The position numbers and the translations under genes were made by a program. From contig NZ_CP009888.1 in NCBI RefSeq assembly GCF_000788395.1, positions 2,190,001 through 2,254,000 of the forward strand: 64,000 bases of DNA, written 5' to 3'. The number at the start of each line of letters is the position of its first letter. The stretch's first letter is position 1. Shown piece after piece: positions 1-64,000 of this stretch. Under the pieces are notes generated by a model that had not been told where the DNA came from, searched no databases, and was given only the letters and a program-made list of their open reading frames with translations. Source of the DNA: Pseudoalteromonas piratica. GTDB taxonomy: Bacteria > Pseudomonadota > Gammaproteobacteria > Enterobacterales > Alteromonadaceae.

Positions 1-366
1 GACACCTGAATAGTCACCGTTTGCGTTGGGTGTAAGGGTTAATTCAACGTCTTTATCTTTGAGCGTTGTGTGATAAAACGATGTTTTTAGAGCAGGCGGG
101 TTAAGTGAATCGCCCTTAGTGAAGCTGACTTTAACTACACCATCATTAATAAACAGGTCAGCATGTAAGTAAAGTGCTTTTGAACGATCGAATTTAGATA
201 ACTCTAAATTAATGGCTTTGCCTTTTTTATAGTAGTCATCAACGACCATTGAAGGACCTTTGTCTGACATATAAACAAGTAACGTAATACAGGCGACGAT
301 AGTACCGGCAGGAATGAAAATAATGAACCAAGGCCAAAATTGTTTATACCAAGGAGTTGTAGACAT
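1..366 (-). CDS. fixH: FixH-family protein, N-terminal 122 residues (runs off the window edge)
   Basis: The reading frame starts at the ATG at 366 and is open to base 1, so the C-terminus and stop lie outside the window. The protein has a short polar N-terminus, one membrane segment at about residues 11-33, then a periplasmic part containing a DDYYKKGKAIN motif typical of FixH/CcoH-like proteins. FixH-family proteins help cbb3 oxidase assembly or copper delivery to it. The position directly after ccoP on the same strand supports the assignment. A terminator hairpin separates it from ccoP, so it may have its own promoter or depend on read-through. The family call is firm; the exact role is inferred from family and context. 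Confidence 0.85.
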   Translation of the reverse strand, partial: MSTTPWYKQFWPWFIIFIPAGTIVACITLLVYMSDKGPSMVVDDYYKKGKAINLELSKFDRSKALYLHADLFINDGVVKVSFTKGDSLNPPALKTSFYHTTLKDKDVELTLTPNANGDYSGV

Positions 367-427
367 AGCGATTTATACTAAAAAACAAACGTGGCGTTAT
401 TCTACTTGAAGTGGTGTGAAAAGGGTA

Positions 428-457
428 AAAAAAAGCTCCCAAAATGGGAGCTTTTTT
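428..457. terminator. Rho-independent terminator between ccoP and fixH
   Basis: An AAGCTCCC / GGGAGCTT stem with an A/T-only loop is flanked by A-runs on one side and T-runs on the other, so it can act on both strands. On the minus strand it follows ccoP and precedes fixH. Confidence 0.85.
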
Positions 458-526
458 GATCTAGATTGGGTCTCTTAATGGTTAGTTAAAATTAATTTAA
501 AAAACGCATTAAGTATAACTAATCAA

Positions 527-1480
527 TTACTTATCTTGAGATAAGCTGTACACGTATGCAGTAAGAATATGAACCTTATCTTCGCCAAGAATGTCTTTCC
601 AAGCCGGCATTACACCAGCACGACCATTGCGAAGAGTTTCTTCAACAGCGCGTTGCGAACCACCATATAACCAAATGTTATCTGTTAGGTTCGGAGCACC
701 GAATGCATAGTTACCTTTACCGTCCATACCGTGACATGCAGCACACATAGCGAATTTCGCTTGACCTGCAGCTGCGTCTTTTTGGTTAACAGTACGGCCT
801 GAAAGGCTAAGTACATACGCAGTCATTTCTTTAATACCTTGGTCACCTAGTGCATCTTGCCATGCAGGCATAGCAGCAACACGACCGTGAAGAAGTGAAG
901 CTTTAATTGCGTCAGGTGTACCGCCGTATAACCAGTCATTGTCAGTCAGATTCGGGAAGCCCTGGCCACCACGTGCATCTGAACCATGACATTGCGCACA
1001 GTTTTGCGAGAATAAACGCTGACCAATTTCCAAGGCTTCTTCATTTCTTGCAAGGTCTTTAACATCTTGCTTAGCGAATTGTTGGAAAACTGGACCAAAA
1101 CGCTCATCTGCGTTACGGATCTCTTGGTCAAGTTGAACACGTTTACCTGCAGCTTCATTATCAACGACAGCTTGTTTAGATTCTGCAATTGATTTAACAC
1201 CTTGGTTTGAACTTGTCCACTTTGAAATACCTTCAAAATTACCCATACCAGGATAAAGGATTAGGTATACTGCTGCCCATGCGAAAGTCGCAAAGAACAT
1301 AATTGTCCACCAACGAGGTAGTGGATTGTTTATCTCTTCGATGCCATCAAATTCATGGCCACAAGATTCGCCTTCTTCAACGCCTGTGTAGTTCTTAAGA
1401 TTCCACACAAGTAGGCCGAAGCAAAGCGCTAAACATGCAAGGGTTAAAACAATAACCCAAATGCTCCAAAACGTAGTCAT
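527..1480 (-). CDS. ccoP: cbb3-type cytochrome c oxidase subunit III (di-heme CcoP)
   Basis: CcoP accepts electrons from soluble cytochromes c and passes them to CcoO and CcoN. The 317 residues show two membrane segments (about 5-27 and 58-77), as in the longer CcoP type. Two periplasmic cytochrome c domains follow, with heme motifs CAQCH at 161-165 and CAACH at 246-250 and candidate axial methionines in MPAW at 204 and 291. The gene is third from ccoN and overlaps the ccoQ stop by four bases in an ATGA arrangement, implying translational coupling. Length and motif order are normal for the family. Confidence 0.97.
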   Translation of the reverse strand: MTTFWSIWVIVLTLACLALCFGLLVWNLKNYTGVEEGESCGHEFDGIEEINNPLPRWWTIMFFATFAWAAVYLILYPGMGNFEGISKWTSSNQGVKSIAESKQAVVDNEAAGKRVQLDQEIRNADERFGPVFQQFAKQDVKDLARNEEALEIGQRLFSQNCAQCHGSDARGGQGFPNLTDNDWLYGGTPDAIKASLLHGRVAAMPAWQDALGDQGIKEMTAYVLSLSGRTVNQKDAAAGQAKFAMCAACHGMDGKGNYAFGAPNLTDNIWLYGGSQRAVEETLRNGRAGVMPAWKDILGEDKVHILTAYVYSLSQDK

Positions 1481-1665
1481 TTCTCAGACTCCTTTTTTTC
1501 CTTTTCGCCAACTGTATTGTTATGTACGTTCTCATCTTCGAAAATCGCATTTGCTGCTTCATCAAAGTTCTTTTTAGAACGTTTGCTGTATGCCCACAAT
1601 ACAATGGCAATAAAAAGTACTAATAATACCAGAGTAAATATGCCTCTGAATGTGCCGTAATCCAT
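1477..1665 (-). CDS. ccoQ: cbb3-type oxidase small subunit CcoQ
   Basis: A 62-residue protein with one membrane helix at about residues 9-26 followed by a charged cytoplasmic tail rich in Lys and Glu. This is the usual layout of CcoQ (FixQ), a small subunit that stabilises the cbb3 complex. Sequence similarity within this family is weak, so the call rests on size, topology and position between ccoO and ccoP. It starts six bases after the ccoO stop and overlaps ccoP by four bases. Confidence 0.92.
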   Translation of the reverse strand: MDYGTFRGIFTLVLLVLFIAIVLWAYSKRSKKNFDEAANAIFEDENVHNNTVGEKEKKESEK

Positions 1666-1671
1666 AGTGGT

Positions 1672-2322
1672 TTACTTCAAGTGAGTACCAAGCTGTTGAA
1701 GGTACGCGATTAGCGCTTCCATCTCAGTTTTGCCTTTGATGGAATCAACATCAGCTTGAAGTTCTGCATCACTGCCGTAACCACGACCTGGATACGCTTC
1801 TTGGTTAATACCAAAGTTGTCACGGAACACTTGTAGTTTTTTAAGTGTATGTGTTGTATCAACTTCGTTTTTCGCTAACCAAGGGTAACCTGGCATGTTT
1901 GACTCTGGAACTACATCACGTGGGTTAACCAAGTGAGCGTAGTGCCAATCATCTGAGTAACGACCACCTACACGAGCTAAGTCTGGACCAGTACGTTTAG
2001 AACCCCACTGGAATGGGTGATCCCACACACTTTCACCAGCCACTGAGTAGTGACCGTAACGCTCAACTTCGTCACGGAAAGGGCGGATCATTTGTGAGTG
2101 ACAGTTGTAACAACCTTCACGTACATAAATGTCGCGGCCTTCCATTTCTAACGCAGTGAGTGGGCGTAGACCATCTACAGGCTCAGTAGTGTCTTTTTGG
2201 AACATAAGTGGTGTAATTTCCACAAGTGCACCAAAGCTGATTGCGAAAACCGTTAAGATAGCCATAAGGCCAACGTTCTTTTCAACAATCTCGTGTTTAT
2301 TTTGTGAATTATTCTGACTCAT
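1672..2322 (-). CDS. ccoO: cbb3-type cytochrome c oxidase subunit II (mono-heme CcoO)
   Basis: A membrane-anchored mono-heme cytochrome c that relays electrons from CcoP to CcoN. The 216 residues contain one N-terminal membrane segment (about 18-37), the heme motif CYNCH at 71-75 in the characteristic context [15 protein letters not shown], and a candidate axial methionine at 143 in [10 protein letters not shown]. Length and motifs match the family. The stop of ccoN lies ten bases upstream, so ccoN and ccoO are cotranscribed. Confidence 0.97.
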
Positions 2323-2332
2323 ACATTACTCC

Positions 2333-3763
2333 TTAAGCAGGCTGAGCTTCAGCTTGTAATGCACCTTTTTCAGCTGCAACAGTTTTAACAACGTTGTATA
2401 ACATGATTAGCATACCAACAACGATGAATACACCGCCTACAAAGCGCATGAAGTAGAATGGGTAAGACGCTTCTAGTGATTGAACAAAGCTGTACATTAA
2501 TGTACCGTCAGAGTTAACTGCACGCCACATTAGACCTTGCATAACACCAGAGATCCACATTGCTACGATGTACAGAACAACACCTACTGTGTGTAACCAG
2601 AAGTGCGTGTTGATTAGTTTAGTGCTGTACATGCGAGCCTGACCGAATAGGTTAGGAATTAAGTGGTAAACCGCACCGATTGAAACCATCGCTACCCAAC
2701 CTAGTGCACCTGAGTGTACGTGACCTACAGTCCAGTCAGTGTAGTGAGATAATGCGTTTACAGATTTGATTGCCATCATCGGACCTTCGAACGTTGACAT
2801 ACCGTAGAACGATAGTGATACAACTAAGAAGCGAAGGATTGGGTCGTGGCGAAGCTTATGCCATGCGCCAGACAGTGTCATGATACCGTTGATCATACCA
2901 CCCCAAGATGGAACAAATAGAATTACTGACATTACCATACCTAGTGACTGAGTCCAGTCAGGTAGTGCAGTGTAATGTAAGTGGTGAGGACCTGCCCAAA
3001 TATAAAGTGAAACAAGTGCCCAGAAGTGAACTACTGATAAACGGTAAGAATAAACCGGACGACCAGCTTGTTTTGGAACGAAGTAATACATCATACCTAA
3101 GAAACCAGCAGTAAGCAGGAAACCTACCGCGTTGTGACCGTACCACCACTGAACCATGGCATCTACCGCACCCGCGTAGATAGAGTATGACTTAGTCAAT
3201 GAAACTGGAATTGCCATGCTGTTAACAATATGAAGAACAGCAACAGTGATAATGAAACCACCATAGAACCAGTTAGCAACATAAATATGCGACACTTTAC
3301 GCTTGATTAATGTACCAAAGAATACAACCGCATAAGCAACCCAAACAACCGTAATTAGAATGTCGATAGGCCACTCTAGCTCAGCGTACTCTTTACCACT
3401 TGTAAAACCAAGAGGCAGTGTAATTGCTGCTAGAAGAATAATAAGCTGCCAGCCCCAGAAGGTAAAAGATGCAAGCTTATCTGAGAATAAACGCGTTTGG
3501 CAGGTACGTTGTACAACGTAGTAAGACGTTGCAAATAGTGCACTTGTACCAAATGCGAAAATAACTGCGTTCGTATGTAACGGACGTAGACGAGAGTAAG
3601 TTAACCATGGAATGTCAAAGTTTAACGCAGGCCATACTAGCTGAGCTGCGATGAAAACCCCGGCACCCATGCCAACAATGCCCCAAATCACCGTCATAAT
3701 GGCGAATTGGCGTACAACTTTATAGTTGTATTCTGTTTGTGATGCTACTGTTGTTTGGCTCAT
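2333..3763 (-). CDS. ccoN: cbb3-type cytochrome c oxidase catalytic subunit I (CcoN)
   Basis: The heme-copper subunit of the high-affinity cbb3 oxidase; it reduces oxygen to water and pumps protons. The 476 residues form about twelve membrane helices and carry the six expected histidines: 63 and 350 region for low-spin heme, 210, 260 and 261 for CuB, and 348 for high-spin heme. Tyr254 in [10 protein letters not shown] is the candidate for the His-Tyr cross-link. It is the first gene of ccoNOQP. cbb3 operons are commonly induced by FNR-type regulators under low oxygen, but I see no convincing full FNR box close to this start. Confidence 0.97.
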
Positions 3764-4089
3764 TTTCCGGTTTCCGCTGCAATAAATTGCATTAAGAAAT
3801 GAATTTACCCAATTCTAATTAAAGAAATGGGGCCTCTAAAAATTTACCAAATTCGTTACCTTACTTACTCGAACTTATTTCATCAATTGATGTCGTAATT
3901 AGAGTTAGCAAGAAAACCAACCCGGTAAAACCCTTTTTTTGCATGAGAAATAATAAAATTTTTGCTTTTAAAAAGATAGCGCATTTACCCAAAATTATGA
4001 CCTCAATCAAATATTCTCAGTGAGGGTGATTTATTTTTGTGCAAATTTAGTCTAAATTCGCGGCCAACATAAAATAGGCCAAATAAAAA
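3764..4089. other. Divergent intergenic region between ccoN and a small lipoprotein gene
   Basis: 326 AT-rich bases hold the two divergent promoters. Visible features are a perfect 12-bp palindrome CATCAATTGATG at 3881-3892 and an imperfect FNR-like box at 3997-4010. No open frame here looks like a gene. Confidence 0.6.
3997..4010 (+). promoter_or_regulatory. Candidate FNR/CRP-type box
   Basis: ATGAC-CTCA-ATCAA matches the FNR consensus TTGAT-N4-ATCAA at 8 of 10 positions, with one perfect half-site. It is centred about 86 bases before the lipoprotein start at 4090, compatible with a -41.5 activator position and a 45-base leader. It is about 235 bases from ccoN, less suitable for that gene. 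Candidate only. Confidence 0.35.
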
Positions 4090-4494
4090 ATGAAAATATT
4101 ACGATTCTGTCCGCTGCTGTTTAGTGCACTTTTAACCCTAGGTTGTGGGGATTTTAACCATCGAATGGCGGTTGAGAGTGAACATACAATCAAAGATTCA
4201 GCTTTTCTGTCGATTAGTAGTGCGCAAGTAATACCTGAATCAGAATTTGAAATTATCTTTGCACCATCAGAACAAGTTGAAATCACAGAAGCTCATATTG
4301 TAGGTGCCAGTATGTATATGGGGAAAATCCCGCTGTTTTTTAAGAAAACGCAAAACGGTTCACATAAAGCAATTGGCATGGTTGGGGTTTGCAGTGAAAA
4401 AGAAATGGAGTGGCAAATTCAGATCTTTTATAAAGATATGACATTACAGCAACAAAAAACCGCAACCCTAAACTTTGTTGCAACAAATGTTTAA
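4090..4494 (+). CDS. Small lipoprotein of unknown function, divergent from ccoN
   Basis: A 134-residue protein with a lipoprotein signal: hydrophobic stretch 7-18 and lipobox LTLGC with Cys19. The residue after Cys is Gly, so outer-membrane sorting is likely under the usual +2 rule. The rest is soluble and probably beta-rich. Notable residues are Met75 and Met77 in MYMGKIPLFF and Cys101 with Met106 in GVCSEKEMEW. I do not recognise a characterised family, though small proteins with a similar MxMGxIPLxF stretch occur beside cbb3 genes in related bacteria (from memory). A copper-handling role linked to the neighbouring oxidase is possible from the Met/Cys pattern but is speculation. Confidence 0.8.
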   Translation: MKILRFCPLLFSALLTLGCGDFNHRMAVESEHTIKDSAFLSISSAQVIPESEFEIIFAPSEQVEITEAHIVGASMYMGKIPLFFKKTQNGSHKAIGMVGVCSEKEMEWQIQIFYKDMTLQQQKTATLNFVATNV

Positions 4495-4892
4495 CTGGCG
4501 GTCTACAGTTTTGCCTCGGTTACAATTGATTACATCCGATAACGTAGTAAAACGAATGTCACGAAACTAACTGCATAATAGTTTATATCGTTGATTTTAA
4601 ATATTTTTAGATGTTACTACTGTTAATATATTAATAACAAAAGGTGCTACTTAAGCGCCTTTTTTTATGCCTGAATAAAAGCTGAACGCTCATTCAGTTT
4701 TCGTTCATTTTCAGAAGCCTAGTTTGCAGCGTCCGTTGTAAGATTTCTCCTTGGTTTTTTATCCGAAGCCTTGTTTCTCATGTGATACAAGAAACAAAAA
4801 GTCACTTTCTTATAACGGTTAATGCAACAAGTTATTCGCTTTAGTTGAGGTGTTTTCAACTAATAGGGTTATACAACTAATAAAGGTTTATT
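4495..4892. other. Intergenic region before the TonB-dependent receptor
   Basis: 398 bases without a gene. It holds the terminator of the lipoprotein gene (4642-4667), an 8-bp inverted repeat TTGTTTCT / AGAAACAA at 4771-4797, and two copies of CAACTAATA at 4857-4865 and 4874-4882, 17 bases apart, just before the AAAGG ribosome site of the receptor. Confidence 0.6.
4642..4667 (+). terminator. Rho-independent terminator after the lipoprotein gene
   Basis: Stem AGGTGCT / AGCGCCT (one G-T pair) with a five-base loop, followed by a run of seven T. Confidence 0.8.
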
Positions 4893-7481
4893 ATGAATAA
4901 AACTAAATTGGGTTTAGCAATTGCTACCGCGTTACCGTTGTTTTCAACAACTAATGTAATGGCAGCCGAGAGCTCAGCAGACGCCGTAGAGCGCATTGAA
5001 GTAACAGGTTCACGTATTAAGCGCGCTGACATGGAGACGGCAAGCCCAGTAACTGTAATTGGTGCAGAAGAAATTCGTGCATCAGGTGCAACATCAATTG
5101 ACTCAATTTTACAAGACATGACTGCTGCTGGCGGTGCGATGGTTAACCCAGGCATTAATAATGGTTCTGGCGGTAATGCAAGCATGAACCTACGTGGTTT
5201 AGGTGCGCAGCGTACATTAGTTCTTGTAAACGGCCGTCGTATGATCAACTCAGGTACAGGCGCTGCATCAACGGTAGATTTAAATACGATTCCTGTATCT
5301 ATGATCCAACGTGTTGAAGTACTAAAAGACGGTGCATCAGCAGTATACGGTACTGATGCTGTGGCAGGTGTTGTAAACATCATTCTTAAAAAGGACTTTG
5401 AAGGGCTAGACATGAATGCCCAAACGGGTATGTCAGGCGAAGGTGATGCGGAAGAAAGCTCAGTTGACTTTACTGTAGGTACTTCATTCGATAAAGGTAA
5501 TATCGTTCTTGGCGTACAGTACATGGACCGCGGTGAAGCATCACAAGCAGATCGTGACTTCTCTTCGTGTCCTGTATCAGAACGCACAAATGATTCGGGC
5601 GCGATAGAGTTATATTGTGGTGGTTCAAGTTACACGCCTTACGGCCATATCTGGTCAGGTGATGAATCTCTTCAAGGTAACCCGGACAATACATGGAACG
5701 ACTTTGGTGATGAAGACAAGTATAACTACTCAGCAGATAGTTACTTATTCACACCAATGAAGCGCTTAAACCTAACAGGTCTTGCAACTTACGAATTATC
5801 TGACGATACCATGTTATTCGCTGAAAGCATGTACTCAAAGCGTTGGTCAGAGCAACAAATGGCACCACAACCAGTTTGGTTTGATTTCACTTACCAAGAT
5901 TGGATGGGTGATTCACTTATTGAACATGGTGTTAACTACGGTGATGAGATTTCTTATGGCCGTCGTATGAGCGATACTGGTACGCGTGATTTCTCTCAAG
6001 TTGTTGATACAGTTCGTGTTGTAATCGGTGCGGAAGGCGTGTTATCAAATGATTGGTCATGGGATGCAGCACTTAACTTTGGTCGTAATGACTCAGTTGA
6101 CCGTTTAACCAACCTTCACAATATGGGGTCAATCCAAGAAGATATCGAGTTAGGTAACTTTAACCCGCTTGATCAAACTTCTTGGCAGTATGACAACATG
6201 CAAGGTTACCTATACACTGAGCAAAATACTGGCGGTAGCCAAATGTTAATGTTCAGCGGCTCGCTTGCAGGTGAACTACTTGAATTACCAGCAGGTTACT
6301 TAGGCTTTGCAGCAGGTGTTGAACACCGTTCTGAAAAAGCATGGTACATTCCTGATTCACTTACTGCACAAGGTCTTGCTAACGACCCTAAAGTTGAACC
6401 AACTGAAGGCCGTTATGATGTAAACGAAGCGTTTGTTGAACTTGCTATTCCAGTTTTAGCTGATAAAGCATTTGCTGAAAACCTTGAACTTAGTGCAGCT
6501 ATTCGTGCATTTGATTACTCAACATTTGGTAGCGATGCAACTTGGAAGCTTGGTTTCACTTGGAAAGTGAACAGCGACATCATGTTCCGTGGTGTAGCGT
6601 CGACTGCATTCCGCGCGCCTACCGTTGATGAATTATACGGTGGTAAATCACCTTCGTTTAACCAAGTTTCTCACCCAGTAGGTCAAGACCAAGCTGAAGT
6701 AACTGTTGGTGGTAACGCAGCATTAACACCTGAAGAAGCAGATACACTAACAGTTGGTTTTGTATATGAACCAAGCTGGTTAGATGGCGCTTCAATGACG
6801 GTAGACTACTACGATATTTCAATTGAAAACTCAATTGCAACTGTAGACAACCAGTATATTGTTGATAACTGTATTGATGCAGCGGGTAACCCAATCAATA
6901 CAGAAACAGCACTATGTAAGTCAGCTGATATCTCAATGGATAACTCGGGCCGTATCTCTTTCAACAACCAATTACAAAACATTGGTGCTGAAACTGCGCA
7001 GGGCATCGACTTAAACCTAGCGTATTCATTTGATGCATTTGGTTTAGACTGGCGCACAGCTTTAGATACAACTTACCTGATTGAAACAACTGTAACATTA
7101 ACTGATGAAACTGTTGATTATGTTGGCTTAATTACATCTGGTTCAGGTGGCTACGCTGATATCAAATCAAACCTATCTCTATCTGTTAAAGGTGATTCAT
7201 GGGATGCTAACTACAAAGCACGTTACATCTCAGGTATGGACAGCTATTCATGTTTAGATAACCCAGCTAAATGTTATGCACCAAGCACAGGCTCTGTTGT
7301 ATATCATGATATCGGTGGTGCATACCACGTATCAGAAACTGTAAAAGTATCAGCTGGTATCAATAACTTATTTGATAAGCAACCGCCATACTATTCAGGT
7401 AACAATGATTCAAATACCGACCCTTACACATACGATGTATTAGGTCGTTATTTCTACGCTGGTGTAAATGTTAAGTTCTAA
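4893..7481 (+). CDS. TonB-dependent outer-membrane receptor, substrate unknown
   Basis: An 862-residue outer-membrane beta-barrel importer driven by TonB. It has a signal peptide (about 1-24, cleavage after VMAA), a TonB-box-like segment around 33-39 (ERIEVTG), a plug domain to about residue 165 with LRGLGAQRTLVLVNGRR and VYGTDAVAGVVNI motifs, then a 22-strand-type barrel ending in an aromatic residue (GVNVKF). There is no N-terminal signalling extension, so no direct anti-sigma partnership is expected. AAAGG at 4884-4888 serves as the ribosome site. It is a single-gene unit closed by a strong terminator. No siderophore, sugar or vitamin genes lie nearby, so the substrate cannot be inferred. 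Confidence 0.95.
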   Translation: MNKTKLGLAIATALPLFSTTNVMAAESSADAVERIEVTGSRIKRADMETASPVTVIGAEEIRASGATSIDSILQDMTAAGGAMVNPGINNGSGGNASMNLRGLGAQRTLVLVNGRRMINSGTGAASTVDLNTIPVSMIQRVEVLKDGASAVYGTDAVAGVVNIILKKDFEGLDMNAQTGMSGEGDAEESSVDFTVGTSFDKGNIVLGVQYMDRGEASQADRDFSSCPVSERTNDSGAIELYCGGSSYTPYGHIWSGDESLQGNPDNTWNDFGDEDKYNYSADSYLFTPMKRLNLTGLATYELSDDTMLFAESMYSKRWSEQQMAPQPVWFDFTYQDWMGDSLIEHGVNYGDEISYGRRMSDTGTRDFSQVVDTVRVVIGAEGVLSNDWSWDAALNFGRNDSVDRLTNLHNMGSIQEDIELGNFNPLDQTSWQYDNMQGYLYTEQNTGGSQMLMFSGSLAGELLELPAGYLGFAAGVEHRSEKAWYIPDSLTAQGLANDPKVEPTEGRYDVNEAFVELAIPVLADKAFAENLELSAAIRAFDYSTFGSDATWKLGFTWKVNSDIMFRGVASTAFRAPTVDELYGGKSPSFNQVSHPVGQDQAEVTVGGNAALTPEEADTLTVGFVYEPSWLDGASMTVDYYDISIENSIATVDNQYIVDNCIDAAGNPINTETALCKSADISMDNSGRISFNNQLQNIGAETAQGIDLNLAYSFDAFGLDWRTALDTTYLIETTVTLTDETVDYVGLITSGSGGYADIKSNLSLSVKGDSWDANYKARYISGMDSYSCLDNPAKCYAPSTGSVVYHDIGGAYHVSETVKVSAGINNLFDKQPPYYSGNNDSNTDPYTYDVLGRYFYAGVNVKF

Positions 7482-7497
7482 TAACATTTAATCAGTT

Positions 7498-7530
7498 AAA
7501 GCCGCACTTATATGAGTGCGGCTTTTTTTT
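7498..7530 (+). terminator. Rho-independent terminator after the TonB-dependent receptor
   Basis: GCCGCACT / AGTGCGGC stem with a six-base loop followed by eight T. Confidence 0.92.
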
Positions 7531-7541
7531 GCGTTTAAAAA

Positions 7542-7572
7542 AATGACATTAAAGCGTCATGTTAGTGTCATT
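7542..7572. repeat. Inverted repeat upstream of the DUF3083 gene
   Basis: AATGACA at 7542-7548 and TGTCATT at 7566-7572 flank an internal GTCAT. TAAAGCGTCA at 7550-7559 recurs at 7641-7650. This could be an operator; no regulator is identified. Confidence 0.35.
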
Positions 7573-7720
7573 ATATGGGGTGAAATATTCACAAAACTTA
7601 TTTTTAACAGCGTTTAAATAAGTGCTTGGTAGGATTTCACTAAAGCGTCACCTAGCTGAAAGCTAAATGTCATACTCGACCTCTATGCTCTCGGCAAATT
7701 GTTTAATGAGTTGAAAGTAA

Positions 7721-8830
7721 ATGGGTATCATCAGGAATCGAAGTTTAATCAGTCGCGTAAAACAGCAAGAAAATCGCGTGTATGTACCGGCCGAAGCAAG
7801 GGACAACCAATACATTATCGCAGAGCTAGCAATTAATGATAATTTAATTGCACAGGTCTCAGATCACTCACTCAACCCTACACCAAAAGAATTACTGAGT
7901 TTATTACTAAACAAAGTGCGTCGTGTAATCGCACAGCATGAAATTGACTATGTTGCTGTAGTTGCATCGAATAAATTTATCCGTGTACGCTATGGTGTTG
8001 ATAATGAAATAAACACTACACAAGAACAGCACATTGTTTATTACAACCCGGAAAAGAGTAAAGGCGTTATCGGTCTTTGCCCAGAGGATACACAATCTCT
8101 AAAATCGATTAGAGTGGTGTGTTTTGCAACAGGCGATAACTTGCGAGAAAATGCAGCGCTATTTCATCAAAAAGTGACAAACTTAGTATCGGATTTAAAA
8201 CAGTCGTTTGATTTCATTGAAGCGATTAAAGTTCAAGATCATCAACACATCAGCTTTAGCTTAGAAAAACACTCGTCATCAACCAATTCAAAAGCACATG
8301 GTTTTCGCGTTATTGAAAAGCGCTATGAGAGCTCAGGTTTGGTATTGCCAGATGAACGTAACAGTAAAGCATTTATAGTTGTAAAGGCTAATTTTAGTGA
8401 ATTATTAACCGAAAAAGTACTTAATCAAAATTATGATGTAAGTCATATGCATGCAGAAATATCGCATTTATTAATTCAATTAGCGCAAGAAGTAGGCATT
8501 AATCACATGGCCTACATTGCTTCTAAACGTTATCCAGTCGTTAAATCAAATTTTGTGGTCGGCAGTGGCAATCAAAAGGGTGAACTAATTAGTTTAAATT
8601 TTGGTAATACGGAACACGAAGTCATACAACAGATTGATGATGACTACATTAATAGTAGCGCCCACATAGTGTTTTATATGCCAGAAAATACAGTAGTGAA
8701 ATTTGGTTATGCGGTTTACATCAATAAAGTCATTAAATTACTCGATAGATTAAGCCAAAAACTGCATTTAACTGAACACGACAAAGCGATGTTGCTGAGG
8801 TTCTATCAGCACTTTAGTTATAAAGCTTGA
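7721..8830 (+). CDS. DUF3083 family protein, function unknown
   Basis: A 369-residue soluble protein with no signal peptide or membrane segment. The N-terminal stretch RSLISRVKQQENRVYVP and the following residues match my memory of DUF3083, a family largely confined to Alteromonadales. Two internally similar halves can be seen: the first ends in HQHISFSL (about 188-195) and the second in FYQHFSYKA at the C-terminus, with IDYVAVVASNKFIRVRY and INHMAYIASKRYPVVKSNF as corresponding strands. This suggests an internal duplication. No catalytic motif is evident. The next gene, an isocitrate dehydrogenase-like protein, starts 56 bases downstream on the same strand. Family call moderate, function unknown. 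Confidence 0.75.
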   Translation: MGIIRNRSLISRVKQQENRVYVPAEARDNQYIIAELAINDNLIAQVSDHSLNPTPKELLSLLLNKVRRVIAQHEIDYVAVVASNKFIRVRYGVDNEINTTQEQHIVYYNPEKSKGVIGLCPEDTQSLKSIRVVCFATGDNLRENAALFHQKVTNLVSDLKQSFDFIEAIKVQDHQHISFSLEKHSSSTNSKAHGFRVIEKRYESSGLVLPDERNSKAFIVVKANFSELLTEKVLNQNYDVSHMHAEISHLLIQLAQEVGINHMAYIASKRYPVVKSNFVVGSGNQKGELISLNFGNTEHEVIQQIDDDYINSSAHIVFYMPENTVVKFGYAVYINKVIKLLDRLSQKLHLTEHDKAMLLRFYQHFSYKA

Positions 8831-8846
8831 ATCTAACAGGTAAAAT

Positions 8847-8892
8847 TTGTCATAGTGTAAACAAAAAAGAGCCACAATTTATACTATGACAA
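8847..8892 (+). promoter_or_regulatory. 15-bp inverted repeat enclosing the start codon of the IDH-like gene
   Basis: The arms TTGTCATAGTGTAAA (8847-8861) and TTTATACTATGACAA (8878-8892) are complementary over 15 bases with a 16-base A-rich loop. The only non-Watson-Crick position is G8857-T8882, which is a G-U pair in plus-strand RNA. The right arm contains the ATG at 8886-8888 and the loop holds the only weak ribosome-site-like bases (AAGAG). In mRNA this would hide the start codon. It could instead be a DNA operator. Confidence 0.6.
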
Positions 8893-9998
8893 CACCTGAT
8901 GCCATAAGCTATACCGTTCCTTATGTGGAAGGCGATGGAGTCGGCCCACAATTAATTAATTATGCCCGTGATATAGCCGATAAGGTGATGCAAAAATGTT
9001 ACAATGGCGAGCGCACCATTGAATGGCAAGCGCTGCTATGTGGTGAAAAAGCGGCGGAAGTATATCAAGGTGATTGGTTTCCAGAGCACACACTGAATAT
9101 GATAGAACTTAGGCAGTGTGCGTTAATTGGGCCAATTACTGCACCCATTGGTTATGGTTTTAAATCGCTAAATGTTGCGCTGCGTCACGAACTTGGATTA
9201 ACCACGTCTTATACTCGTTATCAAACAGATAACGAAAGCGATATCTATGTTATCCGCGATAATAGTGAAGATTTACCCGTAAAGCTTGAATGGCAAACAG
9301 ATTCTTTTGACGGTGAATTATTAGCTAACTTTCTAAAAGATGAATTAGGTGTAAATAAAATACCGCTTGCTGAAAAAAGTGTGATGGCACTTAAATATTT
9401 ATCTAAAGCGCGTAGCGAAAAACTGCTATCTTCAGCGATTGAGCTTGCAAAATCGCGTAAAATTAAAAATGTTATAATTATTCATCACGCTAATAGTTTA
9501 CCCATTTCAGAGGGAAGCTTTGTCAGATGGGCACTGGCATCAGTTAGCAATAATGAGGACGGACAACAGCATGTAACGCCTCCCATACACCTTGATAATA
9601 TTCAAGTAGACGTGTGTTCATTGTTGCAGTTTTTCAGTCATCAAAACCATCTTAAACAAGATACGATATATGTTTGCGCTAATTATTTAGCAACCATTAT
9701 CAATGAGTTTTTTACCGGTAGTTTAGGCTTGATAAATAAAGTGAGTCAGACCAATTTCGGTAATAATATACGTATTTTTGAACCAAAACATGGGCCGCTA
9801 CACGCACTTGTGGGAAGTGATGATATTACTCCAATAGCGCTTTTAAACGCGATTATTTCATTACTTTATCATCTTGATTGTGATCTGGCAGCCAGTACTT
9901 TGGCAAAAGCCGTATTTGAAGTAGAAAAAAGCTTAAAGGATAAAGCGATATCCTTTAAGCAGTTTCAAGAAACATTGGAGTTGTCGTTATGCAGATAG
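8886..9998 (+). CDS. Isocitrate dehydrogenase-like protein, probably catalytically inactive paralogue
   Basis: 370 residues that align along most of their length with dimeric NADP isocitrate dehydrogenase of the E. coli Icd type (416 residues). Retained: EGDGVGP (15-21), SLNVALR with Ser94, Asn96 and Arg100, IRDNSEDL with Arg124, LEWQTDS, SEGSF, and Asp242 at the place of metal ligand Asp283. Replaced by my hand alignment: catalytic Tyr160 by Pro131, catalytic Lys230 by His201, metal ligands Asp307 and Asp311 by Asn266 and Thr270, and the NADP loop HGTAPKYAG by HGPLHALVG. A working monomeric isocitrate dehydrogenase is encoded at 31931-34159, so this copy is not needed for the TCA cycle. The frame is intact, suggesting selection for another role such as a pseudoenzyme, regulator or different substrate. 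Its end overlaps a convergent gene by 12 bases. Confidence 0.85.
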   Translation: MTTPDAISYTVPYVEGDGVGPQLINYARDIADKVMQKCYNGERTIEWQALLCGEKAAEVYQGDWFPEHTLNMIELRQCALIGPITAPIGYGFKSLNVALRHELGLTTSYTRYQTDNESDIYVIRDNSEDLPVKLEWQTDSFDGELLANFLKDELGVNKIPLAEKSVMALKYLSKARSEKLLSSAIELAKSRKIKNVIIIHHANSLPISEGSFVRWALASVSNNEDGQQHVTPPIHLDNIQVDVCSLLQFFSHQNHLKQDTIYVCANYLATIINEFFTGSLGLINKVSQTNFGNNIRIFEPKHGPLHALVGSDDITPIALLNAIISLLYHLDCDLAASTLAKAVFEVEKSLKDKAISFKQFQETLELSLCR

Positions 9999-10439
9999 CT
10001 TTAATTGTGCTTGATAAAACGGGCGTAAATAACTGACACACTGTTCATAAATTGCCGCTAACTTTGCTGGCAATTGAGATGTTTCTACGACCTGGGCGCT
10101 ACCTGAGGCTGCAATAAATGCCGCAAACACTAACGTGGGAGTTGGGCAGCTGTATTTATCTTTAATTTCTAGTGTTTCACCTGTTAATAGACGCTCTGTA
10201 ATGAGTGGTGTTGAAACACTTGCAAGTTCACATAAACTTTCATTACTAATTGTATGATTAGTTGTTTCGTTAATAGTTTTTCTAATTTGCCCACCAAACT
10301 CTTTCAATAGCTTGATGTAGTTTTCTATAAACAGCGCTTGGCATTCTTGGTTTTCTAAATGATAAGTTTTGTTTAATTGATTAAATAAGTTTTCTTCAAT
10401 GTATAAAAATTGATGTTTGTGAAATTGACCTGTGCTCAT
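9987..10439 (-). CDS. Hypothetical protein (150 residues), family not recognised
   Basis: The frame is open to 10508, but the ATG at 10439 (MSTGQFHKHQ) is preceded by ACGAGGAAC at good spacing, so I take it as the start. The protein is soluble and mostly helical, with no signal peptide. A C-terminal stretch around FAAFIAASGSAQVV is the most hydrophobic part. No known motif is seen. It converges on, and overlaps by 12 bases, the isocitrate dehydrogenase-like gene, and lies downstream of a LysR gene on the same strand with a 122-base gap. Function unknown. Confidence 0.7.
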   Translation of the reverse strand: MSTGQFHKHQFLYIEENLFNQLNKTYHLENQECQALFIENYIKLLKEFGGQIRKTINETTNHTISNESLCELASVSTPLITERLLTGETLEIKDKYSCPTPTLVFAAFIAASGSAQVVETSQLPAKLAAIYEQCVSYLRPFYQAQLKLSA

Positions 10440-10561
10440 CGTAATGTTCCTCGTAAATTTAATTAAAGACGTTTGCCTTAACAAAAAGAGTAAACAACCC
10501 GATGACAATTTAAAAATTGAATAATTCGATTTCTGATATAGAAGCTATCTATAGTACTTGG

Positions 10562-11506
10562 CTAACTTGCTAATGTCATTGCAAATTCACTGAGTTGTTG
10601 CCTTAGCCAAGAATGCGCTGGATCGTAGTGTTTAATTGGGCTCCAAACCATAGATACTTCTTGTGGAACCATCTGAAAAGGTAAGGGCAGAGTCACCAAT
10701 TGTTCAGTTTGGAAACTGGCTAACGCTAATCTATTAGGGATTGTGAGTAATAAAGATGGCGACTGTGTGATCAATTTTTGAGCTTGAAAGTGTCGTGTAA
10801 ACACTTGAATATTCCGTCGTTTTTCTAATTGCCATAACGCTTCATCTAATTCACCAAGCTTGTTAGGGTGACTGTCTACTGAAATGCGATTTTCACTTGT
10901 TATGCCACTTCTACTTACCCATATATGCGGTTGCGATAAGTAGGTTTCGAGAGTTTGAGTCGCGGCGTAAGGGTTATTTTGATGGCATACAACGCGGAAA
11001 TTATCTCGCCAAAGGCGTTTTTGATGAAATGACGTGGGTGCTTGTTTAAAGCGGTTAATTGCAAGATCAACACTGCCTTCCTGTAGCTCGGTAAGGTGTG
11101 TATCGCCAGGTGAAGTAATGTTGTAGCTTAAGTTTGGATAGATTGCGGCAGTGCTTGCGATAAAAGGAAATAATAAACAGCTTTCTATGTAGTCATTAGT
11201 CAGAATTTTAAATGTATGGTTTGCAGTTTTTGGCTCAAAATGGCTATCAGATTGGGTAATAGACTCACTTAAACGAATAAATTCACTGATCTGCGGTTTT
11301 AAAGCTAATGCCTTTTCTGTTGGCTGCATACCACCGGATGTTCTAACCAATAGTGGGTCTGAAAAATACTCTCTTAATCTTTTTAATGCTGCACTTACGG
11401 TAGGCTGAGTTAATGCCAGTTTATTAGCTGCACGAGATACACTTTTTTCTTCGAGTAGAACGTTAAGGTAAACCAGTAGATTGAGATCAATATTGCGAAT
11501 ATTCAT
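10562..11506 (-). CDS. LysR-family transcriptional regulator
   Basis: A 314-residue LysR-type regulator. The N-terminal winged helix-turn-helix spans about residues 6-65 with the usual pattern VSRAANKLALTQPTVSAALKRLR followed by a wing containing DPLLVRTSGGMQPTEKA, which resembles the LeuO/NodD/NahR branch. A LysR substrate-binding domain fills residues 90-310. The ligand cannot be deduced. LysR proteins often regulate a divergent neighbour, but upstream lies only the terminator of a lipoprotein gene read in the same direction, so its target is unclear. The 150-residue gene downstream is one candidate. Confidence 0.93.
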   Translation of the reverse strand: MNIRNIDLNLLVYLNVLLEEKSVSRAANKLALTQPTVSAALKRLREYFSDPLLVRTSGGMQPTEKALALKPQISEFIRLSESITQSDSHFEPKTANHTFKILTNDYIESCLLFPFIASTAAIYPNLSYNITSPGDTHLTELQEGSVDLAINRFKQAPTSFHQKRLWRDNFRVVCHQNNPYAATQTLETYLSQPHIWVSRSGITSENRISVDSHPNKLGELDEALWQLEKRRNIQVFTRHFQAQKLITQSPSLLLTIPNRLALASFQTEQLVTLPLPFQMVPQEVSMVWSPIKHYDPAHSWLRQQLSEFAMTLAS

Positions 11507-11557
11507 AAGTGACTGTACAAACTAAAATTTGATTTAGAGTACAACGTATTGAAAAAT

Positions 11558-11587
11558 AAAAAAAGCCGAGAGATTCGGCTTTTTTTA
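11558..11587. terminator. Rho-independent terminator after the DUF3862 lipoprotein gene
   Basis: AAAAGCCGA / TTCGGCTTTT stem with a GAGA loop, A-run on one side and T-run on the other. It ends the minus-strand lipoprotein transcript, upstream of the LysR gene. Confidence 0.88.
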
Positions 11588-11604
11588 TTGTGTAAAAAGT
11601 CTGA

Positions 11605-11853
11605 TTACAGGCCTTTTTCTGAATATAAAGTAACTTTACCACCTACAAATGTTACTTTGATATTTGTACTATCATTGCCCCAAGTACAATCAGTGTGCAT
11701 TGTTTTTTCTTCACATTTTGATGCACCACCTAGAATCGCTTCAACTTCTTCTTTGTTCTGTCCAACTTTAATTTTTTCGTAGTTTTCTAAAGTTACTTTT
11801 GAACACGCAGTAAGTGTAAGCAGTGCTGCAGCAGTAATAAGTAATTTTTTCAT
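11605..11853 (-). CDS. Small DUF3862 lipoprotein (SmpA/BamE-like fold)
   Basis: 82 residues with a lipoprotein signal (MKKLLITAAALLTLTAC, Cys17; next residue Ser). The mature part KVTLENYEKIKVGQNKEEVEAILGGASKC, followed by a TWGNDSTNIKVTFVGGKV strand pair, matches the DUF3862 pattern, which shares the small fold of SmpA/BamE. Two further cysteines near the middle may form a disulfide. It starts nine bases after the csiV stop, so it may be cotranscribed with mfd-csiV, and it is closed by a strong terminator. Function unknown; an outer-membrane location is inferred. Confidence 0.82.
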   Translation of the reverse strand: MKKLLITAAALLTLTACSKVTLENYEKIKVGQNKEEVEAILGGASKCEEKTMHTDCTWGNDSTNIKVTFVGGKVTLYSEKGL

Positions 11854-11862
11854 ATGAATTCC

Positions 11863-12936
11863 TTAGTGGTTGTAGCGTCGAATTTGCATAATCACACCGA
11901 GCCTTGGATGGTCGAAATAATGAATTTCCGAACTTATCACACGGCGAAATTGAGAAAAACGATCTGTTTTTAATACGGTTTCTGTTAGTTGTTCTGGCAT
12001 TAATGAACCTTGTACTTGGTCAAAGTCCAATTGTTCTACAGTTTGCTCAGTTAAATCATTTAAATCGAAATCAGCTTCAATATTCAGATAGTTATGGCGT
12101 ATAAATACTTTAAATTTACCTTGTAGTTGCCATGTTTGTTGCGTTAGTAGAGGTGTGACTTGATTCTTATTCGTATCAGTAACATCTTGCGCATAGGATT
12201 CTGTTAAACCCTCTTCACTGGTATAACCCATTTCATAACTTGTTTCGAATTGGGTGTATTCTTCTAACATTTGCTCTAATGATTTATCGTTTTCATCTTC
12301 ACTCACAACGGCTGACAAATTTTTACCACCGTATAAATACATGGGGGTTGCATTTCGGATGTTACTTTCAGGCTGTCGCCAACCGGTGTGAAGCAGAGGT
12401 TTTAGCCCGCGCTGTTTTAATCTTTTCACCGTTTCATTGAGTTCTAACTGTTCTTCAGATAGCAAATAAATATAGTCGGTATGTTCCTGAGTCAGTGCTT
12501 CTGGTGTTAACGGCAGCGATTCGAGCTTAGTGATATTGGTGTTTTTCTCACAGTCTAACTGGTTGTCATCATATTCAGAAAGAGGCTCGTCTTCTGGTGG
12601 GGTTTCAGAGAAGTTAGCTTCGCTTGATTCAATTACCTTTCGCTCAAAGCGGTCTTCACCCACAAGGGACGACTCATCCTGCAACAATGTGATGTCTAAT
12701 TCACCTGTACATTCTTTATACTTAATGTTCTGAATTTCTTGGTAAGCTTCAGCAATGATGTCTTTTGTTTTCGAATAATCAATCGCTGCAAAATCATCGG
12801 CTGATAAATCTTCTTTTAGTTCACTGTCTAATTGTCTTTCAAAGAAGATGAGTTCTATGTCAAACCAACGCAAGTTAGCGTTGGCCATAAAACTTGCATT
12901 TAGCAGGACAATTGGCAAAACGTATTTTGTTATCAT
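11863..12936 (-). CDS. csiV: CsiV-like periplasmic protein (peptidoglycan-binding, cell-shape)
   Basis: A 357-residue exported protein with a signal peptide (about 1-20) followed by NLRWFDIELIFFER, the characteristic beginning of CsiV. In Vibrio cholerae CsiV was described as a peptidoglycan-associated partner of the lipoprotein LpoA that activates PBP1A. The centre is acidic and probably flexible (residues 80-130), and the C-terminal half (LQGKFKVFIRHNYLNIEADF to SEIHYFDHPRLGVIMQIRR) is beta-rich. Its start overlaps the mfd stop by one base. The family call is good; the LpoA link is taken from the literature on Vibrio. Confidence 0.85.
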   Translation of the reverse strand: MITKYVLPIVLLNASFMANANLRWFDIELIFFERQLDSELKEDLSADDFAAIDYSKTKDIIAEAYQEIQNIKYKECTGELDITLLQDESSLVGEDRFERKVIESSEANFSETPPEDEPLSEYDDNQLDCEKNTNITKLESLPLTPEALTQEHTDYIYLLSEEQLELNETVKRLKQRGLKPLLHTGWRQPESNIRNATPMYLYGGKNLSAVVSEDENDKSLEQMLEEYTQFETSYEMGYTSEEGLTESYAQDVTDTNKNQVTPLLTQQTWQLQGKFKVFIRHNYLNIEADFDLNDLTEQTVEQLDFDQVQGSLMPEQLTETVLKTDRFSQFRRVISSEIHYFDHPRLGVIMQIRRYNH

Positions 12937-15900
12937 TATTTTAAAACCTTTTGTGCAAAGTCTTTCAGCATTGCTGTAACAAGCTTTAAGCGCTCTTGAT
13001 TATTCTTTTCTTCGATCATAAAGCGTAATTTACTCGCACCTTCCATTTTATAGAACTGAGGGTTTGATTGAAGTAGGCCAATGATAAAGCTTGGATCGAC
13101 TTTCGTATCCTGACTAAATTCAAAATAGCCGCCTTTCATATTGGCATCAATTTTATTAATGCCTAGCTCGCTAGCAGTCACTTTGAGCTGCTGAATAGCA
13201 AATAAATTTTTCAACCCTTCTGGTAGTAAACCAAATCGGTCAATTAATTCAACACTTAACTCATCAATTGCATCTTTATTTGTACAACTCGCAATGCGTT
13301 TATACATACTTAAACGGGTATTTACATCATTGATGTAATCGTTAGGAATTAGTGCAGGAATTTTTAAATCAATATCACTTTGTTTACGCAATAAGTTATC
13401 GAGACTAGGTTCTTTACCTTGCTTAAGCGCTTCAACCGCTTGGTCGAGCATCTCCATATACAAACTAAAGCCAATACTCTCAATTTGACCACTTTGCTCA
13501 TCGCCGAGTAATTCACCGGCGCCACGGATCTCTAAATCGTGGGTTGCAAGTGTAAAGCCAGCACCTAAGTCCTCTAAAGATGAAATGGCTTCAAGGCGCT
13601 TTTTAGCATCTTTACTTAATAGCTTTTCGTGTGGCGTTAATAAATATGCGTAAGCCTGATGGTGGCTTCGTCCTACACGACCACGTAACTGGTGTAATTG
13701 CGCTAAACCAAATCGGTCAGCTCTATCGATAAGAATGGTATTCGCAGTTGGAATATCAATACCCGTTTCGATGATTGTAGTACACACAAGTACATTGAAT
13801 TTTTGATGGTAAAAATCTGACATCAAAGATTCGAGTTCTTTTTCACGCATTTGACCATGCGCAAATTGCACGTTCGCCTCCGGCACTAAGGCAGCGATAT
13901 CGTTAGCAAAGCTTTCAATGGTTTCGACATTATTATGTAAGAAATACACTTGACCACCGCGCTTAATTTCACGAATGATCGCTTCTTTTGTCAGCTCATC
14001 GTCATTTTGTCGAACAAAGGTTTTAACTGCCAAGCGTTTGGCTGGAGGCGTTGCAATAATTGATAAATCCCGCATACCACTCATTGCCATATTTAGGGTA
14101 CGTGGAATAGGGGTTGCCGTCAGGGTTAAAATATCGACATCGGCACGTAATGATTTTATTTTTTCTTTTTGACGAACACCAAAGCGGTGCTCTTCATCAA
14201 CGATAAGCAGGCCTAAATCATCGAACTTAATGTCTTGTTGCAGTAATTTGTGGGTACCCACAACAATGTCAATTTTACCCTCAGCTAATCCTTCTAATGT
14301 TTGTTTTTGTTCTTTTGCTGTTTTAAAGCGGGACAAGAGGGCAACTTCAACTGCAGAGTTGGCAAATCGGTCTTTAAAGTTTTCAAAATGTTGTTGAGCA
14401 AGTAGGGTGGTTGGCACTAATACTGCGACTTGCTTTGAGTCATTTACCGCAACAAAAGCCGCGCGCATGGCCACTTCAGTTTTACCAAAACCAACATCAC
14501 CACACACAAGTCTGTCCATCGCTTGGGCTTTTTGCATGTCGTTAAGCACTGCACCAATAGCATTTTGTTGGTCGTCAGTTTCTTCAAATGGAAAACTGTC
14601 TGCAAATTGACGGTAGGCATTGCTATCGTGATTAAAGGCATAACCCGGTTTTACTTCACGCTGTGCATAAATGTCTAATAATTCTGCTGCTACATCACGG
14701 ACTTTTTCAGCAGCGCGGCGTTTCGCTTTTTCCCAGGTATCAGAGCCGAGTTTATTCAATGGCGCCGTTTCTAAATCACCGCCTGAATAACGTGATAACA
14801 AATGCAAAGAGGCAACTGGTACGTAAAGCTTCGCTTCATTAAGGTAATGAATGGTCACAAACTCAGTTTTAACACCACCGGCATCAATTGTTTCAAGGCC
14901 TTGATAGCGGCCAACCCCGTGGTCCAGATGAACAATAGGCTGACCAATTTGCAGCTCAGCAAGGTTGCGAATTATGGCATCTTGGCTTACTTCGTATTTG
15001 TGTTTGCGACGGCGACGCTGAGAAATTTTTACGCCCAGTAATTCTTGCTCGGTTAAAATAGTGAGCTTTTCTTTTGCTAACGAAATGCTTTGTTCGAGTG
15101 GTGAGACAATAAGGCCAACATCACTATCCGAAGCAAAGAAGTGCGATATAGTATCGAACTCGGCTAGCTTTAAACCAGTTGGTTTTAATAGTGTTAGCAA
15201 TGATTCTCGACGCCCATCACTTTCAACACTAAATAACACGCGATGTTTGTCACTTTTAAGCTGAGAAATGTAATTTAAAACGGACTCAAACGGCTGTTTT
15301 AACTGATGGTTTACTCGAATATCCGGTAATGCTTGCAGTGCTAAATTACTATGGCCTGCTTTAGTACCCAACTGACCTTGTGACAAAGCAATACGCGGTG
15401 AGTCATTGAGTTTCGAAAATAAACTCTCGACATTGAGATATAACTTAGTTGGCTCAAGCAGTGGGCGAAGTGGATCAACTTTTCTATTTTCGAAACGTTT
15501 CTCAATGTCTAACCAGGTTTCGCGACAACTGTGCTCAATATCACCTAATGTGAAAATCACATTATCAGACGGTAAATAATCAAACAAAGTCGCTGTGTTA
15601 TCAAAAAAGAGCGGCAAGTAATATTCAATACCAGCGGGCAAACTACCTTGGCTTACTTGCGAATAAATCGAGCCTTTCTCATGGGCAACGCCAAAAGCTT
15701 CACGGTAATTAATGCGAAAACGCTCAATGTCTTCTTCATCAGTACCAAACTCGTGGGCTGGTAATAAGTCAATTTCTTGAATTTTGTCACGGGAGCGCTG
15801 CGTTTCCGGATCAAATTGACGAATTGAATCAATTTCATCGTCAAATAAATCAATGCGCAGTGGCGTATCACTGCCCATTGGAAATAAATCAATAATTGAT

Positions 15901-16412
15901 CCACGAATCGCGAATTCACCATGTGCCATTACCTGTTGCACATTGATATAACCTACTGATTCAAGTGCTTTACGAAGTGACATGCTATCAAGCGTATCGC
16001 CAACACGGTACTTAATGGCTTTACCATAAATAAAGTCACAGGGTGCTGTGCGAAGCATTAAGCCTGCGATTGGCACAATCAACACACCGTTTTCTTGCGT
16101 TCGCAGTTGGCTAAGCAAACTTAAACGCTGCGAGATAATATCTTGGTGTGGTGAGAAATGGTCGTAAGGCAGCGTTTCCCAGTCAGGAAATAAATTAACA
16201 GGCGTATTTGGCAATAAATAATGTAATTCAGCTTCAAGCTTTAGCGCCTGTTGCGTATTTTGAGTGACAATTAATTTAAATCCAGTATGGCTTTGTACTG
16301 CATCTGAAATTGCTAAACTTAGGGCTGAACCAACTAAATTGCCCCAAGCAATTTTGTCGTTTTGTGTTTTAACCCAAGGTAAGTTAAGCCACTGACTTTG
16401 CATTAATGTCAC
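12936..16412 (-). CDS. mfd: Transcription-repair coupling factor Mfd
   Basis: An ATP-driven DNA translocase that removes RNA polymerase stalled at lesions and recruits UvrA. The 1158 residues match full length. The N-terminal UvrB-like region carries LFPDWETLPYDHFSPH. The RNA polymerase-interacting domain is around 475-560 (IVHLDHGVGRYQGLE). The translocase has Walker A GDVGFGKTE, the DEEH box in LLIVDEEHRFGVRQKEK, and TATPIPRTL. A C-terminal UvrA-masking domain follows. It is the first gene of mfd-csiV-lipoprotein, starting nine bases after the stop of aguB on the same strand, so it may also belong to a longer transcript. Confidence 0.98.
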   Translation of the reverse strand: MTLMQSQWLNLPWVKTQNDKIAWGNLVGSALSLAISDAVQSHTGFKLIVTQNTQQALKLEAELHYLLPNTPVNLFPDWETLPYDHFSPHQDIISQRLSLLSQLRTQENGVLIVPIAGLMLRTAPCDFIYGKAIKYRVGDTLDSMSLRKALESVGYINVQQVMAHGEFAIRGSIIDLFPMGSDTPLRIDLFDDEIDSIRQFDPETQRSRDKIQEIDLLPAHEFGTDEEDIERFRINYREAFGVAHEKGSIYSQVSQGSLPAGIEYYLPLFFDNTATLFDYLPSDNVIFTLGDIEHSCRETWLDIEKRFENRKVDPLRPLLEPTKLYLNVESLFSKLNDSPRIALSQGQLGTKAGHSNLALQALPDIRVNHQLKQPFESVLNYISQLKSDKHRVLFSVESDGRRESLLTLLKPTGLKLAEFDTISHFFASDSDVGLIVSPLEQSISLAKEKLTILTEQELLGVKISQRRRRKHKYEVSQDAIIRNLAELQIGQPIVHLDHGVGRYQGLETIDAGGVKTEFVTIHYLNEAKLYVPVASLHLLSRYSGGDLETAPLNKLGSDTWEKAKRRAAEKVRDVAAELLDIYAQREVKPGYAFNHDSNAYRQFADSFPFEETDDQQNAIGAVLNDMQKAQAMDRLVCGDVGFGKTEVAMRAAFVAVNDSKQVAVLVPTTLLAQQHFENFKDRFANSAVEVALLSRFKTAKEQKQTLEGLAEGKIDIVVGTHKLLQQDIKFDDLGLLIVDEEHRFGVRQKEKIKSLRADVDILTLTATPIPRTLNMAMSGMRDLSIIATPPAKRLAVKTFVRQNDDELTKEAIIREIKRGGQVYFLHNNVETIESFANDIAALVPEANVQFAHGQMREKELESLMSDFYHQKFNVLVCTTIIETGIDIPTANTILIDRADRFGLAQLHQLRGRVGRSHHQAYAYLLTPHEKLLSKDAKKRLEAISSLEDLGAGFTLATHDLEIRGAGELLGDEQSGQIESIGFSLYMEMLDQAVEALKQGKEPSLDNLLRKQSDIDLKIPALIPNDYINDVNTRLSMYKRIASCTNKDAIDELSVELIDRFGLLPEGLKNLFAIQQLKVTASELGINKIDANMKGGYFEFSQDTKVDPSFIIGLLQSNPQFYKMEGASKLRFMIEEKNNQERLKLVTAMLKDFAQKVLK

Positions 16413-16421
16413 TCCTTAGTA

Positions 16422-17309
16422 TTAATCTCGGTATAATTTGGTTAAATCTTGGTAATGGTCGATACGACGGTCACGTAAATACGGCCAAATACGGCGAACA
16501 GATTCACTGCGTTCTCTATCAATATCGGCATAAAGAATTTCATCGTCATTATTTGATGCATGCGCCAGGATTTCACCTTGTGGGCCTGTTATAAAACTGT
16601 TGCCCCAAAATTGAATGCCTTTTGATTGGCCGCTTGGATCATTTTCATGGCCCTGACGGTTACAGGCAATAACCGGTAAACCATTCGAAACGGCGTGTGC
16701 ACGTTGTGCAATAACCCAGGCATCAAGTTGACGTTGCTGTTCAGCTTGTTCATCATCAAGATCCCAGCCAATCGCTGTTGGGTAAATAAGAAACTCTGCG
16801 CCAGCCATGGCCATTAAGCGCGCAGCTTCTGGGAACCATTGGTCCCAACACACTAACACACCGAGTTTACCAATTGATGTTTCAATTGGCTGAAAGCCGA
16901 GATCGCCTGGTGTGAAGTAAAACTTCTCATAAAAGCCCGGATCGTCGGGAATATGCATTTTGCGATAGGTGCCCGCAATTTCACCGTCAGTATCCAGCAC
17001 AACAGCGGTGTTGTGATACAAACCAGTGGCACGCTTTTCAAAAAGCGAAGTCACAATAACAACGTTAAGCTCTTTTGCGAGTTGACCATAAAGCGTAGTG
17101 CTCGGACCTGGAATTGGCTCTGCAAGATCAAAACACTCGGTGCTTTCTACCTGGCAGAAGTACAAGCTGCGGTGTAACTCTTGTAATACAATGAGTTTGG
17201 CGCCATTTTTGGCCGCTTCTTTTATACCAAGAACAGTCTTGTCTTGGTTATGATTTAAATCACTGCTGTTTGAATGCTGAATCGCAGCAACCTTAATTGT
17301 CTGAGTCAT
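16422..17309 (-). CDS. aguB: N-carbamoylputrescine amidohydrolase
   Basis: Hydrolyses N-carbamoylputrescine to putrescine, CO2 and ammonia, the last step of the agmatine route. It belongs to the nitrilase (CN-hydrolase) superfamily. The catalytic triad is visible as Glu44 (LQELHRS), Lys117 (YRKMHIPDD) and Cys154 (VLVCWDQWFPE). FYEKFYFTPGD and GSQSKG-like substrate-loop motifs fit carbamoylputrescine enzymes rather than general nitrilases. At 295 residues it is normal length. It starts two bases after the aguA stop, so the two enzymes form an operon. Confidence 0.96.
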   Translation of the reverse strand: MTQTIKVAAIQHSNSSDLNHNQDKTVLGIKEAAKNGAKLIVLQELHRSLYFCQVESTECFDLAEPIPGPSTTLYGQLAKELNVVIVTSLFEKRATGLYHNTAVVLDTDGEIAGTYRKMHIPDDPGFYEKFYFTPGDLGFQPIETSIGKLGVLVCWDQWFPEAARLMAMAGAEFLIYPTAIGWDLDDEQAEQQRQLDAWVIAQRAHAVSNGLPVIACNRQGHENDPSGQSKGIQFWGNSFITGPQGEILAHASNNDDEILYADIDRERSESVRRIWPYLRDRRIDHYQDLTKLYRD

Positions 17310-17311
17310 GA

Positions 17312-18349
17312 TTAGCTCCCTAAAAAACCCTTAGGTAATTGCATGGTAATACAGTGTAAACTACCGAACTGGTGAATTAATGGTACACAATCAATTCCAA
17401 TGACTTGATGCTCTGGATAAGCATTAGCGATAACATCAAGTGCAGTTTGGTCATTCTTATCCTGATAGGTAGGCACTAGCACCTTGTTGTTAATAATTAA
17501 GTAGTTTGCATAGGTCGCAGGCAAACGATCGCCTTCATCATTATATTTTGCACTTGGCCAAGGTAAAGCATATAAGGTATACGGCTTGTTATCTTGTGTT
17601 CTGAACGTTTTAAGTTGCTCAGCCATTTCTGCCAAAGCAGAGAAATGTTCGTCTTCATGGTCATTACAGGCAACATAGACCAGGGCATCATTCGGTGCAA
17701 AACGTACTAAAGTATCAATATGACTATCTGTATCGTCACCTGCGAGGTAACCATGATCAAGCCAAAGAAAATGATTAATCCCTAATACTTCTTTAAGTCG
17801 AGCTTCAAGCGCTTGCTTTGAGAGATTGTTGCCACGGTTTTGGTTTAACAAGCATTCACTGGTAGTCAGCAAAGTACCTTTACCGTCCGTTTCAATACCG
17901 CCGCCTTCTAAAGTAAGGTCAATTTTGTTGCTTGAGGCCTCAGCAGATAGCAAAGAATTAAATAAATGTTGGTTAATCGCGTTATCGAGATCCGATTGAT
18001 ACTTATTACCCCAACCATTAAAGGTAAAATCAAGCACATGTAATTTTTCACCTTGGTAGGTGCTAATTGGACCATGATCGCGAGCCCAAGTGTCATTAGT
18101 GGGGCAAGTAACGAAATGAAGCCTTTCTGTCGCTACGTGATTGTTTTTAAATAACTCAATAATATGCGCTTTAAGCGCGTCATTATGGGCAACAATAATT
18201 AGGCTCTGTTCTGATAAAATTTCGCGTGCAATTGCAATATAGGTTACTTCAACTGAGGTTAAGATATCGGCCCAATCGGTATCTTGGTGTGGCCAAGTTA
18301 AGAGTACGGCATCTTGGGCTGTCCATTCAGCTGGGAATACTGTGTTCAT
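17312..18349 (-). CDS. aguA: Agmatine deiminase
   Basis: Converts agmatine to N-carbamoylputrescine and ammonia in the cytoplasm. It is a peptidyl-arginine-deiminase-type enzyme of 345 residues. Family motifs seen are FPAEWTAQDAVLLTWPH at the N-terminus, NDTWARDHGPIS, LEGGGIETDGKG, and HGYLAGDDTDSHIDTLVRF. The catalytic Cys is near the end at 333 in GSLHCITMQLPKG. The downstream aguB supplies the next step, so the pair makes putrescine from agmatine. No arginine decarboxylase gene is in the window. Confidence 0.97.
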   Translation of the reverse strand: MNTVFPAEWTAQDAVLLTWPHQDTDWADILTSVEVTYIAIAREILSEQSLIIVAHNDALKAHIIELFKNNHVATERLHFVTCPTNDTWARDHGPISTYQGEKLHVLDFTFNGWGNKYQSDLDNAINQHLFNSLLSAEASSNKIDLTLEGGGIETDGKGTLLTTSECLLNQNRGNNLSKQALEARLKEVLGINHFLWLDHGYLAGDDTDSHIDTLVRFAPNDALVYVACNDHEDEHFSALAEMAEQLKTFRTQDNKPYTLYALPWPSAKYNDEGDRLPATYANYLIINNKVLVPTYQDKNDQTALDVIANAYPEHQVIGIDCVPLIHQFGSLHCITMQLPKGFLGS

Positions 18350-18409
18350 AGTGATTTAAAAGGATAATTTTGGCCAATATTAGCAAATGGTCAGCGTATT
18401 TATTAGTGT

Positions 18410-18991
18410 TTAATTAATGTTTTTCGTTGATTGCTTCTTTTTTAACACTTTTGCTTGGGCATGCAGGCTCGCTCTCACCATAAGTTCTTGATCTTCTTCG
18501 CGTATATGACTAAATACAAAGCGTGTTTTAAAACCTTCTTCGAACGGTTCAGAATCAATCACTTGAGCAAAGCAAAATACAGCAGCAGCTTCGTCCTCCA
18601 AAAACAGTTTACAACGATAGAACTGGTTCGGTTTATACGGTGTGTTTGTGCATAAGGTAAAACCACTTCCACCAAAACTATGAGTTTCGAGGTTGTCGTC
18701 TTGCTGATTTTCATTCGCTAGAATATGCGACAAGATCAGGTCTATTTTACGTGATTGAAGTTTTAAGTATTGGGCTAGGTCTTCAGCCACATCGCCAAGC
18801 TGCCGCAAAGGGCGCAATGCCGTTTGTTCCAATACGTTTACTTCGTTTGCGAGCTTAAATAAAGGCGGGATAAGTTTGTCTATGTCGCTGTTATCCGTTG
18901 GCAGCTGTGCATCATCGACGGGTTCTAAATGGACAGCAATAACGTGTTCAATTTGAAAATATTGGTTGAATTGCTCGAGCAAGTTAGACAT
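18410..18991 (-). CDS. PilZ-like domain protein with a degenerate c-di-GMP motif
   Basis: 193 residues. The N-terminal half (to about 95) is helical, with LKLQSRKIDLILSHIL resembling the helix that precedes PilZ domains in atypical members. The C-terminal part looks like a PilZ barrel beginning at THSFGGSGFTL. The canonical (D/N)xSxxG motif keeps Ser and Gly but has Thr in the first position, and I find no clear RxxxR upstream. It therefore may bind c-di-GMP weakly or not at all. It is separated from aguA by 60 bases on the same strand. Target unknown. Confidence 0.7.
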   Translation of the reverse strand: MSNLLEQFNQYFQIEHVIAVHLEPVDDAQLPTDNSDIDKLIPPLFKLANEVNVLEQTALRPLRQLGDVAEDLAQYLKLQSRKIDLILSHILANENQQDDNLETHSFGGSGFTLCTNTPYKPNQFYRCKLFLEDEAAAVFCFAQVIDSEPFEEGFKTRFVFSHIREEDQELMVRASLHAQAKVLKKKQSTKNIN

Positions 18992-19027
18992 ATACGGTGC
19001 TATTTAAGTAAATAAATAAATATCTTA

Positions 19028-19049
19028 GCCTGAACAACTCAGTTCAGGC
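19028..19049 (-). terminator. Hairpin after the SulP gene, possible terminator
   Basis: GCCTGAAC / GTTCAGGC, eight perfect pairs with a six-base loop, just downstream of the SulP stop. The following minus-strand bases are AT-rich but not a clean T-run. Confidence 0.45.
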
Positions 19050-19070
19050 AAAGACTTTATGCATTGATTG

Positions 19071-20732
19071 TTAGCTACCCGTAAAAGGGACGTTTTCAAC
19101 TACTTCTAACGACTGGTTAAGTGCATCTAAACGATTATCAACAAAACGATCTTTACCAATCAATTCATCAATACCGAGTCGCTCAAGTTGGTGTTTAGCG
19201 TCTTGATTAGGGCAATACAAAAATACTTCACAATGGGCTTCTATGGCATCCTTAATTGCATTTTCGAGTGCTAAGCCTACAGTCATATCAATCATAGGCA
19301 CATCGCTTAAGTCGAGGATCATTGATTTGTATTTATGTACTGATGAGTGTTGACGCGAAATTGCTTTCGAGACACTAAAAATCATTGGGCCAGACAGGTA
19401 AAAGAATAAAATTTTGCCTTTTGCTTTATCTAAAATGGCACGTTCCGCTTGGTTCAGTGGCACATCGTCATCATCGGCATCACTAATTGCTTTAACTTGT
19501 TTAGCTTGTTCACGGCTCAACCGCTCAATCACAATAATATTGGAGATAAAAACCCCCAGTCCGACTGCAATTAGAAGGTCAACAAAAACAGTTAACAACA
19601 TTACACCATACATGATTGCAGTTTGTTGCAAACTGGCTTTGTGAGCGCGTTGTAAAAAACTCCAGTCGAGAATCGAAATACCCACATAAACAGCAATACC
19701 AGCAAGCACTGCCATTGGGATAGGTTCTATAAGGCTGCCTGCAACAAGCACCACCAACATAAGGATCAAGGCACGTATAATAGCCGCTGCAGGAGAGCGG
19801 GCGCCAACCTGAATGCTGACAACCGTTCCCATTGTTGCACCGGCTCCAGGCAATGCACCAAACAATCCTGAGATCATATTCGCAATACCCTGGCCTTTTA
19901 ATTCTTTGTTTGAATCATGTTCTTGACGCGTAAGTGAATCTGAAATAACTGCAGTCAAAAGTGTATCAATACAACCAAGAGTGCCAAGAACCATGGCCTC
20001 AATTATCATGGTAACAAACTGGTCTGTAGTAAATGTAGGGAAAACAATATTAGGTAAGCCACTTGGGATTTCGCCAATGCGACGTATTCCATCATCACTA
20101 AATAAAATGACTGACACAAGGGTGATTGTGATGAGTGCGACTAACTGAGCAGGGATGTATTTACGGTATTTCTTTGGAAAATAAAATAGGATTGCCAGAG
20201 TCGCAAGTCCTAAAAATAGTTCAGAAAAATGTAAATTAGCAATTAAGTTAGGTAACTCAGATAACGTGCCTACAACGCCACCTGATGGCGGTGTGTGACC
20301 GAGCAGGGGAGCAAACTGTAAAATAATTAAAATAACCCCAATACCTGACATAAAGCCAGATATCACACTGTAAGGCATTAAAGTTACGTATTTGCCGAGC
20401 TTCAAAGAACCGAGTAAAAATTGAAATGCACCAGCCATCATAACCACAGTGAATGCCATGGCTACACCTTGTTCTGGGTGTTTCGCCATCATGGCAGTCA
20501 GCACTGCTGTCATGATCACTGTCATGGGACCAGTCGGTTCAGATATTAACGAGTTAGAACCGCCAAATAAGGCAGCAAACAAACCAACTAGGATAGCTCC
20601 CCAAATGCCTGCCTCAGCGCCTGCGCCAGAGGCAACACCAAATGCAAGGGCGAGTGGTAATGAAATGATTGCTGTAGTGACACCACCGAATAGGTCACCA
20701 CGAAGTTGAAAATGCTTAAATCGCTCAATCAA
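19071..20732 (-). CDS. SulP-family anion transporter with C-terminal STAS domain
   Basis: An inner-membrane anion transporter of the SLC26/SulP family, 553 residues. The first 410 residues hold the multi-helix transport domain, with the family motif near GVASGAGAEAGIWGAILVGLFAALFGGS and a GALPGAGATMGTVVSIQVGARS loop. A STAS domain occupies about 435-545 (MILDLSDVPMIDMTVGLALE). Relatives transport sulfate, bicarbonate or C4-dicarboxylates, and sequence alone does not decide. No carbonic anhydrase or sulfur genes are adjacent. It is a single gene, facing away from lolC across a 203-base divergent region. Confidence 0.92.
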   Translation of the reverse strand: MIERFKHFQLRGDLFGGVTTAIISLPLALAFGVASGAGAEAGIWGAILVGLFAALFGGSNSLISEPTGPMTVIMTAVLTAMMAKHPEQGVAMAFTVVMMAGAFQFLLGSLKLGKYVTLMPYSVISGFMSGIGVILIILQFAPLLGHTPPSGGVVGTLSELPNLIANLHFSELFLGLATLAILFYFPKKYRKYIPAQLVALITITLVSVILFSDDGIRRIGEIPSGLPNIVFPTFTTDQFVTMIIEAMVLGTLGCIDTLLTAVISDSLTRQEHDSNKELKGQGIANMISGLFGALPGAGATMGTVVSIQVGARSPAAAIIRALILMLVVLVAGSLIEPIPMAVLAGIAVYVGISILDWSFLQRAHKASLQQTAIMYGVMLLTVFVDLLIAVGLGVFISNIIVIERLSREQAKQVKAISDADDDDVPLNQAERAILDKAKGKILFFYLSGPMIFSVSKAISRQHSSVHKYKSMILDLSDVPMIDMTVGLALENAIKDAIEAHCEVFLYCPNQDAKHQLERLGIDELIGKDRFVDNRLDALNQSLEVVENVPFTGS

Positions 20733-20935
20733 AAGTTTTACCCCAATTTTTCAGACGCGGTATTCTACCTAGACTCTCCAATAAGTTACAGTAGCTTAAT
20801 GCGATTTAAAGCATAAAACAGCACTGATCAGATCTGTTGTGTAACAAAACAATTCATACACTAGAAAAAAATACATTTATCAAAAAGAAATGTTAAACTT
20901 TCTGCAAATTACACTTATTAAACAATCATTAATCT

Positions 20936-22132
20936 ATGTTTCAGCCAGCTAGTTTGTTTATTGGCATGCGCTATGCGAAATTAGCCAAAGGCAATGGCTT
21001 TATCTCTTTTATTTCATTTTTTTCAATTGCAGGAATTACGCTTGGCATGGTTGCGCTTATTTGTGTAACCAGTGTTATGAATGGTTTTGAAAATCGCTTA
21101 AAACAATCCATGTTGCAGATTGTGCCGCACTTAACACTGTCGCTTAAAAATGAAAATCATCATTCAATAATCGATTTACTTAAAACGAATAGTAAAGTGG
21201 CGTCTGTTTCAAAGTTCAAAAACAGTGAAGGCCTTATTGTATCAAATAGCAAGTTGTTAGCCGCCCAAATATATGGTGTTGATAAGGCACAACAAAACCC
21301 GCTTGTTACTATGCTAAACCCGACGATTATTCAAAAGCTAACCAGTGACAAATATTCAATTGCCATTACAAGGCGTCTTGCAACACAATTAGATGTTAAG
21401 GTTGGTGATAAAGTGCGGTTGATGCTACCTAGTGTCACAACGTTTACGCCGGTAGGTCGTATGCCGTCGCAGCGACTTTTTACAATATCAGTGTTAATAG
21501 ACAATCCGGCGTTTCACGCTCAAGTTGTATTAACCAATACGGCTGATTTACTACGTTTGAATCGCATAAAGTCAAAAGAGTTTAATGAGTATGCTGTTTA
21601 TTTGAACGATCCATTCCAATTAGATGCACTGCTCACTGAAATACCACAATTGCAGCCTCTAAAAGTGGCAGATTGGACAGATAGCCAAGGTTCATTATTT
21701 TCTGCTGTCGCCATGGAAAAACGCATTATGAGCTTATTATTAGGGCTTATTATTTTAGTGGCAGTTTTTAATATACTTTCGGCGCTCACCATGATGGTGT
21801 CAGAAAAACAATCTGAAATTGCAATATTGCAAACTCTCGGCCTAACGCCTAATGGTGTTTTGCAAGTGTTTATGGTGCAAGGACTGTTTAACGGATTAGT
21901 CGGAAGTATATTAGGTGTGGCGTTGGGTTTGAGTGTCGCAATGAATATCAATGAGATTTTAGCATTACTGGGCATTCAAATTATTGCTGGCATGCAATTA
22001 CCCGTGGACGTGTCACTTCTGCAAGTTTTAATTATTTTCTATCTCAGCATTATTATGAGCTATCTTGCCACCTTCTACCCAGCAAGACGTGCGTCTAAAT
22101 TAGCTCCAGCACAGGTATTACGCTATGAATAA
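20936..22132 (+). CDS. lolC: Lipoprotein-releasing ABC transporter permease LolC
   Basis: One of two inner-membrane permeases of the LolCDE complex, which extracts mature lipoproteins from the inner membrane and hands them to LolA. It has 398 residues with one N-terminal helix (about 22-47), a large periplasmic domain to about 260, then three FtsX-type helices. The MRYAKLAKGNGFISFISFFSIAGI opening is typical of LolC. The last bases overlap lolD by eight, so lolC-lolD-lolE are translationally coupled. Confidence 0.95.
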   Translation: MFQPASLFIGMRYAKLAKGNGFISFISFFSIAGITLGMVALICVTSVMNGFENRLKQSMLQIVPHLTLSLKNENHHSIIDLLKTNSKVASVSKFKNSEGLIVSNSKLLAAQIYGVDKAQQNPLVTMLNPTIIQKLTSDKYSIAITRRLATQLDVKVGDKVRLMLPSVTTFTPVGRMPSQRLFTISVLIDNPAFHAQVVLTNTADLLRLNRIKSKEFNEYAVYLNDPFQLDALLTEIPQLQPLKVADWTDSQGSLFSAVAMEKRIMSLLLGLIILVAVFNILSALTMMVSEKQSEIAILQTLGLTPNGVLQVFMVQGLFNGLVGSILGVALGLSVAMNINEILALLGIQIIAGMQLPVDVSLLQVLIIFYLSIIMSYLATFYPARRASKLAPAQVLRYE

Positions 22133-22808
22133 TCACGTTGTTGTTAAATGTGAGCATTTAACTAAATCATACCAAGATGGCGACGTTCAGCTTGATATAT
22201 TAAATGATCTAAATCTAGAACTTGAAGCTGGAACAACATTAGCCATTGTTGGCAGTTCAGGCTCTGGCAAAAGTACTTTATTGCATTTACTTGGTACGCT
22301 TGATAAGCCAAATCATGGCTCGATCAAAATAAAAGATACTGACACCACCCAGTTAAATCGCAAGCAGCAAGCAGATTTTCGAAATAAACACATCGGTTTT
22401 ATCTATCAATTTCACCATTTATTAATGGAGTTCAGCGCGCTTGAAAATGTGATGCTGCCATTATTGATAGCGGGTGTGTCAAAATCTGACGCAAAAAAAC
22501 AAGCAATTGCGATGTTAGAGAATGTGGGGTTAAGTCACCGTGTATCGCATAAACCCGATCAACTATCAGGTGGCGAAAGACAGCGTGTTGCCATTGCTCG
22601 AGCACTCATTACAAAACCTGCGCTGGTATTGGCTGACGAACCAACGGGTAATTTAGATAAAGACAATGGTGAAAAAATTTACGAATTAATTAATCAATTA
22701 AAAGTAAGTCATAACACAGCGTTTGTTGTTGTAACCCATGATTTGGCGTTGGCTGCGAAACTCGATAAAACGATGTTTATCAAAGACGGCAAGTTGGCTA
22801 GCGAATGA
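22125..22808 (+). CDS. lolD: Lipoprotein-releasing ABC transporter ATPase LolD
   Basis: The 227-residue ATPase that powers LolCE. Walker A is GSSGSGKST, the signature is [15 protein letters not shown], and Walker B with the following loop is [12 protein letters not shown]. The LolD-type Q-loop region [25 protein letters not shown] supports LolD over other FtsE/MacB-class ATPases, as does its place between lolC and lolE. It overlaps both neighbours by a few bases. Confidence 0.97.
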
Positions 22809-24034
22809 GTTTAAGTATTTATTTAGTTAAAGGCTTTAGAAGGGGCAAGGGAGAACAGTCTGTAAGCGGGTTCTTCAATAAGTCTTCGACCATCGGTATC
22901 TCTTTGGGTGTATCCGTACTGATTTTAGCACTGTCAGTAATTAACGGTTTTGAATTAGCGCTTAAAGATAGGTTATTGAGTGTGATACCGCATATTGAGT
23001 ATTACGCTCCGTCTAAACCGTTAGATAATTTTGCACATCACCAAACGAAATTATTAACTCACGCCGAAGTTAAAGCGGTTGCACCTTACATAAAGTTAAA
23101 TGCCATGGTCTCTCATCAGAGCAAAATGCATGGGGTGGTGTTAAAAGGCATTGATTCAATGCGTGAGCAATCAGTTTCAAAAAGTAGTGAATACGTTGTA
23201 CCAGCACAAAGTTTTAATCATCTTGATGAAGGCGAGATTATTTTAGGAGAGGCACTCGCTCAGCAGCTTGAACTAACCGTTGGCGATAAGGTAAATGTTT
23301 TATTACCAGAACCCGGAACGCAATCACTCGCAAGTATCAACCGTATCAGCTTAACCTTAGTCGGCACAATTAACCTCGGCGGCCAACTGGATATGAATTT
23401 TGGCCAAATATCGTTGCGCCAAGCGCAAAAATTAAAGCAGTTTTCAGATTCACAGTTTGACGGACTTCAAGTAAAAGTGGCGGATGTCTTTGCTGCAAGA
23501 CAAAGCGCATTGGCTATTGGGCAATTACTTGATGAATTAGTCTATATTGAGACTTGGTACCGTTCGCAAGGTAATCTCTATCAAGACATTCAGATGGTGC
23601 GATTAATTGTTTATATAACCGTATTTTTAATTGTTGCTGTCGCGAGTTTTAATATTGTTTCTACACTGGTTATGGAAGTAAAAGAAAAGCAATCAAGTAT
23701 TGCAATTTTAAAAACCATGGGGGCAACTGATGGCACTATTATTCGCTGCTTCATTTTGCAAGGTGTTCACCAAGCTGCGATTGGCTTAGGTTTAGGACTG
23801 GCTTTGGGGATTTTACTGTCATTATCAATCAGTGATATTTACTTGTTCACAAGTGAAATAATGGGTAAAAACGTACTCTCTGGTGTGTATTTTATCGATT
23901 ATCTGCCAAGCGAAATTAAGATACAAGACCTTGCCATCACCGCAGGAATTACGTTTGTTATGGCGATATTAGCTTGCATTTACCCGGCGATTAAAGCCAG
24001 CAAAACAGACCCTGCCAAAATACTAGGACATTAA
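22805..24034 (+). CDS. lolE: Lipoprotein-releasing ABC transporter permease LolE
   Basis: The second LolCDE permease, 409 residues with the same four-helix layout as LolC and a periplasmic domain between residues 50 and 270. The N-terminus (ISLGVSVLILALSVINGFELALKDRLLSVIPHI) is LolE-like. It overlaps lolD by four bases (ATGA). The partner LolA is encoded at 46370-47053. The stop is followed immediately by the gltS start. Confidence 0.95.
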   Translation: MSLSIYLVKGFRRGKGEQSVSGFFNKSSTIGISLGVSVLILALSVINGFELALKDRLLSVIPHIEYYAPSKPLDNFAHHQTKLLTHAEVKAVAPYIKLNAMVSHQSKMHGVVLKGIDSMREQSVSKSSEYVVPAQSFNHLDEGEIILGEALAQQLELTVGDKVNVLLPEPGTQSLASINRISLTLVGTINLGGQLDMNFGQISLRQAQKLKQFSDSQFDGLQVKVADVFAARQSALAIGQLLDELVYIETWYRSQGNLYQDIQMVRLIVYITVFLIVAVASFNIVSTLVMEVKEKQSSIAILKTMGATDGTIIRCFILQGVHQAAIGLGLGLALGILLSLSISDIYLFTSEIMGKNVLSGVYFIDYLPSEIKIQDLAITAGITFVMAILACIYPAIKASKTDPAKILGH

Positions 24035-25240
24035 ATGATAATTGATGAACGGCTTACATTAATGACGGCAATTTTAGTTTACTTCTTGGGTAAATGGTTG
24101 AATCGCCGTTATAAGCCGTTACAAAGCTTTAATATTCCAGAACCGGTTACGGGCGGTATCATTGCTTCATCCGTGTTTGCTTTACTTTTTTATTTATTTA
24201 ACCTCGAAGTGACCTTTTCTCTTGAACAAAGGGATCTTTTACTGATTATCTTTTTCACCACAATTGGCTTAAATGCACAATTAAGCAGCCTGATTACAGG
24301 GGGTAAAAGCTTATTGGTGTTATTAGTGCTCGCGGTTGGGTTTTTGTTTTTACAAAATATTGTTGGTATCTCAGTGTTTAGTGCTTTTGGTATGCCACCA
24401 ATTACGGGTCTCCTAGGTGGCTCGATTTCGCTTAGTGGTGGCCATGGTACAGCAATTGCGTGGTCTCCAATCTTTGAAAAAAATTATGACTTAACTGGTG
24501 CAGCTGAGCTGGCTTTAGCATGTTCCACTTTTGGACTTATATTTGGTGGTGTGCTTGGGGGACCGATTGCAAAATTTATAATTGAAAAGCATCAGCTCAA
24601 ACAAACTGTTTATTCTGCTCAGCCTTTGCAAATTGGTGTTTCCCATGAAAATGCAAAATTTGCAAGTGTGAACATCGACCAGTTCTTGATCAGTGTATTT
24701 GTAATTTTATTGGCGATAGGTTTAGGTGACCGAATTGAAGCAACATTAAAATACTTTAATTTTGAGTTGCCGTTATTTGTCTGTTGCTTGTTTGCAGGCA
24801 TTATCATTACCAATATATTGCCCAAACTATTCGATTTAAAGATGTGGCCAACTAACAGTGCATCTTTATCATTTATTTCAGATGTTTGCTTAGGTTTATT
24901 TTTGGCGATGTCATTGATGAGTATAAAGATTTGGACTTTGGCTAATTTGGCGATTCCATTTTTTGTGCTTTTATTATGTCAAGTACTGGTAACCGTGCTT
25001 TATTGTACCTACGCAGTTTTTCCAAGTTTAGGCAAAAATTATGATGCTGCGGTGATGGCATCCGGTTATGCTGGACTGACTTTGGGGGCAACGCCAACCG
25101 CAATTGCAAATATGACGGCAGTCACGCAGCATTACACGCCATCGCCTAAAGCTTTTATCGTTGTGCCTTTAGTCGGCGCATTTTTTATTGATATTGTAAA
25201 TGCACTCGTTATTAATCAATTTATAACTTGGTTGGGATAA
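24035..25240 (+). CDS. gltS: Sodium/glutamate symporter GltS
   Basis: A 401-residue inner-membrane carrier of the glutamate:Na+ symporter family, with ten or so helices in two inverted halves. Each half has a GGxxxxxGTxxA-type re-entrant loop: LSGGHGTAIAWSP near 135 and GYAGLTLGATPTAIANM near 345. It imports glutamate with sodium, which suits a marine bacterium. The ATG directly abuts the lolE stop without a spacer, so it is probably translated by coupling from the lol operon, an unusual companion for lipoprotein-sorting genes. Confidence 0.93.
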   Translation: MIIDERLTLMTAILVYFLGKWLNRRYKPLQSFNIPEPVTGGIIASSVFALLFYLFNLEVTFSLEQRDLLLIIFFTTIGLNAQLSSLITGGKSLLVLLVLAVGFLFLQNIVGISVFSAFGMPPITGLLGGSISLSGGHGTAIAWSPIFEKNYDLTGAAELALACSTFGLIFGGVLGGPIAKFIIEKHQLKQTVYSAQPLQIGVSHENAKFASVNIDQFLISVFVILLAIGLGDRIEATLKYFNFELPLFVCCLFAGIIITNILPKLFDLKMWPTNSASLSFISDVCLGLFLAMSLMSIKIWTLANLAIPFFVLLLCQVLVTVLYCTYAVFPSLGKNYDAAVMASGYAGLTLGATPTAIANMTAVTQHYTPSPKAFIVVPLVGAFFIDIVNALVINQFITWLG

Positions 25241-25242
25241 AA

Positions 25243-25773
25243 ATGAATTATCAAACGGTATATGACTTTTGGTTTAACACGTTAACGGCTGAGCAATGGT
25301 TTGCAGTGGACCATGATGTTGATGAATTAATATCACAAAAATTTAAATCTACGTTAGAAGCGGCAAAGGCTGGCGAATTGTTTGAGTGGCGTACTTCTGC
25401 TCAAGGCGCACTCTGTGAAATTATTGTCTTAGACCAGTTTTCACGAAATATATACCGCGGAACGCCTGCTGCATTTAATCAGGATGCAACAGCACTCGTT
25501 CTAGCACAACAGGCAATCGAAAAATGGTTTGATAAACAACTGAATGAAACCGAGGTAGGTTTCTTATATTTACCTTATATGCACAGTGAAAGTAAGATAA
25601 TTCATGAAATAGCGCTTTCTCTGTATAAGAATCATCCGAGTTATGACTTTGAAGTTGCACATAAAAACATTATCGACCAATTTGGACGCTACCCTCATCG
25701 TAATCAAATTCTTGGCCGAGTATCGAGTGAACAAGAATTAACATTTCTGACACAACCCAATTCATCTTTTTAA
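25243..25773 (+). CDS. DUF924 family protein
   Basis: 176 residues from the ATG at 25243. An in-frame TTG at 25228 would overlap gltS, but GGGAT before the ATG favours the latter. Family hallmarks are VYDFWFNTLTAEQWFAVD at the start, IIVLDQFSRNIYRGTPAAFNQD in the middle, YLPYMHSESKIIHE, and FGRYPHRNQILGR near the end. The fold is all-helical and TPR-like, and the biochemical function is not known. It follows gltS after two bases and closes the lolC-to-DUF924 run. Confidence 0.92.
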   Translation: MNYQTVYDFWFNTLTAEQWFAVDHDVDELISQKFKSTLEAAKAGELFEWRTSAQGALCEIIVLDQFSRNIYRGTPAAFNQDATALVLAQQAIEKWFDKQLNETEVGFLYLPYMHSESKIIHEIALSLYKNHPSYDFEVAHKNIIDQFGRYPHRNQILGRVSSEQELTFLTQPNSSF

Positions 25774-25841
25774 CGTTACCGCTTGCTTTGGTTGTGTTGA
25801 ATCAGTAGAGTGGGGCAATTGAAATTTTCTAAAGATGTATT

Positions 25842-26282
25842 ATGGAAAACCAAGAACAAAAACCACAACCAACACAAGCTGAAATTGATGCTGCACGAAA
25901 CCAATGGACACGCGAAACATTAGATCGTGCGAATAAACACCTTGCAGAAAAAGGTATTTTACCAAAAGCAATTTTAGATAAAGAAAGCCGTTACCTTGCT
26001 CCTATGTGTGCTATTTGGAAGATCAAAAGCCAACAAGGTAAAACATACTGGGTAATTTCTGGCAATCTACCAACAGATCATGTAGAAGTGACTGCAGCAA
26101 CGAATGCGCGTGATGCATTGCGATATTTTTCATTCCAATGGCAAATGAAAGCGGAAGAGATTATGAATGCAGGTGTACGCGAAAAAGCGCAAGTCGATTT
26201 CGCAAACTTGCTAGTAAACCGCGCACACGGTTTATATGATCTTTACAATAACGACAAACTTTGGGCTAGTGTACCAGCGTAA
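25842..26282 (+). CDS. DUF4826 family protein, function unknown
   Basis: A 146-residue soluble protein, helical at both ends with a short central beta-stretch (GKTYWVISGNLPTDHVEVT). It fits DUF4826, a small family seen mainly in Alteromonadales and relatives (from memory). The conserved-looking part is ESRYLAPMCAIWKI through ARDALRYFSFQWQMKAE. It has no export signal. The 3' end overlaps the convergent GNAT gene by 17 bases. The family call is moderate and no role can be assigned. Confidence 0.75.
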   Translation: MENQEQKPQPTQAEIDAARNQWTRETLDRANKHLAEKGILPKAILDKESRYLAPMCAIWKIKSQQGKTYWVISGNLPTDHVEVTAATNARDALRYFSFQWQMKAEEIMNAGVREKAQVDFANLLVNRAHGLYDLYNNDKLWASVPA

Positions 26283-26724
26283 AAGGTTTAGGATCAAAGC
26301 GTGACAGCGGACACACAAGACGTTGTCGCGCAATGCCTGCTTCCATAAACACGTTCCCACGGGCTGCATAACCACACTGTGTGAATTTATCTTTTTCAGT
26401 AATATTGCAGTTAAAAGATAATTCTTCTGCACCTAATTGTTTTGCACACAATGCAATCTGTTGAAACATTAGGGTGTAAAATTCATTAGTACGATAAGCT
26501 TGTAACACAGCGACACGCCCAATTTCACCTTGGTTATTGATGCGCGCTGTCGCAATACTGTTACCGTTATGGTCAAAACCAAGCAAGTGCTGGTAATTTA
26601 AATCGCATTTATCAAATTCAATATCAGCAGGGATATGGTATTCATATACAAATACTTTTTCTCTCACTTGCTGTAATTCTTTGCGTTTTTCTCGCCATGT
26701 CACTTGCTTAAATGTAAAGCTCAT
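26266..26724 (-). CDS. GNAT-family N-acetyltransferase-like protein
   Basis: A 153-residue protein from the ATG at 26724, which has AGAGG five to six bases upstream; the in-frame start at 26751 would overlap roxA. The layout is that of a GNAT acyltransferase of the ElaA type: MSFTFKQVTWREKRKELQQVREKVFVYEYHIP at the start, ATARINNQGEIGRVAVLQAYRTNEF as the acetyl-CoA-binding strand and loop, and FTQCGYAARGNVFMEAGI before the end. The pyrophosphate loop is less conserved than usual, as in many divergent members. It follows roxA closely and may be cotranscribed. Substrate unknown. Confidence 0.8.
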   Translation of the reverse strand: MSFTFKQVTWREKRKELQQVREKVFVYEYHIPADIEFDKCDLNYQHLLGFDHNGNSIATARINNQGEIGRVAVLQAYRTNEFYTLMFQQIALCAKQLGAEELSFNCNITEKDKFTQCGYAARGNVFMEAGIARQRLVCPLSRFDPKPFTLVH

Positions 26725-26735
26725 TTGTGCCTCTA

Positions 26736-27905
26736 CTAATCGATGTACCAATAGCCCTCATTTAAAAGATTAGTAAAGTTTTGTATAAAGTGTGAACAAC
26801 TTGTGGAACTTTTTATCTGATCAGAGGTCACAGTCACGTTCTCGCAAAGTACCTTCACCCATTCCAAGCAGGAAGCTGGTAGTGTTAATACTTCACCATT
26901 TACGGCAAATAACACAGAGTGATCTGTTGATAAGTAGAAACAACGAAGACCACCTAAACGATTGATTTCACAACTTTGTTGTAACAATTCAATGAGATAA
27001 TTTTCATCAAATTCATCTTCAATCGGTGCTAAGTCTAAATCGTGTTTAGCTTCACTGAGGCTCTGTAATAACCACAAATTAAAATCGTGACTGTTATTAA
27101 GAGCATCTAACATTTGGGCTTTAACGTCATTCACCTCGCTTTGCAAAAACGCGCCAGGGTTTTGACGTAATTGAAGATTAGGGTCACTGTAGCGTTTATT
27201 ACCTGAATCATTATCAATTAAGTAATCTGAAAACGACGATAACATTTCGCGTTGATTAGGTGCTCTAAAACCGACTGAGTAGTTCATAGCGTTTTCAACT
27301 GCATAGCCTTCATGTGGGCAGCCAGGCGGAATATATAAAATATCACCAGCTTCAAGTACTTCATCAATACAGGCATCAAATCCATCGATTTGTAATAGAT
27401 CTTTGCACGGAATCACTTCATTGAAGGTTTGCTTAGATTCTCCAACGCGCCAATGTCGCTTACCTTGGCCTTGAATAATAAACACATCGTATTGATCCAA
27501 GTGAGGCCCTACGCCACCATTCGGTGTTGAGAAACTGATCATTAAATCATCGATGCGCCAGTTAGGGATAAAGCGAAACGGTTCGATTAAGGCGGCAGCC
27601 TCAGGGTGCCAATGGTCAACAGCTTGCACAAGTAGGGTACTATTTTTAGGTGTTAGTAACTCAAAATCTTCAAAAGGACCGTGGTGTGCTTGCCACTCAT
27701 TATTGTGATTTGAAATAAGACGTGACTCAATGCATTCTTCCATTGCAAGGCCAGCAAGTTCATCTGGACTAATTGGATCAACAAAATCATTAAAACCAGA
27801 CTTAATTAATGCCGGCTTTTTTTGCCAATATTCATTAATGAATTCTTGTTTAGAGAGGGTTTTCACACCGTTTGGTGTTTTGATATTGAAACTGAGCTGG
27901 TACAT
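26736..27905 (-). CDS. roxA: Ribosomal protein L16 arginine 3-hydroxylase (cupin/JmjC oxygenase)
   Basis: A 2-oxoglutarate- and Fe(II)-dependent oxygenase of the YcfD/RoxA family that hydroxylates an arginine of 50S protein L16. It has 389 residues. The iron ligands are His135 and Asp137 (GPHLDQYDVF) and His198 (CPHEGYAVENAMNYSVGFRAP). Arg150 in GKRHWRVG is a candidate 2-oxoglutarate contact. The C-terminal third is a helical dimerisation and winged-helix region. The family also contains MINA/NO66 homologues, but context and length point to RoxA. The purB terminator lies just upstream. Confidence 0.92.
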   Translation of the reverse strand: MYQLSFNIKTPNGVKTLSKQEFINEYWQKKPALIKSGFNDFVDPISPDELAGLAMEECIESRLISNHNNEWQAHHGPFEDFELLTPKNSTLLVQAVDHWHPEAAALIEPFRFIPNWRIDDLMISFSTPNGGVGPHLDQYDVFIIQGQGKRHWRVGESKQTFNEVIPCKDLLQIDGFDACIDEVLEAGDILYIPPGCPHEGYAVENAMNYSVGFRAPNQREMLSSFSDYLIDNDSGNKRYSDPNLQLRQNPGAFLQSEVNDVKAQMLDALNNSHDFNLWLLQSLSEAKHDLDLAPIEDEFDENYLIELLQQSCEINRLGGLRCFYLSTDHSVLFAVNGEVLTLPASCLEWVKVLCENVTVTSDQIKSSTSCSHFIQNFTNLLNEGYWYID

Positions 27906-27928
27906 ATGAGTCTCTAATTTTTATAATA

Positions 27929-27966
27929 AAAAAGCGAAAGATATTAGAAATACCTTTCGCTTTTTA
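27929..27966 (-). terminator. Rho-independent terminator after purB
   Basis: AAAAGCGAAAG / CTTTCGCTTTT stem with a 13-base loop and T-run on the minus strand, between purB and roxA. Confidence 0.85.
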
Positions 27967-27985
27967 TTCAAGCTAAAACTGCTGG

Positions 27986-29377
<1,392 letters not shown>

Positions 29378-29384
29378 CTAGAGA

Positions 29385-29984
29385 TTAACAATACTGTTTT
29401 GCAATTTTGACAATTTTACCTTTGCCAAAAAAGAAGTGGCGGCGTTTACCACCTACTTGGCGCCATAATACTGCGGCGCGTATACCAGCTAACAACAGGG
29501 CGCGAATACGATGTTGCACCGATTTTTGTTGTAATAATGCTGGCTTACCAAATACTTGAATACGTTGTCCAAGCGGACTAATTACATCGGCATAAATATC
29601 CGCAAGGCTTGCGATAATGGCGTCATCTGAGATGGATAAATGAGCCAAACGTGCGTCAATTGAACTAATGCGTGAGCCGAGTTCATTAAGGGCTTTTGGG
29701 TTTGCATTTAAAGCACGTTCTAATTGAATTAATCCACCCACGTATTTGACTAATTCAATGCTTTTGTTTTGACCCGCATCGAGTTGCTCAACCACCAACT
29801 GGTAGCCTTTACGTAAGTCCATGTCACGAAACACATCAGACGGTGAATCTGGGCTAGTGACTAAAATACCCGACAATAACTGCTGCATTTCATAATCTGT
29901 GATTGAACCGGTTTGAGCAACCTTTTGCACGGCTTTGGTAATTTGGCACATAGCGGCAAGTGCCATAACCTGATTTTTATCCAT
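29385..29984 (-). CDS. hflD: HflD-family protein (lysogenisation regulator homologue)
   Basis: A 199-residue, all-helical, peripheral membrane protein of the HflD family. In E. coli HflD limits lambda CII activity; its normal cellular role is not settled. ALAAMCQITKAVQKVAQTG at the start and RIRALLLAGIRAAVLWRQVGGKRRHFFFGK at the end are typical. The ATG overlaps the mnmA stop by one base (TAATG), and purB follows 28 bases later, so expression is coupled to tRNA thiolation and purine genes as in E. coli. Confidence 0.93.
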   Translation of the reverse strand: MDKNQVMALAAMCQITKAVQKVAQTGSITDYEMQQLLSGILVTSPDSPSDVFRDMDLRKGYQLVVEQLDAGQNKSIELVKYVGGLIQLERALNANPKALNELGSRISSIDARLAHLSISDDAIIASLADIYADVISPLGQRIQVFGKPALLQQKSVQHRIRALLLAGIRAAVLWRQVGGKRRHFFFGKGKIVKIAKQYC

Positions 29985-31084
29985 TAGCGGATCACCGAAT
30001 CAATAATACCACCGCCGAGACAGGATTCTTCAACATAGAAAACTGCTGATTGGCCTGGCGTGACAGCTTTTTGCGGTTCATCAAATAATACGCGAGCGAC
30101 ACCATCTTCACCTACCAGTAAAGTACACGGAATATCCGTTTGGCGATAGCGGGTTTTAACTGTGCAGCGTAATGTTGATTGTGGACCTACACGGTCAACC
30201 CAATGCAGTTGATTTGCCATTAGGCCATTTGAATAAAGGCGAGGGTGATCTTTACCTTGACCAACCACAAGCACATTTCTTGCGATGTCTTTATCTACCA
30301 CATACCAAGGTTCACCTGACCCTTCTTTCATTCCACCGATAAGTAATCCTTTGCGCTGGCCTAGTGTGTGATACATTAAACCTTCATGTTCACCCACTTC
30401 ATTGCCTTCGCAATCTTCAATCTTTCCTGGTTGTGCCGGTAAGAACTTTTGTAGGAAGTCTTTAAATTTACGTTCACCAATAAAGCAAATACCCGTGCTG
30501 TCTTTTTTATCATGGGTAATAAGACCTTGTTCTTCAGCAATGCGGCGTACTTCAGGCTTTTCAATTTCGCCTACTGGGAATAAGGTTTGCGCGACATGCT
30601 CATGACCAAGGGTGTATAGGAAATAGCTTTGATCTTTATTGTCATCAAGACCACGTACTAGGGTCGCTTTACCGTCTTTTTCACCACGACGAACATAGTG
30701 ACCTGTAGCAATGTAGTCAGCACCGAGTGCTTCTGCAGCAAACTCAAGAAATGCTTTAAATTTGATCTCTTTGTTACACATAATATCAGGGTTTGGCGTG
30801 CGACCTGCTTTATATTCAGCAAGGAAATACTCAAACACATTATCCCAATATTCTGCGGCAAAGTTCACTGTATGTAACTCAATACCGAGTTTTTCACATA
30901 CTGCTTGTGCATCTTTTAAATCTTCTGCAGCTGCACAGTATTCATCAGTATCATCTTCTTCCCAGTTTTTCATAAACAAGCCTTCTACTTGATAGCCTTG
31001 TTGCTTAAGTAAATAAGCTGAAACGGAAGAGTCTACACCGCCAGACATGCCAACGATGACTTTGATGTTACTGTTATCACTCAT
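29984..31084 (-). CDS. mnmA: tRNA-specific 2-thiouridylase MnmA
   Basis: Transfers sulfur from the Tus relay to U34 of Lys, Glu and Gln tRNAs. It has 366 residues. The PP-loop ATP site is GMSGGVDSS (12-20). The catalytic cysteine pair is Cys103 ([12 protein letters not shown]) and Cys200 ([13 protein letters not shown]). The C-terminal beta-barrel includes [10 protein letters not shown] and ending residues around PGQSAVFY. It is the first gene of mnmA-hflD-purB, 87 bases after rluE on the same strand. Confidence 0.98.
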
Positions 31085-31171
31085 GGTATTGAATTACTCC
31101 GAAAATTTGAGGCGCGAATTATATCATAGCTGTTTTAATAAAACATGATTAAAAATGATAGTGCGCGGTGC

Positions 31172-31840
31172 TTAATTATTCTCAGTTATAAGTCTAAATT
31201 GGCCATTTTCAATACCATCAAGTGTATATTTACCAATTGAATAACGAATTAAGCGTAATGTTGGGAAACCAACATGTGCGGTCATTCGTCTTACCTGACG
31301 ATTTTTGCCTTCGGTGATGGTGATGGATAACCAAGTGGTTGGAATAGCTTTGCGTTCACGTATAGGAGGATTACGCGGCCATACATCTGGTTCGGCGATG
31401 CGCTTAACTTTAGCTGGTAGGGTTTTACCGTCTTTGAGTAGAACACCTTGCGATAGTGCATTGATTGCTTCTTCTGTAACGTCACCTTCTACTTGCACCC
31501 AGTAGGTTTTAGGCGATTTATGTTTGGGCGAAGCGATTTTATGCTGTAGCTTTCCATTATTGGTCAGTAACAGTAGACCTTCACTGTCTCTATCGAGACG
31601 ACCGGCAGCATACACATCTTTAATATCGATAAAATCAGCCAGTGTTTTTCGATTTCCTTCGTCAGTAAATTGGCTGAGTACATCAAATGGCTTATTAAAT
31701 AGTACGATGTGGGTTGGACCTTGGTGGGGTTTTACGTCACGGGTTTTACCATGCTTTTTAACTGTACCAACACTTCGCTGAGTCGTACGTTTGGGGGTAT
31801 TTTTAATATGCGCAGATTTAGGTTTAGATAATCGGGTCAT
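31172..31840 (-). CDS. rluE: 23S rRNA pseudouridine synthase RluE-like
   Basis: RsuA-family pseudouridine synthase. I place the start at the ATG at 31840 (MTRLSKPKS), giving 222 residues; longer in-frame starts would lie inside the icd terminator at 31884-31912. Residues 1-40 are a basic tail, then [19 protein letters not shown], the catalytic motif [18 protein letters not shown], and [22 protein letters not shown]. There is no S4 domain, which favours the RluE/RluF side. Its place next to icd and upstream of mnmA mirrors the E. coli rluE locus. The modified base, U2457 in E. coli, is by analogy. Confidence 0.92.
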
Positions 31841-31883
31841 GATTTTGGGTGTATTACAAGCAAGGTTGATATTGTAGCAAATA

Positions 31884-31912
31884 AAAAAGGGCAACAACAT
31901 GTTGCCCTTTTT
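31884..31912. terminator. Rho-independent terminator after monomeric icd
   Basis: AAAAAGGGCAAC / GTTGCCCTTTTT stem with a five-base loop; T-run in both directions. It lies between icd and rluE on the minus strand. Confidence 0.9.
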
Positions 31913-31930
31913 ATCATTCAAACAGTGTGA

Positions 31931-34174
<2,244 letters not shown>

Positions 34175-34378
34175 TTAAATGCCATATAAACACGGCGTTC
34201 AATACTTACATTGAAAGGGGTGTGATTTTGCAAAATCACAAAAACTGAATTTAGTTGAGTTAGTCTAGCGATATTTTAATGGCTGACAATTGGCCGATAG
34301 TATAGCAGGGCTAGTTTAAATAAAAAGAATTAGCAATCACAAAATGTTCAATTGACAGGTATTGGGAAAATTAAGAGA

Positions 34379-34404
34379 TAAAAAAAGCGGTGTAATCCGC
34401 TTCT
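34379..34404 (-). terminator. Rho-independent terminator after cspD
   Basis: AAGCGG / CCGCTT stem with a six-base loop followed on the minus strand by six T. Confidence 0.75.
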
Positions 34405-34433
34405 TTAATAATATATTATTTAAGTATCAATAC

Positions 34434-34649
34434 TTAAACATCGCCTTCAGATGGCGCAATATTGGTCGCGTGTAGGCCTTTAGGACCTTGTTGCAACTCA
34501 AATGTTACATCTTGGCCGGCTTTAAGTGTTTTGTAGCCATCCATTTGAATGGTTGAAAAATGCGCAAAGATATCCTCCGTGCTGCCTTCCTCTACGATAA
34601 ACCCAAACCCTTTTGCGTTGTTAAACCATTTGACTTTTCCGCAAGCCAT
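34434..34649 (-). CDS. cspD: Cold-shock domain protein CspD-like
   Basis: A 71-residue single cold-shock domain with RNP1 KGFGFIV (13-19) and RNP2-like DIFAHFS (27-33), plus [10 protein letters not shown] near the end. CspD in E. coli is a stationary-phase, single-stranded-DNA-binding inhibitor of replication rather than a cold-shock protein. The divergent location next to clpS-clpA is the classical cspD context and supports this over CspA-type paralogues. A strong terminator follows. Confidence 0.93.
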
Positions 34650-34906
34650 ACCTCAACATCCTTCTATAAGTTGACTAAAATCATGTTATTCTACATGGTA
34701 ATTTATTTACCAAGTTTAAAACGAACTGGTGTTGCGGATTACACAAGCTTTTGTTCGTCAATTGCTTAGTAAATAAACACCTATTGACTGTAGTTTAAAT
34801 GAGCAAACAGTCAAGTATTTTTTAATTGTTTTTAACAATTTAAATAATTTTTTAATTTTTAATACTCAAAGTTGCTTGAGTTTACAAGAGATGACTATAT
34901 TAAATT

Positions 34907-35224
34907 ATGAGTGGTACACAATTTTCAGATTTAGTAGATAGCCAAAAGGAAAAACAACGACAAAGTATTAAGCCACCGCGTAAATATAAAGTCATTTTAA
35001 ATAACGATGACTATACGCCTATGGACTTTGTTGTTGAGGTTCTAGCACGTTTTTTTAACATGGATTCAGATAGGGCCACTGAAATCATGTTGAAAGTTCA
35101 TTACGATGGTAAAGCAGTATGCGGGATTTATACCGCGGAAGTAGCCGAAACTAAAGTATCGCAAGTAAATCAATATGCGCGTGACAATGAACATCCACTT
35201 TTATGTAGTTTTGAGCCCGAATAA
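34907..35224 (+). CDS. clpS: ATP-dependent Clp protease adaptor ClpS
   Basis: The N-recognin adaptor that delivers substrates with Leu, Phe, Tyr or Trp N-termini to ClpA. It has 105 residues: a flexible N-terminus, then [24 protein letters not shown] containing the NDDYTPM substrate-pocket motif, [20 protein letters not shown] with the HYDGKA ClpA-contact region, and a C-terminal [10 protein letters not shown]. It is 22 bases before clpA, in one operon. Aat and Bpt encoded nearby create the N-degrons it reads. Confidence 0.98.
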
Positions 35225-35246
35225 AGAAGTTATATAGGAGTTTATT

Positions 35247-37517
35247 ATGCTTAATAAAGACTTGGAAATTACCTTAAACTCCGCATTCAGAGAAGCGCGT
35301 AGTCGTCGTCATGAATTTATGACGGTGGAGCACTTACTGTTAGCGCTCTTAGATAATCCATCTGCAATCGATGCATTATCGAGTTGTGGTACTGACCTGC
35401 AATCATTAAAAATTGCGCTTTCTGATTTTATAGATGAAACCACACCGCTTATTCCTGAACTTGAAGAGGAACGAGAAACACAGCCAACTCTAGGTTTTCA
35501 ACGTGTTCTTCAACGTGCTGTTTTTCATGTTCAATCTTCCGGTAAAAGCGAAGTAAATGGCGCTAATGTGCTTGTTGCTATATTCAGTGAACAAGAGAGC
35601 CAAGCTGTATATCTGCTCAAAAAAAGCGATATCACGCGTCTTGATATCGTTAATTATATTTCGCATGGTATTTCTCGATTAGATGAAGAAGAGAATCATC
35701 ATAGTAATGACGAAGAGCAAGAGATTGAAAGCAATACTGAACAAGGTGTTGACGAAAAATCGAAGCTTGAGAACTTTACGACTAACTTAAATACCCAAGC
35801 TGAACTAGGCTTGATAGATCCACTGATTGGCCGTGATAGTGAAATTGAACGCACGATACAAGTATTGTGTCGTCGTAAGAAGAATAACCCTTTACTTGTT
35901 GGTGAAGCAGGTGTTGGTAAAACAGCGATTGCCGAAGGGCTTGCATATCGCATTGTTAATGAGCAAGTACCTGAAGTGATTTCAGATGCGACTGTTTTTT
36001 CACTTGATATGGGCGCACTACTAGCGGGCACAAAATACCGCGGCGACTTTGAAAAACGTTTCAAGGCATTATTAAAACAGCTTCAGCAGCACAAAAACGC
36101 AATCTTGTTTATTGATGAAATCCATACAATTATCGGTGCCGGTGCGGCCTCTGGTGGTGTCATGGATGCGTCTAACCTAATCAAGCCGTTGCTTTCAAGT
36201 GGTAAGCTTCGCTGCATGGGCTCGACCACTTACAATGAATTTAAAAACATTTTTGAGAAAGACAGAGCACTTGTTCGTCGCTTCCAAAAAATAGATATTG
36301 TTGAGCCTTCTATTGCAGATACCACAAAAATATTAATGGGCTTGAAAGAACGTTACGAAGAGCACCATGGTATTCGTTACACGCAAACGGCATTAAAAGC
36401 TGCAGCTGAACTCTCTGCTAAATATATCAACGAACGTCATTTACCTGATAAGGCAATTGATGTGATTGACGAAGCAGGGGCGAGCCAACGCCTTTTACCA
36501 GCATCACGTCGCAAAAAAACAGTCACAGTATCGGACATTGAGCACATTATTGCCAAAATCGCTCGTATCCCAGAACAAAATGTATCAAATTCAGATAAGC
36601 AAGTACTGCAATTGCTTGATCGTAATTTAAAAATGGTGGTATTTGGTCAAGATGATGCCATTGATGCATTAAGTGCTGCAATCCGATTATCGCGCTCGGG
36701 ATTATCAAGTGAAGATAAGCCTATTGGTTCATTCTTATTCGCGGGACCTACAGGAGTAGGTAAAACAGAAATTACAAAACAACTCGCAAAATGTCTCGGT
36801 GTTGAGCTAGTTCGATTTGATATGTCTGAATACATGGAAAAACATGCGGTTAGCCGTTTAATTGGTGCGCCTCCTGGTTATGTTGGCTATGAGCAAGGTG
36901 GCTTATTAACAGATGCGGTAATTAAGCAACCTCATTGTGTTGTGCTGCTTGATGAAATCGAAAAAGCGCACCCTGATATTTACAATGTGCTACTACAAGT
37001 GATGGATCACGGTACGCTAACCGATAACAATGGTCGTAAAGCTGACTTCAGAAATGTGGTATTAGTAATGACCACAAATGCTGGTGTACAAGAAACCATT
37101 CGTAAATCAATTGGTTTCAAACAACAAGATCACAGTCATGATGCCATGAGTGAGATCAATAAAACCTTTACACCTGAATTTAGAAACCGTTTAGATAATA
37201 CAATTTGGTTTAATCACTTAGATGAAAAAGTAATACTGCAAGTTGTCGATAAGTTTATTGTCGAACTGGAATCTCAATTGGATGCTAAATCGGTATCGAT
37301 AGAAGTAACCGAGCCTGCACGTAAATGGTTGGCGAAAGAAGGTTATGACAAAGCAATGGGCGCGCGTCCGATGGCACGTTTAATTCAGGAGAAACTGAAA
37401 AAACCACTTGCTAATGAAATCTTGTTTGGTGAATTATCTGATGGTGGCAATGTTAAAGTCAGCATTAAAGATAAGCAGCTGACATTTAGCTATCAAAAAG
37501 AAAGTGTAGAAGCTTAA
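35247..37517 (+). CDS. clpA: ATP-dependent Clp protease ATP-binding subunit ClpA
   Basis: AAA+ unfoldase that feeds ClpP and works with ClpS. The 756 residues comprise the Clp-N repeat domain (about 1-140), an acidic linker, AAA1 with Walker [10 protein letters not shown] and [13 protein letters not shown], and AAA2 with [25 protein letters not shown] and a [16 protein letters not shown]-domain. There is no ClpB-style middle coiled coil. TAGGAG precedes the ATG. ClpP is not encoded in the window. Confidence 0.98.
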
Positions 37518-37529
37518 AAGCTATTCAAT

Positions 37530-37558
37530 AAAAAGCCCGCTTTAAGCGGGCTTTTTTA
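37530..37558. terminator. Bidirectional terminator between clpA and infA
   Basis: AAAAGCCCGC / GCGGGCTTTT stem with a TTTAA loop and T-run on both strands, between convergent clpA and infA. Confidence 0.92.
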
Positions 37559-37579
37559 TATTCGATACCGTTAAACTAA

Positions 37580-37813
<234 letters not shown>

Positions 37814-37887
37814 TCAGTTGTATTCTTTAAAGCTGCAGATTTTGCCGAAAACCCATGCATAAGTAAAGAGCTCATTGGTAATTCGAG

Positions 37888-38598
37888 CTATTTTTTAATA
37901 TCTAAGTGCCAAACGTTATTATTAAGTTTTTGGTAAGGCTTAAATTTAGTTTTGTAATTCATTTTTCTGCAAGCATCGATTTGATAACCTAAATATAAAA
38001 AGCGTTTATCGAGATGTTTTGCATATTCAATTTGTTTAAGGATCATCATAGTCCCTAGACTAAACTCTTCGTACTCTGGGTCGAAAAACGTATAAATGGC
38101 GGAAAGAGATTGTGAAAGAGTGTCAGTAACAGCAACAGCGATTAATCTATCTTCTTGCCATAATTCTAAATAATGAATAGTAAGCCAGCGGCAAGTTAAA
38201 AAACTCTCATACTGTTCAATTGAAGGAGGAAACATTGCGCCATCATGATGGCGTAAAAGAATGTATTTTTCATACAAGGTGTAATAAATATCTTTACTTT
38301 GGTGACTTACTTCAAATCTAAACTGCTTACTTTTATTAAGTATTCTTTTTTGAGATTTGCTCGGGGTAAATTCAGACACTTCCAGACGAATTGCTTTACA
38401 TGCATCACACTTAGGGCAGTGCGGTCGGTATATTTGATCGCTAGAACGGCGAAATCCTAACGCTAATAGGTGCTCAAATTTCTGTTCTGTATAAAATTCG
38501 TGATCAAGTACAACCAGTAAACGCTCTTGTTCTGTTTCTATGTAGCTACATGGAAATTGTTGGCTGATCCCAAGTTTTACAGGCAAATGTTCAGTCAT
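37888..38598 (-). CDS. bpt: Bacterial leucyl-protein transferase Bpt (ATE1-like)
   Basis: Aminoacyl-tRNA-protein transferase related to eukaryotic arginyltransferase ATE1. In Vibrio vulnificus the family member Bpt adds Leu to N-terminal Asp or Glu, turning them into ClpS-ClpA degrons. It has 236 residues with the N-terminal cysteine-containing motif CSYIETEQERLLVVLD and the paired cysteines of RPHCPKCDACKAIRLEV, followed by a GNAT-like C-terminal half (YTFFDPEYEEFSLGTMMILKQIE). The start overlaps aat by eight bases and has its own AGGG site, so the two transferases are cotranscribed. Confidence 0.94.
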   Translation of the reverse strand: MTEHLPVKLGISQQFPCSYIETEQERLLVVLDHEFYTEQKFEHLLALGFRRSSDQIYRPHCPKCDACKAIRLEVSEFTPSKSQKRILNKSKQFRFEVSHQSKDIYYTLYEKYILLRHHDGAMFPPSIEQYESFLTCRWLTIHYLELWQEDRLIAVAVTDTLSQSLSAIYTFFDPEYEEFSLGTMMILKQIEYAKHLDKRFLYLGYQIDACRKMNYKTKFKPYQKLNNNVWHLDIKK

Positions 38599-39310
38599 AA
38601 ATCCCTATTAATTGTTGTGGTTGCCACATTGCAGTATTCGGCGTAAATGTATTCTTAGTGTTAAGTTTAGCTAAAAAATCACTTCTTGAAATTGTCGTTA
38701 CACCCAGTGAGGTCAAATGTGGGTTTTCAATTTGGCAATCAATAAAATTCACGTTATTGTTTTTTAGATGATTATGTAGTGCCCAGAATGCAAGTTTCGA
38801 ACAATTACTTTCAAAGTGAAACATCGATTCACCGCAAAATACATGGTCAACCATAATGCCATATAACCCACCAACCAGTTCATTCCTTAAATTATAAACT
38901 TCAATACTATGTGCAAGTCCTAATTGATGAAGAGCAATATAAGCTGACTTCATATCTGACGTAATCCAAGTACCTTCTTTAGCTTCTCGTTGCTTTATGC
39001 AGTTATTTATTACACCAACAAAATTCCTATTTATATGTATGGTGTATTTGTTCTGTTTAGCTAGCTTACGCAAACTACGACTTACTTTAATTTGTCCAAT
39101 ATTGAGAATGGCACGTGAACTCGGGCACCACCACATAATAGGCTCACCTTGATTAAACCAAGGGAAAATACCATTTTGATAGGCATTAGTTAGCCGAGCA
39201 GTGGATAAATCACCGCCAATAGCGAGTAAGCCGTCTGGCTCTGTCAAAGCAAGATTTGCAGGAGGAAATTGAGTTGATAATGAATCGAGTAGTGTTAGTT
39301 GTGCTGTCAT
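38591..39310 (-). CDS. aat: Leucyl/phenylalanyl-tRNA-protein transferase Aat
   Basis: Adds Leu or Phe to N-terminal Lys or Arg, making N-degrons for ClpS-ClpA. It has 239 residues with all family motifs: EPDGLLAIGGDLSTARL, GIFPWFNQGEPIMWWCPSSRA, EGTWITSDM, AHSIEVYNLRNELVGGLYGI and FCGESMFH. The ATG at 39310 follows directly on the T-run of the trxB terminator, and no Shine-Dalgarno is visible in the preceding GCAGCC-T6, so initiation is either leaderless or depends on read-through. Confidence 0.97.
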   Translation of the reverse strand: MTAQLTLLDSLSTQFPPANLALTEPDGLLAIGGDLSTARLTNAYQNGIFPWFNQGEPIMWWCPSSRAILNIGQIKVSRSLRKLAKQNKYTIHINRNFVGVINNCIKQREAKEGTWITSDMKSAYIALHQLGLAHSIEVYNLRNELVGGLYGIMVDHVFCGESMFHFESNCSKLAFWALHNHLKNNNVNFIDCQIENPHLTSLGVTTISRSDFLAKLNTKNTFTPNTAMWQPQQLIGIYD

Positions 39311-39337
39311 AAAAAAGGCTGCGTTAATTGCAGCCTT
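39311..39337 (-). terminator. Terminator of trxB abutting the aat start codon
   Basis: On the minus strand AAGGCTGC / GCAGCCTT with a seven-base loop is followed by six T and then directly by the aat ATG. Confidence 0.8.
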
Positions 39338-39351
39338 CAGTGTAACGAATT

Positions 39352-40317
<966 letters not shown>

Positions 40318-40544
40318 TTAATACTGCTTTTGCTAATTAATGCGGTTGATTCTATTAAAAACAAGTCAGATGTAAATTATTTTACGGAATTTGATATTAC
40401 CAACTTCTGCAAAGCGTCAATTTAACGTAACACTCGTCGTAAATTTAGCCACTTAGGCAATCTTTGATGTAAAAATTGTGCGTTTAATCTAATAATTTGT
40501 TATGTTGACGCTTTTAAATAACTTTGATGCTACAGGATAACAGC

Positions 40545-41876
40545 GTGCGTTTGGATTTTTGGCAAAAAGAGCCAAGCTTTAAACTAGAGAGCGAGCAAAT
40601 TTCAATTCTGCTTGATGCGGCTTCTTATCGAGCAAAATTATTATCACTAATCAAATTTGCTCAACAGCGTATTGTTATTACAGCGCTTTATTTACAAGAT
40701 GATGAAGCTGGAAGAGAAATACTTGCAGCATTACATGCTGCATCCAATGCGAACCCTAATTTACGTGTCGATGTTCTAGTAGACTATCACCGTGCACAAC
40801 GTGGCTTGATTGGTGAAGCCGAAAGTGAAGGGAATGCAGGGCTTTATTATCAAGAGCTTCAATCACACCAAAACAATGTAAGAATATTTGGTGTACCAGT
40901 TAAAGGTAAAGAAGTATTTGGTGTTTTACACCTTAAAGGCATGGTGATTGACGACACTGTTTTATATAGTGGGGCAAGTCTCAATAATGTTTATCTACAA
41001 TATGAATCGCGATATCGCCTAGACCGTTATTTCACTATTAACAATTCATCGCTTGCTAATGCTTTTTTAAAATTTATCGATGATGAACTAATTTCATCAC
41101 ATGCCGTTATTCGACTGGATCAGCGCCCAATTAAAAAGTTAGCTCAATGCAAGTCAGATCACAGAGCTTTAATGAAGTCATTGAAGCGAGCTAAATACCC
41201 AAGCAGCACTACAGCACAGTCGGGTACGATAGATAGCTTTTTATTTTTAGGCTTTGGCCGCCGTGGTAACATGCTTAACCGCGCGATAAAAAACCTGTTT
41301 GAATTAGGTGAAAAGGAATTAGTACTTTATACCCCGTATTTTAATTTCCCTGCACCATTACTTAGAGTACTTAGAAAGAAGTTAAAACAAGGGCTTAAGG
41401 TTAGCATCGTGGTTGGTGATAAAACCGCAAATGATTTTTACATCTCTCCCGATAAGCCATTTAGTAAAATTGGCGCATTACCCTATTTATATGAAACCAT
41501 CTTAGCCAAATTTCTCAAACTCAATGACAAATACGTGCAATCGGGACTATTAAACGTTTACCTCTGGCGTCATGAGACGAACTCATTCCATCTTAAAGGT
41601 ATTAGTGTCGACAATCGTTATCAAATGATGACGGGTCACAATCTAAACCCGAGAGCGTGGGGGTTAGATATAGAAAATGGAATTTTATTTGATGATGCCG
41701 AAGGTGTGTTGACTGAGCAACTAGAACAAGAAAAACAACAGATCTTAACCCATTGCACAAAACTTAATAGTTACAAAGAGCTTGAATCAATGCATCAATA
41801 CCCAGAGCCAGTAGCTAAATTATTAGGTCAAGCTAAACGTGTAAAAGTGGACTTTATTATCAAACGTTTTATCTAA
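40545..41876 (+). CDS. pssA: CDP-diacylglycerol-serine O-phosphatidyltransferase
   Basis: Makes phosphatidylserine, the precursor of phosphatidylethanolamine. It is the phospholipase-D-type enzyme of gammaproteobacteria. Two HKD-like sites are seen: HLKGMVIDDTVLYSGASLNN and HLKGISVDNRYQMMTGHNLN. I choose the GTG at 40545 because AGGA lies seven bases upstream, giving 443 residues; an ATG at 40527 lacks a ribosome site. The R-rich insert around 205-235 resembles the membrane-association region of E. coli PssA. It is a single gene closed by a bidirectional terminator. Confidence 0.95.
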   Translation: MRLDFWQKEPSFKLESEQISILLDAASYRAKLLSLIKFAQQRIVITALYLQDDEAGREILAALHAASNANPNLRVDVLVDYHRAQRGLIGEAESEGNAGLYYQELQSHQNNVRIFGVPVKGKEVFGVLHLKGMVIDDTVLYSGASLNNVYLQYESRYRLDRYFTINNSSLANAFLKFIDDELISSHAVIRLDQRPIKKLAQCKSDHRALMKSLKRAKYPSSTTAQSGTIDSFLFLGFGRRGNMLNRAIKNLFELGEKELVLYTPYFNFPAPLLRVLRKKLKQGLKVSIVVGDKTANDFYISPDKPFSKIGALPYLYETILAKFLKLNDKYVQSGLLNVYLWRHETNSFHLKGISVDNRYQMMTGHNLNPRAWGLDIENGILFDDAEGVLTEQLEQEKQQILTHCTKLNSYKELESMHQYPEPVAKLLGQAKRVKVDFIIKRFI

Positions 41877-41903
41877 GTGCTTTAAACATAAAAATTACGC
41901 AAT

Positions 41904-41930
41904 AAAAAAGCAGCTTTCGCTGCTTTTTTT
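41904..41930. terminator. Bidirectional terminator between pssA and ald
   Basis: AAAAAGCAGC / GCTGCTTTTT with a TTTC loop, A-run and T-run on either side, between convergent pssA and ald. Confidence 0.92.
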
Positions 41931-41946
41931 GATGTCTGTAGTTTAT

Positions 41947-43065
41947 TTAGCTGTTTAAAGCATCTACTGGTGATACGTATTCCATGTTGAAGCCTTCAGC
42001 AACTTCTTTACACGTTACTTTGCCTTTAAATACGTTCAAACCGTTCAAGAAGTGTGAGTCTTCAAGTAACGCAGCTTTGTAGCCTTTGTTAGCAAGCTTA
42101 ATAATGTATGGAAGTGTCGCATTATTAAGTGCAAAGGTAGAAGTACGTGGAACCGCACCTGGCATATTTGCTACACAGTAGTGAACAACGTCATCAACAA
42201 TGTAAGTTGGCTCAGCGTGTGTTGTTGCTTTTGACGTTTCAATACAACCACCTTGGTCGATTGCAACGTCAACAATTGCAGCACCTGGCTTCATGCGTTT
42301 GATGTGGTCAGCAGTAACTAGTTTTGGTGCTGCTGCACCAGGGATTAAAACGCCACCAATTACTAAATCCGCTTCTAAAACATGCTTTTCAAGGGCATCA
42401 GCTGTAGAGTAAACAGCTTTAACACGGTTACCGAATTGCGCGTCAACACGACGTAATACATCAACATTGCGGTCAAGAACAACCACATCTGCACCCATGC
42501 CTACAGCCATTTGCGCAGCGTTGTTACCTACCATACCCGCACCAATAACAACTACTTTTGCAGGTTCTACACCAGGTACACCACCAAGCAGCATACCGCG
42601 ACCAGCATTTGATTTTTCAAGTGCCTGTGCGCCAGCTTGAATTGACATACGGCCAGCAACTTCTGACATAGGAGCAAGTAATGGTAGACCACCACGTGCG
42701 TCTGTTACTGTTTCATATGCAATACAAATCGACTTAGACTTAATAAGGTCTTCTGTTTGAGGAAGATCTGGTGCTAAGTGTAAGTAAGTGAATAGAATTT
42801 GGTCTTCACGTAACATAGCACGTTCAACAGCCTGCGGCTCTTTCACTTTAACAATCATGTCAGCTTTAGCGAAAACTTCTTCCGCAGTATTCAGGATTTC
42901 TGCACCTGCTGCTTCATAATCTTCATTTGTGAAGCCAATACCAATACCTGCGTTTGCTTCAACAAAAACACTGTGGCCGTGATTGATTAACTCACGAACA
43001 CTTGCCGGAACCATACCTACACGATATTCGTGGTTTTTAATTTCTTTAGGTACACCGATAATCAT
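41947..43065 (-). CDS. ald: Alanine dehydrogenase
   Basis: NAD-dependent oxidation of L-alanine to pyruvate and ammonia, or the reverse. It has 372 residues: [20 protein letters not shown] at the N-terminus, KVKEPQAVE with the substrate Lys, Rossmann motif [20 protein letters not shown], and [22 protein letters not shown]. Length and motifs are standard. It is divergent from lrp across 135 bases; control of ald by the adjacent Lrp/AldR-type regulator is a common arrangement and likely here, though I cannot define an operator. Confidence 0.97.
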
Positions 43066-43200
43066 AAATTCACCTTACTTTGAACTGTGGTATTAGATAA
43101 CACTATTATATCTAGGTTAAATTAGGTGATGTAACTTTATTTAATTGAAAATGAAACATAAAACACTATACAATTAAAATATAAAGTATAAATAACTAAT

Positions 43201-43680
43201 TTGGTTAAGCTAGTGTTAGATCGTATTGATAAAAAGATAATAGTCGAATTACAAAAAGATGGCAGAATATCAAATGTTGAATTAGCAAGGCGTATCGGAC
43301 TGAGTGCAACGCCCTGTTTAGAGCGAGTAAAGAAACTCGAAAGGGAAGGGTATATCAAAGGCTACAAAGCAATTGTTGACCCTAAAAAGGTTGGAATGGC
43401 ATTACTTGTTTATGTCGAAATTACGTTAACAAAAACGTCACCCGATGTTTTTGAAGAGTTTAGCCAAGCGGTAAAAACACATGATGAAATTCTGGAATGT
43501 CATCTAGTTTCTGGTAACTTTGACTTCTTATTGAAAACTCGCGTAACAGATATGTCTGCCTATCGAGATTTGTTAGGGGATATTCTCCTGCGATTGCCAG
43601 CAGTTTCCGAAAGTAGAACGTATGTTGTCATGGAAGAAGTGAAAAGTGATGATGTTTCGCTTCTAAAAGTAGCACCGTAG
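43201..43680 (+). CDS. lrp: Leucine-responsive regulatory protein Lrp
   Basis: A 159-residue Lrp/AsnC regulator very close to E. coli Lrp: DRIDKKIIVELQKDGRISNVELARRIGLSATPCLERVKKLEREG forms the helix-turn-helix, and the C-terminal RAM domain includes ECHLVSGNFDFLLKTRV and ETRTYVVMEEVKS-like residues. An in-frame TAA lies four codons upstream, so only TTG 43201 or GTG 43213 can start it; neither has a Shine-Dalgarno. This suggests weak or leaderless initiation. The gene precedes ftsK, the order known from E. coli, and is divergent from ald. Confidence 0.95.
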   Translation: MVKLVLDRIDKKIIVELQKDGRISNVELARRIGLSATPCLERVKKLEREGYIKGYKAIVDPKKVGMALLVYVEITLTKTSPDVFEEFSQAVKTHDEILECHLVSGNFDFLLKTRVTDMSAYRDLLGDILLRLPAVSESRTYVVMEEVKSDDVSLLKVAP

Positions 43681-43776
43681 TAATAGAATAGTGATGCTAT
43701 TTTCTTGCGATTGATTCAGTCGCTATGACATTCAAGATAAATAGCTGGAGTATAAAAAGAATAAAGGGGAGTTGTA

Positions 43777-46368
43777 ATGCGCCTGAACGGTGTTCAAAGA
43801 CTATTAGAAGCAGGCCTTATTTTAACAACTGCACTCGCAGCGTTTGTTTTAGTTGCTTTATTAACATTTGATCCTGTGGATCCATCTTGGTCACAAACGG
43901 GTGACTATATAAAAGTTAAAAATTTAACGGGCACAGCAGGGGCGTGGACCGCTGATTTATTGTATTTCAGTTTTGGCTGGTTAGCGCTTTTGGTACCGGT
44001 AATTATTCAAGGCTTAGGTTACTTACTTTTCAAAAAGACTCATCAAGTTTTCAAACTAGATTACTTAACACTCTCTTTGCGCGTCGTTGGTCTCGTATTA
44101 TTTGTTATCTCGTCTACTGCAATTAGCAGTATTAATTTTGATGACTTTTATGAGTTTTCATCAGGCGGAGTAATAGGGGATGTGTTCGCCAATGCGATGT
44201 TGCCAGCCTTTAACTTTACGGGCACGAGTATTATTTTACTGTGTTTCTTTTTCTCAAGTTTAACCCTTTTAACTGGCGTTTCGTGGGTTCAATTTGTTGA
44301 CCAAATAGGTCAGTTGGCAATGAATGCTGTGGTTTATATAAAAACACTCATTTCTCGTTTTAAAAATCAAGAAAAACCAGTTAATGCTGCTAAATCTATG
44401 TCTAATGAACAAGTACAGCAAACACCCAAACAAGTGAGTTACCATGTGGATGAATTGCCTGAAGCAAACTTAGAGCCAGAAGAATTACCAAATGAGCCAC
44501 CAGTTCAACAAGAACAAGTAAAAGCGATTGAACCTACGTTTGGTGAACAAGCTCTTGACGCAACCCCTCTCGAAGACACGGCAATCAACGAAAAACCGAA
44601 TAAAGGTGATACTCATCCTGCGCTAGCACAATTTGACGAAATGATTAGTGATGATCTTAGCTTCTCAGCTCTGGACGATATTCCATTTGATGACGAACAG
44701 CAAACTAAACAGCCTGTTGCTGTTTCTGAGGATTTTTTAAGTACATTAGAACCACAAGTTGATAATCAAACTGCGCTAACAACAGATGTTGTAGAACCAG
44801 AAATTAAAAAATCAACCTATGTGAAACCTAAATCGGCTAAAGAACAATTCGAAGATTTGCTAGAGGCAACACCTCCTGCGAGTCCAATGCCAACCCTTGA
44901 TTTACTTGATAGACCAGACAAAAAAGAAAACCCGATTACAAAAGAAGAACTTGACGCAGTATCTCGCTTAGTTGAAGTAAAACTGCTTGATTTCGGCGTG
45001 CAAGCAGAAGTGGTTGGTGTGTATCCTGGTCCAGTTGTTACGCGTTTTGAACTTGATTTAGCGCCGGGTATCAAGGTTGCGAAAATCAGTGGATTAGCGA
45101 AAGATTTAGCGCGTTCTCTTTCTGCAGTGAGTGTACGTGTTGTTGAGGTTATTCCGGGTAAAACCTATGTTGGTCTTGAATTGCCAAATCAACACCGTGA
45201 AATAGTTCGTCTCTCAGAAGTAATTGGCGCTAAAAAGTTCTCGGATAACCCTTCTGACTTAGCGATGGTGTTAGGTAAAGATATTGCGGGCGTACCTGTT
45301 GTGGCGGATCTTGCGAAGATGCCGCATTTATTAGTTGCAGGTACTACTGGCTCAGGTAAGTCTGTTGGTGTAAACGTGATGATTTTGTCATTACTCTTTA
45401 AATCAACACCTGATGATGTACGCATGATCATGATCGATCCTAAAATGCTCGAATTATCGGTATACGAAGGAATTCCACACTTATTGTGTGAAGTCGTTAC
45501 CGACATGAAAGAAGCTGCAAATGCACTTCGCTGGTGTGTAGGTGAAATGGAACGTCGCTACAAATTAATGTCTGCCTTAGGTGTTCGTAATTTAAAGGGT
45601 TACAACCAGAAAGTGTTGGATGCGATTGAAGCAGGCGAACCAATCAAAGACCCACTTTGGAAAGACACTGATGGTATGGAAACGGAAGCCCCTGAGCTTG
45701 GTAAATTGCCTGCTATCGTGGTAGTAATCGATGAATTTGCTGACATGATGATGATTGTTGGTAAAAAAGTAGAAGAATTAATTGCACGAATTGCACAAAA
45801 AGCACGTGCTGCAGGTATTCATTTAGTGCTTGCAACTCAGCGTCCGTCAGTGGATGTGATTACTGGTCTAATTAAAGCAAATATTCCAACCCGTATGGCG
45901 TTCCAAGTATCAAGTAAAATTGATTCGCGCACAATTCTTGATCAGCAAGGCGCTGAGCATTTATTAGGTATGGGTGACATGCTTTATTTACCACCAGGGA
46001 CTAGTGTTCCAATTCGTGTGCATGGCGCATTTGTTGACGATCATGAAGTGCATGCGGTTGTTAATGACTGGAAAGCGCGTGGTAAACCTAATTATGTCGA
46101 CGAAATACTGAACGGAGAGGCAGTTGAAGATGTCTTACTACCAGGTGAGACTGCTGAAAGCGACGAAGAAAGCGACCCATTATACGATGAAGCGGTTGCA
46201 TTTGTGATTGAAAGTCGTCGCGCGTCAGTTTCAAGTGTGCAACGTAAATTACGTGTCGGTTATAACCGTGCCGCACGTTTAGTTGAGCAGATGGAAATGT
46301 CTGGCATTGTATCTGCACCGGGTCATAACGGCACACGCGAAGTAATAGTACCGAATAATGCAGGATAA
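43777..46368 (+). CDS. ftsK: DNA translocase FtsK
   Basis: Septal DNA pump that completes chromosome segregation and activates XerCD at dif. It has 863 residues with four N-terminal membrane helices (to about 185), a shortish acidic Pro/Glu/Gln-rich linker (about 205-375), a RecA-type motor with Walker [11 protein letters not shown] and [11 protein letters not shown], and the gamma winged-helix domain that reads KOPS sites ([34 protein letters not shown], near the end). The linker is far shorter than in E. coli FtsK (1329 residues). It starts after a strong GGGGAG site and runs into lolA. Confidence 0.97.
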
Positions 46369-46369
46369 T

Positions 46370-47053
46370 ATGATTAAAAAACTTTCTTATCTTTTCGCTT
46401 TAAGTGTTGCGTTTAGTACGTTACATGCAAGTGCATCAACAGAAAACTTAAATAACTCTTCATCAGTTAATAACACAGCGTCAGATACACTAAATAAGGC
46501 ACAAACAGAATTAAAAGCTCGTTTAATGCTGCTTGAGAATCTACAAGCGGATTTTAGCCAAAAAGTTTTTGATAATACCGGTGCTGAGATTATGCAAGGC
46601 GCAGGCGTGTTAAAAATTAACCGACCAGAAAAACTGTATTGGAAGCAAACTTCACCGGATGAAACTTTGCTGGTATCTGATGGTACAAAAACCTATTATT
46701 ATGATGAATTTGCAGAGCAAGTAACTATTTTAAATAGCAAACAATTGATAGATAACACGCCGTTTGCTTTATTAACATCTGCAGATGAAAACTTATGGCA
46801 AAATTATGCAGTCACGCATTCAAACAATGCATTTGTGATTACCCCAAACAATCAAGGTCAAAGTCAAGTAGAGCGCTTAGAACTAACGTTTTTAAGCGAT
46901 TTATTAACCTTGATGACAGTGTTCGACAATACCGGACAAACATCTGTCTATGAGTTTACTAACCAACAGCTTAACCAACCTATTGATGATTCATTTTTTA
47001 CATTCACCATCCCAGCTGATGTGCTAGTAGACGACCAGAGTCAAGGTGAGTAA
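46370..47053 (+). CDS. lolA: Periplasmic lipoprotein carrier LolA
   Basis: Carries lipoproteins from LolCDE through the periplasm to LolB. I place the start at the ATG at 46370, which has AGGA five bases upstream and lies just after the ftsK stop; the ATG at 46358 would overlap ftsK. It has 227 residues with a signal peptide (1 to about 22) and a beta-rich mature protein: [47 protein letters not shown], and a [21 protein letters not shown]-terminus. It overlaps rarA by eight bases. Confidence 0.96.
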
Positions 47054-48389
47054 TTTAAGCTTTTCATTTGCCCCTGAAATTAGGCCGCTTGCTGCTCGCA
47101 TGCGGCCAACACATTTGAGCCAGTATATTGGGCAGAAACACTTATTAGCGCAAGGCTCACCACTTTACAATGCAATTTTGGCCGGTCGCTGCCATAGCCT
47201 AATTTTATGGGGACCACCAGGTGTTGGAAAAACCACACTTGCAGAGGTGATTGCCCATCATGCAGATGCTCATGTTATTCGCCTGTCTGCAGTTACATCG
47301 GGTGTAAAAGAAATTCGTGAAAGTGTTGCAAATGCCAAAGATCATCTAGCAATGCAAGGTCAGCGCACCCTTTTATTTATTGACGAAGTGCATCGTTTTA
47401 ATAAATCTCAGCAAGATGCATTTTTACCCCATATCGAAGATGGCACTTTTATTTTTATTGGTGCGACTACGGAGAATCCATCGTTTTCACTTAATAACGC
47501 AATTTTATCACGTGCGCGTGTTTACCAACTAAAAGCCCTTGAACAGCCAGACTTAATACAAGCAATACACAGTGCACTTAAAAACGACGAACAGTTACAG
47601 CATAAACATATCGAAATCGATGATGCAGCAATTGAAAAGTTGGCTCTCGCAGGAGATGGTGATGCAAGACGCACACTTAACTTACTTGAACAGGCCATTG
47701 ATATGGCCGATCAACATAATGATACATATCGCGTAACTGACGATGTGCTTGCGCAAGTGCTGCCTGCGCATATTGCAAAATATGATAAAGGTGGTGATTT
47801 ATACTACGACCTAATTTCTGCATTTCATAAGTCAGTGCGCGGCTCAAGCCCGGATGGCGCGCTTTATTGGCTGTGTCGTATTTTAGCCGGTGGTGGTGAC
47901 CCGTTCTATGTGGGCAGAAGGCTTTTAGCGATTGCCACCGAAGATATTGGTAATGCCGACCCGCGAGCTATGCAAGTTGCGCTTAATGCATGGGATATTT
48001 ATCACCGAGTTGGCCCTTCTGAAGGCGAGCGCGCGCTCGCGCAAGCAGCAATTTACCTTGCCTGTGCGCCAAAGAGTAACGCGGTATACACGGCGTTTAA
48101 ACAGGCCAAGCAAGATATTGCAAATGAACCGAGCTTTGAAGTACCGCATCATCTGCGTAATGCGCCAACCAATCTGATGAAAGACTTGGGTTATGGCGCA
48201 GAATATCGTTATGCACATGACGAACCGGGTGCCTATGCTGCAGGTGAAAAGTATTTGCCAGAAGAGTTAGCTGATAGAAAATACTACTCACCGACTGAGC
48301 GCGGACTCGAGCAAAAAATTAAAGCGAAACTTGATTTTCTACTTGAGCAAGATGCGCTTTCACCAAGGAAACGGTATGACAGGGATTAA
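47046..48389 (+). CDS. rarA: Replication-associated recombination protein RarA (MgsA)
   Basis: AAA+ ATPase related to the clamp loader and to eukaryotic WRNIP1; it acts at stalled replication forks and interacts with SSB. It has 447 residues with [21 protein letters not shown], Walker [10 protein letters not shown], Walker [23 protein letters not shown], sensor 1 [11 protein letters not shown], and the tetramerisation domain [27 protein letters not shown]. Position between lolA and serS is conserved in gammaproteobacteria. Confidence 0.97.
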
Positions 48390-48762
48390 ACTTTATCTTT
48401 ATGTTGCCATGGGCGGTGCAACAGGGGCCTGTTTAAGGTATTTTATTAGTGAATCAATGATAAAACTTTTAGGAAAGGGATTCCCTTTTGCAACCCTGAC
48501 AGTTAATATTCTCGGTTCATTAATGTTAGGCGTGTTGTACGGCCTATTAGAAAAAGAATTAATTGTTGTTAACCCTGCCAAATCGCTTATTGGCATTGGC
48601 TTTTTAGGAGCATTAACAACATTTTCAACTTTCTCGTTGGATACACTTTTGCTGTTACAACAAGGACAATGGTTGAAAGCAACGCTCAATGTATTTTTAA
48701 ATGTAATTGGTTGTGTTTTTGTTGCCTATTTAGGTATGCAGTTAGCAATGCAAAAAGGTTAA
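48376..48762 (+). CDS. crcB: Fluoride ion channel CrcB/Fluc
   Basis: A 128-residue, four-helix membrane protein that exports fluoride as an antiparallel dimer. I take the ATG at 48376 because AAGGA stands six bases before it; it overlaps the rarA end by 14 bases. The signature segments [34 protein letters not shown] and [20 protein letters not shown] are present, with the pore-lining Asn and Phe-box Thr/Phe residues. No fluoride riboswitch precedes it; expression depends on the rarA transcript. Confidence 0.95.
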
Positions 48763-50061
<1,299 letters not shown>

Positions 50062-50075
50062 CAGTTAATAATATT

Positions 50076-50104
50076 AAAAACCGGCGATATGCCGGTTTTT
50101 TTAT
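50076..50104 (+). terminator. Rho-independent terminator after serS
   Basis: AAAACCGGC / GCCGGTTTT stem with a GATAT-type loop followed by T7. Confidence 0.9.
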
Positions 50105-50142
50105 GCCTGTATAATAAATATTCTCTTCGTTTTTTGTGTTGC

Positions 50143-50188
50143 GATAATGGGACATATTGGAAATATTTTATGTGTCGAAAATGAGACA
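50143..50188 (+). promoter_or_regulatory. Two candidate activator elements upstream of the ABC efflux operon
   Basis: GATAATGGGACA (50143-50154) and GAAAATGAGACA (50177-50188) match at 10 of 12 bases and lie 34 bases apart on the same side. The second is part of an inverted repeat GTGTC / GACAC (50172-50189). They sit about 60 to 110 bases upstream of the sigma-54-like element, where enhancer sites for NtrC-type activators lie. The likely binder is the response regulator encoded at 54685. Confidence 0.45.
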
Positions 50189-50249
50189 CTTTTTATTTTC
50201 TCATATCGTTCTAAAAACTTAAGTCATTGAAATTTTAGCTGTATTATTT

Positions 50250-50265
50250 TGGTCTGAAATTTGTA
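50250..50265 (+). promoter_or_regulatory. Candidate sigma-54 promoter for the ABC efflux operon
   Basis: TGG (50250-50252), eight bases, then TTG (50261-50263) followed by TA fits the sigma-54 -24/-12 layout TGGCACG-N4-TTGCW. The -24 GG is present; the -12 dinucleotide is GT rather than GC. A start near 50276 would leave a short leader containing the AGGA site. Support comes from the sigma-54 activator in the same operon. Confidence 0.5.
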
Positions 50266-50300
50266 ATACCTAAAGCATAGACCTTATAGGAACACGCTTT

Positions 50301-51551
50301 ATGGATATAAAAATAGATAACCGCCCTAGAACGCTAAAAAAGAGATTATTCTATCTCGGTGGTGCCTGCTTGGTATTTAGTTCTGTTATGTTGGTGCGTA
50401 ATTACACTCAAAATGCCTCAAATTTAGTTAATCGTGATGACATTGTCATTGCGAAAGTACAAGAAGGTGATTTTGCGGTAGATGTGAAAGGCCTAGGTAG
50501 TCTAGCACTTGAAAAACGTCATTTAATTACTTCAAATGCAGGCGGCAAGATTGTTGAAGTGTTAGTAAAGCCGGGTGAATATGTTGAACGCGGTCAAATA
50601 ATTGCGCGCTTAGACAACCCGCAAATAAAAGAGACACTTATTCAAAAAAATAGCCTTTTGCTTAAGATGGTTGCGCAGCATAAAGCAGAGATTGCACAGC
50701 AAAAAGCTTATCTTCAAGAAGCTGAAACAACCCACCATGACTCGGAGCTTGCACACAAAGCCAATACAATGGAATGGCAAGCGCAGGCCACCTTAATTGC
50801 ACAAGGCAATAGCACCATTTCGAAACTTGAACATCAGCGCAGTGAATTTACGGTTAAACGCAGCTTAAAACAACTTGCGTTACAAAAGGCGAAAGTCGCT
50901 ACTCAAAAAGAAATACTCGTCGCAAAACAGCATGCTCAAGAGGCTGAACAACAAAGTTTGAAATCGGAGATTAGTTTACTTAGTCAACAGATTGCGCAAT
51001 TAGACGTCGTGTCACCAATTACTGGGCAAATTCAAGATGTGTTTGTTGAACTTGGTATGCAGCTAGCAGGCACAGGCTCAGTTGCAGAAGTTGCCGATCA
51101 AACTAAATTGATTGCCAAAATTAATGTCACAGAACTCGATGCGCCCAACGTAAAAGTAGGGCAACAAGCAATGATTGATACCTATTCTTCACGTTTAAAA
51201 GCAAATGTGACACGTGTTTCACCTAAAGTAAAAAATGGCCATGTCGAAGTTGAATTGTCACTGGTCGATAAAATTCCATCAGAAGCACGTGATAAATTAA
51301 ATATTGAGGGAATTATCAATACCAGCTTTAAGTCAAAAACGCTTTTTGTAGCATTACCACGTAACGCGATTGCAGAGAGTAGCAACAATGTGTTCGTAAT
51401 CAATAAGCATCTAGCAACCAGACAACAAGTACTATTTGGCAGACGTTCGGTAAATCATATCGAAGTACTTGCCGGATTATCTCGCGACCAAGAAATCATT
51501 ATTTCAGATATGGAAGAATTCATTAACGACACGCAAGTGCTTGTTCGTTAG
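50301..51551 (+). CDS. HlyD/MacA-type periplasmic adaptor protein
   Basis: A 416-residue membrane-fusion protein, the periplasmic link of a tripartite efflux pump. It has one N-terminal membrane anchor (about 14-33), a lipoyl half-motif at SNAGGKIVEVLVKPGEYVERGQIIARLD, a long alpha-helical hairpin (about 112-232, rich in Gln, Ala, Lys), the second lipoyl half at VVSPITGQIQDVFVELG, then beta-barrel and membrane-proximal domains. It is the first gene of a five-gene operon, followed by ATPase and permease. No outer-membrane factor is encoded here, so a TolC-type protein elsewhere would be needed for tripartite export. Confidence 0.92.
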   Translation: MDIKIDNRPRTLKKRLFYLGGACLVFSSVMLVRNYTQNASNLVNRDDIVIAKVQEGDFAVDVKGLGSLALEKRHLITSNAGGKIVEVLVKPGEYVERGQIIARLDNPQIKETLIQKNSLLLKMVAQHKAEIAQQKAYLQEAETTHHDSELAHKANTMEWQAQATLIAQGNSTISKLEHQRSEFTVKRSLKQLALQKAKVATQKEILVAKQHAQEAEQQSLKSEISLLSQQIAQLDVVSPITGQIQDVFVELGMQLAGTGSVAEVADQTKLIAKINVTELDAPNVKVGQQAMIDTYSSRLKANVTRVSPKVKNGHVEVELSLVDKIPSEARDKLNIEGIINTSFKSKTLFVALPRNAIAESSNNVFVINKHLATRQQVLFGRRSVNHIEVLAGLSRDQEIIISDMEEFINDTQVLVR

Positions 51552-51563
51552 AAGGACCAAACA

Positions 51564-52286
51564 ATGAAACCAGTTATCACATTAAAAAACATCGAAAAAT
51601 TATTCAAAACCGATGAAATTGCAACACAAGCACTTAATGGCATTAATTTAGTAGTTAATAAAGGAGAGTTTGTTGCCATCACCGGGCCCTCTGGTTGCGG
51701 AAAATCAACGTTACTCTCTGTATTAGGATTGATTGATGAGCCAACAGCAGGGGATTACACAGTTAGTGGCAAACAAGCCGTTAATTTAAGTTCAGACCAA
51801 AGAGCACAGATTCGGGCCAATCATATTGGGTTTATTTTTCAGGCATTTAATCTGATTAGTGACTTAAATGTACTCGAAAATGTAATGTTACCATTAACCT
51901 ATATTGGTGGTTTTTCAGAGCAAGAGATGATTGAAAAAGCACGTAAGGCGCTGATGTTGGTTGACCTTGAAAACCGCATAAATCACTTTCCATCCCAGTT
52001 GTCTGGCGGTCAGCAGCAGCGTGTTGCAGTAGCTCGCGCGCTTATAAACGAGCCCGATTTAATTTTAGCAGATGAACCAACTGGTAACTTAGATTCAAAA
52101 AATGCGCAACAGGTGTTGCAGTTACTAAAAGATTTACACCTTTCAGGGAAAACAATTTGTATGGTAACCCATGATCTTGAATCTACACATTTTGCAAGCC
52201 GCACAATAAATATGCTAGACGGTGCTATTGTTCGTGATAAAAAACAAAGCAGTGAATCGTCACATATAAGTGTGATAGAGGTGTAG
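51564..52286 (+). CDS. ABC transporter ATP-binding protein (MacB/LolD class)
   Basis: A 240-residue ATPase with Walker A GPSGCGKST, Q-loop region [24 protein letters not shown], signature LSGGQQQRVAVARAL, and Walker [13 protein letters not shown]. It belongs to the 3.A.1.122/125/134 class that pairs with FtsX-type permeases, which includes MacB, LolD, FtsE and BceA. It lies 12 bases after the adaptor gene and is separated by one base from the permease gene, so the three proteins form one transporter. Confidence 0.95.
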   Translation: MKPVITLKNIEKLFKTDEIATQALNGINLVVNKGEFVAITGPSGCGKSTLLSVLGLIDEPTAGDYTVSGKQAVNLSSDQRAQIRANHIGFIFQAFNLISDLNVLENVMLPLTYIGGFSEQEMIEKARKALMLVDLENRINHFPSQLSGGQQQRVAVARALINEPDLILADEPTGNLDSKNAQQVLQLLKDLHLSGKTICMVTHDLESTHFASRTINMLDGAIVRDKKQSSESSHISVIEV

Positions 52287-52287
52287 T

Positions 52288-54678
52288 ATGGGACTTGTAC
52301 TTGATTTTCGATACGCCTTGCGAAATATGATTAAGTCATTACGTTTTTCACTGTTAATCATTTTTATTATGGTAGGCAGCTTAACGATTTCGTTAGCTGG
52401 CTTTAATTTTGTTCACACGATCGCGTTTTCACATTCAGAATTCAATAACAATGATGACATTCGAATTTTAAAAGTTACTAATAGGTTGTCAGATAAACGC
52501 GCGTTTACTTACGAAATGTTAAACAGTTTTAGTGAGCTTGAAGCTGTTAATCAGTTAGATGAATGGATCAGCATAAAACGCTCGCAATTTTGGTTATCTT
52601 CTATTAAACGCTCTAATCATTATCGGGGGGCTTACGTAGACTCAGCATTTTTTCGATTTTTAGGTCAAGCACCTGAATTGGGTCGCCCATTTTCCAACAG
52701 CGACTTTGACAGTAATGCACCGAATGTAGTTATTATCTCTCATGTTGTGTGGCAAGAGCTATATCAAGGTAGAGAAGATATATTAGGTCAAGCACTTCAA
52801 ATTGAAGGTAAACCTCATACAATTGTCGGTGTTATGGCCAAACGTAATCACTTTCCTATTTTCTCAAAAGTGTGGTTACCAACTAAAAAGAACATTTTAA
52901 AGCCGAACGATGCAATCGATATTCTTTATAAGTTACCGAATCGCAATTTTGAGCAAGCATTTGAAACTCAGTTATCACAATTTTTCTATCACAGTATCAA
53001 AGATTCGCTAAGTGAAAGTTCGAAACAGTCTAGCAAAAATGTTTATGTAGAATCGTTAACCATTGTCGAGCTGAATACTGACGGTGAAGCGGTTTTTGTA
53101 TTTTCGCTTTTTGTCTTCGGTATTGTGCTTGTGTTATTTATTGCTGGCGTAAATATCGGCAATTTACTTTTTGCCAAAATCATGGAAAAACAAAAAGAGT
53201 CAGCAATTCGCGCTGCGCTGGGAGCAACGAAAAAGCGCGTAATCCAACAACACATTATTGAGGGCTTGATATATTGCAGTATAAGTTGGGTTTTCACTTT
53301 ATTGTGCACATCAGTTGCGATACATATTTTAAACTTTCATATGAATATGATGTTTAAAAAAATGCCTTACTGGTGGTACTGGCAACTCAACACTCCCACC
53401 GTCTTAGTTTCTTTATTATTGTTATTAATAATTTTTAGTTTTTCAGTGTTGCTACCCGCTTATAAGTCAGCAAATTTTAATATTAACAATGTGCTACGAG
53501 ATGGCACGCGAGGCGCCATCGGTAAAGAAACCATGTTAATGTCTCGGCGTTTATTATGTATTCAAGTTTCGCTAGTGAGTTTTCTGTTAATGATTGCCAG
53601 CACTGTTGGTTATGTGATGTATTCAATAGCGAACAATATTGATGAAGAAAGAGTAAAAGGTGTTTATTCTATTTCTCTAGAGCTGGAAGAGGCGGATAAA
53701 ATCTCAAGGAATGGTCAGCTCACCCTAATTAATACATTAGCAACTAAACTAAATACCTCTAAGATGATCAATGAAGCTGCATTATATGAGCAAAGAATAA
53801 GCGGTGAAGTGTTGTATCCTAGTGGTGAGGTCTTTAATGAAAAGTTTGTTGAAATCAGCGCAGAATCTCAGTTATTTAGCCGTACACTTAAACAGGGCAG
53901 AAACTTTAACGAAAACGATAATGGTGAAGCTAAACCGGTAGCGATTATTAGTGAATCCCTTGCAATCGCACTATTTTCTTCAACAGATGTTTTAGGGCAA
54001 CAATTAAGACTTAAAAATGGAAAGTGGCCCACTGTTGAAATAATTGGTATCGCCTATGATGAGATAAGCGGTGTAGTAGATGATTCTCGTCACGAACTTT
54101 ATTTAAGTTTAAGGCAAGTTTTACCTGTTGGTAACACTATAAATCTTCGTCTGTTAACTAGAGCAAGCTCTGATGAAACTTTAGAAGAGCTTTATCGAAT
54201 TACGATGCAATTATCTCAGCCAGTAAATTTAACGTATGTGCTTGACCATCACTATAATCATTTATCAATGATTAACTCTATTCAAGCCATGATATCAGTG
54301 TTTTTTATTGTTGGCGGTTTTGCTTTATCGCTGTCATTGATTGGGATTTATGCAATGGGCATTAGTAATATTAACAAATCGCGCTATGAAATTGGTATTC
54401 GAAGAGCCATTGGCGCCAAAGACCAAGAAATTTTAATGTTATTTATTAGAAAAAACATTAAACACATTCTAAACGGCATTTTCATATCTTTGATAATATT
54501 TGCTATTTTATGCTATCTTGCTGCGGATGTGCTTCGCGGCAATGTGCCCTTGCTGATTATGTTACAAGCTGGATTTTTCACTGTTTTTGTAATATTTATC
54601 TCTGTTTGCTTCGCATTATATGTACCTGTAAAACGAGTAGTAAAGCAACAACCATCAGCAAGTTTGAAAATGGATTAA
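52288..54678 (+). CDS. FtsX-domain ABC transporter permease, duplicated MacB-like architecture
   Basis: 796 residues. There are two tandem units, each with a first helix, a large periplasmic MacB-type core domain and an FtsX three-helix bundle. The first helix is at about 18-42, followed by a domain to about 260 and helices from 265; the second unit's helix is near 425-447, with a domain to about 665 and helices to the end. Cytoplasmic coupling motifs repeat: KQKESAIRAALGATKKRVIQQ and KSRYEIGIRRAIGAKDQEILM. A duplicated single-chain permease differs from classic MacB, whose ATPase is fused to one unit. It probably exports or extracts a membrane-active compound; the substrate is unknown. Confidence 0.93.
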   Translation: MGLVLDFRYALRNMIKSLRFSLLIIFIMVGSLTISLAGFNFVHTIAFSHSEFNNNDDIRILKVTNRLSDKRAFTYEMLNSFSELEAVNQLDEWISIKRSQFWLSSIKRSNHYRGAYVDSAFFRFLGQAPELGRPFSNSDFDSNAPNVVIISHVVWQELYQGREDILGQALQIEGKPHTIVGVMAKRNHFPIFSKVWLPTKKNILKPNDAIDILYKLPNRNFEQAFETQLSQFFYHSIKDSLSESSKQSSKNVYVESLTIVELNTDGEAVFVFSLFVFGIVLVLFIAGVNIGNLLFAKIMEKQKESAIRAALGATKKRVIQQHIIEGLIYCSISWVFTLLCTSVAIHILNFHMNMMFKKMPYWWYWQLNTPTVLVSLLLLLIIFSFSVLLPAYKSANFNINNVLRDGTRGAIGKETMLMSRRLLCIQVSLVSFLLMIASTVGYVMYSIANNIDEERVKGVYSISLELEEADKISRNGQLTLINTLATKLNTSKMINEAALYEQRISGEVLYPSGEVFNEKFVEISAESQLFSRTLKQGRNFNENDNGEAKPVAIISESLAIALFSSTDVLGQQLRLKNGKWPTVEIIGIAYDEISGVVDDSRHELYLSLRQVLPVGNTINLRLLTRASSDETLEELYRITMQLSQPVNLTYVLDHHYNHLSMINSIQAMISVFFIVGGFALSLSLIGIYAMGISNINKSRYEIGIRRAIGAKDQEILMLFIRKNIKHILNGIFISLIIFAILCYLAADVLRGNVPLLIMLQAGFFTVFVIFISVCFALYVPVKRVVKQQPSASLKMD

Positions 54679-54684
54679 CATCAA

Positions 54685-56052
54685 TTGAAAACAATTCTAG
54701 TTGTTGACGACTCGCTTGACATTCAAGCGAGTCTTAAATTTTTTTTAGAGGACGAAGGGTATCTTTGTCACGGAGTACTATCTCCTGATACAGCACTGGA
54801 TTATGTTGCAAAAAACAGTGTTGATTTAGTACTGCTTGATATGAACTTTAGCCAAAATACGACAAGTGGCGATGAGGGGATAAATGCGATTGTAGGCCTC
54901 AAAGAATTAGATCCCTTATTGCCTGTTATTGTCATGACAGGTTGGGCAACACTCGACTTGGCAGTGAAAGCATTAACCTCTGGTGCAGCAGATTTTATTG
55001 AAAAGCCCTGGCAAGACGAACGCTTAGCCCATGCAATAAAACTTCAGCTAAACGCCCGTCGGGACAAACAAGCATTAGCACGTTTAACCCAAGAAAAACA
55101 ACGTACAACAGTAAACCAATCAGCCTTACAGGCACACAGCCCGCAAAAGCAACAGGTGTTGAGCCAACTTGAAAATCTTGCGAAGAGTGATATGAATATA
55201 CTGCTCACGGGCGAAAATGGCACGGGTAAAAGCTATTACGCACAGTATATTCATCAACACTCTAAACGTTCAGGGGCAAGTTTTATCGCTCTCAATATGG
55301 GGGCTTTGAATGATGAATTGTTTAACTCCGAAGTGTTTGGCCATAAAAAAGGCGCGTTTACTGATGCAAGTAAGGATCGTTTAGGCGCGTTTACACTAGC
55401 AGAAAATGGCACCTTGTTTTTAGATGAAATTGCTAATTTATCAAAGAAATCGCAAGCAAAGTTATTACATGTGCTTGAGGAACGTAAATACTCAGCACTT
55501 GGAAGCAGCAAGGTTTTAGAAAACAAAGCACGTATCATATCAGCGACAAATGCAAATTTGGCAAATGCAATTACCGGTGGCGATTTTCGTCAAGACTTGT
55601 ATTACCGTTTAAATACCATTGAAATCGAAATCCCACCTCTTAGGAATTGCAAAGAAGACATCTTGCCACTCGCTAATTCATTTTTAACACACTTTTGTAA
55701 CCATTATGATAAATCGCTCAAGTCCTTATCAAAGTGCGCCGAAGATGCTTTACTAACCTATCACTTTCCGGGCAATGTACGCGAGCTTAAACATATTATA
55801 GAACGTGTTATTTTTATGGTTGAGGGTGAAGTTGTTATGGCGCATAACTTAATGTTGAGCACGCCTATTAACACTCATTCAAGCCAAAGTCTGCCTTTAG
55901 AAGATAACACGCTTAGCTTGGATGAGGTTATCGAGCAGACGATGTTATTAAGACTTGAGTACTTTAATGGTAACGCATCCAAAGCAGCTAAAAGCTTAGG
56001 GATGTCGCGCAGTGCTTGGTATCGTAAAATGACAAAATACGATGCAATTTAA
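54685..56052 (+). CDS. Sigma-54-dependent response regulator (NtrC family)
   Basis: 455 residues. The receiver domain (1-120) has acidic Asp8 and Asp9, phospho-acceptor Asp52, Thr85 and Lys107. The AAA+ domain has a Walker A loop GENGTGKS and the sigma-54 contact motif GAFTDA. A C-terminal Fis-type helix-turn-helix includes GNASKAAKSLGMSRSAWYRKM. Only a TTG start at 54685 fits the start of the receiver fold; it is six bases after the permease stop and lacks a clear ribosome site, so translation is probably coupled. It overlaps the kinase gene. The expected job is activating the sigma-54-like promoter at 50250. Confidence 0.95.
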   Translation: MKTILVVDDSLDIQASLKFFLEDEGYLCHGVLSPDTALDYVAKNSVDLVLLDMNFSQNTTSGDEGINAIVGLKELDPLLPVIVMTGWATLDLAVKALTSGAADFIEKPWQDERLAHAIKLQLNARRDKQALARLTQEKQRTTVNQSALQAHSPQKQQVLSQLENLAKSDMNILLTGENGTGKSYYAQYIHQHSKRSGASFIALNMGALNDELFNSEVFGHKKGAFTDASKDRLGAFTLAENGTLFLDEIANLSKKSQAKLLHVLEERKYSALGSSKVLENKARIISATNANLANAITGGDFRQDLYYRLNTIEIEIPPLRNCKEDILPLANSFLTHFCNHYDKSLKSLSKCAEDALLTYHFPGNVRELKHIIERVIFMVEGEVVMAHNLMLSTPINTHSSQSLPLEDNTLSLDEVIEQTMLLRLEYFNGNASKAAKSLGMSRSAWYRKMTKYDAI

Positions 56053-57319
56053 GTCTTTATTTTCAGGACGCTGGTTAACGAGTTTACTGTTATTGATGCT
56101 GGTGAACTGGTTGTTATTTCGACACAATTACCCAGTATCACTGATTTTACTTATCGATTTAATCGCAATTTTTTGGTTTTTGATAGAAACCTATCGCGAC
56201 ACAGTTGCTAAACAAAATACCATTAATCTTATCGATACATTACTCATCTCCTTACGACAAGGAGACTACTCAATTAGAGCTAATGAAGCTCAAGATAATG
56301 CGTTGAGTACAACGGTTGATCATTTAAATGCATTGGCAACAACCATGCAAAACGACCAAAGATTACTTGCAGAACAACAAGACTTATTGAAACAAATTAT
56401 TGAAAAAGTCGATTTTGCACTGATGGTGTTTAATCAAGAACAGTGTATTTATGAAAATGATTACGCAAAAAATACCTTTAACAATCAGACGCTAAATAGC
56501 CGCTGGCAGTGGTATCAAGGTTTATTAGATAAAAGTCAAAATGGACGTGTTAATCTTACCCTGGATGGCAAACAACATACTTTTTTAGTTGAACACTCGA
56601 TTTGTTACATGGGCGCCGAGCCTTTTACTCTTTTAGTGTTAAAGCAACTTGACTCTATTTTGTACCAACAAGAAAAAGATGCATTACAAAAATTCGTGCG
56701 CATCTTAAGCCACGAAATAAATAACACTCTTGCACCGATAGGTACTGTTGCTAGAAGTCTTAATAAGCGGCTGTCGAATGATGTTAATGTGGATAGTTTT
56801 GCAACAGGACTCGCCCTTATAAATGAGCGTGCCAACTACTTAAAATCGTTTATGGATAATTATGTGTCGCTTGCCAAATTACCATCAGCGAATAAATCAG
56901 TCGAAAGTTGTGATAATTTAAGTAATGAAATTGCTGAAATATACCCGTCAATTCAGATTTCATGTGAAGAAAACCTGCACGGCTTTTTTGATGTTAGCCA
57001 AATAAAGCAAGTTTTGTGTCATCTAATTAATAATGCACTAGAAGCACAATCACCACAGCCCCATATTGAATTTTCAATTAATGCTAACCACGGAAAACTT
57101 AACTTTAGTGTGTCAGATAATGGACCCGGGTTTTCAAATTTAGCAGATGCGAGTACTGCTTTTTATACAACCAAACAAAGTGGTAATGGTATTGGTTTGA
57201 TGTTGTCACGCATAATAGTGGAAAATCATAAAGGGCAATTAGTACTTAGTAACAAAGCAAGTGGCGGGGCATTAGTGACATTTTCACTAGAGCGCATAAC
57301 TGAAAAATCTGTGAAGTGA
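56042..57319 (+). CDS. Sensor histidine kinase with minimal periplasmic domain
   Basis: 425 residues. Two helices (about 11-27 and 32-50) are joined by only a few residues, so there is almost no external sensor. A cytoplasmic PAS-like region follows (about 105-205). The phospho-acceptor His224 is in ILSHEINNTLAPIG, and the ATPase domain has NNALEAQ (N box), DNGPGF (G1) and GNGIGLML (G2). This is the NtrB/NtrY-like class that pairs with sigma-54 response regulators. The gene overlaps the regulator gene by 11 bases. The small external part suggests sensing within the membrane or through the transporter. Confidence 0.93.
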   Translation: MQFKSLFSGRWLTSLLLLMLVNWLLFRHNYPVSLILLIDLIAIFWFLIETYRDTVAKQNTINLIDTLLISLRQGDYSIRANEAQDNALSTTVDHLNALATTMQNDQRLLAEQQDLLKQIIEKVDFALMVFNQEQCIYENDYAKNTFNNQTLNSRWQWYQGLLDKSQNGRVNLTLDGKQHTFLVEHSICYMGAEPFTLLVLKQLDSILYQQEKDALQKFVRILSHEINNTLAPIGTVARSLNKRLSNDVNVDSFATGLALINERANYLKSFMDNYVSLAKLPSANKSVESCDNLSNEIAEIYPSIQISCEENLHGFFDVSQIKQVLCHLINNALEAQSPQPHIEFSINANHGKLNFSVSDNGPGFSNLADASTAFYTTKQSGNGIGLMLSRIIVENHKGQLVLSNKASGGALVTFSLERITEKSVK

Positions 57320-57390
57320 TGTAAGGGATTCAAGGCTATATTTAGCCCAATAGTAAGAGTTAAAGTTGATACGACATAATACAAGAAAAC

Positions 57391-57417
57391 AAAAAAGCCG
57401 TCACAAGACGGCTTTTT
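57391..57417. terminator. Bidirectional terminator between the kinase gene and proS
   Basis: AAAAAGCCGTC / GACGGCTTTTT with an ACAA loop, between convergent genes. Confidence 0.92.
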
Positions 57418-57431
57418 CATTTAAATGGTAA

Positions 57432-59156
57432 TTAACCTTTTACATGATTTAGTAATACTTCAATAGCTTTGTCTAAATCAATCACTTCTTTCTCGCCAGT
57501 AATGCGGTTTTTATATTCGACCTGATTATTGTCTAGGTTACGTTCACCAATAACAAGCGTATGTGGTACACCAACAAGCTCCATATCGTTAAACATGACA
57601 CCTGGGCGTTCCTTACGGTCATCAAATAACACATCAACGCCAGCTGCTTGCAGATCTGCGTATAGCTTTTCTGCAATTTCAGGAATGCGATGCGATTTGT
57701 GCATGTTCATTGGCACAATTGCAAGCTCAAACGGGGCAAGGGCAGTTGGCCATTTGATACCGTATTTGTCGTGGTTTTGTTCGATTGCTGCAGCAACAAT
57801 ACGTGATACACCAATACCATAACAACCCATGGTCATAATTTGGTTTTTACCGCTTTCAGCAAGTACACCTGCTTTCATTGCTTCAGAGTACTTAGTACCT
57901 AGTTGGAAAATATGACCAACTTCAATACCACGCTTGATGTTTAATACACCTTTACCGCATGGACTTGCGTCGCCTTCAACAACATTACGAATATCTTCAA
58001 CAACATAGTTGGTTACGTCGCGGTCGAAGTTAATGCCGCTGTAGTGAACACCATCTTCGTTCGCACCAGCAACAAAATCAGCCATTACAGCCGCTGAGCG
58101 ATCGACAATAATTGGCATAGTTAGACCAACAGGACCTAGCGAACCAGGTTTTGCACCAGTTGCTTTAACAATGTCTTCTTCCGTTGCAAATTCAAGCGGT
58201 GAGTCAACAAGTACAAGCTTTTCAGCTTTGAGTTCATTGAGTTCATGATCGCCACGAACAACTAAGGCTACTAAGCCACGCTCTTCGTTTTCATTAGGTG
58301 CACCATAAGCAATTAATGTTTTAACACCGCGATGTGGTTTAACACCGTGTTGTTCTTTTAATTCTTCAATTGTTTTTGCGTTTGGCGTATCAAAACGGTT
58401 TAGCTCTTTAGATGGTGCAGGGCGTTCAATACTTGGTGCAACCGCTTCCGCTTTTTCAATGTTTGCTGCGTAATCTGACTCAGAACTAAATGCAATAGCA
58501 TCTTCACCTGATTCAGCAAGTACGTGGAATTCATGCGAAACAGAGCCACCAATTGAACCGGTATCAGCAATTACTGGGCGGTAATCTAAACCTAGGCGCT
58601 CAAAAACATTACAGTAAGCTTGGTGCATTTTTCTGTATGTTTCATCAAGACACTCTTCACTTAAATGGAATGAGTACGCATCTTTCATGGTAAATTCGCG
58701 CGCACGCATTACACCAAAACGAGGGCGCACTTCATCGCGTACTTTCGTTTGAATTTGGTATAGGTTGATTGGCAACTGCTTATAGCTGCTGATCTCTTTA
58801 CGTACAAATTCTGTGATCACTTCTTCATGCGTTGGACCTAACGCGAAAGGACGATTATGGCGGTCATTAATACGTAATAGTTCAGGGCCGAATTGCTCCC
58901 AACGACCAGATTCTTGCCATAGATCTGCTGGCTGGATGATGGGCATTAACATTTCAATTGCACCAGCTTTGTTCATTTCTTCACGAACAATGTTTTCTAC
59001 TTTACGTAGTACTTTTAAACCACTTGGTAACCAAGTGTATAAACCCGATGCTAGTTTGCGGATCATACCCGCGCGTAACATAAGCTGATGGCTGATAATT
59101 TCAGCATCAGATGGCGTTTCTTTTAACGTCGCTAAAATATATTGACTGGTACGCAT
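57432..59156 (-). CDS. proS: Prolyl-tRNA synthetase (bacterial type, with editing domain)
   Basis: Class II synthetase of 574 residues. The order is motif 1 and 2 in the first 200 residues ([44 protein letters not shown]), the INS editing domain that clears Ala-tRNA-Pro (about 225-390), motif 3 [17 protein letters not shown], and a C-terminal anticodon-binding domain. Length is typical of E. coli-type ProRS. Downstream trmO in another transcription unit matches the proS-trmO neighbourhood seen in enterobacteria. Confidence 0.99.
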
Positions 59157-59225
59157 TTGCTTTCCGAAATGTTAAATCTGTTTTTATAAGTAAGGCGCCA
59201 AGTTTATCAGTGTCTTGGCAAATTC

Positions 59226-59249
59226 AAAAGCCTAACAATAGAGGCTTTT
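59226..59249 (-). terminator. Terminator overlapping the trmO stop codon
   Basis: AAAAGCCT / AGGCTTTT stem with an eight-base loop; the minus-strand T-run is short (four T). The upstream arm includes the end of the trmO stop. Confidence 0.6.
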
Positions 59250-59958
59250 AGGTATTTTTACTAATTTCTAATACGCTTACTTGGTTTTCTTGCACTTGCC
59301 ATTTGATATTCAAATCAAACAAGCTCATACCATATTCTTGAATACCCGCTTTTGTTTTTTTGTAGGCTGGGCGTGGGTCTTGTTTTAATACTTTTTCAAT
59401 AAAGCTTTGTAATTCAGGATAAAGTGCCGAATTACTCATGCAAAACGCAGTGGCTTCATCAGTAAACTCAACTAAAAGAGGAGTTTCAGGTCGCGTGTCA
59501 GCAAATCCTGCGGTAGCGTTTGGTAAACTATCTGAGTAAGGCAAATAAGGTTTAATATCTAAGATTGGCGTACCATCGAGTAAGTCAATGCCAGACAGTT
59601 CAAGCCAAAGTTGGCCGTTTTCATAGTGAACAGCTTCAAGTTTAACCGCGCTCATACCAATACCATTTGGCCTAAAGGTGGCGCGTGTTGCAAATACACC
59701 CTTTTTATCATTACCACCTAAGCGAGGCGGACGAACTAATGGTGACCACCCTTTATCAGCTGTTTCATGAAAGCGGAAAATAAGCCAAACATGGCTAAAG
59801 TCTTCAATACCGCGTACAAATTCTTCACGGTTAAATTCACCTACAAATTTACACTTTGCTTTTGCTTCTGGAATAAGACGAGGCTGGCGAGGGATAGCAA
59901 ATTTTTGTTTATAGGGAGATTCGATAAAGGCGATGGGGCTTATTTGGTAGTCGCTCAT
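59248..59958 (-). CDS. trmO: tRNA (N6-threonylcarbamoyladenosine37-N6)-methyltransferase TrmO
   Basis: SAM-dependent enzyme that methylates t6A37 of tRNA-Thr. It has 236 residues: ISPIAFIESPYKQKFAIPRQP at the start, the family motif FSHVWLIFRFHE, RPPRLGGNDKKGVFATRATFRPNGIGMSAVKL, and LDIKPYLPYSD, then a C-terminal domain ending in DPRPAYKK. These are the UPF0066/TsaA hallmarks. It is read away from a thioesterase gene on the same strand across a 62-base gap with a hairpin. Confidence 0.95.
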   Translation of the reverse strand: MSDYQISPIAFIESPYKQKFAIPRQPRLIPEAKAKCKFVGEFNREEFVRGIEDFSHVWLIFRFHETADKGWSPLVRPPRLGGNDKKGVFATRATFRPNGIGMSAVKLEAVHYENGQLWLELSGIDLLDGTPILDIKPYLPYSDSLPNATAGFADTRPETPLLVEFTDEATAFCMSNSALYPELQSFIEKVLKQDPRPAYKKTKAGIQEYGMSLFDLNIKWQVQENQVSVLEISKNT

Positions 59959-59967
59959 AAAACAAAC

Positions 59968-59997
59968 TTAATAGGGCACTTAAAAGTGCCTATTTTG
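59968..59997 (-). terminator. Hairpin between thioesterase and trmO genes, possible terminator
   Basis: GCACTT / AAGTGC, extended by AATAG / CTATT across a one-base bulge, ending about ten bases before the trmO ATG. The T-run on the minus strand is imperfect. Confidence 0.4.
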
Positions 59998-60020
59998 CCA
60001 GTATTTAAGGCTGATTGATA

Positions 60021-60497
60021 TTATTCTTCTTTCATTTCTTGTTCGAATACTTTTTCCGCTTGTAGTGACATCTCTTTCATTTTTTGTGCGTATTTTTGAA
60101 TACGTTTTTCATCGGCTGTTTTCGCCTCAAATGCGGGTACAGGTACTGGATAACCTGCTTGATCGGTGGCAACAAAATTAATAATACAATTATTAGATTC
60201 CACCATTTGCCCAGTTTTAGGATCGCCACAGCGCACCGCTATAAATATTTGCATGCTGGTTTTGCCTGTGTTGGCAATTTTTGCTTCTACCTCAACCAGT
60301 TGGCCCACTAAAATAGGGCGGTGGAATTTAATAGCCGCAACAGAGACGGTTACACAGTAATGTCCGCTCCACTGTGCAGCACAAGCATAGCCTGCTTGAT
60401 CGATCCACTTCATTACAATGCCACCATGGACTTTACCACCAAAGTTAACATCTGTAGGTTCAGCTAAAAAGCGAAAAGTTACGTTATCTTTACTCAT
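60021..60497 (-). CDS. Acyl-CoA thioesterase, hotdog fold (YciA-like)
   Basis: 158 residues from the ATG at 60497 (MSKDNVTFRF); an in-frame GTG two codons earlier is possible. The single hotdog domain has the motif VNFGGKVHGGIVMKWIDQAGYACA, where HGG and the following Asp are the usual active-site elements, then VTVSVAAIKFHRPILVGQLVEVEA and a charged helical C-terminus. Such enzymes hydrolyse acyl-CoA to free CoA. The neighbouring electron-transfer flavoprotein genes fit acyl-CoA metabolism, but the chain-length preference is unknown. Confidence 0.9.
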   Translation of the reverse strand: MSKDNVTFRFLAEPTDVNFGGKVHGGIVMKWIDQAGYACAAQWSGHYCVTVSVAAIKFHRPILVGQLVEVEAKIANTGKTSMQIFIAVRCGDPKTGQMVESNNCIINFVATDQAGYPVPVPAFEAKTADEKRIQKYAQKMKEMSLQAEKVFEQEMKEE

Positions 60498-60564
60498 AAT
60501 CACTTGATAATCAGCATGTTGTTTATTGAGTATTAGCTAAAAGTGGGTTTTTAACAAGAAATAA

Positions 60565-60598
60565 AAAAGGCATGCTAACAAGTGTTAACATGCCTTGG
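60565..60598 (-). terminator. Rho-independent terminator after ETF-QO
   Basis: On the minus strand AAGGCATGTTAAC / GTTAGCATGCCTT forms 13 pairs with one wobble and a small loop, then TTTTTTAT. Confidence 0.85.
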
Positions 60599-60616
60599 AT
60601 AAATACAATTGGAAAA

Positions 60617-62263
60617 TTACATATTAGGATAGTTAGGGCCACCAGCACCTTCTGGAGTTACCCAAGTGATATTCTGACTCGGATCCTTAATGTCACAGGT
60701 TTTACAATGAATGCAGTTTTGCGAGTTAATCACAAAGGTTTGTTTGCCTTCAACTTCATTGATTTCATATACACCCGCAGGGCAGTAACGCTGCGCAGGT
60801 TCATTAAAGTCAGTTAAATTTTTAGCAAGAGGAATAGTCATATCTGCCAGTTTTAAATGGCATGGTTGATCTTCTTCATGGTTAGTGTTGGATAAAAACA
60901 CTGAACTCAGTTTATCAAAGCTCAAAACACCATCTGGTTTTGCGTAGTTAATCTCAGTATGACGACTTGCAGGTTCTAGGCATGCGTGATCCGGTGTGTC
61001 ATCTTTAAAGCTAAATGGTAAACCGCCATTAAAAATGTTTTGATCGATAGTGTTATACATGCCACCGAAAAACTTGCCTAATTTGTGCATAACAGGACCA
61101 AAGTTTTTGCTGCTATCAAGCTCTTGGAATAACCATGACTCTTTAAAACGCGTTTCAAAATCGCTTAACTCTGTGTGCTCACTACCTGCTGAAATGGCTG
61201 TAAAAATACTTTCAGCAGCAAGCATGCCTGATTTCATTGCAGTGTGATTGCCTTTGATTTTAGCAAAATTAAGCGTACCAGCGTTACAGCCAACTAATAC
61301 GCCACCTGGGAAGGTCATTTTAGGCAGTGAGTTTAAACCACCTTTCGCAATTGCGCGGGCACCATAAGCGATTCGTTTCCCATGTTTTAGCGTATCTGCA
61401 AAAATTGAATGATGCTTCATTCGTTGAAATTCATCAAACGGCGAAAGGTGAGGGTTGCTGTAGTTCAAATCAATAATTAAACCAACAACCACTTGGTTAT
61501 CATCACCATGGTACATGTAAGAGCCACCACCAGTGTCTTTATCAAGTGGCCAGCCTGCGCCATGGACGACTAAACCAGGTTTGTGATGCTCAGCTGGGAT
61601 CTCCCAAATTTCTTTAAACCCAAGACCATAGTGCTGTGGTGATTTGCCGTCATCTAACTTAAAGGTGCTAATTAACTCTTTACCTAAGTGACCACGACAC
61701 CCTTCAGCAAAAACTGTATATTTAGCGCGAAGCTCCATTCCCGGCATAAAACCGTCTTTTTGTTCTCCCGACTCACTAACCCCCATATCACCAGTGATGA
61801 TGCCTTTTACACTATCATCTTCAATAATTAATGAGTGGGCGCTGAAGCCTGGGAAAATCTCAACACCTAAACTTTCAGCCTGTTCAGCTAAGAAACGACA
61901 TACATTACCCATAGAGACAATAAAGTTGTCTTCATTGTGAAATGTTTTAGGTGTAGCAAATGAAGGTAATTTTCTTGCTGACGTTTCGCTGCCAAACCAG
62001 TAAATGTCATCTTGTGTTACTTTTGTTTTAAGTGGTGCACCTAATTCAGGCCAATTTGGCAACAATTCATTTAATGCTCTTGGTTCAAAAACAGCACCTG
62101 ATAAAATATGTGCTCCGACCTCTGAACCCTTTTCAACGACACAAATCATTAGCTCTTGTTCATTTTCTTGTGCTAATTGTGCCAGTTTAATAGCGCTTGA
62201 TAAGCCTGCAGGCCCAGCGCCTACAATAACTACGTCAAACTCCATGGTTTCACGTTCTACCAT
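60617..62263 (-). CDS. Electron transfer flavoprotein-ubiquinone oxidoreductase
   Basis: Inner-membrane-associated FAD and 4Fe-4S enzyme that passes electrons from ETF to ubiquinone. It has 548 residues: FAD motif DVVIVGAGPAGLSSAIKLAQ, ubiquinone/membrane region with GGGSYMYHGDDNQVVVGLIID, and a C-terminal cluster domain with CPAGVYE and NCIHCKTCDIKDPSQNI supplying the four Cys ligands. The ATG at 62263 has AGGGG upstream. It diverges from etfB-etfA, its electron donor, across a 169-base region with two strong palindromes. Confidence 0.97.
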   Translation of the reverse strand: MVERETMEFDVVIVGAGPAGLSSAIKLAQLAQENEQELMICVVEKGSEVGAHILSGAVFEPRALNELLPNWPELGAPLKTKVTQDDIYWFGSETSARKLPSFATPKTFHNEDNFIVSMGNVCRFLAEQAESLGVEIFPGFSAHSLIIEDDSVKGIITGDMGVSESGEQKDGFMPGMELRAKYTVFAEGCRGHLGKELISTFKLDDGKSPQHYGLGFKEIWEIPAEHHKPGLVVHGAGWPLDKDTGGGSYMYHGDDNQVVVGLIIDLNYSNPHLSPFDEFQRMKHHSIFADTLKHGKRIAYGARAIAKGGLNSLPKMTFPGGVLVGCNAGTLNFAKIKGNHTAMKSGMLAAESIFTAISAGSEHTELSDFETRFKESWLFQELDSSKNFGPVMHKLGKFFGGMYNTIDQNIFNGGLPFSFKDDTPDHACLEPASRHTEINYAKPDGVLSFDKLSSVFLSNTNHEEDQPCHLKLADMTIPLAKNLTDFNEPAQRYCPAGVYEINEVEGKQTFVINSQNCIHCKTCDIKDPSQNITWVTPEGAGGPNYPNM

Positions 62264-62336
62264 GATTATGCCCCTGTTGAATTAAGCTGGTATTTGTTAA
62301 ACAAATATCCTGTGATGGGCTTTAGCATATTTTAGG

Positions 62337-62352
62337 TTGACGTTTACGTCAA
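62337..62352. promoter_or_regulatory. Palindromic operator candidate (ETF region, site 1)
   Basis: TTGACGTTTACGTCAA is a 16-base palindrome with a two-base asymmetric centre. It lies 74 bases upstream of the ETF-QO start. Its form, TTnACGT-N2-ACGTnAA, resembles operators reported for MerR-type LiuR regulators of branched-chain amino-acid and fatty-acid oxidation genes; assignment to LiuR is from memory and inference. Confidence 0.6.
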
Positions 62353-62399
62353 CAGGAAGTAGCCTTAAAACCAAATAACGACTAAATATGTTTACCTAG

Positions 62400-62417
62400 G
62401 TTTACGTACGCGTAAAC
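62400..62417. promoter_or_regulatory. Palindromic operator candidate (ETF region, site 2)
   Basis: GTTTACG / CGTAAAC arms of seven bases around TACG. It lies 16 bases before etfB, just ahead of its AGGAGAGG ribosome site, so a bound repressor would block etfBA transcription. It is related to site 1 (shared TTTACGT). Confidence 0.6.
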
Positions 62418-62432
62418 ATTAAAGGAGAGGTT

Positions 62433-63182
62433 ATGAAAATCCTAGTTCCGGTCAAACGTGTGATCGACTATAACGTAAAAGCGCGCGTAAAAGCCGACAA
62501 TAGTGATGTTGATCTTAACAATGTAAAAATGGCCCTTAACCCATTTTGTGAAATCGCTGTAGAAGAAGCTATCCGAATTAAAGAAGCAGGCAAAGCAACA
62601 GAAGTTGTGGTTGTTTCAATTGGTGACAAATCATGCCAAGAGCAACTTCGCACCGCACTGGCGCTTGGCGCAGATAAAGCAATTCAAATTGACACCGCTG
62701 AAAAGCTTGAATCATTACATGTGGCAAAGTTGTTAGCGAAAGTAGTTGAACAAGAAAATCCTGAGTTAGTTATTCTTGGTAAGCAAGCGATTGATTCAGA
62801 TAACAACCAAACAGGTCAAATGCTTGCAGCTCTCACGAGTCGTGCACAAGCAACCTTTGCATCAGAGGTGATTGTTGAAGGTGACAAACTAAATGTAACC
62901 CGTGAGGTTGATGGTGGTTTACAAACCATTGCAGTTAACTTACCTGCAGTTGTGACTACCGATTTACGTTTAAATGAGCCGCGTTATGCAACACTACCGA
63001 ACATCATGAAAGCAAAACGTAAACCTCTTGATGTAATAAGTGCAGCAGATCTTGGTGTTGACCTTGCGCCACGAATTACAACATTAAAAGTAGAAGAGCC
63101 AAGCAAGCGTGAAGCGGGCGAAATTGTGGCAGACGTAGCAACGCTAGTTGAAAAACTAAAGAATGAAGCGAAGGTGATCTAA
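62433..63182 (+). CDS. etfB: Electron transfer flavoprotein subunit beta
   Basis: The AMP-binding beta subunit of ETF, 249 residues. [22 protein letters not shown] opens the protein; [18 protein letters not shown] and [20 protein letters not shown] include the ETF-beta signature, and [11 protein letters not shown] closes it. ETF collects electrons from acyl-CoA and other dehydrogenases. A strong AGGAGAGG site precedes the start. The stop overlaps the etfA start by one base (TAATG). Confidence 0.98.
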
Positions 63183-64000
63183 TGTCAGTACTTATTATTG
63201 CAGAGCACGAACATGGCGTGCTTAAAAGTGACACAGCTAAAGTAGTTTCAGCAACTCAAAAATTAGGTAAAGCTATTACTGTTTTAGTTGCAGGTCTTAA
63301 CGTTTCTGACGTGGCTGCAGCTGCCAGCAAAATTGAAGGTGTATCAAATGTGATTGTCGCTGATAATGCAGCATTTGAGCATCAACTTGCTGAGAACTTA
63401 GCTGATTTAGTTGTTGAACTTGCTGGTGACTACTCGCATATCTTTGCAGCAGCAACCACAACCGGCAAAAACTTTATGCCACGCGTAGCTGCATTGTTAG
63501 ATAAGGTTCAAATTTCAGATATTATCGATGTAATTGATGAAAATACATTTAAACGCCCAATCTACGCAGGTAATGCAATTGCCACAGTACAAAGCAATGA
63601 AGACAAACACATTGTAACGGTACGATCGAGTGCATTTGATGCTGCAGGTGAGCAAACAGCAGCAGCTGTATCTTCAATTGGTGCGGTGAAAGAAAATACC
63701 TTAAGCAGCTTTGTTTCACAGCAAGAGACAGAAAGTGAACGTCCAGAATTAACCGCAGCGAATGTGATTATTTCAGGTGGTCGTGGTATGCAAAATGGTG
63801 AAAACTTTGCTTTGTTAAACGGCATTGCTGATAAATTAGGTGCAGCAATCGGTGCATCTCGTGCCGCTGTTGACGCGGGTTTTGTACCAAATGATATGCA
63901 AGTAGGGCAGACGGGTAAAATTGTTGCGCCGCAGCTTTACATTGCTGTTGGCATTAGCGGTGCAATTCAGCATCTCGCAGGTATGAAAGACTCAAAAGTG
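63182..64000 (+). CDS. etfA: Electron transfer flavoprotein subunit alpha, N-terminal 273 residues (cut by window end)
   Basis: The FAD-binding alpha subunit. From the ATG at 63182 the frame is open to the last base, 273 codons, against about 308 for the full protein. [25 protein letters not shown] opens domain I. SGGRGMQNGENFALL and IGASRAAVDAGFVPNDMQVGQTGK, then LYIAVGISGAIQHLAGMKDS, are the ETF-alpha FAD signatures in domain II. Only the final 30 or so residues are missing. It is translationally coupled to etfB. Confidence 0.98.
   Translation, partial: MSVLIIAEHEHGVLKSDTAKVVSATQKLGKAITVLVAGLNVSDVAAAASKIEGVSNVIVADNAAFEHQLAENLADLVVELAGDYSHIFAAATTTGKNFMPRVAALLDKVQISDIIDVIDENTFKRPIYAGNAIATVQSNEDKHIVTVRSSAFDAAGEQTAAAVSSIGAVKENTLSSFVSQQETESERPELTAANVIISGGRGMQNGENFALLNGIADKLGAAIGASRAAVDAGFVPNDMQVGQTGKIVAPQLYIAVGISGAIQHLAGMKDSKV

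Follow-up and report, generated by a model that had tools for sequence, protein, structure and literature searches.

What becomes of an isocitrate dehydrogenase that has lost the residues of catalysis, while its gene remains intact? The question is raised by a gene in a stretch of 64,000 nucleotides of the Pseudoalteromonas piratica genome (contig NZ_CP009888.1, positions 2,190,001 to 2,254,000), here called the window; all coordinates below are counted from its first letter. The gene had been introduced in a preliminary description, made from the letters alone, as that of a homologue of the dimeric NADP-dependent isocitrate dehydrogenase (NADP-IDH; Icd in Escherichia coli). It was suspected to sense isocitrate or a related acid, or to regulate a partner. 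The product is here called psIDH.

8886..9998, + strand: psIDH (370 aa), descended from dimeric isocitrate dehydrogenase and apparently stripped of its catalytic function

Fold and active site of psIDH

The frame (8886-9998, + strand) starts with ATG and contains no internal stop, as had been described. The Icd fold is recognized with confidence across the whole length of the protein. Its membership in the superfamily is clear, since Pfam Iso_dh (PF00180) scores 96.2 bits at a cut-off of 27, and the best relative in the PDB is E. coli Icd (166 bits, residues 10-357), which agrees with the proposed near-full-length likeness to the E. coli-type dimeric enzyme. The scores against the curated NADP-IDH family models lie below both thresholds, with 177 bits against the 490 of the NCBIfam equivalog and 174 against 567. 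A family-level label “dehydrogenase” would mislead. Clear relatives make up six protein clusters of 53-97% identity among the best 120 of 309 matches in the 5.8 billion set; everything else listed among these 120 is an ordinary IDH of about 30% identity. The family compared here thus has seven members, the window protein and the six clusters, and six of the seven are full-length.

The residues on which the argument turns are the following (residue numbers of psIDH in three-letter code, those of E. coli Icd in one-letter code):

9126..9128, + strand: Ile81, replaces the catalytic K100 (Ile in six, Val in one of seven members)
9138..9185, + strand: residues 85-100, covering the one-time phosphorylation loop and the substrate helix; Ser94, Asn96 and Arg100 kept
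9255..9257, + strand: Arg124, equivalent of R153, kept (alignment)
9276..9278, + strand: Pro131, replaces the catalytic Y160 (two MAFFT alignments and hhalign agree)
9486..9488, + strand: His201, replaces the catalytic K230 (two MAFFT alignments and hhalign agree)
9609..9611, + strand: Asp242, possible remnant of the metal ligand D283, placement ambiguous (alignments)
9693..9695, + strand: Thr270, replaces the metal ligand D307 (two MAFFT alignments and hhalign agree)
9705..9707, + strand: Glu274, replaces the metal ligand D311 (alignments)
9735..9803, + strand: residues 284-306, where the nucleotide loop is rewritten (NKVSQTN ... PKHGPLH), with little variation among the members

What psIDH has in common with E. 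coli Icd, a dimeric NADP-IDH of subfamily I, is the whole fold, the order of motifs and the substrate cradle. Equivalents of T104, S113, N115, R119, R153, H339 and G340 are present in 7/7 members. Ser94, Asn96, Arg100 and Arg124, which had been named as retained binding residues, indeed align with S113, N115, R119 and R153 and are kept throughout. R129 aligns with Thr110 of psIDH. Because an invariant Arg111 lies one residue further, the third carboxylate arginine may be preserved there in a shifted register.

What distinguishes psIDH from E. coli Icd is the chemistry: K100, Y160, K230 and D307 are replaced, and the NADP loops and C-terminal contacts are rewritten or deleted. Pro131 and His201, read by hand in the preliminary description as substitutes of the catalytic Tyr and Lys, recur in all seven members. 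The D307 position holds T, S or A in 7/7, and the D311 position E in six and D in the seventh (P0007). K100 is invariant in the non-psIDH sequences compared. In E. coli Icd, single changes such as K230M or Y160F nearly abolish the activity. The alignments do not restore Tyr160, Lys230, Asp307 or Asp311: psIDH has P, H, T and E at these positions. D283 is ambiguous, being matched by Leu/Met in one MAFFT alignment and by Asp/Glu242 in the other and in hhalign. Only one half of the claim that two metal aspartates had turned into Asn266 and Thr270 stands. Thr270 does replace D307, while the counterpart of Asn266 is N303, a position occupied by Asn in 20/20 functional-type sequences too (alignment A5); Asn266 therefore is not a lost metal Asp.

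Ordinary Icds of the genus have preserved the whole set. R129, R153, Y160, K230, D283, D307 and D311 are kept in all of 36 distinct typical Pseudoalteromonas Icds, identical proteins being counted once, and in 6/6 of a second set (G008 is in both). Four more in the same alignment carry Phe at 160 and are called the Y160F type below. The cofactor motif of the typical genus Icd is itself unusual, with R344, I345, A351 and F391 where the E. coli NADP-Icd has K, Y, V and Y (L014, L018 and others).

Relative to E. coli Icd, residues 129-138, 261-272 and 393-406 are deleted. The NADP loop had been called rewritten, and rightly so: over E. coli 320-359, just 10/40 positions of psIDH match E. coli, and 27/40 are invariant among the psIDH members. 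The nucleotide loops have thus been rewritten and afterwards conserved. The strongest conservation is seen in the cradle block, E. coli 100-119, where 20/20 positions are invariant in the six full members. In ordinary Icds, too, no block is more conserved (19/20), and therefore the conservation of this block alone is no proof of binding.

The icd locus and its missing kinase

The neighbours of psIDH bear on its ancestry.

9987..10439, - strand: orf173, a diverged member of the orfX family, likely start ATG near 10439
10562..11506, - strand: LysR regulator, counterpart of the icd-linked LysR

In the genus, the order aceK, divergent lysR, orfX and convergent icd is found in 8/10 canonical-Icd loci (L101-L104, L109-L111, L113), as judged from 20-kb regions, with orfX of L104 and L113 assigned by position. 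As for the two others, neither lysR nor aceK is found in the region read around L112, and L114 carries the genes plus an insertion; an eleventh locus, L115, has icd and orfX only. The linkage of lysR and orfX to icd, within about 7 kb, extends to G067 and G091 in another family of the order. The window order psIDH, orf173, lysR is that of the canonical loci. Locally, orf173 matches orfX with E values of 5e-5 to 4e-4 at 12 loci, the other loci falling short of E 0.1, and a profile comparison yields E 3.6e-5 at a probability of 71%. The LysR of the window shares 51-53% identity with its icd-linked counterparts in canonical genomes of the genus. Because of the gene order, the diverged orfX and this LysR, psIDH very probably occupies the icd position. 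As to orf173 and orfX, nothing in Pfam or NCBIfam scored above cut-off; they form a fast-diverging family between icd and lysR that keeps an EFG..R and a C..P pattern.

psIDH occurs in 4/108 Pseudoalteromonas genomes (search cut 1e-60); a sample of 395 genomes from 51 other genera of the family yielded no copy (E 1e-70). In a tree of Mfd, the carriers form one deep clade with a support of 100/100 and a stem of 0.33; Mfd identity to the window is 93-95% inside this clade and 69-72% outside. In the Icd tree, for which the program warns of long branches, psIDH is nested among the Icds of Alteromonadales; its stem measures 7.3 changes per column, and the branches beyond it 0.9 at most.

The usual companion of icd is the kinase AceK. 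At least 56 genomes of the genus have a dimeric Icd: 50 at the cut of 1e-60, and G003, G007, G008, G017, G034 and G141, whose weaker Icds were added from other comparisons. Since weaker Icds with a single AceK could escape in G099-G146, 56 is a lower bound. Two AceK matches are found in 51 of the 56, one in G017, which is the icd-linked copy, and one in each of the four Y160F genomes. The tree of 19 AceK sequences, from which G016 was left out because its match is divided between two frames and G132 because its match is incomplete, divides into two old types with a support of 100/100. On one side are nine icd-linked copies, namely eight from the 51 genomes, in which the linked type of the second AceK was tested, and that of G017. 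On the other side are four distant copies together with all six sole copies tested, three from psIDH and three from Y160F genomes. Because the sole copies group with the distant type, both clades of altered Icds are without the icd-linked kinase. Two ancient AceK types thus coexist in many Pseudoalteromonas genomes (L101-L104, L109-L111, L113, L114), and the distant one is present even in genomes where dimeric Icd is absent. The split match in G016 (two overlapping frames, L127 and L128; C102:53734-54546) may reflect a frameshift or an assembly error.

Of the features that make Icd a substrate of AceK, Ser94 is kept and residues 261-272 are deleted in 7/7 members. The deleted residues presumably fall within the AceK recognition segment. 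A role as AceK decoy is disfavoured by this deletion, and so is any role bound to AceK. The recognition segment of Icd has been described as a variable region (PMC3521221).

Did the cell need the enzyme at all? The window itself contains another one.

31946..34144, - strand: monomeric NADP-IDH (matched part), open frame; 1358 bits, cut-off 950

The monomeric NADP-IDH is present in 108/108 genomes of the genus. A PRK08997-type IDH is encoded on the second contig of the window's genome (639.6 bits, cut-off 510). With these enzymes at hand, the loss of Icd catalysis became possible. We reject the view that psIDH merely accompanies a dimeric Icd still at work in the same cell, as the genome has only three PF00180 proteins, LeuB (513.9 bits, cut-off 353.2), the PRK08997-type IDH and psIDH.

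Selection and competing explanations

The psIDH frame is open in all four carrier genomes, G000 (that of the window), G016, G002 and G127; the stop reported for G016 marks where its protein ends, slightly early, at 366 aa. Synonymous sites are saturated in five of six psIDH pairs (dS 1.48-2.24), and therefore only the ratio of the pair G127/G002 carries weight. Its dN is 0.019 and its dS 0.16, which makes a dN/dS of 0.12 (NG86) or 0.17 (YN00). In the same pair, five neighbour genes show 0.02-0.05 and the sixth, orf134, 0.52 on a dS of 0.02; a close canonical Icd pair shows 0.05. The constraint on psIDH is real, yet weaker than on most of its neighbours. orf134 itself (4090-4494, + strand) has no Pfam match and is 47-60% identical among the four genomes, except in the close pair.

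Simple decay is rejected, since it does not agree with four intact frames, a dN/dS of 0.12 and invariant blocks. psIDH has the marks of a pseudoenzyme under selection, i.e., catalytic residues gone in all relatives, an intact frame and a dN/dS below 1 in the one unsaturated pair. The homologue check proposed in the preliminary description, conserved substitutions and a ratio well below 1, thus came out in its favour, and its view of a gene catalytically stripped and not decaying is borne out as far as sequences can tell. A relic in slow decay, or an unusual active IDH misjudged by the alignments, would find some comfort in the redundant IDHs of the genome, in the faster evolution of psIDH as compared to most neighbours and in the ambiguous placements of D283 and R129. 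We consider it very improbable in view of the open frames and the low dN/dS, of the same replacements in relatives at 53-97% identity and of the agreement of three alignments on Y160, K230 and D307.

A new reaction is harder to dismiss. psIDH could be a repurposed enzyme whose fold and cradle now serve another reaction, by means of residues specific to the family such as His201, Asp/Glu242, Glu274, Lys301 and His306. Its replacements are fixed (P131, H201, K301 and H306 in 7/7), acidic residues persist near two metal positions, and the rewritten loops are conserved. Yet Y160 and K230, the residues of proton transfer, are gone, as are K100 and D307; Pro131 is incapable of acting as an acid or base, and the known reactions do not fit. 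A repurposed enzyme is a rather unlikely reading, if a serious one.

The search for a partner leads to the gene next door.

7721..8830, + strand: DUF3083 protein, candidate partner only, 55 bp upstream of psIDH on the same strand

DUF3083 adjoins psIDH in 4/4 carrier genomes. Relatives of the two proteins, at 63% identity for DUF3083 and 57% for psIDH, are each recorded from a contig of 3169 bases; this hints at the linkage in a more distant relative, without proving it. The two genes may or may not be co-transcribed: the 3' end of the DUF3083 gene has a weak terminator-like stem, and a promoter-like site precedes psIDH, according to a scan with fewer promoter hits than expected by chance. The DUF3083 copy of the window, which like those of the other psIDH genomes is the only one present, shares 23-29% identity with the copies of other genus members and may be a different type. 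The ordinary copy lies beside a glnS-like gene (label by eye) in 4/5 loci inspected, and for these reasons a joint divergence of DUF3083 and psIDH is no longer assumed. The DUF3083 model found no whole-protein match among known structures (TM ≤0.25 in the best-ranked) and local ones that do not convince (9gad_D, TM 0.61 over a 130-residue target, E 0.07). The literature searched does not mention DUF3083 by name. Further upstream, a gene resembling those of TonB-dependent receptors (named by eye; 4893-7481, + strand) is 97% identical to that of G016 and 68% to those of G002/G127. With 99-100% identity in the flanking ccoN, this contrast points to replacement or recombination.

This neighbourhood could speak for psIDH as a purely structural partner or scaffold, in which the Icd surface binds a protein and the pocket is kept as a requirement of the fold. 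The fold is indeed retained overall, lysR and orfX are still linked and both diverged in the psIDH clade, and DUF3083 is a constant neighbour. Conservation, however, peaks in the pocket and not in any identifiable surface patch, and a scaffold for AceK is disfavoured by the deletion of 261-272. We regard the scaffold as unlikely.

The best overall explanation, to which we give a probability of roughly 0.5, is that psIDH is the descendant of the AceK-linked dimeric Icd of the genus at its old locus, now a pseudoenzyme with a ligand-dependent shape that is read by a partner. Computed are the icd-type gene order, the Icd fold, the replacement of K100, Y160, K230 and D307 in every member, the absence of the icd-linked aceK, a deletion in the region for recognition by AceK, and purifying selection that is still at work. 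A cradle kept, a chemistry removed and cofactor loops rewritten and then held would fit a non-catalytic, carboxylate-binding regulator. In mechanistic terms, psIDH would still be an interlocked dimer. It would close around a small di- or tricarboxylate bound through Ser94, Asn96, Arg100 and Arg124, without any redox chemistry, and the former NADP loops would bind another ligand or fix one conformation. The resulting shape might be read by a partner; the products of the DUF3083 gene, orfX and lysR are the first candidates. psIDH is thus probably a non-enzymatic sensor or regulator, and isocitrate or a related acid is a plausible ligand. Against this explanation speak the displaced or lost R129 and an evolution faster than that of five of six neighbours.

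A possible intermediate and a eukaryotic parallel

The Y160F Icds comprise those of G011, G053, G132 and G040 (L007, L008, L051, L021) and P0134-P0139, of which five of six come from named Pseudoalteromonas strains (best 120 of 2244 matches). Like psIDH, they have a shortened N-terminus, no adjacent aceK and the order lysR-orfX-icd (in all four genomes), and five residues are exclusive to both. Unlike psIDH, they have lost neither K100 nor K230 nor any of the three metal Asp, and five other residues are common only to them and typical Icds; psIDH and typical Icds have none of this kind. By a looser count, psIDH and the Y160F type have 12 exclusive residues in common, psIDH and typical Icds two. 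Identity to psIDH is 31-33%, and one Y160F Icd reaches 337 bits at an NADP-IDH cut-off of 490. Their dN/dS is 0.05-0.07 in three pairs, with a dS of 0.56 in one and above 1 in two.

The trees can be read either way. The Icd tree places the Y160F group inside the typical Icds (95/99), with very long branches. The AU test does not reject a single clade of psIDH and Y160F (p 0.57), and the tree that has it is 1.15 log units higher. The Mfd tree unites the two clades with a support of 42/10 only. It is possible that the Y160F Icds represent a half-way state towards psIDH; one stepwise path and two parallel ones are both possible.

The nearest functional parallel is found in eukaryotes. The regulatory subunits of NAD-IDH, human IDH3 beta/gamma and yeast IDH1, are paralogues with the IDH fold that regulate instead of catalysing, and in human IDH3 citrate binds to an allosteric site formed with gamma (PMC9731866). 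In contrast to psIDH, they belong to another subfamily and form hetero-oligomers with a catalytic paralogue. The scores of psIDH reflect this difference: 36.5 bits against IDH3 gamma and 42.8 against yeast subunit 1, as compared to 166 against E. coli Icd, which places it outside the NAD-IDH subfamily. psIDH may work like these subunits; since it is of another subfamily and no catalytic partner is known, it is not one of them. Among the open-licence papers searched, no title or abstract opening describes a bacterial pseudo-IDH.

Pseudoenzymes are usually encountered long after their origin. Here, the ancestral locus, the ancestral regulator (the AceK paralogue linked to icd), the end state and perhaps an intermediate can all be found in one culturable genus, and the order of events, i.e., redundancy, kinase loss, loss of Tyr160 and loss of all catalysis, therefore becomes testable. 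A bolder and less likely reading is that Pseudoalteromonas preserves the stages from an Icd with its own AceK, via a Tyr-to-Phe Icd without it, to a wholly non-catalytic, selected, carboxylate-binding pseudoenzyme that would report the levels of TCA acids via DUF3083, orfX or LysR. Binding of such acids would make psIDH a bacterial metabolite sensor of a new kind, with the IDH fold as its basis; and if the staged series is true, it would be an independently evolved bacterial counterpart of the regulatory subunits of eukaryotic NAD-IDH.
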